The notes below the pieces were generated by a model, which was not told where the DNA came from, did no database searches, and saw nothing but the letters and a program-made list of their open reading frames with translations. DNA of 64,000 nt, from the NCBI RefSeq assembly GCF_000661915.1, contig NZ_CP007509.1, forward strand, positions 124,001 to 188,000, written 5' to 3'. This document shows, one piece after another, positions 1 through 64,000 of the stretch; position 1 is the stretch's first letter, and each line of letters starts with the position of its first letter. A program made the position numbers and the translations under genes. The DNA comes from Stutzerimonas decontaminans. GTDB lineage: Bacteria > Pseudomonadota > Gammaproteobacteria > Pseudomonadales > Pseudomonadaceae.

Positions 1-160
1 ATGGCAGCAGCTGTGAGCCCATTTCCATCACACCGACCAGTTCGTAACGCCCGGCCAGTTCTCGCGGCGGTGGGGAAGTGTTGGTGCAGGCGGCCAATAT
101 CAGCGCAAGGGCGGCGAGCGCCAGACGGACGCTGGGGAAGGAGGATTTACCACGAGCCAT
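1..160 (-). CDS. Putative lipoprotein, 3' part outside window
   Basis: Partial gene whose start codon is at 158-160 and whose 3' end lies beyond the left edge of the window. The visible 53 residues form a lipoprotein signal peptide: a short basic start (MARGKSS), a hydrophobic stretch and a lipobox LAAC, followed by TNTSPPPRELAGRYELVG. Its first 14 bases overlap the end of the preceding lipoprotein gene, which suggests translational coupling in one operon behind the PAAR gene. I do not recognise the mature protein. Periplasmic or outer-membrane location is inferred from the lipobox. By position it may be another accessory or immunity lipoprotein of the T6SS cluster. Confidence 0.6.
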   Translation of the reverse strand, partial: MARGKSSFPSVRLALAALALILAACTNTSPPPRELAGRYELVGVMEMGSQLLP

Positions 161-815
161 AGGGCACCCCGTGTTGCTCGATATAGGCCTTGGCTTTGTC
201 CGAGAGAGGGTAGGCGTAGCGTCCCTCGTTCTGTCCAAGGCTCGGCCCTAGCTTGCTAACTGCAGCCTCGAAGCGGCCAATCTCAATGGATTGCAGGCAG
301 GGTCCGCCTAACCAGGCCTTGGCGATGCCGCCGGGAGCGAGGCCGATGGTGATGAATCGGCGATACATTCCTTCGACGACACGCTTCTCGCCACGGCAGT
401 AAGGCGCCTGTGGCTTGAGCATCTCCTCCCGTACCCACTCGGGAACGTTGATGCGCACGTTATAGGTCTGCGGCTCGACTAGCGATTGCCAGCGCACGAA
501 GATAATTTCTGGCAGGTCAATGCCGCGCAGGCCTTTTCCTGCTCCTCCTGCCGGGTGTGAAGGCCAGCCCGCGGTCGTGCTGGCATAGGATGGCACTCCG
601 CCGTTAACTCTTTCGTATGCGAGACCGCGGCGGTCGATCACGTCCACGCTTTCTACCCATACTTCCATATGGTCCGGCGCGAAAGTGCCGGCGTACCACG
701 CGTCAAAAGGCAGCTTAGGTTGGGCTTGGCTGGTGGCGCAGCCGCTGAGCAGAGCGAGCACGCAAGCGAGGAAATTTCTTTTCAGCGCACTCTGGACATA
801 GCGTTCAAGCGGCAT
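147..815 (-). CDS. DUF2931-like lipoprotein, candidate T6SS immunity protein
   Basis: About 222 residues with a lipobox (LLSGC) after a hydrophobic segment, so probably a periplasmic lipoprotein. The mature part (WYAGTFAPDHMEVWVE, FVRWQSLVEPQTYNV, TIGLAPGGIAKAWLGGPC) resembles DUF2931 proteins as I remember them from pseudomonads. The start is uncertain: ATG at 815 has an AAGGCGAG ribosome site and a short signal peptide, while an in-frame ATG at 845 overlaps the upstream stop codon as ATGA. It lies second after the PAAR-metallopeptidase gene and overlaps the next lipoprotein gene. An immunity role is inferred from this position and periplasmic targeting only. Confidence 0.65.
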   Translation of the reverse strand: MPLERYVQSALKRNFLACVLALLSGCATSQAQPKLPFDAWYAGTFAPDHMEVWVESVDVIDRRGLAYERVNGGVPSYASTTAGWPSHPAGGAGKGLRGIDLPEIIFVRWQSLVEPQTYNVRINVPEWVREEMLKPQAPYCRGEKRVVEGMYRRFITIGLAPGGIAKAWLGGPCLQSIEIGRFEAAVSKLGPSLGQNEGRYAYPLSDKAKAYIEQHGVPYGSW

Positions 816-841
816 GCTGTTGCTCGCCTTAGCATTTGAAA

Positions 842-1228
842 TCATGGGCATAGCGCCATGTCGCGGACCCGCCAAATCGTTATGCCGCGGCCTTTACGCT
901 CGATTGGCGAATGCGCTAACTGCGCTAGAAAACGCGCTTTATCGAGCACGATCGACTTGCCTCGAGCGACGATGTCCAAACGGTAACCAGGTGGAACACT
1001 CTGCTCGATGCTATCGCTGAAAGTGATTTGGGACAGAACTTCTATGGATTCGCCTGAATCGAGTTTTTGACCCGGGCTAAAGGGTTCCTTGCCATTCGAA
1101 TATTCGTGGACGGATATTTCGACGGGATAGGCGCACATGTTTTCGAAGTTGGCTACGAAAGCGGATTTCGGTTGCGCACTGCAGCCGGCGATAAAGAATG
1201 AGCAGAGCAGTAGGCTTCGCTTAAGCAT
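842..1228 (-). CDS. Small lipoprotein next to PAAR effector, candidate immunity
   Basis: A 128-residue protein with a clear lipoprotein signal peptide (MLKRSLLLCSFFIAGCSAQ). The family is not recognised. Its start codon overlaps the last 8 bases of the PAAR-metallopeptidase gene (ATGCTTAA), a tight arrangement typical of effector-immunity pairs. A periplasmic lipoprotein would be well placed to neutralise a periplasm-acting protease, but no sequence feature proves binding or inhibition. The mature protein has two cysteines near its ends (NMCAYPVE and the C-terminal LCP), which could form a disulfide in the periplasm. Confidence 0.65.
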   Translation of the reverse strand: MLKRSLLLCSFFIAGCSAQPKSAFVANFENMCAYPVEISVHEYSNGKEPFSPGQKLDSGESIEVLSQITFSDSIEQSVPPGYRLDIVARGKSIVLDKARFLAQLAHSPIERKGRGITIWRVRDMALCP

Positions 1229-2666
1229 TGAATTTCACCCTTGCTAACCAGAGCAGCCCCTTTACATCGTTCTCCGAAGCTACGGTGCGCGCCCAATAGT
1301 CCAACATGTTGCGTGGACCATCAGAGTGGTAATGCATAAGGTCTATTTCCCCTCCGGCAGGGACCGGGTTGTTGTCCAAAGGCTTCTGGGTCAGGACTGT
1401 GGAGGTCGACTTGTGGCTCCACGAATACTCAGGAATCATCCCGCCATCCCCGTACTCGTTAAGGATGAGGTGGCCCAGCTCATGTGCCGCGGTATGCTCG
1501 AACTCCCGGTCGGCGTAATCGACCGGATAGTTGGCCGCGGCCCACCAGCCGTGGTTGTGGTAGATCTTCTTGAATATCGCAAAGCTGGTGGAACGTCCGA
1601 AGTCATCACTAATCGACGCAATCAAGGGGAAGTCTTTGGCGCTAGGCTTTTCGTTTACCCGCGCCGACACCTTGACTCGGAAGACGCCCTTGTCAGTTTG
1701 GACGGCCGCTCCAATGGCGCCACGACTCCCATCACGCGACCAGTAGCGTTCAATACCGCTCTTCGCTAAAGCTTTGAGTTCCTCGAAATTTCTTGCCGTC
1801 AGTTGTTCATTACGGCCCTTGATCCCGCCGTTTGAAAAGCTCGGACGGACAGTGAGCTCTACCGTATTCCCGTTGCGATTAACACGTGCATCGACCCAGG
1901 TGGCTTCCTCAGCAGAGTTGCTCAGGCGTAACGCTGTCACCTGCTCTTCGCCACCGATGCGGGCTGTCAGCTGTACTACTAGCTGCTCACTCTTGAGCAC
2001 ACGCGTATCGAGTACGCCGTTCAGGTCATAGCCGTCCCACTGCCAGAGGTGCTCGCCTGCGGGTAGTAATCGAGAGGTATCTGTTTCGCTATATATCAAC
2101 GTTCCCCTGTCGAAAACTTCGAGAGCCAAACTGTCAGCCTTCTGCCTGCGGTTCTGTACTAGGAAGTCGATGGTTTCCCGGTTTTTCGTGGTGCCCGAAG
2201 GCAATTCTGCAAAGTCTGAAATCATAAGGGGCGTCAGCACTCGGTTGCCTCCATGCATAAGCCGGATGCTGTAGTTCAGCGCCGCTTGTTCTGAGGCTTG
2301 CGCAGCAGGAACAATGGCATTGATGAGGGTGGCTGCGGCGGTTGCTGCAACGGAAAGCGAAGAAACCGGGCTGGCCGGCATTCCGCCGCCACTTGCGCCA
2401 ATAATCACCGTCCCCGAACCGGCGGTGACGACGTTGCCATGGTTACCCACACTGCCTACCACCGCCGCCGGCTTGCCATCGATCAGCACGTTGGGAATCA
2501 CTGCGCTGGCCATTGCGCCGCCGCAGGCGGAGGCGTCGCCCATGCGTGCGGCCGGCCGGCCGTCGAACAGCACGTCGGGTGAGCCGGCGGCGATGGGGTT
2601 GGTGCCGTGGCCCGTCTTCGGGCAGGCGGTGGGGTCGCCGAGGCGGGCTGCGGGTTTGCCGGACAT
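1221..2666 (-). CDS. PAAR-domain T6SS protein with C-terminal zinc metallopeptidase
   Basis: 481 residues. Residues 1-95 are a PAAR repeat domain (AARLGD, AARMGD, PAAVVGS) that would cap the VgrG spike. An Ala-rich linker spans about 100-128. A middle region carries a FlgD-like Ig motif (WDGYDLNG, 210-217). The C-terminal domain has the zincin signature HELGH (His395, Glu396, His399); His445 or His447 in LMHYHSD is a possible third zinc ligand. This is therefore read as a specialised effector carried by its own PAAR tip. The start has an AGGAGA ribosome site. It sits directly after tssE and before three overlapping lipoprotein genes. Protease activity and target are inferred; VgrG2b is a known T6SS zincin that acts in the periplasm. 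Confidence 0.85.
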   Translation of the reverse strand: MSGKPAARLGDPTACPKTGHGTNPIAAGSPDVLFDGRPAARMGDASACGGAMASAVIPNVLIDGKPAAVVGSVGNHGNVVTAGSGTVIIGASGGGMPASPVSSLSVAATAAATLINAIVPAAQASEQAALNYSIRLMHGGNRVLTPLMISDFAELPSGTTKNRETIDFLVQNRRQKADSLALEVFDRGTLIYSETDTSRLLPAGEHLWQWDGYDLNGVLDTRVLKSEQLVVQLTARIGGEEQVTALRLSNSAEEATWVDARVNRNGNTVELTVRPSFSNGGIKGRNEQLTARNFEELKALAKSGIERYWSRDGSRGAIGAAVQTDKGVFRVKVSARVNEKPSAKDFPLIASISDDFGRSTSFAIFKKIYHNHGWWAAANYPVDYADREFEHTAAHELGHLILNEYGDGGMIPEYSWSHKSTSTVLTQKPLDNNPVPAGGEIDLMHYHSDGPRNMLDYWARTVASENDVKGLLWLARVKFNA

Positions 2667-2677
2667 CCGTTGTCTCC

Positions 2678-3085
2678 TTACTGGACCTTGACCTGTCCGC
2701 TGCCATCCAGGCTGGCGGAAAAGCTGACCTGGCGCTTGAGGCCATCCACTTCCAGCAGGCCTTCGATGGTGAAGGCGAGGGTCAGTGGGTCGTGGGTTCG
2801 CGGCAGCGACAGCACGCGCACCTGGGTCAACCTGGGTTCGTACGCTTCGATGAAGCGTTCGATAGCGATACGCGCCTGCTGCAGCGAGTCGTGCAGCGAC
2901 AGGCGCATATCGTTGAGATCGGGCAACCCGTAGTCGGGCAGCGTCTGCACGCTGCCCGCCCGGGTGCTGAGCATCTTGGCCAGATGGGCAGCCACCGAGG
3001 CCATCGCCGCGACTTCGCGGCTCCAGCCGGAACGCCGCGCGGCGTCGCCGCCGAGGCGTTCGAAGAGGCTGCCGTATCCGTTCAA
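2678..3085 (-). CDS. tssE: T6SS baseplate protein TssE (gp25-like)
   Basis: 135 residues, the usual size for TssE, a gp25/lysozyme-related baseplate wedge component. Family hallmarks visible are the N-terminal SLFERL, the central LPDYGLPDLND and the conserved ERFIEAYEPRL segment that marks gp25-like proteins. The start appears to be TTG, with an AAGGA ribosome site formed by the last codons of tssC (DKE); no upstream ATG is in frame. The order tssA-tssB-tssC-tssE is standard for one class of Pseudomonas T6SS clusters. Confidence 0.88.
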   Translation of the reverse strand: MNGYGSLFERLGGDAARRSGWSREVAAMASVAAHLAKMLSTRAGSVQTLPDYGLPDLNDMRLSLHDSLQQARIAIERFIEAYEPRLTQVRVLSLPRTHDPLTLAFTIEGLLEVDGLKRQVSFSASLDGSGQVKVQ

Positions 3086-3089
3086 GTGC

Positions 3090-4568
3090 TTATTCCTTGT
3101 CCAGCTTGCCGACCAGCGACAGGGTGAAATCCGCGCCCATGTACTTGAAGTGCGGACGCACGCTGAGGCTTACGCGGTACCAGCCCGGTTCGCCCTCGAC
3201 GTCGCTGACGTTGACCTGGGCGGCGCGCAGCGGACGACGGCTGCGTACTTCGGAGCTTGGGTTCTCCTGATCGGCGACGAACTGGCGAATCCACTTGTTC
3301 AGTTCCAGCTCAAGGTCGGTGCGCTCCTTCCAGGCACCGATCTGCTCGCGCTGCAGCACCTTCAGGTAGTGCGCCAGGCGGTTGACGATGAACAGGTAGG
3401 GCAGCTGGGTGCCGAGCTTGTAGTTCAGTTCGGCGGTCTTGCCTTCCTCGCTGTTGCCGAAGAACTTCGGCTTCTGTGCCGAGTTGGCGGAGAAGAACGC
3501 GGCGTTGTCACTGCCCTTGCGCATGGTCAGGGCGATAAAGCCTTCTTCGGCCAGCTCGTACTCGCGACGGTCGGAAACCAAAACCTCAGTTGGGATCTTG
3601 GTCTCTATCTCGCCCATGCTCTCGAAGTGGTGCAGCGGCAGGTCTTCCACTGCGCCGCCGCTCTGCGGGCCGATGATGTTCGGGCACCAGCGGAACTTGG
3701 CGAAGCTGTCGGTCAGGCGGCTGGCGAAGGCGTAGGCGGTGTTGCCCCACAGGTAGTGCTCGTGGCTGCCGGCGACGTTTTCCTTGTAGACGAAGCTCTT
3801 CACCGGGTTGTCTTCCGGATCGTAGGGGTTGCGCAGCAGGAAGCGCGGTACGGTCAGGCCGACGTAGCGGGCATCTTCCTGTTCGCGGAAGCTCTGCCAC
3901 TTGGTGAATTGCGGGCCTTCAAAATGATCCTTGAGGTCCTTCAGATCCGGCAGGCCGGTGAAGCTTTCCAGCCCGAAGAATTTCGGGCCGGCAGCGGCGA
4001 TGAACGGCGCGTGGGACATGCTGGCGACGCTGGCGACGTACTGCATGGTCTTCACGTCGGGCGCGCTGGGGTCGAAGAAGTAGTTGGCGATCAGCGCGCC
4101 GACCGGCTGGCCACCGAACTGGCCGTACTCGGCGGTGTAGATGTGCTTGTACAGGCCGGACTGGACGATCTCCGGGCTGTCCTCGAAGTCGTCCAGCAGG
4201 TCCTGCTTGGAGGCGTTGAGCAGCTCGAGCTTGATGTTCTCGCGGAAGTTGGTGCGATCCACCAGCAGCTTGAGGCCGCGCCAGGAGGATTCCAGTGCCT
4301 GGAACTGTGGGTGGTGGAGGATCTCGTCCATCTGCCGGCTGAGCTTGGCGTCGATCTCCGCGATCATGCGGTCGACCATCGCCTTCTTCACCGGCTCGTT
4401 TTCGTTCTGCGGCTTGAGCAATTCTTCGATAAAGGCCGAGACGCCGCGTTTGGCGATGTCGTAGGCCTCGTCATCCGGGGTCAGGCGGGTTTCGGCGATG
4501 ATGCGGTCGAGGATGCCGCCTTCGGCGAGGGAGTTGCCGTGCTCGACGGCGGCTGCGCTAGTGGTCAT
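3090..4568 (-). CDS. tssC: T6SS contractile sheath large subunit TssC (VipB)
   Basis: 492 residues, full length for TssC/VipB. It assembles with TssB into the cytoplasmic contractile sheath that propels the Hcp tube. Family sequences are plain throughout: ILDRIIAETRL near the N-terminus, LESSWRGLKLLVDRT, and a C-terminal half with DLELELNKWIRQFVADQENP. It lies between tssB and tssE, with a 26-base gap upstream. No truncation or frameshift is seen. Confidence 0.96.
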   Translation of the reverse strand: MTTSAAAVEHGNSLAEGGILDRIIAETRLTPDDEAYDIAKRGVSAFIEELLKPQNENEPVKKAMVDRMIAEIDAKLSRQMDEILHHPQFQALESSWRGLKLLVDRTNFRENIKLELLNASKQDLLDDFEDSPEIVQSGLYKHIYTAEYGQFGGQPVGALIANYFFDPSAPDVKTMQYVASVASMSHAPFIAAAGPKFFGLESFTGLPDLKDLKDHFEGPQFTKWQSFREQEDARYVGLTVPRFLLRNPYDPEDNPVKSFVYKENVAGSHEHYLWGNTAYAFASRLTDSFAKFRWCPNIIGPQSGGAVEDLPLHHFESMGEIETKIPTEVLVSDRREYELAEEGFIALTMRKGSDNAAFFSANSAQKPKFFGNSEEGKTAELNYKLGTQLPYLFIVNRLAHYLKVLQREQIGAWKERTDLELELNKWIRQFVADQENPSSEVRSRRPLRAAQVNVSDVEGEPGWYRVSLSVRPHFKYMGADFTLSLVGKLDKE

Positions 4569-4594
4569 GTCGATGTGCTTCCTTGTCGGTGATA

Positions 4595-5101
4595 TCAGGC
4601 GTCCAGCTTCTCTTTGGCCGCCAGGCCCAGTTCGCCGAGTACGCGGTCACGCGAATCGTCGTCGGCGAGTACGCTTTCGATGGCCTTGCGGAAGGCCGGG
4701 GCATTGCCCAGCGGGCCCTTCAGGGCGACCAAGGCATCGCGCAGTTCCATCAGCTTCTTCAGCTCCGGAACCTGCTCGACCAGATTGGCCGGGTTGAAGT
4801 CTTTCATCGAATTGATGCGCAGCTGCACGGCCAGCTCGTCATCGGTCTGCTCGTCCTGCAGACGGTTCGGCACGCCGAAGGTCAGGTTCAGCTCCTGCTT
4901 GGCCAGGACCTCGTCGAAGCTGTTCTTGTCGATGGCGATGGGCTTGCGGTCTTCGATCTTGCGGTCGTCGGCACGCTGGGTGAAATCGCCCAGCACCATC
5001 AGCTTGAGGGGCAACTCGACCTCTTCCTGAGCGTTGCCGGTGGCCGGCTTGAACGTGACGTTGATGCGTTCCTTGGGTGCAACCGAGCCTTCTTTGGCCA
5101 T
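4595..5101 (-). CDS. tssB: T6SS contractile sheath small subunit TssB (VipA)
   Basis: 168 residues, typical TssB/VipA length. Recognisable segments are ERINVTFKP near the start, LPLKLMVLGDFTQR, and FNPANLVEQVPELKKLMELRDAL, the helix that pairs with TssC. The ATG at 5099-5101 is preferred over an in-frame upstream ATG because it follows a GGAG ribosome site and gives the family N-terminus MAKEGSVAPKERINV. The gene begins 16 bases after tssA ends and is probably co-transcribed with it. Confidence 0.96.
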   Translation of the reverse strand: MAKEGSVAPKERINVTFKPATGNAQEEVELPLKLMVLGDFTQRADDRKIEDRKPIAIDKNSFDEVLAKQELNLTFGVPNRLQDEQTDDELAVQLRINSMKDFNPANLVEQVPELKKLMELRDALVALKGPLGNAPAFRKAIESVLADDDSRDRVLGELGLAAKEKLDA

Positions 5102-5117
5102 GGTGTTCTCCTTTGCG

Positions 5118-6680
5118 TTAATCCAGCACCACTTCGAGATCGAGGTGGCACAGCCTGCGGTAAATCTCATCCTTGCTTTCACGCACGGCGTGGTTCTGCG
5201 GCAGCAGCTCGCAACAGCTGTGCAGCAGGCGCAGTACCTCGAGGGCGAGATCGGGTTCCCAGCTGCCCAGGCCGCTGGCCTCGAGCTGCTGGTCGAGTGC
5301 TTCGAGCTGAGTTTTGGCCAGCTCGTATTTCTTGGCCTGGTAGCACAGGCGGGCGAGGCTCAGCTGCCAGAAGAAACGCTCGCGGCCACCGCGGGCGCGC
5401 GCCAGGCCCTGTTTGAGCTGCTGCACGGCGGGTTTGAGGCCGTCCTTGCGCAGCAGCGGCACGACTTCCTGCAGCGCGAGCTCCCAGCTCGGTTGCGGGG
5501 TGCCGGCTACGGGCGGCTCGTCCTGCCTGGCGGCTGTGGACGGCTGCACATGGGGCATGACCTGGCCACTGATCCAGGCGCGAGTTTCGGCATCGGCAAA
5601 CGGGGTGCCGTCGTGAAAGCACAGTTCTTCCAGACGCGGCAGGCGTTGCAGGAACAGCGCGAGCTGGATCTCCACCTCGCGCATGGCCTGCTCGGCGTCC
5701 AGCTCCTGCAGGCATTCCCAGGCCAGGCGCTGGCCATCCAGCCAGAACGGGGCACGCGCGGTGCTGTTTTCCAGATCCACCAGCAGGTCGGCGTACTGCC
5801 CCTGAGCGAAGCGTTCGCGATAGCTGGCCAGTTTATCGGCGGGGACGCCACGCAGCGCGGTGACCTGCTCGTTGTTGTGCTCCGGCAGGCTGTCGATGCT
5901 CAGCCAGAGCAGGGTACGCGCGAGGCGCAGTGGGCGCAGGTCGCTGGTGCGCTGCTTGAGCCACCAGGCGGTCAGCGGGCGGGCCTGTTCCTGCAGGTTG
6001 CGCAGAGCCTTGAGCGCTTCCTTGTCGTTCTCGATCGGCGAGCCGGGGGCGAAGACCTGGCTGGCGACCTGCTTGACCTGGGCGATGGCCGCGCCCACCG
6101 TACCTGGCTGCGGCTGCCCCTGGCTGGCGCGCTTGACCATGCCGTCGAGCTGACGGCACAGCGGCAGCAGCAGCGGTGCGTTTTCGCCCAGATGGCCGGA
6201 CAGGCATTGTTCCAGTGCGTGCAGCTGCTCGGCGAGGCCACGGAACAGCGGTAGCTGTTCGCCGATAGGCACGTCTTCGGAAAAGGTCTGTTCCAGGCGC
6301 GGCAGCAACCAGTTGATCGCGGCGGCCCGGGTGCGTGGCTTGCGCGGATGCAGCTCGGCCCAGTGATTGCTGCACAGGTACTGCAGAACGCTTAGACCGG
6401 CCTGCAAACCGGCGAAGGATTCACGCTGGAACAGGCTCCAGGTCAGCCAGGCGGCGGCGCGCAGATCCTTGGAGAGCGAGGCGAGCAGCATCTCACTGCC
6501 TTCGCGGACCTTCTGCCAGTCGATACCGGCGGTTTGGTGCAGTGCGCCGGCCTTGGCCAGTTCGGTCTCGAGCAATTCGAACTCGCTGCTGTAGCGAATA
6601 TCGTCGCCAGCGAAATTGCTGTCATTGACCGGCTTTCTGGCAAGTTCCAGATAATGCTTGCTGAGTGCGCTGGCGTGCAT
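5118..6680 (-). CDS. tssA: T6SS assembly protein TssA (ImpA_N, VasJ-type C-terminus)
   Basis: 520 residues from the ATG at 6678-6680, which has a GGAAG ribosome site; upstream in-frame codons look non-coding. The N-terminus has the ImpA_N signature (GDDIRYSSEFELLE) and a core region SNHWAELHPRKPRTRAAAINWLL. The C-terminal about 150 residues (WELALQEVVPLLRKDG to the end) fit the VasJ-type TssA C-terminal domain. TssA coordinates baseplate docking and tube/sheath polymerisation. It is the first gene of the visible T6SS transcript, so the operon promoter should lie in 6681-7062. Confidence 0.92.
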   Translation of the reverse strand: MHASALSKHYLELARKPVNDSNFAGDDIRYSSEFELLETELAKAGALHQTAGIDWQKVREGSEMLLASLSKDLRAAAWLTWSLFQRESFAGLQAGLSVLQYLCSNHWAELHPRKPRTRAAAINWLLPRLEQTFSEDVPIGEQLPLFRGLAEQLHALEQCLSGHLGENAPLLLPLCRQLDGMVKRASQGQPQPGTVGAAIAQVKQVASQVFAPGSPIENDKEALKALRNLQEQARPLTAWWLKQRTSDLRPLRLARTLLWLSIDSLPEHNNEQVTALRGVPADKLASYRERFAQGQYADLLVDLENSTARAPFWLDGQRLAWECLQELDAEQAMREVEIQLALFLQRLPRLEELCFHDGTPFADAETRAWISGQVMPHVQPSTAARQDEPPVAGTPQPSWELALQEVVPLLRKDGLKPAVQQLKQGLARARGGRERFFWQLSLARLCYQAKKYELAKTQLEALDQQLEASGLGSWEPDLALEVLRLLHSCCELLPQNHAVRESKDEIYRRLCHLDLEVVLD

Positions 6681-7062
6681 TGGGTCTTCCGTGACGCTCA
6701 AGTTCGATCCGTGAACTTTGAAACAAGCCTTATATAAGTAATAGGCAAGTTTCCGAGAAAGGAGGTGCGCAACTTTTTGCGCACGGTCCCTGCGCAACAA
6801 ATTGCACAGGACCTTATGGGGTGGGCATCCTAGACGGGGGGTATGCGCCATTCAAGGCGAGAAGTGTGATCTCTGTTGCAGCAGGGAATATTAACCGGCT
6901 CTCGACGGAACTAATTCAAAGCTGCTGTGAAAGTGCTGTCTGCGAGGCAATTAATGATGTGCGAAATAAGCTAGTTGCTTGTAAGTGATCACTTACAGGC
7001 AACTAGCTACTCGGTCACAGAAGATGATGGGAAGATGTTATAGCGCTATCGACGATACCGAG
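6681..7062. other. Intergenic region upstream of tssA with two inverted repeats
   Basis: No gene is seen in these 382 bases. They should hold the T6SS promoter. Two symmetrical elements stand out. At 6765-6784 GTGCGCAA and TTGCGCAC flank a 4-base CTTT spacer, about 85-105 bases before tssA. At 6969-7008 there is a 40-base near-perfect palindrome (20-base arms, one mismatch, centre TGATCA). I could not find a convincing -24/-12 (sigma-54) element. Confidence 0.6.
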
Positions 7063-7965
7063 TTAGAACCCGGTAGGCACCGCCGTTATGGACACGCCCA
7101 GCGTGTGCTGCTGCCCTGGCTGAAGCTCGACCACATCGTTCAGCACATTGGCTGTCTCGATGCAGGCCATGCGCTGCCACGCATCGTTGGCGAAGCTGGA
7201 CAGACGCTTGGACTTGTCTATCCACGGATTCCACAGCACGGCGGAGCGTGAACCCCTGGTGGTCAGCTGGATACGGCGCTGCCACGTCGGGTCGATAAGG
7301 CTGAGGGTGTTTGGCAGTTGCTGGTAGACGCGATCAGTCTCGCTGCTGAAATGCAGGTCGCCCTGTTGCTGGCATTCTTTCCAGTCCAGCAGCGTATCGA
7401 TGTACGGGCAGCCGGACAGACCTTCTGCGCGCACCTGATGGATGTCGCTGACGGCGAAGTAGCTGTGCAGCGCCTGGCTGATGGCAACGCTTTCGTCGCC
7501 GTCGTTGCGGCTGCTGAGGCTGAGCTGGAGGTCATCGGCGAGGCGAATCTGCAGCGTCAGTTCGACCCGGTGTGGCCAGCCCGGCAATTCGCCGAGCGCC
7601 TGTGGGCAGTGGAGCTCGAGAATGGCAACGTCGCCTTCGCTGCGTTGTTCCCGCAGTTGCCAGGGCAGCGTGCGCACCAGGCCATGGAAGGGTGCGGGTT
7701 GTTCGCCGTGGTAGCTCGCCTGAACGGCTTGCGGGTTACGTGCCAGGTCGCCGAACCACGGCCAGCACACCGGCACACCGCCGCGTACCGACTGGCCCTG
7801 CTGGAAGGCGGCCTCTTCGCTGAGCCAGATGATCGGCGGTGCGTCACCCTGGCGATAGCTGAGGATCTGCGCGCCCTGTTCGGCGACCAGCAGTTCGTCC
7901 TCACCGCGGCGGATGTGCCAGCAGGTGAGTTGATCCTTTTCGATGCGTTGGATGTCGAGTGGCAT
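7063..7965 (-). CDS. D-hexose-6-phosphate mutarotase, YeaD-like
   Basis: 300 residues from the ATG at 7963-7965. The protein has the aldose 1-epimerase fold signature of the YeaD group: VRGGVPVCWPWFG, a central HGLVR with the catalytic-type histidine, HSYFAVSDI, and SSFANDAWQRMACIETAN near the end. It would interconvert the alpha and beta anomers of glucose-6-phosphate in the cytoplasm. Upstream in-frame codons overlap an intergenic repeat at 8041-8117 and were excluded. It is followed by the long palindrome at 6969-7008. Confidence 0.88.
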   Translation of the reverse strand: MPLDIQRIEKDQLTCWHIRRGEDELLVAEQGAQILSYRQGDAPPIIWLSEEAAFQQGQSVRGGVPVCWPWFGDLARNPQAVQASYHGEQPAPFHGLVRTLPWQLREQRSEGDVAILELHCPQALGELPGWPHRVELTLQIRLADDLQLSLSSRNDGDESVAISQALHSYFAVSDIHQVRAEGLSGCPYIDTLLDWKECQQQGDLHFSSETDRVYQQLPNTLSLIDPTWQRRIQLTTRGSRSAVLWNPWIDKSKRLSSFANDAWQRMACIETANVLNDVVELQPGQQHTLGVSITAVPTGF

Positions 7966-8040
7966 GAGCTGTCCCGTAGTGTGAATGGGCGTTCGTCTGA
8001 CAACGGGCGCATGGCGGGATTTCATCTGCCTGCCGAGAAG

Positions 8041-8117
8041 GGCGGATGTTGCGCTACATCCGCCGTGGCTCCATTGGGTGGGACGCCACCCGGTGAATCG
8101 GCGCAGCGCGATCCACC
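8041..8117. repeat. Intergenic hairpin repeat, copy 1 (compound)
   Basis: Two hairpin units lie side by side between the mutarotase and permease genes. Positions 8041-8064 hold GGCGGATGT and its complement ACATCCGCC around a 6-base loop. Positions 8092-8117 are 24/26 identical to the unit at 35108-35133. A third relative is at 60633-60657. This marks a dispersed REP-like family confined here to gene gaps. Confidence 0.7.
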
Positions 8118-8133
8118 CCACCGGTCCCGCGGT

Positions 8134-8823
8134 TTACCGTCCCTGGCAGGCGTCGACGCGCAGCCAGCGTTCCAGCAGCTTGAAGCCCTGCATTAGGATA
8201 AAGGCGATCAGCAGGTAGATCAGGCCGGCGGTGAGGAACATCTCCTCATGCAGGTAGGTGCGTGCGGCGATCTTGCGCGCCATGCCGGTCAGTTCCAGCA
8301 GGGTGATGGTGCTGGCCAGGGCGCTGGCCTTGAGCATCAGGATCACTTCGTTGCTGTAGGCCGGCAGGCCGATGCGTGTGGCGCGTGGCAGGATGATGTG
8401 CAGCAGCGCCTGTGCGCGGGACATGCCCAGCGCCCGGGCGGCTTCGACTTCACCGGGCGGCACGTTCTGGATCGCACCGCGGATGATCTCGGCGATATAG
8501 GCGGCCGTGTGCAGCGTCATGGTGATGATCGCGCACCAGTATGGATCACGCAGGTACGGCCAGAGCGCACTCTGGCGCACCACCTCGAACTGCGCCATGC
8601 CGTAATAGACCAGGAACAGCTGGACCAGCAGCGGCGTACCGCGGAAGAAGAAGATATAGCCGTAGGGCAGGGCGCGAACCGCCAGGTGCCGTGACGAACG
8701 GGCGATGCCCAATGGCACGGCGACGATCAGGCCGGCGATGACCGATACGCCGACCAGTTGCAGGGTCAGCCAGGCACCATCGATGAAACTCGGCAGCCAC
8801 TTGATGAAGATTTCCCAGGTCAT
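8134..8823 (-). CDS. Polar amino acid ABC transporter permease (HisM/ArtM type)
   Basis: 229 residues with about five hydrophobic membrane segments and the inner-membrane permease EAA loop (EVEAARALGMSRAQALLHIILP), which contacts the ATPase. GTPLLVQLFLVYYG is the usual motif of the His/Glu/Gln permease family. Its start overlaps the preceding permease stop by 4 bases. With the second permease, the ATPase and the binding protein it forms a complete four-gene importer. Basic amino acids (Arg/Lys/Orn/His type) are the likely substrates, by overall similarity. Confidence 0.92.
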   Translation of the reverse strand: MTWEIFIKWLPSFIDGAWLTLQLVGVSVIAGLIVAVPLGIARSSRHLAVRALPYGYIFFFRGTPLLVQLFLVYYGMAQFEVVRQSALWPYLRDPYWCAIITMTLHTAAYIAEIIRGAIQNVPPGEVEAARALGMSRAQALLHIILPRATRIGLPAYSNEVILMLKASALASTITLLELTGMARKIAARTYLHEEMFLTAGLIYLLIAFILMQGFKLLERWLRVDACQGR

Positions 8824-9515
8824 GCTGCGCTCCGCACGAAGCCGCGGGCGGCACGTTTTTCAAGGAAGTGCATGCCGATCATGGCGACGATGGTCAGGCA
8901 CAGGTAGATGAAGGCGGCGACCAGGAAGAAAGTGAAGGGCTCCTTGCTGGCGGTCACGGCAATCTGCGAGCGGCGCATGATCTCTTCCAGGCCGATGACA
9001 GATACCAATGCCGTGTCCTTCATCAGGATCATGAACAGATTGCCCAGTCCCGGCAGCGCCAGGCGCCACATCTGCGGCAGGATCAGCCGCGTGAAGATTC
9101 TCCGCTTGTCCAACCCCAATGCCAGGCCAGCCTCGCGGTGCCCCTTGGGAATGGCCAGCAGCGCGCCGCGGAATACTTCGGTGGCGTAGGCACCGAAGCA
9201 CAAACCCAGGGCGATGGTGCCAGCGGCGAACGGGCTGAGGGCCAGATTAGCGATGCCGAACAGCTCGCCGATGCCGCGAATCAGACTGATGGTGCCAAAG
9301 TAGATCAGCAGCACCCAGAGCAGTTCGGGTACGCCGCGCACGATGGTCGAATAGGTGCCGCCGAGCCAGCGCAGCGCGCTGTAGGGCGAGGTCTTGGCGA
9401 GAGCGCCGAGCAGACCGAGCACCAGCCCCAGCGCCAGGGAGGCGAGGGCCAGTTGGATGGTCATCCAGGTGCCGGCGATAAGGGCCGGACCGAATCCGTG
9501 AAGGTCAGGAATCAT
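8820..9515 (-). CDS. Polar amino acid ABC transporter permease (HisQ/ArtQ type)
   Basis: 231 residues, the partner permease of the heterodimeric channel. It has the family motifs RGVPELLWVLLIYFG and the EAA loop (HREAGLALGLDKRRIFTRLILPQ), plus about five membrane segments. The stop overlaps the next permease start (ATGA), so translation is probably coupled. A strong stem-loop separates it from the binding-protein gene upstream, which may lower its expression relative to the binding protein. Confidence 0.92.
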   Translation of the reverse strand: MIPDLHGFGPALIAGTWMTIQLALASLALGLVLGLLGALAKTSPYSALRWLGGTYSTIVRGVPELLWVLLIYFGTISLIRGIGELFGIANLALSPFAAGTIALGLCFGAYATEVFRGALLAIPKGHREAGLALGLDKRRIFTRLILPQMWRLALPGLGNLFMILMKDTALVSVIGLEEIMRRSQIAVTASKEPFTFFLVAAFIYLCLTIVAMIGMHFLEKRAARGFVRSAA

Positions 9516-9528
9516 AGGAGCTCAAACA

Positions 9529-9568
9529 CCGAAGCCCGGTCGGCCAGTTTCAGGCGACCGGGCTTCGG
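9529..9568 (-). other. Intercistronic stem-loop after binding-protein gene
   Basis: A perfect 14-bp stem (9529-9542 with 9555-9568; arm CCGAAGCCCGGTCG) with a 12-base loop lies between the binding-protein stop and the first permease start. There is no T-tract, so it is better read as an mRNA-stabilising 3' structure than as a terminator. Such hairpins commonly allow excess binding protein over membrane components. Confidence 0.7.
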
Positions 9569-9578
9569 CTCGGTTGGA

Positions 9579-10334
9579 TCAGTAAATGCTGAACGGGAAG
9601 TACTTGTCGTTGATCTGCTTGTAGGTGCCGTCAGCGATGATCTCGGCCAGCGCCTTGTTCAGCTTCTCACGCAGCTCGTCGTTGCCCTTGCGTACAGCGA
9701 TGGCGATCTTGTCGTCATCGAATACCGGCTCGCCCTTGAACTCGAAGCTTTTGCCAGCATCGCTCTTGAGCCATTCCCACTGCACGAAGGTGTCAGCCAG
9801 GATGCCGTCGACGCGACCGGAGGCGAGGTCCAGGTAAGCGTTTTCCTGGGTGTCGTAGAGCTTGATGTCGACGACGCGATCCAGGTTGTCTTCCAGCCAG
9901 GTGCCGGCGATTGTGGCGCGCTGAGCACCGATCACCTTGCCTTTCAGATAGCCTTCATCGGTCTTGAAGTCGACGTTCTTCGGCGCCACGAACTGCAGCT
10001 TGTTGGTGTAGTAGTGGTCGGTGAAATCGACGGCGTTCTTGCGCTCTTCGGTGACCGACATCGAGGCGGCGAGGAAGTCGAACTTGCCGGCGTTCAGCGC
10101 GGGAATGATGCCGTCCCAATCGGAGGTGACCACTTCGCACTCGGTTTGCATCTTGGCGCAGAGTGCGTGGGCGATGTCCAGGTCGAAGCCGACCACCTTG
10201 CCGCTGGCGTCGATCAGGTTGAAGGGTGGGTAAGCGCCTTCGGTACCAATCCGTAGTTTTTCCGCGGCGAATGCCTGGGTGCTGATGATCAGCGAGGCAG
10301 CAGCGGTCAGCAGGATCTTTTTATAGCTCTTCAT
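9579..10334 (-). CDS. Periplasmic amino acid-binding protein (LAO/HisJ-like)
   Basis: 251 residues from the ATG at 10332-10334, giving a clean signal peptide (MKSYKKILLTAAASLIISTQAFA) cut before AEKLRIG. Family 3 solute-binding features are visible: EGAYPPFNLIDASGKVVGFD, DWDGIIPALNAGKFDFLAA, SVTEERKNAVDFT and LASGRVDGILAD. An in-frame ATG 15 bases upstream overlaps the ATPase stop and is less likely, since the GGAG ribosome site lies between the two. This protein would deliver a polar, probably basic, amino acid to the two permeases. Confidence 0.93.
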   Translation of the reverse strand: MKSYKKILLTAAASLIISTQAFAAEKLRIGTEGAYPPFNLIDASGKVVGFDLDIAHALCAKMQTECEVVTSDWDGIIPALNAGKFDFLAASMSVTEERKNAVDFTDHYYTNKLQFVAPKNVDFKTDEGYLKGKVIGAQRATIAGTWLEDNLDRVVDIKLYDTQENAYLDLASGRVDGILADTFVQWEWLKSDAGKSFEFKGEPVFDDDKIAIAVRKGNDELREKLNKALAEIIADGTYKQINDKYFPFSIY

Positions 10335-10348
10335 GCGGTGTTGCTCCA

Positions 10349-11122
10349 TTAGCGATGGCTGGACATGAATTGTTTACAGCGCGCCGATTGAGGGTTGTCA
10401 AATACCTGCTCGGGCGTTCCTTGCTCCTCGACCAGGCCCTGGTGGAGGAATACCACTTCGCTGGATACCTGCTTGGCGAAATTCATCTCGTGGGTGACGA
10501 GCAGCATAGTCCGGCCTTCCTCGGCGAGCGACCGAATCACTGCAAGCACTTCTTGTACCATTTCCGGGTCGAGCGCCGAGGTGGGCTCGTCGAACAGAAT
10601 CACCTTGGGCTGCATCGCCAACGTGCGGGCGATCGCCGCGCGTTGCTGCTGACCACCAGAAAGCTGGTTGGGGTAGACGTGGCGTTTGTCGGCAATGCCG
10701 ACCTTGGCCAGCAGGGCTTCGGCCACTTCGGTGGCTTCGGCCTTGCTCTGGCCGAGCACCCGGCGTGGGGCCTCGATGATGTTGTCGAGGATGGTCATGT
10801 GCGGCCAGAGGTTGAAGTTCTGGAACACGAAACCCAATTCGCTGCGAATCCGGTTGAGCTGCTTGCCGTCGGCAGCGACCAGGTCACCCTGCTTGTCGCG
10901 CTTCAGCTTGAGCTGCTCACCAGCCACCAGAATCTCGCCCTCATGGGGGTTCTCCAGCAGGTTGATGCACCGCAGGAAGGTGGATTTTCCGGAGCCTGAA
11001 GAGCCGAGGATGGAAATCACGTCGCCATCGCGGGCGGTCAGCGAAATGCCTTTGAGAACTTCCAGATCGCCGTAGCGCTTGTGCAGGTTGCGGATTTCCA
11101 GTGCAGGGATGGCCTCGGCCAT
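10349..11122 (-). CDS. Polar amino acid ABC transporter ATPase (HisP/ArtP type)
   Basis: 257 residues with a complete ABC ATPase set: Walker [10 protein letters not shown] (40-48), Q-loop [10 protein letters not shown] (about 99-108), signature LSGGQQQ (154-160), Walker B VILFDEP (174-180) and the switch histidine in LLVTHEM. It is the first gene of the transporter operon, ahead of the binding protein and permeases. The promoter should lie upstream of 11122, where a perfect TGACCGATCGGTCA palindrome is found at 11268-11281. Confidence 0.95.
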
Positions 11123-11267
11123 GTGGGGTCCTCTTACAGACCGGCGAAGGCCGCCATGGTCTAGATATCTGATGGTGCGCTCCGCGCGAACTGCTCGCCG
11201 TCCTGGCGAGGCGCAAACCTAGCATGCGATGCGGCATGCGCCAAGCGCGATGCGGCGTTGAGCGGTA

Positions 11268-11281
11268 TGACCGATCGGTCA
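11268..11281. promoter_or_regulatory. Perfect 14-bp palindrome TGACCGATCGGTCA, possible operator
   Basis: A perfect palindrome in the gap between betT and the amino acid transporter operon, about 146 bases upstream of the ATPase start. Its size and symmetry would fit a dimeric repressor such as a TetR-family protein, but no regulator gene is adjacent and no promoter elements are clear. Confidence 0.35.
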
Positions 11282-11410
11282 CGTTTCCCTGGCCAACGGT
11301 GCGACTCCATCTGTATAGATGAAATCAACGCTGCACGCGCGGGCGCACTCCGGTGCGTGGCGCAAATGGCAGGTTCGGCCCGTTCCGTGCGGGCGGAAGC
11401 TGAAACGGTC

Positions 11411-13468
11411 TCAGCTTGCTTCAGGCTTGGGCGCGTCCTGATCGTCGGAGAGCATTTCGTCGTGCTCGGCCATCTTCCACGGCAAGCTGCCCGGTGAGAT
11501 GTGCAGGAAGTGCAGGTACTTCTCGAATTGGTCGAGTATGTCGCTGATGATGTCCGCCTGGTCGTATCCGTAGACGTCGTAATGCTGACCGCCGCGGCGC
11601 AGGAACACTTCGGCGCGATAGTATTGCTCGTCGGTCTCCGGATCCTCGGTTAGCGCGAACGCCGGCATGGCGTAACCGACCGCGCGGATCTCGTAGATGA
11701 AGTCCACCTGGTCGTCCTTGATGACCTCCAGGTAGAGCCGCGAATGAGCTTCATCGGTGTGCACTTCGGCAGCCCATTCCTGGCCGCTGAGTTCGCGCTG
11801 CACGCGGCGCATGGCTTTCAGTACCGTGGTGTTCATGAAGCCGTCGACCTCTTCCCGGCTGGGGAAGCTGACCATCCCGGCCAGGCGCTTCTTCCACAGC
11901 CCTGGTCCGGCATTGCTCGCCAGTCGGCTGCCCTGCATGTGGCTTTGCAGACTGGTTTCGTGGTGGCCTTCGATGACCAGTGCGCGCCACATGCCCAGCG
12001 CGGCGATCATCATGATGATCGCGAAGGGCAGCGCGCTGGCGATGGTCATGGTCTGCAGCGCGCTGAGGCCGCCGGCGAGGAGCAGTGCGGATGCCACGAT
12101 GCCCTCGATGCTGGCCCAGAACACTCGCTGCCACACTGGTGTGTGCAGCGCGCCGCCTGCGGCCAGCGAGTCGATCACCAGAGAGCCGGAGTCCGACGAG
12201 GTGACGAAAAAGGTGATGATCAGCACCACCGCGAGGAACGAGGCGATGGACGTCATCGGCAGCAGTTCGAACAGTTTGAACAGCGCGATGGCGTTGTCCG
12301 CCTGCACATCCGAGATCAGCGAGGTATAGCCCTCGACCATGATCATGTGCAGCGCCGTGTCGCCGAACACCGAGAACCAGAGGAAGGTGAAGATGGTCGG
12401 CACGAACATCACGCCAAACACGAACTGACGAATGGTCCGGCCGCGGCTGATCTTGGCGATGAACAGGCCGACGAAGGGCGACCAGGCGATGGTCCAGCCG
12501 AAGATGAACAGCGTCCAGTTTCCGATCCAGTCGCTGCGGCTGTAAGCCTGCAGGTTAAAGGTGCGCTCAATGATGTTGTTCAGGTAGCTACCAGTGTTCT
12601 GCAGGAAGGTTTCGAGAATGAAGATGCTCGGCCCGACCAGAAACACGAAGAGCATCAGGCCGATCGCCAGGATCATGTTCAGCAGCGAAAGGTTCTTCAC
12701 ACCCTTGTCCAGGCCGGCGACCACCGAGCAGATCGCCAGGCCGGTGATGATCGCGATGGCAATGATCTGCACGTTGATGCTGATCGGTATCGACGGCCAG
12801 AGGTAGTTGATGCCCGCGTTGATCTGGGTAACCGACAGGCCCAGCGTGGTGGCAATACCAAACAGCGTGCCGAGAATGGCGAAGATGTCCACCACATGGC
12901 CAATCGGCCCATGGATACGTTCGCCGATGATCGGGTACAGCGCCGAGCGCATCGACAGCGGCAGGCCGTGGCGAAACGAGAAGTAAGCCAGCACCAGACC
13001 GGTAAGGCCATAAATGGCCCAGATATGAAAGCCCCAGTGGAAGAAGGCAATCTGCATCGCCTGCTTGGCCGCGTCGACGGTTTCTCCGGCTCCGGCGGGT
13101 GGCGAGGCATAGTGCAGCACGGGTTCGGCCACGCCGAAGAACAGCAGGGCGATGCCGTAGCCGGCGGAAAAGAGCATGGCGAACCAGGCCGGGAAGCTGT
13201 ATTGCGGCTCGGCGTGATCCGGGCCCAGCTTGATGCTGCCCCAGGGCGTCATGGCGATGCCGACGATGAACACCAGGAAAAACGCCACCGAGAGCATGTA
13301 GAACCAGCCGAAGTTGGTGGTGATGAAAGCCAGCGTCGAGCTGAATACTTCACCGGCCAGTTCCGGATTGCTGATGGTTCCGATCACCAGCAGCAGTGTG
13401 ACGATCACTGCTGGAATGAACACGGGGAACAGAATGATGGCCTTGGGCATTTTCTTGGCGGCGTCCAT
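11411..13468 (-). CDS. betT: BCCT-family choline/betaine transporter, BetT-like
   Basis: 685 residues. About 12 hydrophobic segments fill residues 10-520, including the BCCT signature region WTLFIFGWTIAWSPFVGLF and the following RGRTIRQFV. The roughly 150-residue cytoplasmic tail (from about 530) is the long C-terminal extension seen in BetT-type proteins, where it senses osmotic stress. It probably imports choline by proton symport for glycine betaine synthesis. No betIBA genes are nearby, so the substrate is inferred from length and similarity. The 270-base gap upstream shows no gene. Confidence 0.88.
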   Translation of the reverse strand: MDAAKKMPKAIILFPVFIPAVIVTLLLVIGTISNPELAGEVFSSTLAFITTNFGWFYMLSVAFFLVFIVGIAMTPWGSIKLGPDHAEPQYSFPAWFAMLFSAGYGIALLFFGVAEPVLHYASPPAGAGETVDAAKQAMQIAFFHWGFHIWAIYGLTGLVLAYFSFRHGLPLSMRSALYPIIGERIHGPIGHVVDIFAILGTLFGIATTLGLSVTQINAGINYLWPSIPISINVQIIAIAIITGLAICSVVAGLDKGVKNLSLLNMILAIGLMLFVFLVGPSIFILETFLQNTGSYLNNIIERTFNLQAYSRSDWIGNWTLFIFGWTIAWSPFVGLFIAKISRGRTIRQFVFGVMFVPTIFTFLWFSVFGDTALHMIMVEGYTSLISDVQADNAIALFKLFELLPMTSIASFLAVVLIITFFVTSSDSGSLVIDSLAAGGALHTPVWQRVFWASIEGIVASALLLAGGLSALQTMTIASALPFAIIMMIAALGMWRALVIEGHHETSLQSHMQGSRLASNAGPGLWKKRLAGMVSFPSREEVDGFMNTTVLKAMRRVQRELSGQEWAAEVHTDEAHSRLYLEVIKDDQVDFIYEIRAVGYAMPAFALTEDPETDEQYYRAEVFLRRGGQHYDVYGYDQADIISDILDQFEKYLHFLHISPGSLPWKMAEHDEMLSDDQDAPKPEAS

Positions 13469-13742
13469 GGACGGTCAGCCTCCGTTTGCGCGGGTGATGA
13501 GCGGGATGTACGCGGCGAAACCTCCGGAGTGCCCGAACGCTGCCTTCTGGGTAGACGGCCCGAAGCGCCGAATGATTCAGAGAAAATACGTCTGGAAAGC
13601 TCGAATGCCGGGTAGAGCTGCCTGGAGCGCAGGATCCAGCCGGTGCTTTTCGCAGAATTTGGGCAACGGTGTCATCAGCGGTCAGCGCCCCATTGAAGCG
13701 CAGAGGTCCGGCCTCGCCAGGCGGGCGGGGCCAGCCAGATCG

Positions 13743-14225
13743 CTAGCGCATGCCGCTATGAGGTTCCTTGCGCCATTCCCATGGGGGTTGTTGCTCGGTC
13801 TTGTGCAATGACCAGATGCCACGTCTGAATTCTCTTGCCACGGCCTCGAGATCGAGCAGTGTGCGATCGTCCAGCTGACCGCGGTAGGCCCAGGCGCTGC
13901 CGGTTCGGACCATTTGCGAGTTGACGTCGATATCGCCCGCTCTGACCCGCGCGAGGGTCCGATTTTGTTCGTCGCGGCCCTTGATCGTCAGCTGCACCTT
14001 CTTGCCGAAGACGTAGCTTGAAAGCGCCTGCCTGGCTTGGCTGCCGTAAGGCTGCTTGAGCTCTGGCGCATAGGTCTCCGCCATCCGCACCCTGAGCCTT
14101 TCACCTTCGTCGGTACGGCAGCTGAAGGTGTTGCCATCGGCGATGCCGATCACTCGACAATCGATTGTTTCCGCTGCGACAGGCATGGCTGTGATGAGCA
14201 GGGCGGCGAATAGATAGCGCAGCAT
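13743..14225 (-). CDS. Secreted thermonuclease (SNase-fold) family protein
   Basis: 160 residues from the ATG at 14223-14225 with a signal peptide (MLRYLFAALLITAMPVAA). The SNase fold is visible in VIGIADGNTF, RMAETYAPELKQPYGSQA, NRTLARVRAGDIDVN and the C-terminal RRGIW. Compared with staphylococcal nuclease, the IDTPE loop reads TYAPE, so one calcium-ligand aspartate seems replaced, while the glutamate and the NRTLARV arginine are kept. Activity is therefore uncertain. The upstream in-frame extension (to 14351) lacks signal-peptide logic and was excluded. Confidence 0.8.
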   Translation of the reverse strand: MLRYLFAALLITAMPVAAETIDCRVIGIADGNTFSCRTDEGERLRVRMAETYAPELKQPYGSQARQALSSYVFGKKVQLTIKGRDEQNRTLARVRAGDIDVNSQMVRTGSAWAYRGQLDDRTLLDLEAVAREFRRGIWSLHKTEQQPPWEWRKEPHSGMR

Positions 14226-14417
14226 GATGGCGTCCGTGCGGTTCAAAGGCGGGCGAGGGTAACAGGGCACCCGCCGGCCGGACCGGAGCCAGGTCTCAGA
14301 TGGTTTGCTTCGCTTGGCGAGCGCGCAACAGATCACGCACAGCGGAGGCATTTCGCCGAGCAGCAGCGCGGCTCATCTGCCGCTTCGTAGCCGGCAATGG
14401 TGCGGTGCACGCTGCGC

Positions 14418-15197
14418 TCAGTAGGCCGCTTCGAGTTGGTGCCGGCGCAGGATCTTCGGCACCGTGCCGTCGGCTATTGCCGCGTCGAGCGCCTGGGCGA
14501 AGGCTTCGAACTGTGCCGCGCTTACCGTTTTGCGCGAAAGGCCAATGCCATAGCTGATTGGCCCCATTTCGCCGGCCTCCCGTATGCCTTCGAGGAGCTC
14601 GTCCTCGATCAGATGCCAGGCGACATCCTGATTGAGGACCGCAAGGCCCTCCGCGCCAAAGCGCCCGGACTGCAGCATGCGCAAGAGTCGGCGATTGTCG
14701 GTGGTCAGGTGCAGGCGTACGTCAGGCACCGACTTCAGACGTTCGGACAGTACGTACGAGGTTCCGGATGGGCCATAGACGCCAACCCGCCGGCCAGCCA
14801 TGTCAGCTGGCTGGTTGAAGACGAAGCTGCTGTCAGCCTGGGCGAAAACGCTGTAGCGAGAAGTGACCAGCATCCGGCTGATATGGAAGATCTGCTCGCG
14901 CTGCGGTGAAGGTGCCAGCGTGAAGATCCCGTCCGCCCGCCCCTGTTCGGCCAGGCGGAATGCTCGCTGCCACGGATACAGGGTGATCGTGCACTGGCGC
15001 TGCAAGCGCGCGCAGACGGCATTTACCACCTCTACAAACGGGCCGGCCGCAGCGACGCCTGCGGTTTCGCTGACTGGGGCGCTAGCAGGATAGGTGAATG
15101 GGGGAAACTCTTCGGTTACGAAACGCCACTGCGCCGCACCGGCTAGGGCGGCCGTCGACGTCAGCCATATCAGCAGAATCGAGAGAATCCTGTGCAC
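14418..15197 (-). CDS. Periplasmic solute-binding protein, family 3
   Basis: 259 residues with signal peptide MHRILSILLIWLTSTAALA. Family 3 binding-protein features include EEFPPFTYP, LYPWQRAFRLAEQGRADGIFTL, PSPQREQIFHIS and VGVYGPSGTSYVLSE. No permease or ATPase gene is adjacent, so it may act as an orphan binding or sensory component. It is similar in style to the tandem pair at 36051-37770. In the pre-integration chromosome it would have followed the tRNA-Phe gene and its terminator at 15533-15567. Confidence 0.78.
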   Translation of the reverse strand: MHRILSILLIWLTSTAALAGAAQWRFVTEEFPPFTYPASAPVSETAGVAAAGPFVEVVNAVCARLQRQCTITLYPWQRAFRLAEQGRADGIFTLAPSPQREQIFHISRMLVTSRYSVFAQADSSFVFNQPADMAGRRVGVYGPSGTSYVLSERLKSVPDVRLHLTTDNRRLLRMLQSGRFGAEGLAVLNQDVAWHLIEDELLEGIREAGEMGPISYGIGLSRKTVSAAQFEAFAQALDAAIADGTVPKILRRHQLEAAY

Positions 15198-15532
15198 CGT
15201 TCGGCTCCTTGCACTGCGCGGCGTTCCTTGGCAGTTCGACGCAGCCGGGCAACATCCCGCGCGGCCCGCTCCGTTAGCATTAGCCTAGCGCACAACCAGG
15301 TCAACGCATCGCGCTGAATGAGGCATAACGCTTTGCCAGCCGTGCGCGCCAGTGTTGAGAGTATCCCTCGCAGTGGGCGACTAGGGTGTCGATCCGCATC
15401 GGCCTTCAACCAGCGAGGTAGGGCGTCACGCAATACTCGCAGGCTAGGGGCCGCAACATAAGCGTGCATCTTGAGCCGCTCTGCGCAGCCTGACTGGTGC
15501 ACGGCGGGCCACTGGAACGAATCGCAGGCAAT
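15198..15532. other. Gap with no supported gene
   Basis: This 335-base stretch upstream of the solute-binding protein contains one open frame (to 15553), which overlaps the neighbouring gene and has basic, low-complexity composition without recognisable motifs. I see no RNA gene or repeat here. Confidence 0.5.
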
Positions 15533-15567
15533 AAAAAACCCCAAGGAGATCAAGCTCGCTTGGGGTT
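15533..15567 (-). terminator. Intrinsic terminator, former tRNA-Phe terminator
   Basis: Stem AACCCCAAG / CTTGGGGTT with a partly paired 13-base loop, followed on the minus strand by six T residues. It lies directly beyond the decayed tRNA-Phe end at 15580-15603, so it was probably the original terminator of tRNA-Phe before the element inserted. Confidence 0.8.
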
Positions 15568-15579
15568 TCTCGGTATTAG

Positions 15580-15603
15580 TGGTGCCAGGGACGGAACCGA
15601 ACC
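15580..15603. repeat. Left attachment site, decayed tRNA-Phe 3' end
   Basis: 24 bases matching the 25-base tRNA-Phe 3' end at 23593-23617 except for one deleted C and one T-to-C change. This is the expected direct repeat left by integration into the tRNA. The differences indicate decay of the non-functional copy, and may impair excision. Confidence 0.8.
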
Positions 15604-15655
15604 ATTCGCTAAAGGCGGCGTATTTGCTGGGTTTGTGTGGTTCGCTTGTTTGTCG

Positions 15656-15679
15656 ATGCCCCCAAAAATGCCCCCAAAA
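15656..15679 (+). repeat. Tandem 12-bp repeat near left end, candidate integrase arm sites
   Basis: Two perfect copies of ATGCCCCCAAAA in tandem, about 53 bases inside the left att site. A matching imperfect tandem pair in the same orientation lies inside the right end at 23460-23483. Such terminal repeats are what tyrosine integrases use as arm-type binding sites. Confidence 0.55.
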
Positions 15680-15696
15680 CGAAAAGTGCCCCTATC

Positions 15697-16050
15697 TCAA
15701 TCAGAAACGTGCTCGATAAACGGTGTCTTGTGCGAGTGGGCACCTTGCGCCGTGAATCGATGCCAAAAGCTGGCCGGTGTCCCCTCGCCAAGCATATTGA
15801 ATGCGTCGAGCACGGCTAGTGCGTCCATAGCTCTGGTCTCAGTAAACGTGGGTCCGAGTGCTTCGAGCGCTATCCGTGCGTTGCGGCGATAGCCTATCTC
15901 CAATTTGCGTCCCGCTTCGGTTAGCCGGTAAAGCTCCATAGTTCGCCTCTCCATAGACTTTGAATAACTGACTCTGGAATCTGCCAGATAAGGTTGAATG
16001 ATCCAAGCCGCATGCGACGCGCTGCTCATGGCATACAGTGTCCTTACCAT
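15697..16050 (-). CDS. Hypothetical protein at left end of element
   Basis: 117 residues, family not recognised. The middle (LYRLTEAGRKLEIGYRRNARIALEAL) resembles the C-terminal part of MarR-type winged-helix proteins, but the rest does not clearly follow that fold. Start is uncertain: ATG at 16050, or at 16029 after an AAGGA. It is the last gene of the element and lies about 750 bases from its nearest neighbour, so it could be cargo. It may be non-coding. Confidence 0.4.
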   Translation of the reverse strand: MVRTLYAMSSASHAAWIIQPYLADSRVSYSKSMERRTMELYRLTEAGRKLEIGYRRNARIALEALGPTFTETRAMDALAVLDAFNMLGEGTPASFWHRFTAQGAHSHKTPFIEHVSD

Positions 16051-16801
16051 TTCGCCTTGTTGCGATCTCGATGTTCACCTCGCCCCAATATCGCCCTCCG
16101 GTGTTTTCGGAGTCCCTAAAAGCCTTTCGGCCTCGCGCGCGTACTGGTCACTTAACTGGCATTCATGGGTCGATTCCCCAAAACGGGGTAGTGCGTGAAA
16201 AGTGCGCGTGAAAGTGCGTAGTTTCCGTGCGTACCGGCTTTGCGAACCAGTTGCGCGAAGCGGTTGCGAACCTGTGACCTGCTGTCAGGCGCAAAGGTGG
16301 TTCAGGGTCACTTTAAATGCCCCGAATCAGGGGGATTTACAGCGCCATCGCATTGCCCGTTTTTAAATCTGAATTATGACGGCGCGAAAATCTGGCTCCC
16401 CCCGTCGTTCGGGCATTGCGCTTGCTCAGACTTTCAACCGGCCCTCCCCGTGGTGTTGGGTCCTCCCAAGGGGGCGCCCCCATTGCGGGTGATTCGTGCC
16501 GTGACCGTTCGCTATATACGGCGCTGGCTGGTGGGTTGGTTGTTGTTTCGTTGTCTCGCGCCAGGCTTCATATGTCGGGCGCTGGTGCTGGGCAATAGGC
16601 CAACTGGTGCCGGTCGTTTCCGCCTTGCTGGTGTCCGTTGCGGGCGTGCTGGCTGGGCTTCCAACGGAAGGCGGAACCGGAAGCGGGGTCAGGCTGGAAA
16701 AGTCCGTATGAAGCGAAAAGGCGGGGCGCGAATCACCCGTGATGGTGCCGGGGCGGGGGAGAACCTAACGGGGGGGGTAGCGCCGTCCGTGGCGCCAGCG
16801 A
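16051..16801. other. Gene-poor region of element with short direct repeats, possible origin
   Basis: No convincing gene in 750 bases; a long plus-strand frame here lacks protein-like features. At 16191-16219 three GTGCGTGAA/GTGCGCGTGAA/GTGCGTAG units follow each other, and at 16241-16272 TTGCGAACC occurs twice around TTGCGCGAAG. An A/T-rich patch (TTTTTAAATCTGAATTAT) is at about 16360-16378. Repeats plus an A/T-rich patch downstream of replication genes would fit a replication origin; this is speculative. Confidence 0.35.
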
Positions 16802-17404
16802 TCAAACCACGCGCAGCACGGGCGGCAGCTTCGGCCCGAAGGGTGCGCCGGGTGCGAACGGATCGGGTAGCGCTCCCTCTGGTGCGGTGCGGATGAAGTC
16901 AGCCATAGCCAGTAGGCAGGCTTTATACAGCGGTCCGCCATTGCCCCAGGCGGCGCCGTGCCCCGTTGCGCTGTCCTCCAGGCAGGCAATAAAGACCAGC
17001 GCCGTAATGTTGGTGTCGCCGTCGCGGATCGCTTGTGCTCGATGCGCGGGGTTCACGCTCAGCAGATCGCACAGCCGATCAAATCCAAGTGCCGCCGTGG
17101 TACTGGTGCTTTGCAGGATGACGGCCCGGCCTATCCCGATCAGCGCCCGGTTCATACCTTCCAGCGATTCGGCTTCGTGCGCCCTGGCTTGCTGCTCCAG
17201 GTTGGCAACGGCTGCGGCAGTGAATGGCAAAAAGGCTTTCAGCTTGGCGGCTTTACGTCGCAATGCGCGGCGCTCTTGGTGGATCGTTGCGCGCTCATGA
17301 CAAAAAAGGCGACACACCCGGCGCATGGCGATTAGTTGCGTGCTCACGCTGGCGCCTGGCTTGTCGGCTATGTTGGCGAGTGCTCGAATCTGGCTGGCTT
17401 TCAT
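16802..17404 (-). CDS. Hypothetical protein of the integrative element
   Basis: 200 residues, no family recognised. A helical N-terminal half with a basic segment (ERRALRRKAAKLKAFLPF) is followed by GMNRALIGIGRAVILQ and a Pro-rich tail (GALPDPFAPGAPFGP). No signal peptide or membrane segment is apparent. The start ATG overlaps the stop of the preceding gene by 4 bases (17401-17404), so it is the distal gene of the primase-ATPase operon and is likely co-expressed with replication functions. Confidence 0.65.
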   Translation of the reverse strand: MKASQIRALANIADKPGASVSTQLIAMRRVCRLFCHERATIHQERRALRRKAAKLKAFLPFTAAAVANLEQQARAHEAESLEGMNRALIGIGRAVILQSTSTTAALGFDRLCDLLSVNPAHRAQAIRDGDTNITALVFIACLEDSATGHGAAWGNGGPLYKACLLAMADFIRTAPEGALPDPFAPGAPFGPKLPPVLRVV

Positions 17405-17736
17405 GGGTTCGGCTCCTTTGGTGCGCCGTCTAGTTCGGCATCAGCCCAGCGCCAGCGAGCGGCGGCCAGGGCTTCGGAATAGGTCATTGGCTGGCCGACC
17501 ATGTAGCCAATCGGCTGGCCTGCTCGGGTGATCCTCCAGGCGGTGCGCTTCGGTTCGCTGGTGGGCAAGTGCGTCGAGTCGTTGGCCGCGTTCAGTTCGG
17601 CCAGCAGCTCGGCAAGGTGCTCGCGTATGAAGTGGCGCAAGGGGTCGGTGATGCGCTCGACGGGCGAGACGCGCAGCCGGTCGGCCACGCTCTCGACAGT
17701 CAGACCAGCCCGGCGCAGGTAGTCCAAGGCGGCCAT
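17401..17736 (-). CDS. Hypothetical protein with TubC-N-like docking fold
   Basis: 111 residues. The first 50 (LDYLRRAGLTVESVADRLRVSP to LAELLAELNAA) follow the pattern of the small TubC N-terminal docking domain: LRxAGLxV, DRLRVSP and a final xxLLAxL helix. The rest ends with MVGQPMTYSEALAAARWRW. Such domains mediate protein-protein contacts, so this may be an adaptor for the ATPase encoded just upstream. It overlaps both neighbours (TAATG with the ATPase stop, 4 bases with the next gene). Confidence 0.65.
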   Translation of the reverse strand: MAALDYLRRAGLTVESVADRLRVSPVERITDPLRHFIREHLAELLAELNAANDSTHLPTSEPKRTAWRITRAGQPIGYMVGQPMTYSEALAAARWRWADAELDGAPKEPNP

Positions 17737-19256
17737 TAGCCGAAGTACTCCGCGTTGTCTTCGGTCTGTACCCCCTTTGGATCGGTAACATGGTTACAAC
17801 CCGCGCCGTTACTGGCTTTCAGCCCGTTTTGATCGGTAACGGCAGCGCTCCGTGTTACGGTTTCAAAATCGCTGGAAGCCGCATGGTTGCTGGCTTGTAA
17901 CCGTGTTACCGATTTTCCGGGGGTGTCGGCGGACAGATACCGCTTAAAGGCTTCCTCGAACTGCTCCCGTTTGTACCCTTTGGCAGTCTTGAAGCCGATG
18001 CGATGGGCGCCGGGCTTGATCCCGAACTCAGAAAGCCGCTTGGAAAGCTGGTGCGGTGTCATGGGCTTGCCCCGGTTCCACGCTGCCCACGGTGCTTCCT
18101 CATCTTCGGCAAGTGCCTCCAATAGATCAGCGGTCGCCAGACGCTCGGTGCGGCGGGTGTCGAAAGCGTCGCGGATTGAAGCCAGCAGCTCAGCGCCAAT
18201 GCTCGGCGTGTCTTCCTCCAGGCCGTGAAGTGTCGCGGCGGCGTTGCGGGCAATGCGTGGCCAATTGCCCCCGGCCACTTCGGCAACCGCTAGCAGCGGC
18301 TCCCAGCAGTCGTTGGCGCGGTCGTTCAAGCCATCCACCTCGGCGGGCCTGGCCGTTCGGATGGCTTCCCGATTGTCGATGGCGAAGCGCGCCAGCTTGC
18401 TTACCAGCTCGGCGAAGGCAGCGGGGTCGGCGTGGCGAATCTTTACGGTACGCTCCCCCGGCAGCTTGCGGCGCAGGCGCAGCGGAATGCTCCGGTCGGA
18501 CAGGGTGTCTGCAATCTTCCCGATGCCGCACAGCGCCTTTGCGCCCCATACGTTGAACCGGGTGGGCATGTGGTCATCGCCGACGCAGCGAATCACGAAA
18601 GCGGAGTCGCGGGTAAACCCGGCATTGAGAATGCCCCGCGCTTCCTCATGCTCGGCCAAGAAGGCGTCCACCTCGTCAATCAGCAGTGTCGGCGTCCACA
18701 GCTCCAGGGCGCGGAACAACGCAGCCGGTGCGATATTGGAAACGGCCAGCGGACGGCAGGCGAGACGCGACAGCACGCCAAGCATTACCGTTTTCCCGCA
18801 ACGCTTCTCCGGGGCGGTGATGTTGGCAATCGGTGCGACGTTCACCACGTCCACAAACCAAGTGAAGGCGGCCCAAAGCGCGGCGGCGTGGACCGTGGCC
18901 GGGTCGGCTATCACATGGCGTCGAATGATCGTGGTCAGCGCTTCCAGCAGCTCGGCACCGTCTACCAGTTCAGGCCATAGCGTCACTTCGGGGAACAGCT
19001 CGTCGGTGCCCGCCGTAGCTTCGTTGGCGGCGCTGGTCAGCTTGTCCAGGTCAGCCATGCTTACCGTCTTGGCTTCCTTTACCGCGTGGCGAATGCGTGC
19101 CCAGCGCGCCGGGTCGGCGTCTCTCACCTGGCGCAGCAAGGCCAGCACCTCGGGTTCGAAGATGGCGCCGGGATCTTGTTTGCTCCTGGCGAGCGCGTCC
19201 GCGATGGGATCGGGTGCCGGTACAGGTTCGGGGATCAGTTCGGCCAGGTTGCTCAT
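17736..19256 (-). CDS. DUF3631 replicative helicase-like ATPase
   Basis: 506 residues from the ATG at 19254-19256, which overlaps the primase stop as ATGA. The DUF3631 core has a Walker A variant APEKRCGKT (148-156) and a Walker B region TLLIDEVDAFL with acidic pair Asp194-Glu195. LWPELVDGAELL precedes it and SIPLRLRRKLPGE follows, both usual in this family. C-terminal residues after about 410 are low-complexity. DUF3631 proteins are paired with Toprim primases in satellites and plasmids and are thought to act as replicative helicases; that role is inferred. Confidence 0.88.
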   Translation of the reverse strand: MSNLAELIPEPVPAPDPIADALARSKQDPGAIFEPEVLALLRQVRDADPARWARIRHAVKEAKTVSMADLDKLTSAANEATAGTDELFPEVTLWPELVDGAELLEALTTIIRRHVIADPATVHAAALWAAFTWFVDVVNVAPIANITAPEKRCGKTVMLGVLSRLACRPLAVSNIAPAALFRALELWTPTLLIDEVDAFLAEHEEARGILNAGFTRDSAFVIRCVGDDHMPTRFNVWGAKALCGIGKIADTLSDRSIPLRLRRKLPGERTVKIRHADPAAFAELVSKLARFAIDNREAIRTARPAEVDGLNDRANDCWEPLLAVAEVAGGNWPRIARNAAATLHGLEEDTPSIGAELLASIRDAFDTRRTERLATADLLEALAEDEEAPWAAWNRGKPMTPHQLSKRLSEFGIKPGAHRIGFKTAKGYKREQFEEAFKRYLSADTPGKSVTRLQASNHAASSDFETVTRSAAVTDQNGLKASNGAGCNHVTDPKGVQTEDNAEYFG

Positions 19257-20173
19257 TGGTTCGCCTCCCGCCACTGGCGCAGGTCGTTGAAGTCGGAAAG
19301 GTTCAGCGGCTCCGCTCCACCCCAGGGCGGCAGCACCAGGCCACAGCCAAGCACGGCGGCGGCTTGAGTGGCTGCGGTGCGTCCGGGATTGCCTTCGGTC
19401 TGGCGGTCGTCGTCTCCCGCGATAATCAACGGGCTCTCGGGGTAGTGCCGTTGGAGCTGGCGCCCGACTTCCAGCAGGTTGCCCGCATTCATGGCACAGG
19501 CCACGGCGGCGCCGTTGTGCTCGTGGATGGTCGCGCCGGTTGCCCAGCCTTCGCAGACGTACAGCGGTTGGCCTGGCTCCAGTGCGCCGATGGGCGAATA
19601 GCAGCCCTTCACCCGGCCCCCGGACAGAAACCGCTTGCCGCCGTCCGCTGCGATGCGTTGCAGGTTGACCAGTACGCGCCCCAGGTAGAGCGGCACCAAT
19701 AGAACGTCGCCACGTTGGCGCAGGCCGTGCGGCCGGCAGCCCTTGGCGCTCAGGTAAGGGTGATGCGGATCAGCCGGGGCGCTGGTGCTCCACAGTCGCT
19801 GCGCCTCGATGGCTGCGGCTTGCTGGCGCTGGTGCTGCTCCGCTTCGCGCTGGTGGCGGGCCTGCTCAACCCGCTGGCGGATCAATTCGGCCTCCATCGG
19901 GTCGGCTGGTTTGCGGCTGCTCCAGGTGCTCGAACCTCCCGCCTTCCAGCTACCGAACGCACCCGACGCGATGCCGTCCAGGTGTAGGACGTACCAGCCG
20001 TTAAGCGTGCCGGGCTTGTCGTCTGGCACGCGGAAACGGTGAATGGTGCCGTCTGCTACTGGCAGCCAATCCAGCGGCCCGAACGTGGCTTGCAGGGCGT
20101 CGCGGAAGGCCAGTTCGGCTTTCTCCAGGCAAGCCGATCCCCTCGGCGCACGGGCGCCGTTTTGAATGGTCAT
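19253..20173 (-). CDS. Toprim-domain DNA primase of the element
   Basis: 306 residues. The N-terminal part carries the P4-type primase motif region (DGIASGAFGSWKAG, 66-79) and a glutamine-rich coil (about 98-120). The C-terminal Toprim domain has the catalytic glutamate in YVCEGWATG (Glu208) and the acidic run Asp254-256 in IIAGDDDRQ. No zinc-ribbon cysteines are evident, so it may be a stand-alone Toprim primase. It would prime replication together with the DUF3631 ATPase. Its N-terminal GSACLEK repeats in the AlpA-like protein at 21216-21470. Confidence 0.88.
   Translation of the reverse strand: MTIQNGARAPRGSACLEKAELAFRDALQATFGPLDWLPVADGTIHRFRVPDDKPGTLNGWYVLHLDGIASGAFGSWKAGGSSTWSSRKPADPMEAELIRQRVEQARHQREAEQHQRQQAAAIEAQRLWSTSAPADPHHPYLSAKGCRPHGLRQRGDVLLVPLYLGRVLVNLQRIAADGGKRFLSGGRVKGCYSPIGALEPGQPLYVCEGWATGATIHEHNGAAVACAMNAGNLLEVGRQLQRHYPESPLIIAGDDDRQTEGNPGRTAATQAAAVLGCGLVLPPWGGAEPLNLSDFNDLRQWREANQ
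20120..20141. repeat. 22-bp repeat shared with 21417-21438
   Basis: A 22-base segment inside the primase 5' region recurs with one mismatch at 21417-21438 in the 5' region of the AlpA-like gene. Both are read in the same frame and encode GSACLEK. It could be a recombination scar, a shared N-terminal tag or an embedded regulator site. Confidence 0.6.
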
Positions 20174-20176
20174 GAT

Positions 20177-20494
20177 TTAGCCCTCTGCGGTCGGGGACGG
20201 TGCGACGGCCTTGCGGCAGTGTTGTTCCTCCACCGCGCCGTTCGAGGTATCGACCAGCCTGCTCGACAGCTTGCCCAGCGAGTTGATCAGCCAGCCGATA
20301 TTTCGGGCGGTGTCCTTCTCCAACTCGCCAGCGTCGGCGGTGAAGGCCAGCAGCTCACCAATTGCGGCGATTCCAAGCGTCAGGTTCAGAACCTCGCAAT
20401 CGGCTGTGCGCTCGATGGCTTCGAGCTTGTCATCCGAGTAATCGTTAAGAACCATCGGATCGGGCAGTAGGTGGCTCCAGCAAACGGGCTTCAT
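20177..20494 (-). CDS. Hypothetical protein of the integrative element
   Basis: 105 residues, family not recognised. It is acidic, with helical segments NLTLGIAAIGELLAFTADAGELEKD and NIGWLINSLGKLSSRLVD, and an N-terminal Trp-containing MKPVCWSHLLPDP. No signal peptide. It overlaps the preceding 52-residue gene by 4 bases and ends 3 bases before the primase start, so all are one transcript. Confidence 0.7.
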   Translation of the reverse strand: MKPVCWSHLLPDPMVLNDYSDDKLEAIERTADCEVLNLTLGIAAIGELLAFTADAGELEKDTARNIGWLINSLGKLSSRLVDTSNGAVEEQHCRKAVAPSPTAEG

Positions 20495-20649
20495 TGCACA
20501 CCCCCTACGGTTTCCAGGGAGCGGGCGCGGGCCATCGCTTCGTTGTAGCGGCGCAGGCGGACGGACAGGGACGAATCAGCGCGCAGCGCGGCGAAGGCGC
20601 GGGCCTTCCAGGCGGCGGCATGGGTGGACGGATTGCGGGTGGTTTGCAT
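20491..20649 (-). CDS. Small basic protein, first gene behind C4-like RNA
   Basis: 52 residues starting MQTTRNPSTHAAAWKARAFA; basic, Ala/Arg-rich and helical. The ATG at 20647-20649 follows a strong AAGGAG ribosome site (20657-20662). A longer in-frame reading to 20949 would run through the terminator and structured RNA and is rejected. Its ribosome site lies in sequence complementary to the C4-like RNA, so its translation and read-through into the primase operon are probably repressed by that RNA. Position matches icd of P1 and kil of P4, but no homology is claimed. Confidence 0.75.
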   Translation of the reverse strand: MQTTRNPSTHAAAWKARAFAALRADSSLSVRLRRYNEAMARARSLETVGGVQ

Positions 20650-20654
20650 GGGTG

Positions 20655-20694
20655 TAGCTCCTTGGATTGTGGAGCTGCCACGAACCGTCGCCAA
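20655..20694 (-). promoter_or_regulatory. Second antisense target pair and hairpin over ribosome site
   Basis: In the RNA sense, UUGGCGA (20694 to 20688) and AUCCAAGG (20667 to 20660) are complementary to UCGCCAA and CCUUGGAU of the C4-like RNA. The second segment includes the AAGGAG of the 52-residue gene. In addition AGCUCC / GGAGCU (20676-20671 with 20661-20656) can form a hairpin that hides the ribosome site, and GUGGCAGCU (20681-20673) can pair instead with AGCUGCCAC (20713-20705), giving alternative states. Confidence 0.65.
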
Positions 20695-20704
20695 ACGATT
20701 AAGG

Positions 20705-20785
20705 GTGGCAGCTGTACGCGGGTTGGCGAACCGGCATCCAAGGGAACCGGCAGACCTTTCGGTCTCCCACGCACAGCCGCCATAA
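20705..20785 (-). ncRNA. C4/CI-like antisense RNA
   Basis: The RNA can fold as a three-way junction. The closing stem is GCUGUGCGUGGG (20777-20766) with CCCGCGUACAGC (20722-20711), 12 pairs including G-U. It encloses a hairpin AGACC-GAAA-GGUCU (20765-20752) and a second hairpin with GCCGGU arms whose 10-base loop shows CCUUGGAU (20743-20736). Single-stranded UCGCCAA (20729-20723) follows. Both exposed segments are complementary to target pairs on either side. This matches the architecture known for C4 RNA of P1/P7 and CI RNA of P4. Exact ends are estimated. Confidence 0.72.
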
Positions 20786-20798
20786 CGGACTGCGGGCA

Positions 20799-20832
20799 CA
20801 AAAAAAGCGCCAGCTGTCTGCGGTGCGGCGCT
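20799..20832 (-). terminator. Intrinsic terminator in leader ahead of C4-like RNA
   Basis: Stem AGCGCC (20832-20827) with GGCGCT (20811-20806), 15-base loop, followed on the minus strand by seven T residues. It sits between the first antisense target pair and the C4-like RNA, so RNA pairing could control read-through here. Confidence 0.75.
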
Positions 20833-20838
20833 TGTGCG

Positions 20839-20861
20839 CCTTGGATAGTTCGGGTCGCCAA
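20839..20861 (-). promoter_or_regulatory. First antisense target pair (seqA-like)
   Basis: UUGGCGA (20861 to 20855) followed by AUCCAAGG (20846 to 20839) in the RNA, in the same order as the second target pair at 20694-20660. Both are perfectly complementary to UCGCCAA and CCUUGGAU of the C4-like RNA. Only a few bases separate this pair from the terminator stem. Confidence 0.65.
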
Positions 20862-20892
20862 ACCCGGTCGCTGAATTTGCAGCAACGGGCGA

Positions 20893-20921
20893 ACCATAGC
20901 GCCGCTGGTGCTTATTGGCAA
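20893..20921 (-). promoter_or_regulatory. Candidate sigma-70 promoter for C4 leader and replication operon
   Basis: Minus-strand TTGCCA (-35, 20921-20916), 17-base spacer, TATGGT (-10, 20898-20893). Transcription would start near 20886, just upstream of the first target pair. Confidence 0.55.
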
Positions 20922-20945
20922 TCGGGAAGCGCAAGCGCGGTGTGT

Positions 20946-21215
20946 TCATTCGGTCGCCTCCGCGCTGGTGCTGCTCAGGTAGTAAAGGGCAACGCCGTTG
21001 TGGGTGATGCCGTCCTCATCCGTCAGAGTGACCCGCTCGGTGCGGATGGGGTGGCCAGCAGAGCGCAACTCCTTGATGCGCCCCCCAGGGTGCATGACGT
21101 GAAGCTCACGGCGGGCGGTGAACGTGTCTAGGGCGCCGATCCGTAGCCGTGCCAGCAGGCGGGCGCGCTGTGCTTCGACACTGGTGCTATGGCGCTGTGT
21201 TGTTTTGTCAGCCAT
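20946..21215 (-). CDS. Winged-helix HTH protein (HTH_39-like)
   Basis: 89 residues. RARLLARLRIGALDTFTARRELHVMHPGGRIKELRSAGHPIRT is the pattern of the small helix-turn-helix domains found in phage genes, with recognition helix around GGRIKELRSAG, followed by a wing-like strand pair (ERVTLTDEDGITHNGVALYYL). It probably binds DNA, perhaps regulating the element. It starts immediately after the AlpA-like stop codon and ends just before the promoter of the C4-like leader, closing the regulator operon. Confidence 0.75.
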   Translation of the reverse strand: MADKTTQRHSTSVEAQRARLLARLRIGALDTFTARRELHVMHPGGRIKELRSAGHPIRTERVTLTDEDGITHNGVALYYLSSTSAEATE

Positions 21216-21470
21216 TTATGCAGCCTCCCCGCGTTGAGCAGCGAGCGAATCGCACCACTGCAAAATTTCCGATTCCACCCAAGCGACCGACTTCGGCCCA
21301 AGTGTTACTTGAGCCGGGAAGGTTCCGGCAGCAATGCGCCGGTAAATTTCGGATGTGGAAAGGCTGGTGTAGTCCTTCACCTTGGCCATTTTGATAAAGC
21401 GGCGAGGGGGTGTGACTTTCTCTAGGCAAGCCGATCCCATAACCCCGTCGCGGGGCTTCGAAGTCATCAT
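21216..21470 (-). CDS. AlpA-family regulator / excisionase (second copy)
   Basis: 84 residues. The C-terminal 57 (MAKVKDYTSLSTSEIYRRIAAGTFP and WVESEILQWCDSL) are a clear AlpA-type MerR-like DNA-binding domain. The start at 21470 has a GGGAGG ribosome site made from the end of the preceding gene, giving a 27-residue N-terminal extension with GSACLEK; starts at 21440 or 21389 are possible. AlpA proteins activate integrase or excision genes in cryptic prophages. Two AlpA-like genes in tandem suggest divided roles, such as excision versus transcription. Confidence 0.85.
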   Translation of the reverse strand: MMTSKPRDGVMGSACLEKVTPPRRFIKMAKVKDYTSLSTSEIYRRIAAGTFPAQVTLGPKSVAWVESEILQWCDSLAAQRGEAA

Positions 21471-21472
21471 TG

Positions 21473-21655
21473 TTAAGCCTCCCGTTTGGTCAGGAAGGCG
21501 TCAACGAACTCGGGATTCCAGCGCACCGAGCGCCCAAAGCGAACCGGGGACGGAAAGCCTGGAGCCTTGCTCCAGCGCCAGAAAGTCGTGCGGGAAACCT
21601 GATAGCGTTCGCACAGCTCGGCTACAGGTCGGTAGATAGGGTTTTTGGTCTGCAT
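21473..21655 (-). CDS. AlpA-family / excisionase-like DNA-binding protein (first copy)
   Basis: 60 residues from the ATG at 21653-21655 (AAGGACC ribosome site). YRPVAELCERYQVSRTTFWRWSKAPGFPSPVRFGRSVRWNPEFVDAFL is the AlpA/excisionase winged-helix pattern, with helix-turn-helix around VSRTTFWRW and a final helix EFVDAFL. A longer in-frame reading to 21814 covers non-coding sequence. It is the first gene of the leftward regulator operon and faces the candidate plus-strand small RNA at 21767-21909. Confidence 0.85.
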   Translation of the reverse strand: MQTKNPIYRPVAELCERYQVSRTTFWRWSKAPGFPSPVRFGRSVRWNPEFVDAFLTKREA

Positions 21656-21730
21656 GGATTGGTCCTTGTGCAGTTGGTCAAAAACCCGAGGGGGACAGTA
21701 TGCCTCCGGTCCCCTAGGCGGGGTCATGCA

Positions 21731-21760
21731 TTGACGTATCAATGCCGGTGGCAATACAGT
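21731..21760 (+). promoter_or_regulatory. Candidate plus-strand promoter upstream of hairpin RNA
   Basis: TTGACG (21731-21736), 18-base spacer, TACAGT (21755-21760). It would drive rightward transcription into the hairpin series ending at the terminator at 21878-21909, divergent from the first AlpA-like gene. Confidence 0.4.
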
Positions 21761-21766
21761 CTGCGG

Positions 21767-21909
21767 CACACGCATACAACTGCGTGTTGTAGAAGCCCAT
21801 CTCAAAAGCTTCATCCCTCGGGGGTCGTTAACTGGCTTGCCGGTTACAGACGTTGGTAGCGTCTATCCCCATCGAAGGCCCAGCGTTGGTAGCGCTGGGC
21901 TTTTCTTTG
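21767..21909 (+). ncRNA. Candidate small RNA with twin identical loops
   Basis: No protein gene is on this strand here, yet it ends in a good terminator. Three hairpins follow one another: AACTGG-CTTG-CCGGTT (21830-21845), AGACG-TTGGTAG-CGTCT (21848-21864) and GCCCAGCG-TTGGTAG-CGCTGGGC (21878-21900), the last followed by TTTTCTTTG. The last two have the same 7-base loop. The start is estimated from the promoter candidate. Function unknown; it could be a regulatory RNA of the element. Confidence 0.42.
21878..21909 (+). terminator. Plus-strand intrinsic terminator inside element
   Basis: 8-bp stem GCCCAGCG / CGCTGGGC with 7-base loop TTGGTAG, followed by TTTTCTTTG. No minus-strand T-tract, so it acts on rightward transcription. 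Confidence 0.7.
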
Positions 21910-22070
21910 TCTGCGATCCTACAGCTGCCGTGCTGTACCGTGGTGTTACTGCGACCACCGCACGGTTGCTGTATGTCTAGCCAGTGGCCCCGATGTTACT
22001 TGTGCCGTTATTGAGTTTCAAAGCCTGTCTACGCGGTGCTGTCTAAAACTTGCGCCCAGCAAGTGCCCTT

Positions 22071-22140
22071 AGATAAAGCTAAAACACCTTAAAGCACCCT
22101 AAAGCACCCCAGCGCACCCAATAGTACGTATTGGTACGCT
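22071..22140. repeat. 10-bp phased repeats between integrase and AlpA genes
   Basis: Four imperfect decamers stand exactly in register at 22081-22120 (AAAACACCTT, AAAGCACCCT, AAAGCACCCC, AGCGCACCCA), preceded by AGATAAAGCT. Two further units (TAGTACGTAT, TGGTACGCTT) continue at 10-base spacing. One repeat per helical turn suggests cooperative protein binding on one DNA face, for example by AlpA or integrase. Confidence 0.6.
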
Positions 22141-22194
22141 TCAATCTATATGTATCAAATTGTTTCTGTTGCGCTTACGGGTTGCACTGGTTGC

Positions 22195-23418
22195 TTAAGC
22201 CTTGCGCTTGATGCTCACCACGTTGGCGCCGCCGCATAGCGCGTCTATCGAGTCGGCCCAGGCTTGCATCATCTCCCGGCGCTGCTCCAGATAGGTGGCG
22301 TGGTTGTAGGTGTCGCGGATTTCGTCGTTGTCGCCATGGGCTAACTGGCGTTCGATCCAGTCCCGGTTATAGCCGCGTCCGTTGAGTTCGGTGCTCAGCA
22401 AGTGGCGGAAGCCGTGGCCGGTCTGGCGCCCTTCGTAGCCCATCAGGCGCAGCGCCTTGTTTATCGTGTTCTCCGACATTGGCCTGTCGGGGTTCTGCTG
22501 CCCTGCAAACACTAGTGGGTAATCGCCCGTGATCTCCTTGAGCTGGCGCAGGATGGCGACGGCTTGGCGGGGTAGGGGCACCACATGCGGGCGGCGGGCT
22601 TTCATGCGCGCTTTCGGAATGGTCCAGGTCGCGCCGTCTAGATCGAACTCCGACCAGGGCGCCTGGCGCAGCTCACCAGGTCGAACGGCAGTCAGCACCA
22701 GCAAGCGGATGGCGCAGCGGGTCAGGGTGTTAAGCGTGGTCGATTCGATCTTGCCCAGCAGCTCGGGCAGTTCGGCAAAGGCAACGTGCGGATGGTGGCG
22801 GGTGGCTTTCGGTGGAGCGGCTACCACGTCCAGATCGGTGGCCGGGTTGGCTTCGACCACGCCACTAGCCAGACCGAAGCGGAATATCTGGTGTAGCCAT
22901 TGGCGAATCTTGCCAGCGGCGTTCAGCGTGCCCCGCGCTTCGACCTTGCGCACCAGTTCGACCAGTTCCGGGCGGGTGATGGCTTTAACCGGACGCGCAC
23001 CGATGCCGGGTATCAGGTCGTTTTCCATATACAGCCGCGACTTGTAGGCGGTGCTTTCGGCCCAGCGTGGCGCGTTGTAGGCGTACCACTCCCGCGCCAG
23101 TGTCTCGAACGTCACGCCATCGGCCCGTTGCGCTTGTTTGGCGGCTTTTTTCTCTGCGCTGGGGTCAGCCCCATGGGCCAGCAGTTCGCGTGCATCTGTG
23201 CGCCTCTGGCGGGCTTGCTGTAGCGACACGGCAGGGTAAGCGCCCAAGGCCAGCCGCTTTTCCTTTCCATCGAAACGGTACTTGAGGCGCCACAGCTTCG
23301 AGCCGTTGGGCGTGACCTCCAGATACAGCCCTTGGCCGTCCGTCAGCTTGTAGGGGCTGTCCTTGGGCTTGGCTACCTTGATCGCGCTGTCCGTCAGCGG
23401 CGTGGCTTTCCGTGGCAT
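22195..23418 (-). CDS. int: P4-type tyrosine integrase
   Basis: 407 residues. The N-terminal DUF4102-type domain (LTDSAIKVAKPKDSPYKLTD, LGAYPAVSLQQAR) is typical of P4-like integrases. Catalytic residues are Arg246 (AVRPGELR), His335 and Arg338 (HGFRH), His361 (LAHG) and Tyr376 (ATYLEQRREMM), so it appears intact. ATG at 23416-23418 is favoured by a GAGG site 8 bases upstream; an upstream GTG at 23427 is in frame. It lies next to the tRNA-Phe 3' end, its presumed target. A GACCG/CGGTC inverted repeat at 23447-23459 may be an operator. Confidence 0.95.
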   Translation of the reverse strand: MPRKATPLTDSAIKVAKPKDSPYKLTDGQGLYLEVTPNGSKLWRLKYRFDGKEKRLALGAYPAVSLQQARQRRTDARELLAHGADPSAEKKAAKQAQRADGVTFETLAREWYAYNAPRWAESTAYKSRLYMENDLIPGIGARPVKAITRPELVELVRKVEARGTLNAAGKIRQWLHQIFRFGLASGVVEANPATDLDVVAAPPKATRHHPHVAFAELPELLGKIESTTLNTLTRCAIRLLVLTAVRPGELRQAPWSEFDLDGATWTIPKARMKARRPHVVPLPRQAVAILRQLKEITGDYPLVFAGQQNPDRPMSENTINKALRLMGYEGRQTGHGFRHLLSTELNGRGYNRDWIERQLAHGDNDEIRDTYNHATYLEQRREMMQAWADSIDALCGGANVVSIKRKA

Positions 23419-23459
23419 GGGGCGCACCTCGTAGGGGCATAAATTTGACCGAACCGGTC

Positions 23460-23483
23460 ATGCCCCAAAGAATGCCCCTAAAG
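23460..23483 (+). repeat. Tandem 12-bp repeat near right end, candidate integrase arm sites
   Basis: ATGCCCCAAAGA and ATGCCCCTAAAG in tandem, with an inverted ATGCCCCTA copy at 23432-23440. They match the pair at 15656-15679 in sequence, 12-base spacing and orientation. Confidence 0.55.
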
Positions 23484-23523
23484 ATTGGGGCTTACAAGGG
23501 TTTCCACGGGAAGTATAGACAAC

Positions 23524-23545
23524 AAAAAACCCGCACTAGGCGGGC
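23524..23545 (-). terminator. Intrinsic terminator for tRNA-Phe supplied by element
   Basis: Minus strand CCCGC / GCGGG with loop CTAGT followed by six T residues, about 50 bases beyond the tRNA 3' end. A further hairpin GGCACCACCT / AGGTGGTGCC begins at the tRNA CCA end. Confidence 0.75.
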
Positions 23546-23592
23546 TTCTTGTGGGCTTTCGGGTGGTTTTGGCACCACCTGAAAACGAAAGG

Positions 23593-23668
23593 TGGTGCCC
23601 AGGGACGGAATCGAACCGCCGACACGGGGATTTTCAATCCCCTGCTCTACCGACTGAGCTACCTGGGC
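23593..23668 (-). tRNA. tRNA-Phe (GAA)
   Basis: 76 nucleotides with encoded CCA. The anticodon arm GGGGA-TTGAAAA-TCCCC gives anticodon GAA; the T arm carries GGTTCGATTCC and the acceptor stem pairs GCCCAGG with CCTGGGC. Its last 25 bases form the right att site of the integrative element, and the gene remains intact. Confidence 0.98.
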
Positions 23669-23760
23669 AACGGGGCGCTATTAGACGGATTTGGCTTTTG
23701 CCTGTCAAGCGTGGTCCGGAAAAATATTTAATCCGGACGGGCGCTTAGCGCAGCCGAAGG

Positions 23761-24033
23761 TCATTCGCTCGGCGGCACGTAGCCTTCGGCCTTGGCGTAA
23801 TCCTCGCCGGAGAAGAACTTGTCCATCTCGCCCTGGAGGAACTTGCGATCCTCGGCGTTCATCATGTTCAGCCGGCGCTCGTTGATCAGCATGGTCTGGT
23901 GCTTCTGCCAGTCATCCCAGGCCTGCTTGGAGATGTTGCTGTAGATGTCCTCGCCTTTCGGTCCTGGAAACGGCGGGCGCTCGAGGCCGGGGAGTTCTTC
24001 GTTGTACTTGCGGCAGTTCACGGTGCGGGTCAT
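23761..24033 (-). CDS. yggX: Probable Fe(2+)-trafficking protein YggX
   Basis: 90 residues, full length for YggX. It starts [21 protein letters not shown] with the conserved Cys7 and continues with [34 protein letters not shown] and [16 protein letters not shown]. YggX helps protect or repair labile iron-sulfur clusters in the cytoplasm. The start overlaps the mutY stop by 4 bases, a conserved mutY-yggX coupling that fits, since MutY is itself an iron-sulfur enzyme. Confidence 0.97.
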
Positions 24034-25097
24034 GGGTTCTCTCCTGCATGCAATTCAGCGGCGGCGCGCTTGAGCAGTGTCTTTACCGGCGCGGCGAGGC
24101 CGAGGCGCGGCGGGGTGGCGAGGTTATACCAGAGCCAGTCCGCCTCGGCCACGGCGTCGGGCGCGGACTTGACCCTGATCAGCCAGGGTTCGATGGCCAG
24201 CTGGAAATGGCTGAATGTGTGGGTCAGGCCTGGCAGCTCGCGGCGATCTTCCAGCTGCAGGGCATGCCGTTCGGCCAGGGGATCAAGGGCGGCGAGGTCG
24301 TCCAGCTCCGGCAGGCTCCAGAGCCCGCCCCACAGGCCCGTCGACGGGCGGCGATAGAGCAGGATGGCGCCGTCGCGATTGGCCAGCAACGGCATCAACG
24401 TGCGCTTCTGCGGCAGCGCCTTGCGCGGCTTGGGCACCGGGAAGTCGGTTTCGCGCCCGAGCAGATGGGCGCGGCAGCCGTTCTTGAGTGGACAGAGCAG
24501 GCAGCTCGGGCGGCTACGGGTGCACAGCGTGGCGCCGAGATCCATCATTGCCTGGGTGTAATGGTTGACCCGCTGCTGCGGGGTGAAACGCTCGGCCACC
24601 TCCCACAGCTGGCGGGCCACCTTCGGCTCGCCGGGATAGCCTTCCTGGGCGACATAGCGGGCCAGCACACGCTTGACGTTGCCGTCGAGGATCGGCGCGC
24701 GCAGGCCCAGGCTGATGCTGGCGATGGCGCCTGCCGTGGAGCGGCCAATCCCCGGCATTTCGGCGAGCTTGTCGACATTGGCCGGGAACACGCCGCCATG
24801 TTCGGCGACGATCAACTTGGCAGTCTTGTGCAGGTTGCGCGCGCGACTGTAATAGCCGAGGCCAGTCCACAGGTGCAGCACCTCATCTTCCTCGGCGGCG
24901 GCGAGCGCTTCGACACTGGGCAGCGCGTCCATGAAGCGGTCGAAGTAGCCGAGCACGGTGCTGACCTGGGTCTGCTGCAGCATGATTTCAGACACCCACA
25001 CCCGATACGGGGTGATGCCTTGCTGCCAGGGCAGATCCTTGCGGCCGTGGCGGTCGAACCAGTCGAGGACCGCCGCGCCGAACTGCTCGGGATTCAT
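24030..25097 (-). CDS. mutY: A/G-specific adenine DNA glycosylase MutY
   Basis: 355 residues. Helix-hairpin-helix [13 protein letters not shown] leads to the catalytic Asp138 (ILDGN); Glu37 in [11 protein letters not shown] is the other catalytic residue. Four cysteines (192, 199, 202, 208) bind the [4Fe-4S] cluster with usual spacing. The C-terminal NUDIX-like domain ([26 protein letters not shown]) recognises 8-oxoG. It removes adenine mispaired with 8-oxoguanine. The start overlaps the asmA stop (ATGA). Confidence 0.97.
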
Positions 25098-27319
25098 CGC
25101 TTGAACAGGCCCTTGAGCGCATCCTTGAGTTCCGGGCTGACCTTGCCGCCGAGCTTCTCTTCGATCTTCTCGTTGAGTTTTTCACCAGCCAGCCGCGCGG
25201 CGACCTTGCCCAGGGCGTCGTTGTCGAAGCGGCAGGCCTTGGCGCCCAGCTCCAGTGGGCCGCGGCAGCGCAGCGGCCATTCGATGCCGACGTAGCGCTC
25301 GTTGACCTGGCAGGCTGGGTCCGGCATGGCGCCCTTGTCGCCTTCGATGACGATGCCGACGCGGTAGTCCATGCCCAGCACGCGCAGATCGACATCGCCG
25401 TTACCGTTGACGGTCAGGCCCGGAATGCTGGCCTTGAGGTCGGGGTTGCTGGCCACGCCGTTGCGCAGGGTCAGGTTGCCCTTGAGTTCGCGGAACGGCG
25501 TGTCCTTGCTGCGTGGCTCGCTGGCGAGCGGCTTGCGATTGAGCGTGGCGATCGCTCGGCACAGCTGCTGCTCGAGGTTGGCATCGACCAGCATGCCGTT
25601 GTCGATGAGAAAGCCGACCTTGCCGTTGAGGTTGTCGATCCAGGCCTTTTCGCTGTTGCCCTGGGTGCGCAGGTCGGCATCCAGGTTCAGCAGGCCTTTG
25701 ATCACCACGTCCTCGCCCTGGCTTTCCAGCAGGCGCTCGACTGGCACGCCATTGAAACGGTGCTGCACGGTCAGCAATGGCAGGGCCGGGCGTACATCGA
25801 GACTGGCCGCGCCGTCCAGGCGACCGCCATACAAGCCAGCGCGCATTTCCTGCAGGGTCAGCAGGCCGTTGCGGGTGCGTACCTTGAGGTTGAAGCCGTC
25901 CAGCGGGATCTTCATTGCGGTCAGGCTGCCGATGGCCAGGTTGACCTCGGTGTCGAGCTTGCGCAGCTGATCCAGCGGCAATACCGAAGCCTCGCTCCAG
26001 GCTTGCTGGGTCGGCGCTTTGGGCAGCGGCGTGGTGCCGCTGCCGACTGCGCTGGCCTGAGTGCTCTTGACCTCGCTCTTGCGCGCCGCCTCGGCCGGCT
26101 GCTCCTTGCTCGGGGGCGGCAGATAGCGATCCAGATTGAAGCGGTCGCCCTTGAGGTCGACGCGTAACGCCTGGCGGGCGAAGTCGCTGACGGCGAGGCG
26201 GCCGGTGAAGGTGCTGTCGTCGAGTTTCAGGGTCAGCTCTTCCAGCGCCAGGCTGTTTTGCGTAGCGCTCAGGCGACTGACCAGTTCGGCCTTGCCCAGT
26301 GCGGCAGCGTCAGCCATGGCTGGCAGTTGCTGGCCGGTGCCCTGGAGGAATTCGCGCAGGTTGAACTGCGCCACGGTCAGCGCGCCGCTGATCTTCGGCT
26401 CCTTGTCCAGATCACGCGCCTTCAACTCGCCTAGGCCGCGCAGCTGGTTGGCGGTGAACTTCAGGCTGTTCCATTCGGCGATCTGCGCAGCGAGGTCTAC
26501 CAGCAGCTGGCCCTGGGCGCTGAAGGTCAGCGTCTGGCCTTGCAGGGGCTCACCGGAAGCCTCGCCGGACAGACGCATGTCCTCGAACTGGTAGCGCTTG
26601 AGCTGGTTGTCGAAGCGCAGCGCGCCCTGCAGTTCGGTACGTGCACGCATGACCGGTTGATTGCTGCCAAAGAAGGCGTTGAGCTTGACCGGGATCGAGC
26701 TGCCTTCGCGAATGGCGCCGGTAGTCAGCTCGATGCTCTCTGCGCTGTACTGCTGGCCGGTCTTGGCGTCGTGGTAGGTGACGCGGGCATCGCTGATGGT
26801 GAGGCTGTCGATATCCAGCGTCAGCGGCTTGTTGCGCGAAGCTGGCGCTTGGTCGGCCTGTTCTGGGCCTGGCTCGCTGGCCTTCGGGGTTTGCGCGGAC
26901 TGCTCTGGCTGTTTGGCCGGCTGGCCGACGCCCTCCCAGTTGCCGCGACCCTGCTCGTCACGGTTCAGCGTCAGGTTGAGACCGTTCACCTTGATGTCGC
27001 TCATCTGCACTTCGCGGCTGAGCAGCGGCATTACTCGCACGGATAGGCCGAGCATGCGCAGGTCGGCGAACGGTTGCTCCGGTGTCTGGGCGCTGGCCAG
27101 GGTGGTCTCGTGCAGCTCCAGGCCGAGCCAAGGGAACAGGCTCCAGCCGATGTCGCCTTTGATGTCCAGTTCGAGCCCGGCCTTGCTGCGCGCCAGGTCG
27201 CGGATCTCGTCCTTGTAGTCGTTGGGATCGAACAGGTGGGTCAGGGCGAAGCCTGCCGCCACCAGGATCAGCAACAGCCCGAGAAAGACCAGACCCAGGA
27301 TTTTGCCGAGCGATTTCAT
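25094..27319 (-). CDS. asmA: AsmA-family envelope protein
   Basis: 741 residues from the ATG at 27317-27319. One N-terminal membrane anchor (residues 5-27), then the AsmA pattern FDPNDYKDEIRDLARSKAGLELDIKGDI. A Pro/Gln-rich stretch lies near residues 150-170. The C-terminal half (LDGAASLDVRPALPLLTVQHRFNGVPVERLL) is the AsmA repeat-type beta region. AsmA-like proteins are periplasmic bridges implicated in outer-membrane lipid transport. Upstream in-frame residues are not protein-like and were excluded. Co-transcribed with mutY and yggX. Confidence 0.9.
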   Translation of the reverse strand: MKSLGKILGLVFLGLLLILVAAGFALTHLFDPNDYKDEIRDLARSKAGLELDIKGDIGWSLFPWLGLELHETTLASAQTPEQPFADLRMLGLSVRVMPLLSREVQMSDIKVNGLNLTLNRDEQGRGNWEGVGQPAKQPEQSAQTPKASEPGPEQADQAPASRNKPLTLDIDSLTISDARVTYHDAKTGQQYSAESIELTTGAIREGSSIPVKLNAFFGSNQPVMRARTELQGALRFDNQLKRYQFEDMRLSGEASGEPLQGQTLTFSAQGQLLVDLAAQIAEWNSLKFTANQLRGLGELKARDLDKEPKISGALTVAQFNLREFLQGTGQQLPAMADAAALGKAELVSRLSATQNSLALEELTLKLDDSTFTGRLAVSDFARQALRVDLKGDRFNLDRYLPPPSKEQPAEAARKSEVKSTQASAVGSGTTPLPKAPTQQAWSEASVLPLDQLRKLDTEVNLAIGSLTAMKIPLDGFNLKVRTRNGLLTLQEMRAGLYGGRLDGAASLDVRPALPLLTVQHRFNGVPVERLLESQGEDVVIKGLLNLDADLRTQGNSEKAWIDNLNGKVGFLIDNGMLVDANLEQQLCRAIATLNRKPLASEPRSKDTPFRELKGNLTLRNGVASNPDLKASIPGLTVNGNGDVDLRVLGMDYRVGIVIEGDKGAMPDPACQVNERYVGIEWPLRCRGPLELGAKACRFDNDALGKVAARLAGEKLNEKIEEKLGGKVSPELKDALKGLFKR

Positions 27320-27510
27320 GGACGAGTCCTTGTAGATGAGCGATCTGAAAGGTGCCGAGTATAGCCCCGTGCCTGGGCATGTCGGGAACGCGGTCGGCGT
27401 TGGAGTGGCATCAGGAGTGCGGGTTCCGCAGATGGCCACTGTGCCGGCCAGGCGCGGCCCGCCGGCCGACCAGGTCGGGCAGCGGCGGCTGCGGCGCAGT
27501 CATGGGCAGC

Positions 27511-27909
27511 TTAGAGCGAATCCAGCGGCAAATGGGTTCGCGCCGCCAGCGCGCTGGCTTCCAGATGACCTGCAGGGGCTGCCAGGCGCAGCGGTTTGCC
27601 GGCTTCGCTGGCCAGGCGCTGGGTTTCTTCCAGCAGGCGGCGGCCGACACCGCGCTTGCGGGTGACTTTGCGTACGCATAGGTGCGACAGGCGCCAGGCA
27701 TCGTCGCCGCGCTGCAGCAGGGCAGCGCCGAGCAAGCGGTCGTTGAAGCGACCGGCGATCAGGCTGCCATCGGCCAGCGCCGCTTCGATCAGCGCCGCGG
27801 CTGTGGCATAGGGCATCAGCAGCCACTCGGGCGCATCGGCGTAGATTTTCGCCAGATCGGTTAAATCCTGCGGACTGGGCTGGGTGACGGATTCGACGTA
27901 GACGGGCAT
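27511..27909 (-). CDS. GNAT acetyltransferase, PanZ-like acetyl-CoA sensor
   Basis: 132 residues. The acetyl-CoA-binding motif LCVRKVTRKRGVGRRLLEET resembles that of PanZ/PanM, which controls maturation of aspartate decarboxylase PanD in enterobacteria. Other matching parts are LTDLAKIYADAP near the start and AARFN-like IAGRFNDRLLGAALL. The start ATG at 27907-27909 is chosen because upstream in-frame sequence is the antisense-frame of nrtD. PanZ-like identity is a family guess; generic GNAT is certain. The 190 bases between it and asmA hold nothing recognisable. Confidence 0.8.
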   Translation of the reverse strand: MPVYVESVTQPSPQDLTDLAKIYADAPEWLLMPYATAAALIEAALADGSLIAGRFNDRLLGAALLQRGDDAWRLSHLCVRKVTRKRGVGRRLLEETQRLASEAGKPLRLAAPAGHLEASALAARTHLPLDSL

Positions 27910-27998
27910 GGCGACCTTGCGACGGCTGAGCAGAAGTGCCGGCAAGGATACGCCGAACCACCGCCAGCGCACGAGACGCCGGCGGTGGGCGCGTTTGC

Positions 27999-28781
27999 TC
28001 AGTGCAGGCGATGGCGCTCGTGGAGGAAACTCAGCACCGCACGGCGATAGTGGTTGTACTCCGGGTCGTCGGCCAGGGCGATGCGGTCGCGCGGGCGCGG
28101 CAGCTTCACCTCGAGAATTTCGCCGATGGTTGCCGAGGGGCCGTTGGTCATCATCACGATGCGGTCGGAGAGCAGCACGGCCTCGTCGACGTCGTGGGTG
28201 ATCATCATCATGGTGTTGCCCAGGTCCTTCTGGATCTTCATCACCTCGTCCTGCAGGTGCGCGCGGGTGAGTGCGTCGAGGGCGCCGAACGGCTCGTCGA
28301 GCAGCAGCACCTTGGGCTTCATCGCCAGTGCACGGGCGATGCCGACGCGCTGCTTCATGCCGCCGGAAATTTCCTGCGGATACTTGTTCAGCGCGTGGCT
28401 CATGTTTACCAGCGCCAGGTTGTGCTCGATCCACTCGCGCCGTTCGCGCTTGTTCATACTGCGCTTGAACAGCTTGTTCACCGCCACTTCGACGTTCTCG
28501 TAGACGGTCAGCCAGGGCAGCAGCGAGTGGTTCTGGAACACCATGCTGCGATCCGGGCCCGGCCCGCGGACTTCCTTGCCGTCGAGGATCACGCCGCCGA
28601 GGCTTGGGTCGAGCAGGCCGGCGACGATGTTCAGCACCGTCGACTTGCCACAGCCGGAGTGCCCGATGATGGAGATGAACTCGCCCTTGGCGATGTTCAG
28701 GTTGATGTCCTTGAGCACCTGCGAGGCGAGGTTGCCGCGCACGAAACTCTTGTCCAGGTGTTCGATGGAGAGATAGCTCAT
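27999..28781 (-). CDS. nrtD: Nitrate ABC transporter ATPase NrtD-type
   Basis: 260 residues from the ATG at 28779-28781 (GAGGAGC site). Walker A GHSGCGKST (40-48), signature ISGGMKQ (138-144) and Walker B LLLDEPF (159-165) with ITHDVDEAVLLSDRIVMMTNGP identify the nitrate/taurine/sulfonate ATPase group; the pattern is closest to nitrate NrtD/NasD proteins. It energises uptake with the nrtB permease and nrtA binding protein just upstream on the same strand. Confidence 0.93.
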   Translation of the reverse strand: MSYLSIEHLDKSFVRGNLASQVLKDINLNIAKGEFISIIGHSGCGKSTVLNIVAGLLDPSLGGVILDGKEVRGPGPDRSMVFQNHSLLPWLTVYENVEVAVNKLFKRSMNKRERREWIEHNLALVNMSHALNKYPQEISGGMKQRVGIARALAMKPKVLLLDEPFGALDALTRAHLQDEVMKIQKDLGNTMMMITHDVDEAVLLSDRIVMMTNGPSATIGEILEVKLPRPRDRIALADDPEYNHYRRAVLSFLHERHRLH

Positions 28782-28792
28782 GGCGTTGCTCC

Positions 28793-29662
28793 TCAGTTGG
28801 CCGGAATGCCGCGGGTGATGCGCTGGCCGACGAAGGCCACCAGGCGATCGAGCACGAAGCCGACCACGCCGATGTAGACGAGCGCGAGGATGATGTCGCT
28901 GATGCGCGAGGCGTTCCACGCATCCCAGATGAAGAAGCCGATGCCGACGCCGCCGATGAGCATTTCCGCGGCGATGATCGCCAGCCACGACAGGCCGACG
29001 CCGATGCGCAGGCCGGTGAAGATGTACGGCGCGGCGGCCGGCAGCATGATGGTCTTGAAGTACTCGAAACCGTTGAGCTGCAGCACCTGGGCGACGTTGC
29101 GGTAGTCCTGCGGGATGTTGCGGATGCCCACCGCGGTATTGATGATGATCGGCCAGATCGCGGTGATGAAGATGACGAACAGCGCCGAGGGGTGGCTGTC
29201 CTGAAAGCCCGCCAGCGACAGCGGCAGCCAGGCCAGTGGCGGCACGGTGCGTAGCACCTGGAAGATCGGGTCGAGGCCGCGCATGGCCCAGTCCGACTGG
29301 CCGATCAGCACGCCGAGGCCGACCCCGGCGACCACTGCCAGCATATAACCCACCGCAACCCGCTGCAGGCTCGCCAGCAGCTGCCAGGCCAGGCCCACGT
29401 CATTGCCGCCGTTGTCGTAGAACGGATCGATGATCAGCTCCCAGGTTTCCGCGACCACCTGCGAGGGCGGCGGCAGCGCGGCATCGGCACCGGAGCAGAG
29501 CATTTCCCAGATCAAGCCGAGCAGCAGCAGGATCACCAGCGGCGGCACCAGCTGCTGCACGGCGTAGCGGCCGCTGCGCCGAACCAGTACGGCGAGCCGG
29601 GAAGGGCGGACGATGGATACCGGCTCGGCGCTGGCGGGCTGCAGTTTGACGTTGGCATTCAT
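28793..29662 (-). CDS. nrtB: Nitrate ABC transporter permease NrtB-type
   Basis: 289 residues with about six membrane segments and the permease EAA-type loop (NVAQVLQLNGFEYFKTIMLPAAAPYIFTGLRIG). GRLVRRSG-like basic start, then VPPLVILLLLGLIWEMLC as the first membrane helix. VLRTVPPLAWLPLSLAGF is typical of NrtB-type proteins. It lies between nrtA and nrtD with short gaps, forming one operon. Confidence 0.93.
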   Translation of the reverse strand: MNANVKLQPASAEPVSIVRPSRLAVLVRRSGRYAVQQLVPPLVILLLLGLIWEMLCSGADAALPPPSQVVAETWELIIDPFYDNGGNDVGLAWQLLASLQRVAVGYMLAVVAGVGLGVLIGQSDWAMRGLDPIFQVLRTVPPLAWLPLSLAGFQDSHPSALFVIFITAIWPIIINTAVGIRNIPQDYRNVAQVLQLNGFEYFKTIMLPAAAPYIFTGLRIGVGLSWLAIIAAEMLIGGVGIGFFIWDAWNASRISDIILALVYIGVVGFVLDRLVAFVGQRITRGIPAN

Positions 29663-29688
29663 GGGCTTTTCCTCGCGGGTTGCGGTTA

Positions 29689-31020
29689 TCAGGCCATGGC
29701 CTTGATGGTCAGGCTGTCCAGATAGGCTTGCGGGTTTTCCGGATCGAATACCTTGCCGTCGAAGAACTTCTCGACCCCACGAGAAGTGGAGGCCGGGATC
29801 AGCTCGGCGGGCAGGTTCAGTTCGCCGGCGGCGGCGCGCCAGATGTCCTCGCGGTTGACCTTGGCGATCAGCGCCTGGCTGTCGAAGTCGGCCGGCAGGT
29901 AGCCCCAGCGCTTGTTCTCGGTGAGGAACCAGAGGTCATGGCTCTGGAAGGGGTAGGAGGCGTGGTCGTCCCAGTAGCGCATCTGCTCGGGATGGTTCTC
30001 GATGACCTTGCCGGTGCCGTAGGCGAAGTTGCCTTTCATGCGGTCGACGATGTCCTTGTAGGGCGCGCCGATCCACTTGCGCTGCGAGCAGATCTTTGCC
30101 ACTTCCTCCTTGTTCTCCGGCTTCTCGCAGAACTGCTGGGCTTCCATGATCGCCATGGTCAGCGCCTTGGCTGCGTTGGGATTGGCGGCCACGTAGTCGC
30201 TGCGCAGGGCGAAGGCTTTTTCCGGGTGGTTGTGCCACAGCTCGCCGGTGGTGTTGGCGGTGTAGCCGATCTTCTGGTTGATCAGCTGGGCGTTCCACGG
30301 CTCGCAGACGCAGAAGGTGTCCATGCTGCCAACCTTCATGTTGGCGACCATCTGCGCCGGCGGCACGACGATGGTGTTGATGTCGGCGTTCGGGTCGATG
30401 CCTCCGGCCGCCAGCCAGTAGCGCATCCACAGGTCATGGGTGCCGCCGGGGAAGGTCATCGCCGCACTGACTTTCTTGCCGCTGGCCTTTTTCGCTTCCA
30501 GTGCGGCTTTGAATGGTGTGCTGTCGAGGCCGATCTTCAGGTCGCGATATTCCTCGCCGACCGAGATGCACTGGCCGGACAGGTTCAGCCGCGCGAGGAT
30601 CGACATGGCCACCGGCTGGTTGTTCGGCGTGACGATGCCGGCGCTTATCAAGTACGGCATGGGCGTGAGGATATGCGCGCCGTCGATGCCGTTCTTCGCC
30701 GAACCGAGCACCAGGTTGTCGCGGGTGGTGCCCCAGGACGATTGCTTGAGTACTTCGACTTCGGTCATTCCGTACTTGGCGAAGAAGCCCTTCTCGGCGG
30801 CGACGAACAGCGGTGCGGCGTCGGTCAGGGCGATAAAGCCGAGCTTGGCCTTGCTGGTTTCCACATCCCCGCCCGCCGCCCAGGCGGCCGAACGCATGCC
30901 CAGGGACATGCCACCGAACAGGGCGACACCGCTGGCGGCAATGATCGAGTGCTTGAGAAAGCTGCGGCGCGAGGCCAGCGTGACGCTGCTGGGCTGGTCG
31001 TTGTTCGGCTTGTCGGTCAT
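29689..31020 (-). CDS. nrtA: Nitrate-binding protein NrtA-type, Tat-exported
   Basis: 443 residues. A twin-arginine signal SRRSFLKHSIIAASGVALFGG precedes the mature protein. CmpA/NrtA-family features: KLGFIALTDAAPLFVAAEKGFFAKYG, SWGTTRDNLVLGS, GGTHDLWMRYWLAAGG, CVCEPWNAQLI and a long C-terminal extension. It should bind nitrate (or nitrite) in the periplasm. Its upstream 358 bases hold a leader with an intrinsic terminator, and the NIT-ANTAR gene lies just beyond, implying control by antitermination. Confidence 0.93.
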   Translation of the reverse strand: MTDKPNNDQPSSVTLASRRSFLKHSIIAASGVALFGGMSLGMRSAAWAAGGDVETSKAKLGFIALTDAAPLFVAAEKGFFAKYGMTEVEVLKQSSWGTTRDNLVLGSAKNGIDGAHILTPMPYLISAGIVTPNNQPVAMSILARLNLSGQCISVGEEYRDLKIGLDSTPFKAALEAKKASGKKVSAAMTFPGGTHDLWMRYWLAAGGIDPNADINTIVVPPAQMVANMKVGSMDTFCVCEPWNAQLINQKIGYTANTTGELWHNHPEKAFALRSDYVAANPNAAKALTMAIMEAQQFCEKPENKEEVAKICSQRKWIGAPYKDIVDRMKGNFAYGTGKVIENHPEQMRYWDDHASYPFQSHDLWFLTENKRWGYLPADFDSQALIAKVNREDIWRAAAGELNLPAELIPASTSRGVEKFFDGKVFDPENPQAYLDSLTIKAMA

Positions 31021-31041
31021 GGTCGGGTTTTCCTTTGGGCG

Positions 31042-31154
31042 AAAAAAAACGGCGCCACACCGCCCGGCTGGAACCGGAGAGCGTGGACACCGTTGTCCTG
31101 ATGAGGAGTTGTGAAAGCCGAAAGATCCGGCCTTGCCTGAGCTTTGCGAAAGCT
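31042..31154 (-). promoter_or_regulatory. Leader of nrtA with terminator, target of antitermination
   Basis: A long hairpin (arms 31092-31074 and 31067-31050, CGGTGTCCACG with GTGTGGCGCCG, G-U pairs allowed) is followed by eight T residues at 31049-31042 on the minus strand, 21 bases before the nrtA start. Upstream are two smaller hairpins: AAGGCCG/CGGCTTT at 31134-31114 and AGCTTT/AAAGCT at 31154-31140. This is the layout of leaders controlled by NasR-type ANTAR proteins. I could not confirm the paired hexaloop motif those proteins need. Confidence 0.7.
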
Positions 31155-31378
31155 GTGCCAGAACTGCTTAGCTGACGCGGAACGGCTGTTGCAGTGGCAT
31201 CGAATTGCCGGGAGGTTTCCGGCAAATCAAGCACTTGCGGCGCCGCCGCAGACAGCGCGCCACCAGCTCCGTGATTGGCTTGCTCGAGATGAATTGCGCT
31301 CGGCGATCCTGCAGGGCTGGCGGCGCATGCACAGCCGCGGGGCAGGCAGGCTGGCCTGATGGTGCGGCGTGCCTGTTT

Positions 31379-32692
31379 TCAGTGCCTGGAACGCTGGCCC
31401 AGGGTGCGGGCCGGGGCGAGTTCGGCCGAAGGCTGTGCCAGTGCCAGCAGCCGCTGGGCGACCTCCTCCAGGCGCAGGCCCTGATTCATTGCCGCCTGAC
31501 GCAGCCAGCCGTAGGCCTCGCCTTCGGAGAAGCCCTGCTGGCGCATCAGCTGCTGCTTGGCGCGCTCCACCTGCTTGCGCTCATCCAGCGCCTGGCGAGC
31601 CTCGCGCAATTCTTCATTGAGGCCCTGCAGACGCACGCTCTGGGTCAGCAGCAGTTCCAGGGTCGAGCGAGCCACCATTGCGGTCATGCCGTCCGGCGGT
31701 GGCGTGTCGAGATCACTGGCCTGCACACTGAACAGCTTGGCCTGCTCGGCAGCGGCGTGCATGTCGGCGATGCCATCGAGCAGCTTGCGATGGCTCTGCA
31801 GATCCTTGCGGATGCGCTCGATGCTGTAGCGGCACTGTTGCAACAGGTCCTGCTCCAAGCGCGTTTCGACCTGCTTCATCGCGTCGATGCGGTGCGTGTG
31901 CAGTTCGAACCAGAGTTCGCACAACTGCGGTTCGACCGCCGCGCCCGGGCTGGTCCGGCGGGCGATGTCACGCAGGCGGCAGGCGTTGATGTTCGTCTCG
32001 CTGGCGCACAGCGCTTGCCAAAGCGTCTGCGCTGCCGGGCTGGTGAAGCGGCTGAAGGTGGCGAAGCAGCGCTCCTGGCCTTCGAGCAGATGTTCCAGAC
32101 GTTCCAGCATATCCGCGCGGAAATAGCCGCTGGCGAAGCCGACAACGCCGAGCGCGCGCTCCTGGCCGGCCAGTTCCTTGCCCTGCATGAAATTGAACAG
32201 CGCCACCAGGCAGCGGGTGATGTCCGGGTCGGCGGCGGTGTCGGCCGCCTCGAACACCACGGCCAGCAGCCCGCCGATCAGCCGCACCAGTGTTGCCGTG
32301 GCGTCCTGCATGCTGATGGCGTGCTCGCGGATGCGCCGGCGCAGCGCGGGCAGCTCGTCGAGGCTGTGCAGGGCATAGGCGATGCGGGTGAACAGCCGGG
32401 TCTTGTCCGCAGTGCTAACGGCATCCAGATCGATGCGATCCAGATCCAGGCGCACCTCGCGCTCCAGCGCCTCGGCTTCCAGGCTGAGCACGTCCAACTG
32501 CTGGCGCTGATGGGCGGCGTTGCCGCTGAGGTAGATGTTCGAGTAGCCGCGCTCTTTCTGCAGCGCGTGCACCAGCTGGCTGATGCGGGTGACCAGTTCG
32601 CAGGTGCGCGCCAGGTCTTCCAGGCCGAGCAGTTCGCTGCGCCGGGACGCCAGCATGAAGCGCAGGGTCGCAGGCATTTTCCGTCCGTGCAT
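31379..32692 (-). CDS. nasR: Nitrate-sensing antiterminator, NIT and ANTAR domains
   Basis: 437 residues from the ATG at 32690-32692 (GGAGGTG site). The N-terminal two thirds match the NIT nitrate-sensor domain (LVHALQKERGYSNIYLSGN, a helical bundle without signal peptide). The C-terminal about 60 residues (ALDERKQVERAKQQLMRQQGF, GWLRQAAMNQGLRLEEVA) are an ANTAR RNA-binding domain. This architecture is that of NasR, which on nitrate binding prevents termination in the nas leader. Its likely target is the leader terminator at 31042-31092. Gene symbol by architecture. Confidence 0.88.
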   Translation of the reverse strand: MHGRKMPATLRFMLASRRSELLGLEDLARTCELVTRISQLVHALQKERGYSNIYLSGNAAHQRQQLDVLSLEAEALEREVRLDLDRIDLDAVSTADKTRLFTRIAYALHSLDELPALRRRIREHAISMQDATATLVRLIGGLLAVVFEAADTAADPDITRCLVALFNFMQGKELAGQERALGVVGFASGYFRADMLERLEHLLEGQERCFATFSRFTSPAAQTLWQALCASETNINACRLRDIARRTSPGAAVEPQLCELWFELHTHRIDAMKQVETRLEQDLLQQCRYSIERIRKDLQSHRKLLDGIADMHAAAEQAKLFSVQASDLDTPPPDGMTAMVARSTLELLLTQSVRLQGLNEELREARQALDERKQVERAKQQLMRQQGFSEGEAYGWLRQAAMNQGLRLEEVAQRLLALAQPSAELAPARTLGQRSRH

Positions 32693-32821
32693 GGGCGGCA
32701 CCTCCGCGGGTTGACGCGCAGGTTCCTGCAAGATGCAGTCCAGTAAGCCCGGCGCGTATCCGTGCTGCGGCGTTTGCGCCTATAATGTGCCCCTTTTCGC
32801 CCACGATCAGCGGAGCTGTTG

Positions 32822-33415
32822 ATGTCCGAACGTACGGCTTACGTAGAGCGCAACACCCTGGAAACCCAGGTCAAGGTCACCATCAATCTGGATGGCACCG
32901 GCAAGGCGCGCTTCGCCATCGGCGTGCCCTTCCTGGAGCACATGCTCGACCAGATCGCCCGTCACGGGCTGATCGACCTGGATATCGAATGCAACGGCGA
33001 CCTGCACATCGATGACCACCATACCGTCGAGGACGTCGGCATCACCCTCGGCCAGGCCTTCGCCAAGGCCATCGGCGACAAGAAGGGCATGACCCGCTAC
33101 GGGCATTCCTACGTGCCGCTGGACGAGGCGCTGTCGCGCGTGGTGATCGACTTCTCCGGGCGCCCGGGGCTGACCATGAACGTGCCCTACACCCGCGCGG
33201 TGGTCGGCAAGTTCGACGTCGACCTGTTCCAGGAATTCTTCCAGGGCTTCGTCAATCACGCCCTGGTGACCCTGCACATCGACAACCTGCGCGGCATCAA
33301 CACCCACCACCAGATCGAAACCGTGTTCAAGGCCTTCGGCCGCGCGCTGCGCATGGCCGTCGAGCTCGATCCGCGCATGGCCGGGCAGATGCCTTCCACC
33401 AAAGGGTGCCTGTAA
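32822..33415 (+). CDS. hisB: Imidazoleglycerol-phosphate dehydratase HisB
   Basis: 197 residues, the monofunctional type. Metal-binding motifs HHTVED and HHQIE, each with conserved His, and [13 protein letters not shown] and [13 protein letters not shown] segments are present. It catalyses the sixth step of histidine synthesis, dehydrating imidazole glycerol phosphate. ATG at 32822 is chosen over the preceding TTG. A TATAAT box at 32781-32786 lies 30 bases upstream in the gap divergent from nasR. The stop overlaps the hisH start (TAATG). Confidence 0.97.
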
Positions 33416-34053
33416 TGCAGACCGTTGCCGTCATCGACTACGGCATGGGCAATCTGCACTCGGTGGCCAAGGCGCTGGAGCACGTCGGCGCTGGCCGCGT
33501 GCTGATCACCAGCGATGCGCAGGTCATCCGTGAGGCCGACCGCGTGGTGTTTCCCGGCGTCGGCGCGATTCGCGACTGCATGGCGGAGATCCGCCGGTTG
33601 GGCTTCGACGAGCTGGTCCGCGAAGTCAGCCAGGACCGCCCATTTCTCGGCATCTGCGTCGGCATGCAGGCGCTGATGGAGCGCAGCGAAGAAAACGACG
33701 GCGTCGATTGCATCGGCCTGTTCCCCGGTCAGGTGCGCTTCTTCGGCAAGGACCTGCACGAGGACGGCGAGCACTTGAAGGTGCCGCACATGGGCTGGAA
33801 CGAGGTCAAGCAGGTGGTCGACCATCCGCTCTGGCATGCGATCCCGGACAATGGCCGCTTCTATTTCGTGCACAGCTATTACATCGAAGCCGGCAATCCG
33901 CGGCAGGTGGTCGGTCGCGGCCATTACGGCAACGACTTCGCCGCCGCACTGGCCGATGGCTCGCGCTTCGCGGTGCAGTTCCATCCGGAGAAGAGCCACA
34001 CCCACGGCCTGCAGCTGCTGCAGAACTTCGCCGCCTGGGATGGCCGCTGGTAG
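33415..34053 (+). CDS. hisH: Imidazole glycerol phosphate synthase glutaminase subunit HisH
   Basis: 212 residues. Class I glutamine amidotransferase triad: Cys81 in FLGICVGMQ, His190 and Glu192 in [28 protein letters not shown] at the N-terminus is the usual HisH start. It supplies ammonia to HisF through the heterodimer channel. Start overlaps the hisB stop; ribosome site AAAGGGTG. HisF is separated from it by DUF2164 and hisA. Confidence 0.97.
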
Positions 34054-34314
34054 ATGAGCCGGGCCAAGCTCAAGCCGCCAGTCCTGACGCTGGATGCCGC
34101 TCAGGAGCAGGCGGCGCAACAGGTCATCAAGCGCTTTCTGCAAGAGCGTTTCGAACTCGAGCTGGGCTCGTTCGAGGCGCAGGAGGTGCTCGATCTGTTC
34201 GCCCGTGAAATCGCGCCGCTGTATTACAACAAGGCGATCTTCGACGTGCAGAGCCACCTGAAGGAACGGTTCGAGAGCATCGAAAGCGACTTGTGGGCAC
34301 TCGAGAAGAGCTGA
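34054..34314 (+). CDS. DUF2164 family protein
   Basis: 86 residues. AQQVIKRFLQERFELELGSFEAQEVLDLFAREIAPLYYNKAIFDVQ is the DUF2164 signature. It begins on the base after the hisH stop, between hisH and hisA, an arrangement conserved in pseudomonads as far as I recall. Soluble, helical, function unknown; a direct role in histidine synthesis is not shown. Confidence 0.9.
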   Translation: MSRAKLKPPVLTLDAAQEQAAQQVIKRFLQERFELELGSFEAQEVLDLFAREIAPLYYNKAIFDVQSHLKERFESIESDLWALEKS

Positions 34315-34350
34315 CCCTTAACCGACACTTGATTTGAACAGGTTCGAGCC

Positions 34351-35094
34351 ATGCTGATTATCCCCGCTATCGATCTCAAAGACGGCGCCTGCGTGCGTCT
34401 GCGTCAGGGCCTGATGGACGATGCCACGGTGTTTTCCGACGACCCGGTGGCCATGGCGGCCAAGTGGGTCGAGGCCGGTTGCCGCCGTCTGCACCTGGTC
34501 GACCTCAACGGCGCCTTCGAAGGCCAGCCGGTCAACGGCGAGGTGGTCACGGCAATCGCCAAGCGTTATCCGAACCTGCCGATCCAGATCGGTGGCGGCA
34601 TTCGTACCCTGGAAACCATCGAGCACTACGTGCGCGCCGGCGTCAGCTACGTGATCATCGGCACCAAGGCGGTCAAAGAGCCTGAGTTCGTCGGTGAAGC
34701 CTGCCGCGCGTTCCCGGGCAAGGTCATCGTCGGGCTGGATGCGAAGGACGGCTTTGTCGCCACCGATGGCTGGGCCGAAGTCTCCAGCGTGCAGGCGGTC
34801 GATCTGGCGCGCCGCTTCGAGGCCGATGGCGTCTCGGCGATCGTCTACACCGACATCGCCAAGGACGGCATGATGCAGGGCTGCAACGTCGAGGCCACCG
34901 TGGCCCTGGCCAATGCCAGCCGCATCCCGGTAATCGCTTCTGGTGGCATTCACAACATCGGCGATATCCAAAAGCTGCTCGACACCAACACCCGCGGGAT
35001 CGTCGGCGCCATCACCGGCCGGGCAATCTACGAAGGCACGCTGGATGTGGCCGAGGCGCAGGCGCTCTGCGACCTGAAGTACAAGGACGAGTGA
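34351..35094 (+). CDS. hisA: Phosphoribosylformimino-AICAR phosphate isomerase HisA
   Basis: 247 residues, a (beta/alpha)8 barrel. Catalytic Asp8 lies in IPAIDLKDG and Asp130 in VGLDAKDG; phosphate-binding loops are IGGGIRT and [11 protein letters not shown]. It isomerises ProFAR to PRFAR, the substrate of HisF/HisH. The gene lies 36 bases after DUF2164. Confidence 0.98.
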
Positions 35095-35107
35095 TTCGCT
35101 GATCCGT

Positions 35108-35133
35108 GGTGGATCGGCGCAGCGTGATCCACC
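35108..35133. repeat. Intergenic hairpin repeat, copy 2
   Basis: GGTGGATC (35108-35115) and GATCCACC (35126-35133) around a 10-base loop, in the hisA-hisF gap. 24/26 identical to 8092-8117. Confidence 0.7.
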
Positions 35134-35193
35134 CTACACGCTACCTGCAGCTTGAAGCCTGCGGCTTGAAAGAAGCCGCTATCGGAGAAAGCC

Positions 35194-35964
35194 ATGGCCC
35201 TGGCCAAACGCATCATTCCCTGCCTCGACGTCGACAACGGCCGCGTGGTCAAGGGCGTCCAGTTCGAGAACATCCGTGACGCCGGCGACCCGGTGGAGAT
35301 CGCCCGCCGCTACGACGAGCAGGGCGCCGACGAGATCACCTTCCTCGACATCACCGCCAGCGTCGACAACCGCGACACCACCCTGCACACCGTCGAGCGC
35401 ATGGCCAGCCAGGTGTTCATCCCGCTGACCGTCGGCGGTGGCGTGCGCAGCGTGCAGGACATCCGCAACCTGCTCAACGCAGGCGCGGACAAGGTCTCGA
35501 TCAATACCGCCGCGGTGTTCAACCCGGATTTCGTCGGCGAGGCCGCGGACCGCTTCGGCTCGCAGTGCATCGTCGTCGCCATCGACGCGAAGAAGGTCTC
35601 CGCGCCGGGTGAGCCGGGACGCTGGGAAATCTTCACCCATGGCGGGCGCAAGCCCACCGGCCTGGATGCGGTGGCCTGGGCGAAGAAGATGGAAGACCTC
35701 GGCGCCGGCGAAATCCTGCTGACCAGCATGGATCAGGACGGCGTGAAGAGCGGCTACGACCTCGGCGTAACCCGTGCCATCAGCGAGGCGCTGTGCATTC
35801 CGGTGATCGCCTCCGGTGGCGTCGGCAACCTGCAGCACCTGGCCGATGGCATCCTCGAAGGCAAGGCCGATGCGGTGCTCGCCGCGAGCATCTTCCACTT
35901 CGGCGAATACACGATTCCGGAAGCCAAGGCCTATCTGGCGGCCCGCGGCATCGTGATGCGTTGA
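35194..35964 (+). CDS. hisF: Imidazole glycerol phosphate synthase cyclase subunit HisF
   Basis: 256 residues, (beta/alpha)8 barrel homologous to HisA. Catalytic Asp11 ([11 protein letters not shown]) and Asp130 (VAIDAKKV), phosphate loops VGGGVRS and IASGGVGN. It makes imidazole glycerol phosphate and AICAR using ammonia from HisH. Ribosome site GGAGAAAG before ATG. The hairpin repeat at 35108-35133 sits between it and hisA. Confidence 0.98.
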
Positions 35965-36050
35965 TCTCAACGTGCAGCTGAACAAGGCTTAATGGCGAAA
36001 TAAGGACATGTCCGCCGCTGTTGCGGACAAACAATCAGGAGATTTCACGC

Positions 36051-36800
36051 ATGCTCAAGACCATCGCTTCCCTCGTCGCTGCGGCACTGCTGTTCGGAGC
36101 CTCGCTGGGTCATGCGCAGACACCGGTGAAGATCGATCTGCTGACGGAGAACTTCCCGCCTTACAACATGGCGGCTGACGGCAAGAACTTCGCCCGCGAT
36201 GAAAACATCAGCGGTATCGCCGTGGACATCGTGCGCGAGATGTTCAAGCGCGCCGGTGTCGATTACACGCTGACACTGCGTTTCCCCTGGGAGCGCATCT
36301 ACGGCATGGCGTTGGAGCAGGCCAACTATGGGGTGTTCGTCACCGCGCGGCTGCCCGAGCGTGAAGAGCTGTTCAAGTGGGTCGGCCCCATCGGCCCGGA
36401 CGACTGGGTGCTGCTGGCCCGTGGCGACAGCCCGATCAATCTGACCAGTCTCGACCAGGCCCGCCAGTACAACGTCGGCGCCTACAAGGGCGATGCCATC
36501 GCCGAACACCTGGAAGGCCAGGGCCTGCAGCCGGCGCTCGCCTTACGCGATCAGGAGAACGTGAAGAAGCTGATCGACGGCAAGATCGACCTGTGGGCCA
36601 CCGGTGATCCCGCTGGTCGTTACCTGGCGCGCCAGGAAGGCGTGACCGGACTCAAGCGCGTGCTGCGCTTCGACAGTGCCGAGCTGTACCTGGCACTGAA
36701 CAAGCAGGTCGCCGACGAGACGGTACAGAAGCTGCAGAAAGCGCTCGACCAGATGCGCAGCGAAGGTGTGATCGACGCGATCAACGCACGTTACCTCTGA
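36051..36800 (+). CDS. Periplasmic solute-binding protein, family 3 (first of tandem pair)
   Basis: 249 residues from the ATG at 36051 (AGGAG site) with signal peptide MLKTIASLVAAALLFGASLGHA. Family 3 pattern: LLTENFPPYNM, GIAVDIVREMFKRAGVDYTL, LRFPWERIYGMAL, FVTARLPEREELFKWVGP. Closely related to the next gene along its whole length. No permease or ATPase gene is near, so it may work with a distant transporter or as a sensory protein. Confidence 0.85.
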   Translation: MLKTIASLVAAALLFGASLGHAQTPVKIDLLTENFPPYNMAADGKNFARDENISGIAVDIVREMFKRAGVDYTLTLRFPWERIYGMALEQANYGVFVTARLPEREELFKWVGPIGPDDWVLLARGDSPINLTSLDQARQYNVGAYKGDAIAEHLEGQGLQPALALRDQENVKKLIDGKIDLWATGDPAGRYLARQEGVTGLKRVLRFDSAELYLALNKQVADETVQKLQKALDQMRSEGVIDAINARYL

Positions 36801-37023
36801 CCGCTCCGGTCGCCCTCGGGCAACCAGGATGTAATAGCGACGCGCCAGCTGGGTGCGTCGCGCAGTCCTCTCGTGCCGTTCTGGCGCATCCATCGCTGCC
36901 ATGTTTTACCGCTTCCTGAGCTACGCGGCTGCGGCGCTGCGCTGGTTCGCATCTTGCTTTCCACCGTTCCTTGCTGATCCGCGGAGGGGCGGGTCGGGAA
37001 AACCGGAACAAGGGGAGCGAGCC

Positions 37024-37770
37024 ATGCTTAAACGAATCCTAGCCGTCATCGCGCTACTGCTCTGCAGTCACGCCCACGCCGGGCTGCCTGATGACTATCG
37101 TGTCGTGCTGCTGACCGAAAACTTTCCACCGTTCAACATGGCCGAGGACAACAAGAATTACGCGGCCGATGGAAAGATCCACGGCATCAATGCCGACATC
37201 GTGCGTGAGATGTTCCGCCGGGCGAAGATACGCTACGAGCTGAGCCTGCGCTTCCCGTGGGATCGCATCTACAAGCAGGTGCTAGAACAGCCCGATCAGG
37301 GCCTGTTTTCCACTACCTTCACCGCCGAACGTGAATCGCAATTCAAGTGGGTCGGCCCTCTAGCCAGCATCAGTTGGGTACTGCTCGCGCCAGCCGACAG
37401 CCCTTTACGCCTCTCTGGATTGGACGAGGCGCGCAACCTGCGTATCGGTGCCTACAAGAACGATGCAGTGAGTCAGCATCTGGAGAGCAAGGGGCTGGCG
37501 CCGATCAACTCGCTGCGTGACCAGGAGAACGTCGGCAAGCTGCTCAGGGGGCAGATCGACGTCTGGGCGACCGCCGATCCGGTCGGGCCCTACCTGGCCA
37601 AGCAGGAAGGCGTGACCGGGCTGAAACCGGTGTTGCGCTTCAACGAAGCGCGGCTGTTCCTTGCGCTTAACCGGGCGACGCCGGACGAGGTGGTCGAGCG
37701 TTTGCAAAGAGCGCTGGATGCGATGCGCGCCGACGGCACGGTGGATGCGCTGCTGCGCCGTTATCTCTGA
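37024..37770 (+). CDS. Periplasmic solute-binding protein, family 3 (second of tandem pair)
   Basis: 248 residues from the ATG at 37024 (GGGAG site) with signal peptide MLKRILAVIALLLCSHAHA. It shares LLTENFPPFNMA, GINADIVREMFRRA, LRFPWDRIYKQVLEQ and KWVGP with its neighbour and clearly arose by tandem duplication. Ligand unknown. The 220-base gap between the two copies has no clear terminator. Confidence 0.85.
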   Translation: MLKRILAVIALLLCSHAHAGLPDDYRVVLLTENFPPFNMAEDNKNYAADGKIHGINADIVREMFRRAKIRYELSLRFPWDRIYKQVLEQPDQGLFSTTFTAERESQFKWVGPLASISWVLLAPADSPLRLSGLDEARNLRIGAYKNDAVSQHLESKGLAPINSLRDQENVGKLLRGQIDVWATADPVGPYLAKQEGVTGLKPVLRFNEARLFLALNRATPDEVVERLQRALDAMRADGTVDALLRRYL

Positions 37771-37774
37771 TAGC

Positions 37775-38572
37775 TCAGCGATAGACGCCACCGCGACCGT
37801 GCGCGGCCATGGCCCGGTTGCTCCGTGTGGCGATCATCTGCCCCACGTCGATCCATTCGATGCCCTGCGCCGACAGCCTCGGTAGCTCGCGCTCCAGCAT
37901 CGCCAGCGTGCTTTCGTGGGGGTGGCCAATGATCACCACCGAGCCCTGCTTGCGCGCCAGTGCGATCGCAGCCTGGAAGCGTTCGGCTACGGCATTCGCC
38001 GAGGGGTCGTCATCGAGAAAGATATCCCGCGACAGGCTGGCCAGTGCCGTGCGCTGGGCGCTGGCAGCGGCCACGGTGCGCGGGCTGGTGCGACTGTCGA
38101 GGAAGAACAGGTGGCGGCGCTGCAGTTCGCCCATCAGCCAGCCCATGGCCTGCGCCTGGTCGGTCATGGCGCTGCCCATGTGGTTGTTCAGGCCGCTGGC
38201 ATGCGGCACTGCCGCCAAGGCTGCATCGAGGCGTCGGGCCAGTTCGTCATGGGGTAGCTGGGGGTGCCAGGCGAAGCGGCCCTGAGCAGGCGCCATCGGC
38301 ATGTGCAGCATGACCGTCTTGCCGGCACGATGGGCCTGCTCGGCCAAGTCTGCGGCGTGGCGGGTGTCGGGAAGAATCGCCAGCGCGACCGGCCCTGGTA
38401 GTTGCAGCACACGGCGATCGCGTGCCGGGTTCTGCCCGAGGTCGTCGATTATCAGGGTCAGCCGGGGTCTCGCGGAATGCTCCGGCGTGGCCGCAGGCTC
38501 GCCAGCGTACAGCGCCTGGCTGGCGAGCGTCAGCAACAGCGCCAGGCCTGCAGCCCAGCCTGCCATCCTCAT
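37775..38572 (-). CDS. Divergent polysaccharide deacetylase family protein (YibQ-like)
   Basis: 265 residues with signal peptide MRMAGWAAGLALLLTLASQALYA. LTLIIDDLGQNPARDRR, VALAILPDTRHA, VMLHMPMAP and LNNHMGSAMT are typical of the family. Related to carbohydrate esterase 4 proteins but catalytic behaviour is unproven. Start ATG overlaps the ctpA stop (ATGA), so it belongs to the envelope operon envC-ctpA-yibQ, possibly in cell-wall remodelling. Confidence 0.9.
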   Translation of the reverse strand: MRMAGWAAGLALLLTLASQALYAGEPAATPEHSARPRLTLIIDDLGQNPARDRRVLQLPGPVALAILPDTRHAADLAEQAHRAGKTVMLHMPMAPAQGRFAWHPQLPHDELARRLDAALAAVPHASGLNNHMGSAMTDQAQAMGWLMGELQRRHLFFLDSRTSPRTVAAASAQRTALASLSRDIFLDDDPSANAVAERFQAAIALARKQGSVVIIGHPHESTLAMLERELPRLSAQGIEWIDVGQMIATRSNRAMAAHGRGGVYR

Positions 38573-39888
38573 TGGCCGCGGGTGAGGTTCAATCCCTTGA
38601 GCAGATTCAATGCCTGGCCGAGCTGGTAGTCATCGTCCTGCGGTCGCGGCGAGTCGCTGGCGATCTGGGTGGCGGTCGGGCGGTCCGGGCCGCCGTTGCC
38701 GTTGCCCAGGTGGCCAGCAAGATCGGCTTCGCGGAAGCCATCGGCAGCCTGCTCGCGGGTCAGCTTGGCACGCTCGACCTTGATGTCCGGCTCGATGCCT
38801 TGGGCCTGGATCGAGCGGCCTTTGGGGGTGTAGTAGAGCGCGGTGGTGAGCTTGAGCGCGCGATCATTGTTCAGCGGCAGCACAGTCTGTACCGAGCCTT
38901 TGCCGAAGCTGTCAGTGCCCATCACCACGCCGCGCTTGTGGTCCTGCAGTGCGCCGGCAACGATCTCGGATGCCGAAGCGCTACCGCCGTTGATCAGCAC
39001 CACTAGCGGTACTCCTTCGCTGGCATCGGCCGGGTCGGCGTTGAAGCGCAGCTCGGAGTTGGCGATGCGGCCCTTGGTGTAGACGATCAGGCCCTTGGTG
39101 AGGAAGTGGTCGGAAATCTCCACTGCCGCCTGCAGCACGCCGCCCGGGTTGTTGCGCAGGTCGAGAACCAGACCGTTCAGCTTCTTGCCGTCGTTGTCCT
39201 TCTTCAGCTTGGCCAGCGCCTTGCCGACTTCCTCGCCGGAATTGACCTGGAACTGGGTGACGCGCAGGTAGCCGTAGCCCGGTTCGAGGATCTGGCTGCG
39301 GACACTGCGTACCTTGATGACCGCGCGCGTCAGCTTGACATCGAACGGCTGGCCGCCCTCGCGCACCAGCGTCAGGCTGATACTGCTGCCCGGTTTGCCG
39401 CGCATCTTGGCGATGGCGTCCATCATCGACAGGCCCTTGGTCGGCTGGCCGTCGATCTTGACGATCAGGTCGCCGGCTTCGATGCCGGCCTTCGAGGCTG
39501 GGGTGTCGTCGATCGGCGAGACGACTTTGATGAAGCCATCTTCCATGCCGACCTCGATGCCGAGCCCGCCGAATTCGCCGCTGGTGCTTTCCTGCAGTTC
39601 GGCGAATGCCTCGGGCTCCAGGTAGGCGGAATGCGGATCGAGGTTGCTGAGCATGCCCTTGATGGCATTTTCCAGCAGGGTCTTGTCATCCACTGGCTCG
39701 ACATAGGCGGCCTTGATGCGGTCCAGCACCTCGGCGAAGGTGCGCAGCTCATCCAGTGGCAGGGGAGCCTTGGAGTTCGGCGCCGCAGCCTCTGCCGGTG
39801 GCTGTTGGGCCCAGGCACCGCCTTGCATCCCCAGCAATATGGCCAGGGCGAGCGTGGATGGGCGGGCGAAACGGCGCAGGTGCAACAT
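38569..39888 (-). CDS. ctpA: Carboxy-terminal processing protease CtpA, S41 family
   Basis: 439 residues with signal peptide ending near AWA (26). PDZ domain about 100-185 (GGLGIEVGMEDG, ASKAGIEAGDLIVKIDG). The S41 catalytic pair is probably Ser305 (GGSASASEI) and Lys330 (SFGKGSVQT), 25 apart as in the family. It cleaves periplasmic proteins from the C-terminus; in P. aeruginosa CtpA degrades cell-wall hydrolases. It follows envC by 71 bases. Confidence 0.95.
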   Translation of the reverse strand: MLHLRRFARPSTLALAILLGMQGGAWAQQPPAEAAAPNSKAPLPLDELRTFAEVLDRIKAAYVEPVDDKTLLENAIKGMLSNLDPHSAYLEPEAFAELQESTSGEFGGLGIEVGMEDGFIKVVSPIDDTPASKAGIEAGDLIVKIDGQPTKGLSMMDAIAKMRGKPGSSISLTLVREGGQPFDVKLTRAVIKVRSVRSQILEPGYGYLRVTQFQVNSGEEVGKALAKLKKDNDGKKLNGLVLDLRNNPGGVLQAAVEISDHFLTKGLIVYTKGRIANSELRFNADPADASEGVPLVVLINGGSASASEIVAGALQDHKRGVVMGTDSFGKGSVQTVLPLNNDRALKLTTALYYTPKGRSIQAQGIEPDIKVERAKLTREQAADGFREADLAGHLGNGNGGPDRPTATQIASDSPRPQDDDYQLGQALNLLKGLNLTRGQ

Positions 39889-39959
39889 GTCGAACTCCAG
39901 TTATGAGAGGGCGTGCTTGGCGATGCGGACGGCTCGGCAAGGACCGAAGCCGCGACTCG

Positions 39960-41222
39960 CTAGCCTTGCGCGCGACACCATTGGGCGGGGTCGCTAGGGC
40001 GGCCCTGCTGCCGAATGGCGAAATACAGTGCGGCGGTTTCCTGGCCGCCGCTGGTGCCTACCGTGGCGATCGGATCGCCGGCCTTGACGATGTCGCCGGC
40101 GTCACGCAGCAGGCTCTGGTTGTGACCATACAGGCTCAGGTAACCATTTCCATGATCGAGTATCACCAGCAGCCCGGCACCACGTAGCCAGTCGGCGAAT
40201 ACTACCCGGCCGCCGTGCACGGCGCGGACCTGAGTGCCGACGCTGGCACCGATCAGCACGCCGTCCCACTTGGTTCGAGCGTCGCCGCCGCGCGGAGTGC
40301 CGTAGCGGGCGACGAGGCGTCCGTCGACCGGCCATGGCAGCTTGCCCTTGGCCTTGGCGAACGGGCCGCCGAAGTTGCCTCCTGCGCTGGACACCAGCGG
40401 GCCGCTCGGCGCGCTGCTGGCGCCGGTCTGGGATTGTTGCTGCTGTTGTTGGCGCTGGCGCTCGGCAAGCAATGCGCGCTGCCGTGCTTCCTCAGCCTCA
40501 CGTGCCTGGCGCGCCAGGGTTTCCTCAATGGTCTTGAGCACACGTTCGAACTGGGCCTGCTCCTGGCGGCGGGCCTGCAGTTTCTGCTCGCGGCTGGAGA
40601 AGTCGCTGTTGAGCTTGGCCAGGGTCTGCTGGCGTTCCTTGCGCACCTCGGCGAGCTGGTTGCGGCGCTCGAGCAGGCCATCCTTCTTCTCCGCCAGCAG
40701 ACTTTGCTGCGTGGCGATATCGGCTTCTACGTTGGCCAACTGGCGCAGCGTCTCGTTGAAGTTGTCGAGCTGCTCGAGACGCGCCTTGTTGAGGTAGTCG
40801 TAATAGGTGATGGTGCGGCTGAATTTTTCCGGATTCTGCTGGTTGAGCAGTAGCTTGAGGTACTCCTGGCGGCCGTTCTGGTAGGCCGCACGGGCCTGCA
40901 GGCCGATCAGCCGCTGCTGTTCCAGACGGGCGCCTTCGAGGGTGGTTTTCTCGTCGTTCAGGCGCTCCAGCTCAGCCTCGCTGCGGTCGATCTCCTGCTG
41001 CAGAGTATCGACCTGCTTTTCCAGCTGGCCCATCTCGCTTTCGGTGGTCTTCAGCTGCTTCTGGACGCCGGATTTCTCCTGCTCGATCTGCTTGAGCAGC
41101 TTCTGCAGTTCGGCAATGTCCTGGCGAGCGGCTTCGATCTGCTGCCGCGCTGCGGCACGTTCGTCCGCCACGGCAGGGCCAAGCAGGCAGAGGAAGGCGA
41201 GGGCGAGAAAAGTACGAGGCAT
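39960..41222 (-). CDS. envC: EnvC-like murein hydrolase activator
   Basis: 420 residues: signal peptide MPRTFLALAFLCLLGPAVA, long coiled coil (about 22-260) and a C-terminal LytM (M23) domain. The domain lacks the first zinc-binding motif (KWDGVLIGA where HxxxD is expected) and the HxH end (LYFAIRQ), while YGHNQSLL keeps one His. Such degenerate LytM proteins do not cleave murein but activate amidases at the division site. Confidence 0.92.
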   Translation of the reverse strand: MPRTFLALAFLCLLGPAVADERAAARQQIEAARQDIAELQKLLKQIEQEKSGVQKQLKTTESEMGQLEKQVDTLQQEIDRSEAELERLNDEKTTLEGARLEQQRLIGLQARAAYQNGRQEYLKLLLNQQNPEKFSRTITYYDYLNKARLEQLDNFNETLRQLANVEADIATQQSLLAEKKDGLLERRNQLAEVRKERQQTLAKLNSDFSSREQKLQARRQEQAQFERVLKTIEETLARQAREAEEARQRALLAERQRQQQQQQSQTGASSAPSGPLVSSAGGNFGGPFAKAKGKLPWPVDGRLVARYGTPRGGDARTKWDGVLIGASVGTQVRAVHGGRVVFADWLRGAGLLVILDHGNGYLSLYGHNQSLLRDAGDIVKAGDPIATVGTSGGQETAALYFAIRQQGRPSDPAQWCRAQG

Positions 41223-41338
41223 GGGAGGGCGTCAACCGAGCGTTATGACCGACGTAGTATGCCTAAAAAGCAAGCTGGAAGCTTGAAGCCTGTAGCGGGA
41301 AACGGCGGCTGACGCCATCCGCTTCCCACCTGGCGCAG

Positions 41339-42886
41339 TCAGTTCAGCTCAACGATCGAGCGACCGGTCATCTCTGCTGGCACCGGCATGCCGAGCAGGG
41401 TCAGCATGGTCGGGGCGACGTCGGCCAGCACGCCGCCCTGGCGGATCGAGACGTTGCGTTTGCCGATATAGATGAACGGCACCGGCTCACAGGTATGCGC
41501 GGTGTGCGCCTGGCCGGTCATGACGTCTTCCATCTGTTCGACGTTGCCGTGGTCGGCGGTCAGCAGCGCTTCGCCACCGACCTTGTCCAGCGCCTCGACG
41601 ATGCGACCGACGCAGCTGTCCAGGCATTCCACCGCCCTGACCGCCGCCTCGAACACGCCGGTATGGCCGACCATGTCGCCGTTGGCATAGTTGACCACGA
41701 TGACGTCGTAGCGCTGGTTCTCGATGGCATCGACGATGCGGTCAGTGACCTCGGGAGCGCTCATTTCCGGCTTGAGGTCGTAGGTGGCGACCTGTGGCGA
41801 CGGGATGAGGATGCGTTCTTCGCCCGGGAAGGGCTCTTCGCGGCCGCCGGAGAAGAAGAAGGTGACGTGGGCATACTTCTCGGTTTCGGCGATGCGCAGT
41901 TGGGTCTTGCCGTTGTTGGCCAGGTACTCGCCGAGCACGTTGGTCAGCGCTTCCGGGGCGAAGGCGGCCGGCGCGGGAATGCTCGCGGCGTACTGGGTGA
42001 GCATGACGAACTCGGCCAGTTGCGGCACTCGGGCCCGCTGGAACTCGCTGAAGCCAGGTTCGACGAAGCAACGGGTCAGTTCGCGGGCGCGGTCGGCGCG
42101 GAAGTTCATGAACACCACGGCGTCACCATCCTCGACGCGCACCGGTTCGCCGATGGTGGTCGCCTTGACGAATTCGTCGCTTTCGCCGCGCTCATAGGCG
42201 GCGATCAGGCCGTCCACGGCGTAGTCGGAGCGGTATTCGGCCTTGCCCTCGACGATCAGCTCGTAGGCCTGCTGCACGCGGTCCCAGCGGTTGTCGCGAT
42301 CCATGGCGAAGTAGCGGCCGATCAGGCTGGCGATGCGGCCCTTGCCCAGGCGGGTGAAGGTGGCCTGGAGCAGTTCGATGGAGTGCTGTGCGCTCTTCGG
42401 CGGGGTGTCGCGGCCATCGAGGAAGGCATGCAGGTAGATCTTCTCGGCGCCGCGCTGGGCAGCCAGTTCGGCCATGGCCACCAGGTGATCCTGATGGCTG
42501 TGCACGCCACCGTCGGAGAGCAGGCCGAGGATGTGCACCGCCTTGCCGGCACCCACGGCCTTGTCGACTGCACCGCAGATGGTCGGGTTGGCGAAGAACT
42601 CGCCGTCGCGGATCGCCTTGGTCACGCGGGTGAAGTCCTGATACACCACGCGCCCGGCGCCCAGGTTCATGTGGCCGACCTCGGAGTTGCCCATCTGCCC
42701 GTCCGGCAGACCGACATCCATGCCGCTGCCAGAGATCAATCCGTGCGGCTGGCTGGCCAGCAGGCGATCGTAGACCGGCTTGCGCGCGGCGTGGATGGCA
42801 TTGAAGTCCGGACTGTCGCTGTGCCCGAAGCCATCGAGAATGATCAGTACCAGAGGTTTGGGCGCGGCGGTGGGGGCGACGGACAT
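41339..42886 (-). CDS. gpmI: 2,3-bisphosphoglycerate-independent phosphoglycerate mutase GpmI
   Basis: 515 residues. Metal-binding and catalytic residues include Asp19 (LIILDGFG) and the phosphorylated Ser68 ([14 protein letters not shown]); HSHQDH-like VHSHQDHL and [10 protein letters not shown] complete the two-metal site. It interconverts 3- and 2-phosphoglycerate, cytoplasmic glycolysis/gluconeogenesis. Divergent from the rhodanese-grx-secB operon. Confidence 0.98.
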
Positions 42887-42966
42887 GCTTTCGGGCTCCT
42901 TGCACGGGGGCGGAAAAGGGCGGCCAGTCTACTGGCTGGCCGGGGCGAGGTCACGAATCATCAGGG

Positions 42967-42995
42967 TTCAGCCGGTAGGAGGGGCTGTGTATACT
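42967..42995 (+). promoter_or_regulatory. Candidate sigma-70 promoter of rhodanese-grxC-secB
   Basis: TTCAGC (42967-42972), 17-base spacer, TATACT (42990-42995), 32 bases before the rhodanese start. The -35 is weak. Confidence 0.45.
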
Positions 42996-43026
42996 GGCCC
43001 GCATTTTATCGTCCGGGTACCCGTTG

Positions 43027-43440
43027 ATGCTCGCTAACCTGATTGAATTTGTCTCTAACCACTATGTACTCAGCAGCCTGTTCGTGGTGCTGTTGATCCT
43101 TCTGTTCATCACCGAGACACGCAAGGGTGGCAAGAGCCTGAGCAATCGCGAACTGACGGCACTGGTCAACAGTGGCGAGGGCGTGGTGTTGGACGTGCGC
43201 GTCAAGAAGGAGTTCGACGCCGGTCATATCGTCGATGCATTGAACATTCCCTACGAGAAGCTGGTCAGCCGCACAGGCGAGCTGGAAAAGCACAAGGCCA
43301 AGACCATCATCGTGGTCGACGCCATGGGGCAGCACGCCGGAACGGCCTGCCGTGAGTTGCAGAAGGCAGGCTTCACCGCCGCCAAGTTGTCGGGAGGGAT
43401 TTCCAGCTGGCGCGGCGACAATCTGCCAGTGGTCAAGTAA
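43027..43440 (+). CDS. Membrane-anchored rhodanese-like protein
   Basis: 137 residues from ATG 43027 (a preceding TTG is in frame). One membrane segment near residues 14-29, then a rhodanese domain (GVVLDVRVKKEFDAGHI, KAGFTAAKLSGGISSW). At the catalytic position the usual Cys appears as Asp98 in VVDAMGQHAG, so sulfur transfer is doubtful unless another Cys acts. Analogous to YibN, which sits beside grxC and secB in enterobacteria too. Confidence 0.88.
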   Translation: MLANLIEFVSNHYVLSSLFVVLLILLFITETRKGGKSLSNRELTALVNSGEGVVLDVRVKKEFDAGHIVDALNIPYEKLVSRTGELEKHKAKTIIVVDAMGQHAGTACRELQKAGFTAAKLSGGISSWRGDNLPVVK

Positions 43441-43442
43441 TC

Positions 43443-43697
43443 ATGCCCAACGTCGTCATCTATACCACCGCCTGGTGCCCGTTCTGCATCCGCGCCAAGG
43501 CGCTGCTCGATCGCAAGGGTGTCGCCTACGAGGAAATTCCCGTGGATGGCAATCCGTCCCTGCGCGCCGAAATGGCCAGCAAGGCCGGACGCACCTCGGT
43601 ACCGCAGATATGGATCGGCGATAAACACGTCGGCGGGTGCGACGAGCTGCACGCTCTGGAGCGCGCCGGACGTCTCGACTCGTTGTTGCAGGCCTGA
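43443..43697 (+). CDS. grxC: Glutaredoxin 3, GrxC
   Basis: 84 residues. Dithiol active site CPFC at 12-15, then TSVPQIWIGDKHVGGCDEL with the cis-proline and the GG-glutathione-binding turn. It reduces disulfides with glutathione in the cytoplasm. It begins 2 bases after the rhodanese stop and precedes secB. Confidence 0.97.
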   Translation: MPNVVIYTTAWCPFCIRAKALLDRKGVAYEEIPVDGNPSLRAEMASKAGRTSVPQIWIGDKHVGGCDELHALERAGRLDSLLQA

Positions 43698-43761
43698 GGC
43701 CGGCAGCGCGGGTCCGCGAACAATTCAAACGACACGCACAACTGGATAGAAGGTTGCAGAA

Positions 43762-44256
43762 ATGACCGAACAAGCTAACAACGGCGGCGCAGCGTCGCAG
43801 AACGAACAGGGCGCGCAGTTCTCCCTGCAGCGCATCTACGTCCGCGACCTGTCCTTCGAAGCGCCGAAGAGCCCGGAAATTTTCCGTCAGGAATGGAATC
43901 CGAGTGTCGCGCTGGACCTGAACACCAAGCAGAAGGCGCTTGAGGGCGACTTCCATGAAGTTGTGCTGACCCTTTCGGTCACCGTGAAGACCGGCGAAGA
44001 AGTTGCCTTCATCGCCGAAGTGCAGCAGGCCGGGATCTTCCTGATCAAAGGCCTCGAAGCCGCCGCCATGAGCCACACCCTTGGCGCGTTCTGCCCGAAC
44101 ATCCTCTTCCCATACGCGCGTGAGGCGCTGGACAGCCTGGTAACCCGCGGCTCGTTCCCGGCGCTGATGCTGGCGCCGGTGAATTTCGACGCGCTCTACG
44201 CCCAGGAAATGGCGCGTATGCAGGGCGCCGGCGAAGCACCCAGCACCGCCCACTGA
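43762..44256 (+). CDS. secB: Protein-export chaperone SecB
   Basis: 164 residues. [27 protein letters not shown]-like [19 protein letters not shown] and [19 protein letters not shown] are SecB signatures. Acidic N-terminus. It holds presecretory proteins unfolded for SecA. Last gene of the rhodanese-grxC-secB operon, ending at a strong hairpin. Confidence 0.98.
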
Positions 44257-44266
44257 TACGGATCGT

Positions 44267-44291
44267 GCAGGAAGCGTCTGACGCTTCCTGC
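44267..44291 (+). terminator. Hairpin between convergent secB and quinone reductase genes
   Basis: 10-bp perfect stem GCAGGAAGCG / CGCTTCCTGC with a 5-base loop. Only a weak T-rich tail (ATCCTCCTTCT), so it may serve both directions. Confidence 0.6.
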
Positions 44292-44307
44292 ATCCTCCTT
44301 CTGCGCG

Positions 44308-45288
44308 TCAGCGCACCTGCACCACCAGTTTGCCGACCGCCTTGCGCTGCCCCAGCGTAGCGATGGCCTTGCCGGTGTCCTGTAGGGCAAAGCGTTGCGA
44401 TACCAGCGGCTTGAGCTTGCCTTCGGCATGCCAGGCGAACAGCTGGCGGAAGTTCGCGGCGTTGTCCTGCGGTTGGCGCTGGGCGAAGGCGCCCCAGAAA
44501 ACGCCGATCAGCGAAGCTCCTTTGAGAAGTGGCAGGTTAGCCGGTAGCGCCGGGATATCCCCGCCGGCAGCAAATCCCACCACCAGCATGCGGCCGTTCC
44601 AGGCGATGCTGCGGAAGGCTTCCTCGAACAGCTTGCCGCCCACCGGATCGTAGATCACATCCACGCCCTGGCCGCCGGTGAGTTCCTTCAGGCGCTCCTT
44701 CAGGCTGCCTTCGCTGTAGTTGATCAGCTCGTCGGCACCGGCGTTCTTCGCTACCTCCAGTTTCTCGGCGCTGGAGGCGGCCGCGATGACTCGCGCGCCC
44801 ATGGCCTTGCCGATCTCCACCGCAGCCAGACCGACACCGCCGGAGGCACCAAGCACCAGCAAGGTCTCGCCAGGTTGCAGATTGGCGCGCTGGGTAAGCG
44901 CATGCATCGAGGTGCCGTAGGTCATGCTGAAGGCGGCGGCGGTGTCGAAGTCCATGCTCGGCGGAATCGGCAGCGCGTTGCTGCCGGCCACCGCAACCTG
45001 CTCGGCGAAGCTGCCCCAGCCGGTCAACGCCATGACCCGGTCGCCGACCTTGAGGTGGCTGACCTTCTCGCCGATCGCGGCGATGACGCCGGCCGCCTCG
45101 CCGCCGGGCGAGAATGGGAACGGCGGCTTGAACTGATACTTACCCTCGATCATCAGCGTGTCAGGAAAATTGACCCCGGCGGCATGCACGTCGAGCAGGA
45201 TCTCGCTCGGCTTGATCTGAGGGGTAGGGGCATCTTCGAGCACCAGGCTCTCGGGCGGACCGAAGCTTTTGCACAGGACGGCTTTCAT
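44308..45288 (-). CDS. NADPH:quinone oxidoreductase, zinc-free MDR family
   Basis: 326 residues from the ATG at 45286-45288. MDR fold with the N-terminal GroES-like part (EDAPTPQIKPSEILLDVHAAGVNFPD) and the nucleotide-binding motif LGASGGVGLAAVEIGKAMGA. No zinc-ligand set, as in quinone reductases. It probably reduces quinones or related enones with NADPH. Convergent with secB. Confidence 0.9.
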   Translation of the reverse strand: MKAVLCKSFGPPESLVLEDAPTPQIKPSEILLDVHAAGVNFPDTLMIEGKYQFKPPFPFSPGGEAAGVIAAIGEKVSHLKVGDRVMALTGWGSFAEQVAVAGSNALPIPPSMDFDTAAAFSMTYGTSMHALTQRANLQPGETLLVLGASGGVGLAAVEIGKAMGARVIAAASSAEKLEVAKNAGADELINYSEGSLKERLKELTGGQGVDVIYDPVGGKLFEEAFRSIAWNGRMLVVGFAAGGDIPALPANLPLLKGASLIGVFWGAFAQRQPQDNAANFRQLFAWHAEGKLKPLVSQRFALQDTGKAIATLGQRKAVGKLVVQVR

Positions 45289-45501
45289 CGTTTTTCCTTG
45301 TTCGACTGGTCGGACGCTTGCCGCCCGACGATGGATGGCTCGACTGCTCAGGACTATCCAGTCTAGGAGCGCTGCTTGACGAGGCAATCAGCATCGTTCG
45401 CTGTAATGGCGGCGTATAAGCGGCGGGCAGTTGCGTGGTGGGCTTGGGTGCGCGGCGGCGACTGGTTATGCTGGCGCAGATTTTCCCTGGAGCGCTGCCC
45501 C

Positions 45502-45903
45502 GTGAAGTACCTGATAACCCTGTTTCTTGGTTTCGCACTTGCCGGGCCGGTGCTCGCGCAAAACTCGGCTGACGAAGCGGCCCCGCAGACGCTCTACTAC
45601 GCGCTGGTGCCCGCCATGGTCGGCAACTATGGCTCGGGTGAGCGGCTGAAGTACTACAAGGCTGATGTCGCGCTGCGCATCTCCAGCAAGGAGGTGGAAG
45701 ATCGGGTAAAGCACCACGAGCCGCTGATCCGTCATCAGCTGGTGATGCTGTTTTCCCAACAGACCGACGAGACGCTGAGTGGTCCCGAAGCCAAGGAGCA
45801 GCTGCGTCAGGAGGCCTTGCGCCAGGTGCGCGAGGTGCTCGAGCAGGAAGAGGGTAAGCCGCTGGTCGATGATCTGCTGTTCAACAATCTGATCATCCAG
45901 TAA
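45502..45903 (+). CDS. FliL-like periplasmic protein
   Basis: 133 residues starting at GTG (45502) after a GGAG site; signal peptide VKYLITLFLGFALAGPVLA. The mature part (YYALVPAMVGNYGS, LKYYKADVALRISSKEVEDRVKHHEPLIRHQLVMLFSQQT) follows the FliL pattern. No flagellar genes are near, so it is a FliL-like paralogue rather than a motor part. Possibly exported by the signal or anchored. Confidence 0.82.
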   Translation: MKYLITLFLGFALAGPVLAQNSADEAAPQTLYYALVPAMVGNYGSGERLKYYKADVALRISSKEVEDRVKHHEPLIRHQLVMLFSQQTDETLSGPEAKEQLRQEALRQVREVLEQEEGKPLVDDLLFNNLIIQ

Positions 45904-45904
45904 C

Positions 45905-46354
45905 TCAGCGCATCGCCAATACCGTCTGCCATTCGTCCTCGCTGACGGGCATTACCGACAGGCGGCTGCCTTTCTTTACCAGCGCCAGCTCCTGGAGGGC
46001 AGGTTCTGCTTTCAGGCGGGCCAGCTTCAGGGGCGTGCTGAAGGCTTCAACGAACTCGACATCGACTGCGCTCCATGGATTGACCTCGTCGCTGGCCTTG
46101 GCATCGTGATAAGGGCTGGCGGGGTCGAGTGCAGTGGGATCAGGGTAAGCGCTGCGACTGATGCTGCCGATTCCGGCAATGCCAGGCTCGGCGCAACTGG
46201 AATGGTAAAAGAAGAACTGATCGCCTTCCTGCATCTGGCGCAGGAAATTGCGCGCCTGGTAATTGCGCACGCCATCCCAGCGACCGTGCCCCAGTTTTTT
46301 CAGATCCAGAATAGAAAATTCGTCCGGTTCGGACTTCATTAGCCAATAAGGCAT
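45905..46354 (-). CDS. EVE domain-containing protein
   Basis: 149 residues. MPYWLMKSEPDEFSILDL, WDGVRNYQARNFLRQMQEGDQFFFYHS and GIGSISRSAYPDPTA are the EVE/thymocyte-nuclear-protein-like signature, a PUA-like fold proposed to bind modified nucleotides. Stop codons of this and the FliL-like gene lie one base apart, convergent. Confidence 0.92.
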   Translation of the reverse strand: MPYWLMKSEPDEFSILDLKKLGHGRWDGVRNYQARNFLRQMQEGDQFFFYHSSCAEPGIAGIGSISRSAYPDPTALDPASPYHDAKASDEVNPWSAVDVEFVEAFSTPLKLARLKAEPALQELALVKKGSRLSVMPVSEDEWQTVLAMR

Positions 46355-46551
46355 GAACCTTGCTCTCCCGTCAGTCGGTTCGATCAGACCATGATGGCAA
46401 AATCTCCGACAGTCGGCTGCAATACCTGTTTGCGCGGTGCCGAAGCTTCACGGAAAATGCCGCGGCTGTAAGGTGGCCTATCGAGTCCTAGAACGATAAA
46501 TCACACCGACTCGACGCAAGCATTTCGCCTGGTAGGGGGAGGCGAACACAA

Positions 46552-46704
46552 ATGAAACGTAAGCCCGATATTCTGTGGATTTTGGTCTTCATCTTTGGCC
46601 TGGGCGTAGTCACCACCGGCTATACGCAGAGCCTGTGGGAACAGCACGATGGCGCGGCCGGCATGGCTCCGGTCATCCAGGTGCAGCAAGCCCAGCAGCG
46701 ATGA
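46552..46704 (+). CDS. Small single-pass membrane protein
   Basis: 50 residues: MKRKPDILWILVFIFGLGVV then TTGYTQSLWEQHDGAA. A strong GGGGGAGG ribosome site lies 7-8 bases before the ATG. A basic start and one hydrophobic segment (8-22) predict a membrane anchor with a short periplasmic tail. Family unknown. It ends 30 bases before the convergent ygfA stop. Confidence 0.72.
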   Translation: MKRKPDILWILVFIFGLGVVTTGYTQSLWEQHDGAAGMAPVIQVQQAQQR

Positions 46705-46734
46705 CATAGATGCCGCAAGGACGCGGCATTTCCC

Positions 46735-47337
46735 TCACCCGACGTACCAGCCCTGGTCCGTCACCGTGCCCTGAATGGGTACATCCCAACTTTCCAGTGG
46801 TAACCGGTCGACTCTCTGACACTCGTGGGCCAGGCCCAGGAGTGTCGGTTTGTGACTTTTTTTGCGCATCGCGCGATACGCCAGGCTGCGATCATAGAAA
46901 CCGCCGCCCATCCCCAGTCGCCCACCATTGCCGTCAAAGCCCACCAGTGGCATCAGCAGTAGATCGAGCGCCCAGACGCAACGTTGTCGAGCGGTCCGGA
47001 TTACGGGTTCGGGAATGCCGAAGCGGTTGCGCCGCAGTCGTTCGCCGGGCTCGATGCGCTGAAAGACCATGCGCGTACGCGGCCATGGATTCAGTACCGG
47101 AAGATAGGTGGCTTTGCCGCGGCGCTGAGCGGCGCGCAGCAGCAGGCGTGGGTCGATCTCGCCGTCGTTGGGCAGATAGAGGGCGATATGTCGGGCGCGA
47201 CGAAACAAGGGCTGGTGGGCAAGTTGCCGGTAAAGGCGACGCGCGGCGAGGCGTTGCTGGGCGGGAGAGAGTTGGCGCCGGGCTTGGCGTAACTTTCGGC
47301 GTAGCGCCGGGCGTGAAAGGCCTTCGGCTACGATCAT
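46735..47337 (-). CDS. ygfA: 5-formyltetrahydrofolate cyclo-ligase (YgfA)
   Basis: 200 residues. LRRKLRQARRQLS at the start, YLPNDGEIDPRLLL, the substrate region FGIPEP, and the ATP-binding loop GFDGNGGRLGMGGGFYDRSL are family marks. It converts 5-formyl-THF to 5,10-methenyl-THF. It follows the 6S RNA gene directly, the conserved ssrS-ygfA arrangement, so it is probably read from the same transcript. Confidence 0.95.
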   Translation of the reverse strand: MIVAEGLSRPALRRKLRQARRQLSPAQQRLAARRLYRQLAHQPLFRRARHIALYLPNDGEIDPRLLLRAAQRRGKATYLPVLNPWPRTRMVFQRIEPGERLRRNRFGIPEPVIRTARQRCVWALDLLLMPLVGFDGNGGRLGMGGGFYDRSLAYRAMRKKSHKPTLLGLAHECQRVDRLPLESWDVPIQGTVTDQGWYVG

Positions 47338-47343
47338 CAGAAG

Positions 47344-47522
47344 TGGCTCCCCAGCATGCCGCTGCCAGCGTAGGCCCTTGAACCCGAGAGTTCAAGGTGG
47401 CGACTACAGAGTACCTTAAGGCTTTCCGTCAGGCGGACATGCACACCGGCACCACGTGTAGCCTCCATGGTGTTGCTTATCGGGAGAGGGTCATCGCCGA
47501 CTGGCGAACATGCCAGGGAGTT
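47344..47522 (-). ncRNA. ssrS: 6S RNA (SsrS)
   Basis: Between zapA and ygfA, the conserved ssrS location. Recognised by Pseudomonas-type segments: CTCCCTGGC at the 5' end pairing with the GCTGGGGAG end, CCGGTGTGCATGTCCGC, GACGGAAAGCCTTAAGG and CACCTTGAACTCTCGGGTT. About 179 nt; ends are estimated. 6S RNA mimics an open promoter and binds RNA polymerase with sigma-70 in stationary phase. Confidence 0.92.
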
Positions 47523-47528
47523 GGGCGG

Positions 47529-47534
47529 AGTATA
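47529..47534 (-). promoter_or_regulatory. -10 box of 6S RNA promoter
   Basis: TATACT on the minus strand, 6-7 bases before the estimated 6S RNA 5' end. No clear consensus -35 box. Confidence 0.6.
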
Positions 47535-47555
47535 ACGCAAACCGGCTGCCGTTGA

Positions 47556-47870
47556 TCAGTTGCCGGAAGGGTTTGGATCGGTGGCCAGCGCGCTGTCAAC
47601 ACGCTCCAAGAGCATGCGCACGTGTTCGCGTGCGCTGCTGGCTTCGGCGTCGAGGCGATCATGCTTGTGCAGCAGCTCGTGGGTGATGTTCAAGGCTGCC
47701 ATCACCGCCACGCGATCGGCGCCGATGACTTTACCGCTGCTGCGAATCTCGCGCATCTTGCGATCCAGATAACGGGCCGCGCCTTCGAGATTGCTGCGTT
47801 CCTCTGATGGACAGGCAATGCAGTATTCCTTGTCCATGATGTGCACGGTAACGGTGTTCGGCTGGGTCAT
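47556..47870 (-). CDS. zapA: Cell division protein ZapA
   Basis: 104 residues. TVTVHIMDKEYCIACPSEERSNLEGAARYLDRKMREI is the ZapA N-terminal fold, followed by a coiled coil (LLHKHDRLDAEASSAREHVRML). It bundles FtsZ filaments. It overlaps the upstream coil gene by 4 bases. Confidence 0.95.
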   Translation of the reverse strand: MTQPNTVTVHIMDKEYCIACPSEERSNLEGAARYLDRKMREIRSSGKVIGADRVAVMAALNITHELLHKHDRLDAEASSAREHVRMLLERVDSALATDPNPSGN

Positions 47871-48076
47871 GAGTCCTGCTCCAGGGCTTTCAGGCGCGAA
47901 ATCATTGATTCGACCTTCAATCGGGCCATTTCGTTCTTTTCGATCAGATGAGCGCGCTCTTCACGCCATGCCCGCTCGCTGGTCAGCAGCAGATGGTTCT
48001 GCGCCTTGAGCTGTTCGATGCGCTGAATCAGCTGCTCCAGCTTGGTGGTCAGCGCTTTCAGATCGGCGTCTTCCAT
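47867..48076 (-). CDS. Short coiled-coil protein, TIGR02449/ZapB-like
   Basis: 69 residues, almost wholly coiled coil: LKALTTKLEQLIQRIEQLKAQ then WREERAHLIEKNEMARLKVES. Size, coil and place before zapA agree with the TIGR02449 family of ZapB-like division proteins. Start ATG 48076; overlaps zapA (ATGA). Confidence 0.88.
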   Translation of the reverse strand: MEDADLKALTTKLEQLIQRIEQLKAQNHLLLTSERAWREERAHLIEKNEMARLKVESMISRLKALEQDS

Positions 48077-48206
48077 GTGATTCCTGTTTGGGGCTCTGAT
48101 GAAGACGGAGGCGATGGCCGGGGCCTTCGATGGTCTTGCCGCGGCCGCCGGTGCTAGGATACGAAGCCTTCATTCTAGTCATTGCGCCATCGTGCGCCTA
48201 GCCGCC

Positions 48207-48761
48207 ATGTCCATTCAGAATTCCCCGTATGCCGCCTTCGCCACACTTCTGGCGGGCAGTCCGCAAACAGTTTCTCCCGCCGAGTTGCATGGCCTGTTGC
48301 TGGGGCGCAGTTGCGCCGGTGCAGGTTTCGAGGTCGAGCCCTGGCTGACCGATGCCTCGGACCTGCTCGGCGAAGCACCGCAAGACAGTGTTCGTCAGGC
48401 ATTGATCGGCCTGCAGGAGATGGTCAAAGGCGAGCTCGCCGGTGACGACATCGCCGTTGTCCTGCTGCTGCCCAGCGACGATGCGCCGCTTGGCGAACGC
48501 GCAGTGGCGCTGGGTCAGTGGTGCCAGGGCTTTCTCGCCGGATTCGGTCTCGCCGCCGGTGACCGCGCGCTGAGCAGCGAAGCCATGGAAGTGCTCCAGG
48601 ACCTCTCCGCTATCGCGCAGATCCAGGACTCGTTGGAAGAGTCCGAGGACGGCGAGACCGACTACATGGAAGTGATGGAGTACCTGCGTGTGGCGCCACT
48701 GCTGCTGTTCACCGAGTGTGCCAAGCCGCTGCCCGCTGCGCCGAAACCCTCCCTGCATTGA
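48207..48761 (+). CDS. ygfB: YgfB / UPF0149 family protein
   Basis: 184 residues from ATG 48207. [30 protein letters not shown] and [19 protein letters not shown] are UPF0149 signatures. It is divergent from the zapA pair and followed 17 bases later by pepP, the usual ygfB-pepP-ubiH order. In P. aeruginosa YgfB is linked to beta-lactam resistance control; a similar role here is inferred. Confidence 0.92.
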
Positions 48762-48777
48762 GGAAACCGTTCCGCCC

Positions 48778-50112
48778 ATGACTCGCATCCCCAGATCGGA
48801 ATACGCCCGTCGGCGCAAAGCGCTGATGGAGCAGATGGAACCCAACAGCATCGCCATTCTGCCGGCCGCGCCGATGTACATCCGCAACCGCGATGTCGAG
48901 CATGTCTACCGCCAGGACAGCGACTTCCAGTATCTCTCCGGCTTCCCCGAGCCTGAGGCGGTGATCGCCCTGATTCCTGGGCGCGAGCACGGTGAATACG
49001 TGCTCTTCTGTCGCGAACGCGACCCCGAGCGCGAGCTGTGGGACGGCCTGCGAGCAGGGCAGGACGGTGCGATAAGTGAATACGGCGCCGACGACGCTTT
49101 CCCCATCGGCGACATCGACGACATTCTCCCTGGCCTGATCGAAGGCCGGGACCGTGTGTACTACGCCATCGGTACCAACGAAGCCTTCGATCATCGGCTG
49201 ATGGAGTGGATCAAGACCATCCGCGCCAAAGCACGTCAGGGCGCACAGCCGCCCAGCGAGTTCGTCGCGCTCGATCATTTGCTGCACGACATGCGCCTGT
49301 ACAAGTCGAGCAACGAGGTGAAGGTGATGAAGCATGCGGCGGATATTTCCGCTCGTGCGCATATCCGTGCCATGCAGGCCAGCCGCGCTGGCCTGTTCGA
49401 GTACCACCTGGAAGCCGAACTGGACTACGAGTTCCGCAAGGGCGGGGCGAAGATGCCGGCCTACGGATCGATCGTCGCCGCCGGCAGGAACGCCTGCATC
49501 CTGCACTACCGCGAGAACGATGCACCGCTGAAGGATGGCGACCTGGTGCTGATTGACGCCGGTTGCGAAATCGACTGCTACGCCAGCGACATTACCCGCA
49601 CCTTCCCGGTCAACGGCCGCTTCTCGCCCGAGCAGAAGGCCATTTACGAACTGGTGCTGGCCGCCAACGAAGAGGCCTTCAAGCACATCGCACCCGGCAA
49701 GCATTGGAACGAGGCCCACGAAGCCACGGTACGGGTGATCACCGCCGGGCTGGTCGAGTTGGGCCTGCTGCAGGGCGACGTCGACGAACTGATCGCCAGC
49801 GAGGCCTACAAACCTTTCTACATGCATCGCGCTGGCCACTGGCTGGGCATGGACGTGCATGACGTCGGTGACTACAAGATCGGCGGCGAGTGGCGCGTGC
49901 TCGAGCCGGGCATGTCGATGACCGTCGAGCCGGGCATCTATATCGCCGTGGACAATCAGAACGTGGCGAAGAAGTGGCGCGGCATAGGCGTGCGCATCGA
50001 GGACGACGTGGTGGTGACCCGGACCGGCTGCGAAATCCTCACCGGTGGCGTGCCGAAGAGTGTCGCGGAAATCGAGGCGCTGATGGCCGCCGCTCGCGAG
50101 CAGGTCGCCTGA
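48778..50112 (+). CDS. pepP: Xaa-Pro aminopeptidase PepP (AMPP)
   Basis: 444 residues from ATG 48778. The pita-bread metalloprotease ligands are visible in LIDAGCEIDCYASDITRTFP (two Asp), HRAGHWLGMDVHD (His), MTVEPGIY (Glu) and GVRIEDDVVVT (Glu). N-terminal SDFQYLSGFPEPEAV is typical. It removes N-terminal residues before proline. Second gene in the ygfB-pepP-ubiH-ubiI run. Confidence 0.97.
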   Translation: MTRIPRSEYARRRKALMEQMEPNSIAILPAAPMYIRNRDVEHVYRQDSDFQYLSGFPEPEAVIALIPGREHGEYVLFCRERDPERELWDGLRAGQDGAISEYGADDAFPIGDIDDILPGLIEGRDRVYYAIGTNEAFDHRLMEWIKTIRAKARQGAQPPSEFVALDHLLHDMRLYKSSNEVKVMKHAADISARAHIRAMQASRAGLFEYHLEAELDYEFRKGGAKMPAYGSIVAAGRNACILHYRENDAPLKDGDLVLIDAGCEIDCYASDITRTFPVNGRFSPEQKAIYELVLAANEEAFKHIAPGKHWNEAHEATVRVITAGLVELGLLQGDVDELIASEAYKPFYMHRAGHWLGMDVHDVGDYKIGGEWRVLEPGMSMTVEPGIYIAVDNQNVAKKWRGIGVRIEDDVVVTRTGCEILTGGVPKSVAEIEALMAAAREQVA

Positions 50113-50113
50113 C

Positions 50114-51292
50114 ATGCAGAGCCTGGCGATCATCGGTGGCGGGCTGGTCGGTGCCAGTCTCGCGCTGGCCTTGCAGGATGGCGCCCGGGAGCGCGGCTGG
50201 CGCATCCACCTGATCGAGCCGTTCGAGCCCGGCCACGAGTACCAGCCGAGTTATGACGCGCGCTCCACCGCTCTGTCCTATGGCACCCGGCTGATCTACC
50301 AGCGCCTCGGCCTGTGGGAGCGGATTGCCGAGCGCGCCGAACCGATTCTGCGCATTCATGTATCCGAACGTGGCCGCTTCGGCGCCGCCCGCCTGGATTG
50401 CGCTAGCGAAGGCGTCGAGGCACTGGGCTATGTGGTGGAGAATGCCTGGATCGGGCATTGCCTGTGGCAGGCACTGGATGATGCGGTGGTGACCCGCCAC
50501 TGCCCGGCCGAGGTCGAACGGCTGGAGCCTAGCGCTACCGGCTATCGCCTGAGCTTCACGGACGGTCAGCAGCTGGAATGCGACCTGGCCGTGCTGGCCG
50601 ATGGTGGCCGCTCCGGTTTGCGCGAGCAGCTGGGCATTCATGTCGCGCGCCGACCCTATGGGCAGACGGCGCTGATCGCCAATATCTCCCCGGGCAAGCC
50701 ACATGGCGGCCTGGCTTTCGAGCGCTTCACCGAAGACGGCCCGATGGCGTTGTTGCCGCTGCAGGGCGACCGTTGCGCGCTGGTATGGACGCGCGCCCAG
50801 ACCGACGCGGCGCGCTTGGCGCAGGCGCACGAGGCGGTCTTTCTCGCCGAACTGCAGGAGGCCTTCGGCTATCGCCTGGGCGCCTTGCAGCAGGTCGGCG
50901 CGCGGCATTTATATCCGCTGACGCTGGTCGAGGCCGAAGAGCAGGTCCGCTCTGGGCTGGTGGTACTGGGCAACGCAGCGCACAGCCTGCACCCGATCGC
51001 CGGCCAGGGCTACAACCTGTCGCTGCGCGACGTGGATGCGCTGAGCACCGCCTTGCTGCACAGCGACGCCGCGCTGGGCGACCTGGAGGTGTTGCAGGCG
51101 TACGCGCACAGGCAGCGCATGGATCAGCGCATGACCGTCGGTTTCTCCGATCAGGTCACCCGGCTGTTCGTCGACTCCGGCCGGCTGGTCGCGGCCGGAC
51201 GCAATCTCGGACTGCTAGGGCTGGATCTTATGCCCACCGCCAAGCGCTGGTTCGCGCGGCAGGCCATGGGCCTGGGCACTCGCGCGAGCTGA
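50114..51292 (+). CDS. ubiH: 2-octaprenyl-6-methoxyphenol hydroxylase UbiH
   Basis: 392 residues. FAD motifs: IIGGGLVGASLALAL near the N-terminus, LAVLADGGRSGLREQL in the middle, and LGNAAHSLHPIAGQGYNLSLRDV, the ubiquinone hydroxylase signature. It hydroxylates the ubiquinone ring at C4. It begins 1 base after pepP stops. Confidence 0.94.
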   Translation: MQSLAIIGGGLVGASLALALQDGARERGWRIHLIEPFEPGHEYQPSYDARSTALSYGTRLIYQRLGLWERIAERAEPILRIHVSERGRFGAARLDCASEGVEALGYVVENAWIGHCLWQALDDAVVTRHCPAEVERLEPSATGYRLSFTDGQQLECDLAVLADGGRSGLREQLGIHVARRPYGQTALIANISPGKPHGGLAFERFTEDGPMALLPLQGDRCALVWTRAQTDAARLAQAHEAVFLAELQEAFGYRLGALQQVGARHLYPLTLVEAEEQVRSGLVVLGNAAHSLHPIAGQGYNLSLRDVDALSTALLHSDAALGDLEVLQAYAHRQRMDQRMTVGFSDQVTRLFVDSGRLVAAGRNLGLLGLDLMPTAKRWFARQAMGLGTRAS

Positions 51293-51315
51293 ACGCCGCA
51301 ACCAAAGGACCTTGC

Positions 51316-51804
51316 ATGAGCGGCTCCCGTTTGGCGCGCAAGGCGCGGTTTCTGCGCTGGGCCATGAATTTCTATCCGCCGTACTTCGGAGCCGGTGTTC
51401 GGGTGCGGCACATCAGCGCGGATCTGCGCCTGGTTCAGGTCAAGATGGTGCTGCGCTGGTACAACCGCAACTATGTCGGTACGCAATTCGGCGGCTCGCT
51501 GTATTCGATGGTCGACCCGTTCCTAGTGCTGATGCTGATGGAGAATCTCGGACGCGACTACATCGTCTGGGACAAGGCGGCCAACATAGAATTTGTCAGC
51601 CCCGGGCGGGGCACGGTCTACGCCGAGTTCGCCATCAGCGACAAGCTGCTGGAGGACATTCGCACGCACACGGCCGATGGCAGCAAGTTCCTGCCCAGAA
51701 TGCATGTCGAAGTGCGTGACGGCGAGGGCACGCTGGTGGCACGGGTGCAGAAGACCCTCTATATACGACTCAAGCCGCGGGCGCGGCAGCCAGGAGAGAA
51801 GTGA
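51316..51804 (+). CDS. DUF4442 hotdog-fold protein
   Basis: 162 residues from ATG 51316. MNFYPPYFGAGVRVRHIS, MVLRWYNRNYVGTQFGGSLYSM and WDKAANIEFVSPGRG are typical of DUF4442, a thioesterase-like hotdog fold. It lies between ubiH and ubiI; TGATG overlap with ubiI implies coupling. A role in ubiquinone or fatty-acyl metabolism is only suggested by position. Confidence 0.88.
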   Translation: MSGSRLARKARFLRWAMNFYPPYFGAGVRVRHISADLRLVQVKMVLRWYNRNYVGTQFGGSLYSMVDPFLVLMLMENLGRDYIVWDKAANIEFVSPGRGTVYAEFAISDKLLEDIRTHTADGSKFLPRMHVEVRDGEGTLVARVQKTLYIRLKPRARQPGEK

Positions 51805-53024
51805 TGCAAGCGGATCTGATCATCGTAGGCGCCGGCATGGTCGGCAGTACGCTGGCACTCGCTCTCGAGGGGTGCGGGCTGGACATCGTCGTGCTCGATG
51901 CGAGCCCGCTCGAGGTCGTCGACTTCGATCCGCACGGCGGCTTCGAGCCGCGAGTCAGCGCGCTGTCCGCCGCCAGCCAGCGCATCCTGCAGCGGGTCGG
52001 CGCCTGGCCGGGCATCGCCGCGCGCCGCGCGAGCCCCTACACCGACATGCACGTCTGGGATGGTTCGGGCACCGGCCAGATCCACTTCTCCGCGGAAACG
52101 GTGCATGCTGAAGTGCTTGGCCATATTGTCGAAAACCGCGTTGTGCAGGACGCGCTGCTGGAAACCATGCAGCGGCAGGGTCAGGTGCGGCTGATTGGCA
52201 ATGCCCGCGTCGAGCAGCTGGCACGCACGGTCGAGGGCTGGCAGCTGAAACTCGCCGACGGTCGCGAACTGCACAGCGCACTGTTGGTCGCGGCAGACGG
52301 CGCCAATTCGGCGATACGTCGCCTGGCTGGCTTCGAAACCCGCGAGTGGGATTATCTGCACCAGGCCATCGTCACCAGCGTGCGTTGCCGCGAGCCGCAC
52401 CAGCGGACGGCCTGGCAGCGCTTCACCGATCACGGTCCGCTGGCGTTTCTTCCGCTCGAGCGCGATGGCGACCGCCATTGGTGCTCGATTGTCTGGTCGG
52501 TTACCGAAGCTGAAGCCAAGCGGCTCATGGCGCTGGATGATGCGGCGTTCCGTATGGCGCTTGGCCGTGCTTTCGAGCAGCGCCTGGGCGAGGTACTCGA
52601 AACCGATCCACGACTGTGCATACCGCTGCGTCAGCGTCATGCCAAGCGTTACGTGCAGCCGGGACTGGCATTGATCGGCGATGCGGCGCATACCATCCAT
52701 CCGTTGGCGGGGCAGGGTGTGAACCTCGGCCTGCTGGATGCCGCCGTGCTGGCGGAAGTGCTCAAGGCTGCGATTGCCCGTGGTGAGCGGGTCGCCGATG
52801 TGCAGGTGCTGAGCCGCTTCGAGCGCCGGCGCATGCCGCACAATCTGGCGATAATGGCGGCCATGGAAGGCTTCGAGCGGCTGTTCCAGGCTGATCCACT
52901 GCCGCTGCGCTGGCTGCGCAATACCGGCTTGAAGGCGGTGCAAGCGCTGCCTGAAGCGAAAGCGGTGTTCGTCCGTCAAGCGCTGGGCTTGAGCGGTGAT
53001 CTGCCGGAGCTGGCCAAGCCCTGA
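51804..53024 (+). CDS. ubiI: FAD-dependent ubiquinone hydroxylase, UbiI-like
   Basis: 406 residues from the ATG overlapping the previous stop. GAGMVGSTLALALEGCG (dinucleotide motif), LLVAADGANSAIRRLAG and LIGDAAHTIHPLAGQGVNLGL define the UbiH/UbiI/UbiF family. UbiI (C5 hydroxylation) is the most likely member by position after ubiH; the family alone does not separate UbiI from UbiF. Confidence 0.88.
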   Translation: MQADLIIVGAGMVGSTLALALEGCGLDIVVLDASPLEVVDFDPHGGFEPRVSALSAASQRILQRVGAWPGIAARRASPYTDMHVWDGSGTGQIHFSAETVHAEVLGHIVENRVVQDALLETMQRQGQVRLIGNARVEQLARTVEGWQLKLADGRELHSALLVAADGANSAIRRLAGFETREWDYLHQAIVTSVRCREPHQRTAWQRFTDHGPLAFLPLERDGDRHWCSIVWSVTEAEAKRLMALDDAAFRMALGRAFEQRLGEVLETDPRLCIPLRQRHAKRYVQPGLALIGDAAHTIHPLAGQGVNLGLLDAAVLAEVLKAAIARGERVADVQVLSRFERRRMPHNLAIMAAMEGFERLFQADPLPLRWLRNTGLKAVQALPEAKAVFVRQALGLSGDLPELAKP

Positions 53025-53080
53025 TATCGGATTGATATTTACCAAACATTACTTGCACGATTTGTCGCATTGAGAAGGTA

Positions 53081-53099
53081 AATAACATTCACTATTATT
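53081..53099. promoter_or_regulatory. Candidate Fur box
   Basis: AATAACATTCACTATTATT, matching 11 of 19 positions of the Fur consensus and symmetric at its ends (AATAA/TTATT). It lies 35 bases before the iron-binding protein gene. Confidence 0.5.
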
Positions 53100-53133
53100 C
53101 AGCCTCCGTTCCAACTCACCAAGAGGCTGTTCC

Positions 53134-54135
53134 ATGCAGGCAAGCAAAGGTTTACTCGCCGCCCTGGCGCTGACGGCGCTATCGGGTGCCGTCCAGGCTG
53201 CCGACGAAGTAGTGGTTTACTCCTCGCGCATCGACGAACTGATCAAGCCGGTGTTCGACGCCTACACCAAGAAGACCGGTGTCGCGATCAAGTTCATCAC
53301 CGACAAGGAAGCCCCGCTGATGGCCCGCATCAAGGCCGAAGGCGCGAACACCCCGGCGGATCTGCTGCTGACAGTCGATGGCGGCAATCTCTGGCAAGCC
53401 GAGGAAATGGGCCTGCTGCAGCCTCTGAAGTCCCAGGTGGTGAAGGACAATATTCCGGCCCAGTACCGTTCCTCAAACGACGCCTGGACTGGTCTGTCGC
53501 TGCGCGCACGGACCATCGTCTACTCCCCTGAGCGGGTCAAGGACGGCGAGCTGAGCACTTACGAGGCGCTGGCTGACGAGCGCTGGGATGGCCGCCTGTG
53601 TCTGCGTACCAGCAAGAAGGTCTACAACCAGTCGCTGACCGCCACCATGATCGAGACCCACGGCGCCGAAAAAACCGAGCAGATCATCAAGGGCTGGGTC
53701 GGCAATCTCGCCACTGACGTCTTTGCCGACGACACGGCGCTGGTCCAGGCTGTCGATGCCGGGCAGTGCGATGCTGGCATCGTCAACACCTACTACTTCG
53801 GTCGCCTGCACGCGCAGAACCCGCAGCTGAAGGCCAAGCTGTTCTGGCCGAACCAGAATGACCGCGGCGTACACGTCAACCTGTCCGGCATTGGCCTGAC
53901 CAAGCACGCACCGAACCCGGACGCCGCGCGCAAGCTGGTGGAGTGGATGACCAGCGAGGAGGCGCAGAGCATCTTCGCCGACATCAACATGGAATACCCG
54001 GCCAACCCGAGTGTGAAGCCTTCGGCCGAAGTAGCGGCATGGGGCGAGTTCAAGGCCGATACCATTCCGGTGGAAGTGGCTGGCAAGCGTCAGGCCGAAG
54101 CCATCAAGCTGATGGATCGCGCTGGCTGGAACTGA
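53134..54135 (+). CDS. Ferric iron ABC transporter binding protein
   Basis: 333 residues with signal peptide [22 protein letters not shown]. FbpA/HitA/FutA-type features: [52 protein letters not shown], and [10 protein letters not shown] with the paired tyrosines that bind iron. It delivers Fe3+ to the permease gene downstream. A candidate Fur box upstream supports iron control. No ATPase gene follows in the window. Confidence 0.92.
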
Positions 54136-54182
54136 TCAGCCCTGCGTATGCAGCGGTGAGGTTCGCCGCTGCGGTTATACTC

Positions 54183-54217
54183 GGCGCCCCGGCCTGGTCC
54201 GGGGCGTCGTCTTTTTA
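54183..54217 (+). terminator. Terminator-like hairpin between iron-binding and permease genes
   Basis: CGCCCCGG / CCGGGGCG around CCTGGT, followed by TCGTCTTTTT. It would reduce transcription into the permease gene, giving more binding protein than permease. Confidence 0.7.
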
Positions 54218-54232
54218 GCTGTCGAGGCTTGA

Positions 54233-55849
54233 GTGTCCCATCCCGTCGAGCGCCGCTGGTATCCCATCACGTTTGCTGTCGCAGCCCTGGTGTTGCTGCC
54301 GCTGAGCATTCTGCTGTTCAGCTGGAGCAGCATCGATACCGAGATCTGGTCGCACCTGTGGGATACGCAGATGCCGCGTCTGCTCGGCAATACCCTGACT
54401 TTGCTGCTCGGCGTGGGGATTGGCGTGGTGCTACTTGGGGTCAGCCTCGCCTGGCTGACGGCGCTGTGCGAGTTTCCCGGGCGCCGCTGGCTGGACTGGG
54501 CGCTGATGTTGCCGTTCGCGATTCCCGCCTATGTGCTGGCTTTTGTCTTCATCGGTTTGCTGGATTTCTCCGGGCCGGTGCAGAGCCTGGCGCGTGAATG
54601 GTTCGGCAGCGGCATTCGCTTTCCGCGAGTGCGCTCGACCGGCGGCGTCATTACCGTGCTGGTGTTGGTGTTCTATCCCTACGTGTATCTGCTGGCGCGT
54701 TCGGCCTTTCTCGCGCAGGGCAAAGGCCTGATGGAGGCGGCGCGGGTGCTCGGCCAGTCACCCTGGCAGGCCTTCTGGCGCGTGGCGCTGCCGATGGCGC
54801 GGCCGGCGATCGGTGCCGGTCTGGCGCTGGCAATGATGGAAACCCTGGCCGACTTCGGTGCGGTGTCGGTGTTCAACTTCGACACCTTCACCACGGCGAT
54901 CTACAAGACCTGGTACGGCTTCTTCAGCCTCACCAGCGCCACCCAGTTGGCCAGTCTGCTGCTGCTGGCGGTGATGCTTGTGCTTTATGGCGAACGCCGG
55001 GCGCGCGGTGCGGCGCGGCCGGCCAATGAGCGAGCGCGCTCTGCGGCGCTTTACCGGCTGACAGGGGCGAAGGCGTTTGCCGCGAGTGCATGGTGCGGGC
55101 TGGTTTTTCTCTGCGCATTCGTTATTCCAGTGCTGCAGCTGCTCGTCTGGCTCTGGCAGCGCGGGCGCTTCGATCTCGACGAGCGCTACTGGGGTCTGAT
55201 CCTGCATACGCTCTATCTCGGCGGCATGGCTGCATTGATCGTGGTGACGGTGGCGCTGCTGTTGGCCTTCGCCAGACGGCAGGCGCCGGTACGTTCGATC
55301 CGCAGTGCAGTCGGGCTGGCCAACCTCGGCTATGCCCTGCCGGGTTCGGTACTGGCGGTGTCGATCATGCTGGCGTTCAGTTACCTCGACCGGCACATGG
55401 TGATCCCGCTATCCAGCTGGTTGGGCGGGGCCGGCAAGCCGATCCTGCTCGGCAGTCTCGGTGCCTTGCTGCTGGCCTATCTGATCCGCTTCATGGCGGT
55501 CGCCTTCGGCCCGCTGGAAAATGCTCTGGCGCGGATTCGCCCGTCACTGCCGCAGGCGTCGCGCAGCCTGGGTGTCGGCGGCCCGGCGCTGTTCTTCCGT
55601 GTCTACCTGCCGTTGCTGCTGCCGGGCACGCTGAGCGCGGCGCTGTTGGTGTTCGTTGATGTGCTCAAGGAAATGCCGGCGACCCTGCTGATGCGTCCAT
55701 TCGGCTGGGACACCCTGGCCGTGCGCATCTTCGAGATGACCAGCGAAGGTGAGTGGGCCCGTGCGTCGCTGCCGGCGCTGACTCTGGTGCTGGTCGGTCT
55801 GCTGCCGGTGGTGCTGCTGATTCGCCGCTCGGCGCGGCGCCCTGGCTAG
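54233..55849 (+). CDS. Ferric iron ABC transporter permease (fused two-domain)
   Basis: 538 residues starting at GTG 54233 (GAGG site). Two permease halves each with an EAA loop (LMEAARVLGQSPWQAFWRVALP and the C-terminal PQASRSLGVGGPALFFRVYLP), about 12 membrane segments, as in FbpB/HitB. It pairs with the binding protein upstream; the ATPase must be encoded elsewhere. Confidence 0.92.
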   Translation: MSHPVERRWYPITFAVAALVLLPLSILLFSWSSIDTEIWSHLWDTQMPRLLGNTLTLLLGVGIGVVLLGVSLAWLTALCEFPGRRWLDWALMLPFAIPAYVLAFVFIGLLDFSGPVQSLAREWFGSGIRFPRVRSTGGVITVLVLVFYPYVYLLARSAFLAQGKGLMEAARVLGQSPWQAFWRVALPMARPAIGAGLALAMMETLADFGAVSVFNFDTFTTAIYKTWYGFFSLTSATQLASLLLLAVMLVLYGERRARGAARPANERARSAALYRLTGAKAFAASAWCGLVFLCAFVIPVLQLLVWLWQRGRFDLDERYWGLILHTLYLGGMAALIVVTVALLLAFARRQAPVRSIRSAVGLANLGYALPGSVLAVSIMLAFSYLDRHMVIPLSSWLGGAGKPILLGSLGALLLAYLIRFMAVAFGPLENALARIRPSLPQASRSLGVGGPALFFRVYLPLLLPGTLSAALLVFVDVLKEMPATLLMRPFGWDTLAVRIFEMTSEGEWARASLPALTLVLVGLLPVVLLIRRSARRPG

Positions 55850-56061
55850 TCGCGCAGCTTTTCCAGAAGCGCGCTGAACGACGCAGCCGCGCTAGCGCGG
55901 GCCGCGATTCGACCTCCAGTCTCCTGCTGCCTGATCCACCGTGACCTGCTTCAACCTTGGGGCTACAATGCGCGCCATTCGAAAGTCGCCGACCCCCGCA
56001 GGGCCCGGCTTTACTGACTTTTCCAATGCCGATTCGGCGACCTGCCCGGAAGGAGAAACCC

Positions 56062-57144
56062 ATGGGTCAGCGTACTCCCCTCTACGATCAGCACCTTGCG
56101 CTCGGTGCCAAGATGGTCGATTTCGGTGGCTGGGACATGCCACTGCACTATGGCTCCCAGGTAGAAGAACATCATCAGGTGCGACGAGATTGCGGAGTGT
56201 TCGACGTCTCGCACATGACCGTCGTCGATGTCTCCGGCGGGCAGGCCCGCGACTATCTGCAGCGCTTGCTGGCCAACGACGTGATGCGCTTGAAAAGCAC
56301 CGGACGGGCGCTGTACACCGCGATGCTCAACGAGCGCGGCGGGGTGGTCGATGACCTGATCGTCTACCTGACTGATTGGGGCTACCGCCTGGTGGTCAAC
56401 GCCAGCACCCGCGAAAAGGATCTGGCCTGGATGCAGAAGCAGGCGGCCGGTTTCGCGGTCGAGGTCAAGGAGCGTCCCGAACTGGCCATGCTGGCAATTC
56501 AGGGCCCCCATGCCCGCGCCCGCACGGTCGAGCTGGTTAGCCAGGCTCGCGCCACGCTGATTCAGGAACTCAAGCCATTCCAGGGGCTGGCCGAGGGCGA
56601 CTGGTTTATCGGGCGTACCGGTTACACCGGCGAAGATGGTCTGGAAATCATCCTGCCGGCCGAACAGGCGCCGGATTTTCTCAGCGAGCTGGTCGGCGCT
56701 GGCATCCCACCAATCGGCCTTGGCGCGCGCGACACGCTGCGCCTGGAGGCCGGGCTCAACCTGTACGGCCAGGACATGACCGAAGACGTCTCGCCACTGG
56801 CCGCCAACATGGGCTGGACCGTGGCCTGGGAGCCGGCCGAGCGCGACTTCGTTGGCCGTGCCGCGCTGGAACAGCAGCGCGCCCAAGGCGATCTGCCCAA
56901 GCTGGTCGGGCTGGTGCTGGAAGAGCGCGGCGTGCTGCGTGCTCATCAAGTGGTGCGGGTGAATGGCGTCGGTGACGGCGAAATCACCAGCGGCAGTTTT
57001 TCTCCTACGCTTGGCAAATCCATCGCCCTGGCCCGTGTGCCGGCCGGCACTGCCGAGCGCGCGGAAGTGGAGATTCGTGGCAAGTGGTACCCGGTGCGGG
57101 TCGTGCAGCCGACATTCGTGCGCCACGGCAAGGTACTGGTGTAA
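56062..57144 (+). CDS. gcvT: Glycine cleavage system aminomethyltransferase GcvT
   Basis: 360 residues from ATG 56062 (AAGGAG). [43 protein letters not shown] and [19 protein letters not shown] are GcvT hallmarks. It moves the methylene group to tetrahydrofolate. A TACAAT -10 box is at about 55964-55969. No glycine riboswitch is evident upstream. Confidence 0.97.
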
Positions 57145-57196
57145 ATTCGACCGACTGTTTTGCGCGACTGCTGTCAACAGCCTTGAGGATCCAACA

Positions 57197-57586
57197 ATGA
57201 GCAATATCCCCAGCGATCTGCGTTACGCCGCCAGCCACGAGTGGGCCCGTCTCGAAGCGGACGGCAGCATTACCGTCGGCATCTCCGATCACGCTCAGGA
57301 AGCGCTGGGGGATGTGGTCTACGTCGAGCTGCCCGAAGTCGGGCGCCAGCTCAATGCCGGTCAGGAAGCCGGCGTGGTCGAATCGGTGAAGGCCGCCTCC
57401 GACATCTATGCACCGGTCTCTGGCGAGGTGATCGCGATCAACGAGGTGCTGGCCGATTCGCCCGAGCTGGTCAACAGCGACCCTTATGGCAGCTGGTTCT
57501 TCCGCCTGCAGCCGAGCGACAAGGCGGAGCTGGACAAGCTGCTCGACGCAGCCGGCTACCAGGCCGCCTGCGACGCCGACGCCTAA
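57197..57586 (+). CDS. gcvH: Glycine cleavage system H protein GcvH
   Basis: 129 residues. Lipoyl-lysine motif in [41 protein letters not shown] at the start. It shuttles the aminomethyl group between GcvP and GcvT. It ends at an intrinsic terminator before gcvP. Confidence 0.98.
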
Positions 57587-57597
57587 GCATCATCCGC

Positions 57598-57629
57598 AAA
57601 AGCCCCGCTCTGTCGGGGCTTTTGTTTTT
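57598..57629 (+). terminator. Intrinsic terminator between gcvH and gcvP
   Basis: AAAAGCCCCG / CGGGGCTTTT with a 6-base loop and a run of T residues. Partial read-through presumably supplies gcvP, which starts 15 bases later. Confidence 0.85.
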
Positions 57630-57644
57630 CCGAGAGTAGCGACC

Positions 57645-60521
<2,877 letters not shown>

Positions 60522-60632
60522 GCTGCGCTGAGGGTCGGGCGGGCGTCGTTCTTCGACGTCCTTTCGGCTTCTGCGCGGCGATCGATGGGGTGAAATTTGG
60601 GTGGTTTTAGCGATTGGTGCCGGGCTTGGTAG

Positions 60633-60657
60633 GGTGGATGTCGCTTTTACATCCACC
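60633..60657. repeat. Intergenic hairpin repeat, copy 3
   Basis: GGTGGATGT / ACATCCACC around a 7-base loop, between gcvP and engB. Related to copies at 8041-8117 and 35108-35133. Confidence 0.65.
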
Positions 60658-60703
60658 GGGGTTCCGGCGCAGGGTTGCAGGGATCGGCGCCGCCTGCTCC
60701 ACT

Positions 60704-61357
60704 CTATGCCTCAGGCGTTTGTTCTTCTTCGCCCGCCTCGTCCAGCATCCCCAGCCAGCTGGCCAGCACCAGCTGCGCCTCTTCCACACCCTGACGCTTG
60801 GGAGCTGAGAACAGCTGCACGCTGACGTCGGCGCCCCAGCCCTTGTGGATGTCACGCTGAATGGCCAGCAACGCGTTCTTCGCGGCGCCGAAGGCCAGCT
60901 TGTCGGATTTGGTCAGCAGGATGTGCAAGGGCATCTGGCTGGCGCTTGCCCAGTCCAGCATCATGCGGTCGAACTCGGTCAGCGGATGGCGGATATCCAT
61001 CATCAGAAACACGCCGGCCAGGCTCTCGCGGCTGCCCAGATAGGCCTCCAGGTGGCGCTGCCAGTGCTGCTTGAGCGGGATCGGCACCTTGGCGTAGCCG
61101 TAGCCGGGCAGGTCGACCAGGCGGCGCTCGTCATCGAGGCGGAAGAAGTTGAGCAGCTGGGTGCGGCCCGGTGTCTTCGAGGTGCGTGCCAGGTTGGCAT
61201 GGGTCAGGGTGTTCAGCGCGCTGGACTTGCCTGCATTGGAGCGGCCGGCGAAGGCTACTTCCAGACCCTCGTCGGCCGGGCACTGATCGACCTTGGCGGC
61301 GCTGATCATGAAGGTGGCCTGTTGGCAAAGGCCGAGAATCGGGTTTTTCGGTAGCAT
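60704..61357 (-). CDS. engB: Ribosome biogenesis GTPase EngB (YihA/YsxC)
   Basis: 217 residues from ATG 61355-61357. GTPase motifs: G1 GRSNAGKSS (38-46), G2 region [12 protein letters not shown]3 DLPGYGYA, G4 LTKSDKLAF. It helps 50S assembly. Divergent from the cytochrome c4 gene. Confidence 0.96.
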
Positions 61358-61397
61358 GGTCGTTCCGGTGAGTGCGCGCGGGTGCGGCAATGGTTCG

Positions 61398-61426
61398 TTT
61401 CCGTTTCAGAAACGGGAGTATATAAT
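61398..61426 (+). promoter_or_regulatory. Promoter of cytochrome c4 with inverted repeat
   Basis: Consensus TATAAT at 61421-61426, with the perfect inverted repeat CCGTTTC-A-GAAACGG at 61401-61415 covering the -35 side. The start of transcription would be about 190 bases before the ATG, leaving a long leader. Confidence 0.5.
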
Positions 61427-61625
61427 GCCGCAGTTTTTATGTGCGCTTTGGCCTGATATCGGGCTGCGAGTGGTGTCCAGCCGCATCCGGATGCCAGTGC
61501 AGCGTTAGCGCCGCCCCGATGCGAAACGCCAAGCGTGCCACTATAACGAGCGTCGCCCCGGTTCGATTGCCGTGCGTGACCCGATGAATTCCCTTTCAAA
61601 CCCTTAGCCGTAGTTGGATTAGCTG

Positions 61626-62258
61626 ATGAACAAAGTACTCGTGAGTCTGCTGTTGACCCTTGGCATCACCGGTATGGCCCACGCGGCTGGAGACGCCGAA
61701 GCTGGTCAGGGCAAAGTTGCAATGTGTGGCGCCTGCCACGGTGCGGACGGCAACAGCCCGGCGCCGAACTTCCCGAAACTCGCCGGCCAGGGCGAGCGCT
61801 ATCTGCTCAAGCAACTGCAGGACATCAAGGCCGGCAGCACCCCGGGTGCTCCGGAAGGCGTCGGCCGCAAGGTGCTGGAAATGACTGGCATGCTCGACCC
61901 GCTGAGCGATCAGGATCTGCAAGACATCGCCGCCTACTTCTCCAGCCAGAAGGGCAGCGTCGGCTATGCCGATCCGGCTCTGGCCAAGCAGGGCGAGAAA
62001 CTGTTCCGCGGCGGCAAGCTGGATCAGGGCATGCCGGCCTGCACCGGTTGCCACGCGCCCAACGGTGTCGGCAACGACCTGGCCGGTTTCCCCAAACTGG
62101 GTGGCCAGCATGCGGCTTACACTGCCAAGCAGCTGACCGACTTCCGCGAAGGCAACCGTACCAACGACGGCGACAGCATGATCATGCGTGGCGTTGCCGC
62201 CAAGCTGAGCAACAAGGACATCGAAGCGCTGTCCAGCTACATCCAGGGCCTGCACTGA
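61626..62258 (+). CDS. Diheme cytochrome c4
   Basis: 210 residues with signal peptide MNKVLVSLLLTLGITGMAHA. Two heme-binding CXXCH motifs, CGACH (34-38) and CTGCH (139-143), in two similar domains, the c4 layout. A periplasmic electron carrier to terminal oxidases; the family is classically known from P. stutzeri and Azotobacter. Confidence 0.96.
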   Translation: MNKVLVSLLLTLGITGMAHAAGDAEAGQGKVAMCGACHGADGNSPAPNFPKLAGQGERYLLKQLQDIKAGSTPGAPEGVGRKVLEMTGMLDPLSDQDLQDIAAYFSSQKGSVGYADPALAKQGEKLFRGGKLDQGMPACTGCHAPNGVGNDLAGFPKLGGQHAAYTAKQLTDFREGNRTNDGDSMIMRGVAAKLSNKDIEALSSYIQGLH

Positions 62259-62280
62259 TCGCGACAGTAGGCTGATCGAG

Positions 62281-62316
62281 AAGGGCGTCCGGGCCAATAG
62301 TCCGGACGCCCTTCTG
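62281..62316 (+). terminator. Terminator hairpin after cytochrome c4 gene
   Basis: 12-bp perfect stem AAGGGCGTCCGG / CCGGACGCCCTT with a 9-base loop; weak T-tail. Confidence 0.7.
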
Positions 62317-62441
62317 CGTTTAGGGGGCTGGCTACGCCACCTTCGTCACGGCGCGGCATGGGCAGATGAAAAACGCTGGCGAGTCCCGGCGTTTTGCTGC
62401 AGCCTGTTGCGCCATCGGTCCGTCGTAAACAGGAGTACTTC

Positions 62442-63071
62442 ATGCGCAATTTCCTACTCACTGCCATTTTTGCCGCTGTCAGCCTGTTCGGTGCTGCAGC
62501 CCAGGCAGCGGAGTTTCAGGCCGGCAAGGAATATGTCGAGCTGAGCAGCCCGGTGCCAGTCGCCGACCCGAGCAAGATCGAGGTGGTCGAGCTGTTCTGG
62601 TACGGCTGCCCGCACTGCTACCAGTTCGAGCCGGTGATCAAGCCCTGGGTCGAGCAGCTGCCCGAGGACGTGCAGTTCAAGCGCATCCCGGCGATGTTTG
62701 GCGGGATCTGGAACGTACACGGACAATTGTTTATCGCGCTGGAATCGATGGGCGTGGAGCCGAAGGTCCACGATGCGGTCTTCGCTGCCTACCATCAGGA
62801 GCGCAAGAAGCTCGCCACGCCTGACGAAATGGCTGATTTCCTTGCCGGTCACGGCATCGACAAGCAGGCCTTTCTGAAAGCCTACAACTCGTTCGGTGTG
62901 CGTGGTCGCGTAGAGCAGGCCAAGAAACTCGGCATGGCGTATCAGATCACCGGTGTGCCGGTGATGATCGTCAACGGCAAGTATCGTTTCGATCTCGGCT
63001 CGTCCGGCGGCCCGGAGCGCACCTTGCAGGTGGCCGACTTCCTCATCGAAAAAGAACGCGCGGCGCGGTAA
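62442..63071 (+). CDS. dsbA: Thiol:disulfide oxidoreductase DsbA
   Basis: 209 residues from ATG 62442 with signal peptide MRNFLLTAIFAAVSLFGAAAQA. Active site CPHC (56-59) and cis-Pro loop TGVPVMIVNGKY. Oxidises cysteines of exported proteins in the periplasm. Followed 7 bases later by the endonuclease-family gene. Confidence 0.97.
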   Translation: MRNFLLTAIFAAVSLFGAAAQAAEFQAGKEYVELSSPVPVADPSKIEVVELFWYGCPHCYQFEPVIKPWVEQLPEDVQFKRIPAMFGGIWNVHGQLFIALESMGVEPKVHDAVFAAYHQERKKLATPDEMADFLAGHGIDKQAFLKAYNSFGVRGRVEQAKKLGMAYQITGVPVMIVNGKYRFDLGSSGGPERTLQVADFLIEKERAAR

Positions 63072-63077
63072 GCCGAA

Positions 63078-63947
63078 ATGCTGCGTCGTTGGAGCGCGCC
63101 GCGCCATGCCGGACCCGGCAAGGCGCGCGTCAACGCGCACTGCCTGGCCAGTAGCGGTCTGCCGTCGGACGGGCGGTTGCGGCTGCTCAGCTTCAACATC
63201 CAGGTCGGCATCAGTACCGAGCGCTACCACCATTACCTGACGCGCAGCTGGCAGCATCTGCTGCCCCATCCGGGGCGGGCGGGCAATCTGCAGCGCATCG
63301 GTGAGGTGCTTGGCAACTACGATCTGGTGGCGCTGCAGGAGGCCGACGGCGGCAGCCTGCGTTCCGGCTACGTCAATCAGGTCGAGCACCTGGCTCATTT
63401 GGGTGCGTTTCCCTATTGGTATCAGCAGCTCAACCGCAATCTCGGGCGGTTCGCCCAGCACAGCAATGGAGTGCTCAGTCGTCTCGAACCTCAGGGTCTG
63501 GAAGATCATCCGTTGCCCGGGCCGTCGGGGCGTGGGGCGATCCTGCTGCGCTTCGGCGAGGGGCCGGACGCGCTGGTGGTGGTGATGATGCACCTGGCGC
63601 TGGGTGGCGGGGCGCGGACGCGCCAGCTGGCCTACATTCGCGAGCTGATCGGCGGCTACCGCCATCAGGTTCTGATGGGTGACATGAATACCCACGCCAA
63701 CGATCTGCTGGAAAATTCGCCGCTGCGTGATCTCGGCCTTCTGGCGCCGCAGATCGAAGCGACCTTTCCGAGCTGGCGACCGCAGCGCTGTCTGGACCAC
63801 ATCCTGCTCAGCCCCAGCCTGACGCTCGAGCGCGTCGATGTGCTGGCATTGCCGATTTCCGATCACCTGCCGGTGGCCGTCGAGATCAGACTGCCTGATT
63901 CGCTGCAGGCCGATTCCTTGCCGGTTCAGGTGAAAGACACGAAATGA
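63078..63947 (+). CDS. Endonuclease/exonuclease/phosphatase-family protein
   Basis: 289 residues. EEP fold motifs: LLSFNIQVG near the start, LVALQEADGG (catalytic Glu), QVLMGDMNTH (metal/catalytic Asp, Asn), LDHILLS and the terminal ISDHLPV (Asp-His). Substrate unknown. It lies between dsbA and the GGDEF gene, overlapping the latter (ATGA), an order seen in Pseudomonas. Confidence 0.92.
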   Translation: MLRRWSAPRHAGPGKARVNAHCLASSGLPSDGRLRLLSFNIQVGISTERYHHYLTRSWQHLLPHPGRAGNLQRIGEVLGNYDLVALQEADGGSLRSGYVNQVEHLAHLGAFPYWYQQLNRNLGRFAQHSNGVLSRLEPQGLEDHPLPGPSGRGAILLRFGEGPDALVVVMMHLALGGGARTRQLAYIRELIGGYRHQVLMGDMNTHANDLLENSPLRDLGLLAPQIEATFPSWRPQRCLDHILLSPSLTLERVDVLALPISDHLPVAVEIRLPDSLQADSLPVQVKDTK

Positions 63948-64000
63948 GCGAAGAAGCCGAACGCTGGAAGGAAAAGTATCTTCAGCTCGTCGAGCGCCAG
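63944..64000 (+). CDS. Probable diguanylate cyclase (GGDEF), 5' end only
   Basis: Only the first 19 codons are in the window (MSEEAERWKEKYLQLVER). The start overlaps the previous stop as ATGA. This N-terminus and the position after the endonuclease gene match the DgcH-type GGDEF protein of Pseudomonas as I remember it. The catalytic domain is outside the window. Confidence 0.55.
   Translation, partial: MSEEAERWKEKYLQLVERQ

Follow-up and report, generated by a model that had tools for sequence, protein, structure and literature searches.

A probable C4-type antisense RNA switch in an integrated satellite-like element of Stutzerimonas decontaminans

A C4 family RNA with targets on both sides

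The window analysed here, a 64,000-nucleotide stretch of Stutzerimonas decontaminans DNA (contig NZ_CP007509.1, positions 124,001 to 188,000), carries on its minus strand an RNA that is, by covariance model, a member of the Rfam C4 family. The locus around it (20655-20921) is very probably a C4-type immunity and replication switch of an integrated satellite-like element. Loops a′ and b′ of this RNA are exactly complementary, over 7 and 8 nt, to targets both upstream (a1, b1) and downstream (a2, b2), and b2, which overlaps the Shine-Dalgarno sequence AAGGAG, ends 10 nt from the ATG of a 52-aa ORF (Table 1). The initial annotation had listed these parts from the letters alone; on re-reading the sequence every element was found at its minus-strand position, and the exact complementarity claimed between the junction RNA and the two target pairs held for the 7-nt and the 8-nt match on each side. 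The family match, the complementarities, their co-variation in relatives, the overlapping leader hairpins and the predicted flip between them are established at the level of sequence.

Table 1. Features of the RNA module and of the element that carries it (positions within the window)
Feature	Position	Strand	Remarks
tRNA-Phe gene	23593-23668		source of attL
attL core, tRNA-Phe 3′ end	23592..23617	-	
tyrosine integrase	22195..23427	-	79% identical to that of phiAH14b
HTH protein, excisionase-like	21473..21814	-	PHROG match; Pfam HTH matches below cut-off
AlpA-family regulator	21216..21470	-	Pfam
HTH_39 protein	20946..21215	-	Pfam
promoter TTGCCA-17-TATGGT	20893..20921	-	-35 TTGCCA 20916-20921, 17 bases, -10 TATGGT 20893-20898; would drive the leader/C4/operon transcript
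C4 target leader (Rfam c4-a1b1)	20847..20899	-	hairpin 1 and a1 hairpin
isrK/seqA-like leader RNA	20800..20886	-	terminator at its end
target a1 TTGGCGA (UUGGCGA)	20855..20861	-	in hairpin loop; from sequence
target b1 ATCCAAGG (RNA AUCCAAGG)	20839..20846	-	final GG = start of possible antiterminator arm 1
predicted antiterminator hairpin GGCGC-ACAA-GCGCC	20827..20840	-	fold prediction
intrinsic terminator	20800..20832	-	AGCGCC 20827-20832 with GGCGCT 20806-20811, then seven T
C4 antisense RNA, three-way junction	20701..20787	-	Rfam and fold
C4 loop b′ CCTTGGAT (RNA CCUUGGAU)	20736..20743	-	sequence and loop alignment
C4 loop a′ TCGCCAA (UCGCCAA)	20723..20729	-	sequence and loop alignment
target a2 TTGGCGA (UUGGCGA)	20688..20694	-	from sequence
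predicted hairpin AGCUCC/GGAGCU	20656..20676	-	encloses most of the Shine-Dalgarno sequence, b2 in loop
target b2 ATCCAAGG (RNA AUCCAAGG)	20660..20667	-	overlaps Shine-Dalgarno AAGGAG 20658-20663
52-aa ORF under b2	20491..20649	-	ATG at 20649
105-aa ORF	20177..20494	-	phrog_9173 (function unassigned)
Toprim primase-like protein	19253..20173	-	Pfam and PHROG
DUF3631 protein, putative ATPase/helicase	17736..19274	-	Pfam; function inferred
200-aa phrog_7215 protein	16802..17404	-	54% identical to phiAH14b_p18
attR core, imperfect copy of tRNA-Phe 3′ end	15579..15603	-	one mismatch and one gap relative to attL

A scan with the C4 covariance model, proposed in the initial annotation as a check, returned the C4 RNA (RF01695) at 83.8 bits over the full length of the model (1-87), and two leader models besides, c4-a1b1 (RF03163) at 62.9 bits and isrK (RF01394) at 57.8 bits. 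All three scores exceed the gathering cut-offs of Rfam release 15, which are 45, 46.7 and 50 bits respectively. C4 and c4-a1b1 are placed in clan CL00128; the isrK model has no clan, yet it overlaps c4-a1b1 and the leader terminator in both the window and phage P4.

The C4 RNA folds with a predicted energy of -51.6 kcal/mol (z -5.8), a value equalled by none of 200 shuffled sequences, and the predicted structure is the three-way junction that the initial annotation had described. Its further claim that both loops are exposed was confirmed for a′, which is fully open in the single-sequence fold, and only in part for b′, which is partly self-paired there, with unpaired probabilities along CCUUGGAU of 0.03, 1, 1, 1, 0.03, 0.01, 0.1 and 1. 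Unlike this fold of the window's C4, the Rfam C4 consensus places b′ inside an open loop.

Markov chains of like dinucleotide content yielded both exact targets in none of 20000 simulated leaders of 150 nt, and likewise in none of 20000 simulated downstream stretches of 60 nt. The promoter position is shared by relatives: in 52 of 107 loci the -10 box of the highest-scoring promoter-like site lies precisely 37 nt upstream of a1, and at least 9 of 12 consensus positions are matched in 43 of the 107 as against 6 of 110 control positions. The C4/CI-type architecture originally proposed is thus supported by the C4 covariance match, by both target pairs, and by the CI region of P4 matching the same model.

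Loops and targets change together in relatives

C4 RNAs were sought in 116 genomes, using search filters that lose some weak matches, and 117 matches were found in 49 genomes; an RNA switch of the P1/P4 type is by this count common in Stutzerimonas and its relatives. Four matches near contig ends in one genome (G058) were left out, giving 113 loci. Loops were taken from the alignment to the window's C4 (L001) and compared with the 125 nt upstream and the 60 nt downstream of each RNA. Runs of exact complementarity of at least 7 nt were present upstream of 103 of the 113 RNAs for a′ and of 74 for b′, and downstream of 86 for a′ and of 79 for b′; with targets of other loci that have a different loop sequence, such runs occurred in merely 1.9 to 3.4% of cases. 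For b′ the mean cognate run was 7.0 upstream and 7.0 downstream (permutation means 4.1 and 3.9, maxima 4.6 and 4.5), and for a′ it was 6.9 upstream and 6.2 downstream (permutation means 4.3 and 3.5, maxima 4.8 and 4.2). Because none of 10000 permutations reached the observed means, and the set comprises 83 different b′ and 53 different a′ sequences, the co-variation between these separate parts of the transcript is strong at the sequence level: loops and their own targets change together across the 113 loci. The set includes near relatives and the permutation ignores shared ancestry, so that the figures overstate the evidence; even so, a large number of changes in the loops have their counterpart in the targets. 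Conservation of the complementarities in related elements, on which the initial annotation had staked its reading, holds in these 113 loci.

Under a looser rule of at least 6 nt for both loops, 66 loci were complete on both sides, six had downstream targets only (L002, L052, L060, L061, L065 and L109) and 19 had partial sets. The remaining 22 had upstream targets (a full pair in 19, a1 only in three) but lacked both a downstream pair and an a2 of 7 nt. Genome G067 (3.2 Mb; C4 regions of 31-39% GC) carries 15 C4 RNAs (L066, L071, L075, L076, L078, L083, L084, L086, L092, L097-L100, L104 and L105), all with an a1 of at least 6 nt and 14 with a leader b1; none has a complete downstream pair, the reverse of the downstream-only loci. 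This abundance is reminiscent of the multi-copy C4-like sRNAs of Acinetobacter baumannii, for which passages of PMC5320573 report no targets.

The first gene 3′ of C4 varies by locus, from ORFs of about 52-61 aa like that in the window to ORFs of about 21-32 aa and longer genes. Among the first-gene proteins, that of L040 matched Bro-N and that of L095 a P22 antirepressor domain in Pfam; those of L002, L066, L067 and L088 matched no Pfam family. A coding frame running through the C4 RNA was considered and rejected: the frame continuous with the next ORF is open in 49 of 88 loci, as against 35 and 40 for the other frames, a difference attributed to GC.

The integrated element and its genes

The RNA module lies in an integrated satellite-like element of about 8.0 kb, extending from tRNA-Phe to an imperfect att copy. 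The genes are all on the minus strand, in the order integrase, HTH protein, AlpA, HTH_39, RNA module, 52-aa ORF, 105-aa ORF, Toprim, DUF3631, a 111-aa ORF and phrog_7215. The attR core was located by comparison with relatives, direct-repeat and pattern searches having failed to detect it; in the related loci L113 and L149 an att copy of about 100 bp lies at the far end of the element. The nearest named relatives of the primase are from Stutzerimonas stutzeri TS44 and S. kunmingensis. The 52-aa ORF, which matched nothing in Pfam or PHROG, occupies the place that kil has in P4. No capsid, tail, packaging, structural or helper gene was recognised by Pfam or PHROG in the 12 element ORFs scanned, some of which had no match at all. 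Both the att copy and the relationship to phiAH14b speak for the tRNA-Phe satellite named in the initial annotation, which is best called a putative one.

Among 67 primase loci taken from named genomes, nhmmer detected a C4 in 30. A conserved motif was also noted in the element; it consists of a small hairpin of the CGGCGC..GCGCCG type with GGGATCGGCTTGCCTGGAGAAAG behind it. One copy lies where the primase gene starts (20119-20165, minus strand) and another, with one mismatch, where the AlpA ORF starts (21416-21438, minus strand). With at most four mismatches the motif occurs at the primase gene or up to about 1.2 kb upstream of it in 21 of the 67 primase loci; it has no match in Rfam and RNAalifold supports it weakly.

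Overlapping hairpins in the leader

In the window's leader the last GG of b1 opens a potential hairpin, GGCGC-ACAA-GCGCC, the GCGCC of which also forms part of the 5′ arm of the terminator (AGCGCC...GGCGCT, then the T run). The two structures would therefore compete for the same bases. Fifty-two leaders have b1 and a T run. By the rule applied here both hairpins are present in 47 of them, and in 40 of these 47 the two share at least 3 nt. A 5-bp hairpin starting within the final 4 nt of b1 is present in 47 of the 52 leaders as against 508 of 2260 control positions. Such a hairpin occurs as well in 16 of 38 leaders lacking a T run, and may for that reason serve another role.

The three arms change together: most leaders have GGCGC/GCGCC/GGCGC, L059, L094 and L102 have GGCGG/CCGCC/GCGG, L091 has GGAGC/GCTCC/GGAG, and L072b has GGTGG/CCACC, with an overlap of only 2 nt. 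As a MAFFT alignment misplaced several arms, the arms were counted from structure-free anchors (the end of b1 and the start of the T run) in 36 non-redundant leaders. Complementarity to the middle arm averaged 4.69 for arm 1 (4.08 when permuted) and 5.22 for arm 3 (3.99 when permuted), each exceeding all of 20000 permutations, and the likeness of arms 1 and 3, at 4.03 against 3.61, was matched by 3 of 20000. Twenty-four further hits, among them P4, formed a second set, in which 21 leaders have b1 and a T run (the other three being L120, L178 and P4); all 21 retain complementarity of arm 1 (runs of at least 5) and arm 3 (runs of 4 to 7), without new changes.

The effect of C4 binding was modelled by masking targets in 40 leaders preselected for hairpin overlap, with the transcript assumed to start 20, 25 or 30 nt upstream of a1; these starts were fixed after the outcome of folding with promoter DNA included had been seen. 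In that earlier folding the window's leader showed no switch; of the 40 leaders, 11 had the terminator above 0.5 when free and 26 when b1 was masked. With a start at 25, the predicted probabilities of antiterminator and terminator in the window's leader were 0.97 and 0.01 when free, 0 and 0.88 with b1 masked, and 0.97 and 0.01 with a1 masked; the free leader gave 0.84 and 0.13 with a start at 20, and 0.56 and 0.37 at 30. For starts of 20, 25 and 30 respectively, 20, 11 and 14 of the 40 free leaders had the terminator above 0.5. Masking b1 brought this number to 36 at every start, and masking a1 alone gave 16, 11 and 16. The antiterminator exceeded 0.5 at equilibrium in merely 16, 15 and 21 of the free leaders. 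The P4 leader folds as a terminator with or without masking, and was therefore rejected as an example of such an attenuator; in its single free fold, the phiAH14b leader likewise forms the terminator. On these predictions the antiterminator is not shared by all loci; in many relatives the switch is less clean, and in P4 there is none.

Proposed mechanism and alternative explanations

We propose a single promoter for the leader, C4 and the replication operon. Polymerase reading through the terminator of the leader would make C4, which would then be excised from the transcript. In P1/P7 this cut is made by RNase P and leaves a stable RNA of about 77 nt. With its loops a′ and b′ the released C4 would bind a1/b1 on subsequent transcripts, and also a2/b2 at the Shine-Dalgarno sequence of the 52-aa gene. 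When C4 is absent, the GG of b1 would open the GGCGC-GCGCC hairpin and occupy the 5′ arm of the terminator, and transcription would continue; C4 bound to b1 would take the GG, the terminator would form, and transcription would stop. On b2, C4 would cover the ribosome-binding site. Its action at b1 and b2 would thus keep the primase and DUF3631 genes silent as long as the element is integrated, and would silence any incoming element that bears the same targets. Processing, termination, the silencing of the primase and ATPase genes and immunity to superinfection are inferred in this model.

The attenuation step itself, in which C4 binding at b1 exchanges antiterminator for terminator, is put forward tentatively, as a proposal short of probable. 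The overlapping hairpins offer a concrete mechanism for C4-dependent termination that can be tested in vitro. The same logic is known from pT181 and pIP501, where an antisense RNA prevents the antiterminator from forming and the terminator wins. The antisense RNAs of those plasmids come from the strand opposite the leader, whereas C4 would be excised from the very transcript that carries the leader and act through two short loops. In the titles and beginnings of abstracts found by our literature search, most subscription papers on P4 and P1 lying beyond its reach, a C4 antiterminator is not named; the word 'antiterminator' in passages of PMC4825925 refers to the AntQ/Q proteins.

The same C4 module could work with no competing hairpin at all. 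In that case C4 would act mainly at a2/b2 and block translation of the 52-aa ORF, Rho would end the transcript, and the hairpin at the end of b1 would merely present b1. Rho does end the untranslated transcript in P1/P7 and at the distal site of P4. We consider this explanation quite possible, if somewhat short of probable. It fits the overlap of a2/b2 with the Shine-Dalgarno sequence, the six of 113 loci with downstream targets only (L002 and L052 among them), the similar hairpin in 16 of 38 leaders lacking a T run, and the terminator folds of P4 and free phiAH14b; it does not account for the joint changes of arms 1, 2 and 3, nor for the additional 16, 25 and 22 of 40 leaders (starts 20, 25 and 30) that b1 masking moves to the terminator. 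Also against it are the 19 of 113 loci in which the upstream pair is complete while a downstream pair and an a2 of 7 nt are both lacking, since they indicate that the upstream site can act by itself.

The downstream site has a further property. Even without C4, the Shine-Dalgarno sequence is predicted to lie in a hairpin with b2 in its loop, and a stem of at least 5 bp is found at this position in 63 of 88 loci, compared with 45 of 352 controls set farther downstream. Removal of C4 alone therefore does not explain translation of the operon. This hairpin would by itself inactivate a read-through mRNA, as would be expected if the leader RNA were an active regulator like IsrK of Gifsy-1, titrating C4 off a2/b2 and turning the read-through transcript on in a two-RNA toggle. 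The leader's match to isrK at 57.8 bits points the same way, as do passages of PMC4825925 in which the read-through transcript of the Gifsy-1 isrK locus is translationally inactive and short IsrK activates its translation. In the same source, however, growth arrest by IsrK is stronger, not weaker, when STnc1160 is co-expressed, and the toggle adds to the C4 model and is not an alternative to it. We regard such a toggle as rather unlikely, while noting that by analogy with Gifsy-1 the leader RNA could act as a sponge for C4.

Taking pseudomonads and halomonads together, C4 may be a trans-acting attenuator ligand at an antiterminator that the last two bases of b1 open, with the Shine-Dalgarno hairpin acting as a further lock. 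The two loops a′ and b′ would then form a 15-nt code that sets immunity specificity, and the leader may titrate C4 and so release the operon; this joint reading is offered as a conjecture that we would not yet call probable.

It is improbable that the module is a relic in an immobile element, its RNA functionless today. The attR core does differ from attL by one base and one gap, and none of the 12 ORFs scanned could be recognised as a structural, packaging or helper gene; the loops and all four targets are nevertheless intact and match exactly, and the integrase, AlpA, primase-like and DUF3631 ORFs are all open. That the complementarity arose by chance in GC-rich DNA, for which only the shortness of each target speaks, is ruled out for practical purposes by three Rfam matches above gathering, by the absence of both targets from 20000 simulations on each side, and by loop/target co-variation across 113 loci.

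Relation to known systems

The C4 RNAs of P1/P7, the CI RNA of P4, IsrK as a structural SeqA homolog and the occurrence of C4 in Pseudomonadales are already in print (passages of PMC4825925, PMC5320573, PMC12197685 and PMC2864571). The window's RNA shares its family with that of P1/P7 through Rfam model RF01695; nhmmer found no C4 in the one stretch of P1 that was searched. In the layout of its targets the P1/P7 system resembles the window's locus. Its a′ and b′ loops likewise bind the target mRNA, b′ over ribosome-binding sites (passages of PMC5320573). The target mRNA there encodes an antirepressor (passages of PMC12197685), whereas in the window it carries the 52-aa ORF and the primase operon.

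In P4, the CI region matches the C4 model at 74.9 bits and the leader matches isrK at 60.8 bits, both over cut-off, while c4-a1b1 at 44.1 bits falls slightly below its 46.7; by covariance model, then, CI of P4 belongs to the C4 family. The order AlpA-like gene, RNA, small ORF and primase is also the same. P4 differs in having a single 777-aa alpha primase together with sid, delta and psu, where the window has separate Toprim and DUF3631 proteins; family profiles of sid, delta and psu matched none of the 12 element ORFs scanned, and the element is thus not of the strict P4 family. The P4 leader differs further in its lack of a predicted antiterminator switch.

A closer relative is phiAH14b of Pseudomonas sp. 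ANT_H14 (KU708005), an induced, probable satellite phage for which passages of PMC4936722 report induction and helper packaging. Besides the integrase and phrog_7215 proteins (79% and 54% identical, respectively), it has AlpA and a topoisomerase-primase in the same order as the window's element, and a C4 RNA at 3957-4043 (89 bits) with all four targets. It differs in size (16.8 kb against about 8.0 kb), in a helicase unrelated by BLASTP, in the unalike 111-aa ORFs before phrog_7215, and in its loops, the targets being TTGACGG and GCAAAAGG. The terms 'antisense', 'C4 RNA' and 'small RNA' are absent from the main text of PMC4936722, and our match places a C4 RNA in this induced probable Pseudomonas satellite. 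The hypothetical ORF p06 of phiAH14b (L184:3771-4253) overlies the unannotated C4 RNA, just as the annotated cI of P4 lies over the CI RNA; such ORF calls hide C4 RNAs.

The Salmonella prophage Gifsy-1 resembles the window in that the window's leader matches the isrK model and in that, in passages of PMC4825925, a terminated leader is followed by a stable RNA, STnc1160, seemingly cut from the read-through transcript; the same passages describe IsrK as a structural homolog of P4 SeqA. Downstream lies the antirepressor-like anrP in Gifsy-1, and a replication operon in the window. The C4-like Group 1 sRNAs of A. baumannii share a multi-copy C4 motif and apparent processing from longer transcripts (passages of PMC5320573); no targets in their own leaders are reported in those passages, whereas in the window both loops have targets on both sides.

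Three C4 RNAs in one genome

The genome of the window contains two further C4 RNAs, at 4317588-4317673 (plus strand) and 2047175-2047262 (minus strand), and the loops of the three differ. For the window's C4, predicted loop/target energies are -10.8 to -13.2 kcal/mol with its own targets and -5.2 to -8.5 kcal/mol with foreign ones. The C4 at 2047175 is also predicted to bind its own targets best, in one a′ comparison by a margin of just 0.3 kcal/mol. The C4 at 4317588 was classed as downstream-only; even so, its b′ loop is predicted to form one duplex upstream, at -10.1 kcal/mol. Across genomes, one of 560 ordered pairs within a genome was cross-reactive, compared with 3.0 expected, a low-powered test in which 26% of permutations were as low; among pairs of the own genus there was none in 32, compared with 0.5 expected and with 72% of permutations as low, again at low power. 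The paired loop and target sequences of the 113 loci predict which elements should exclude one another. At L182, a C4 locus of the window's genome, a tRNA gene lies about 360 nt upstream of C4. Two host RNAs were also recognised by Rfam within the window, Pseudomonas sRNA P10 at 2572-2643 and 6S RNA at 47344-47522, both on the minus strand.
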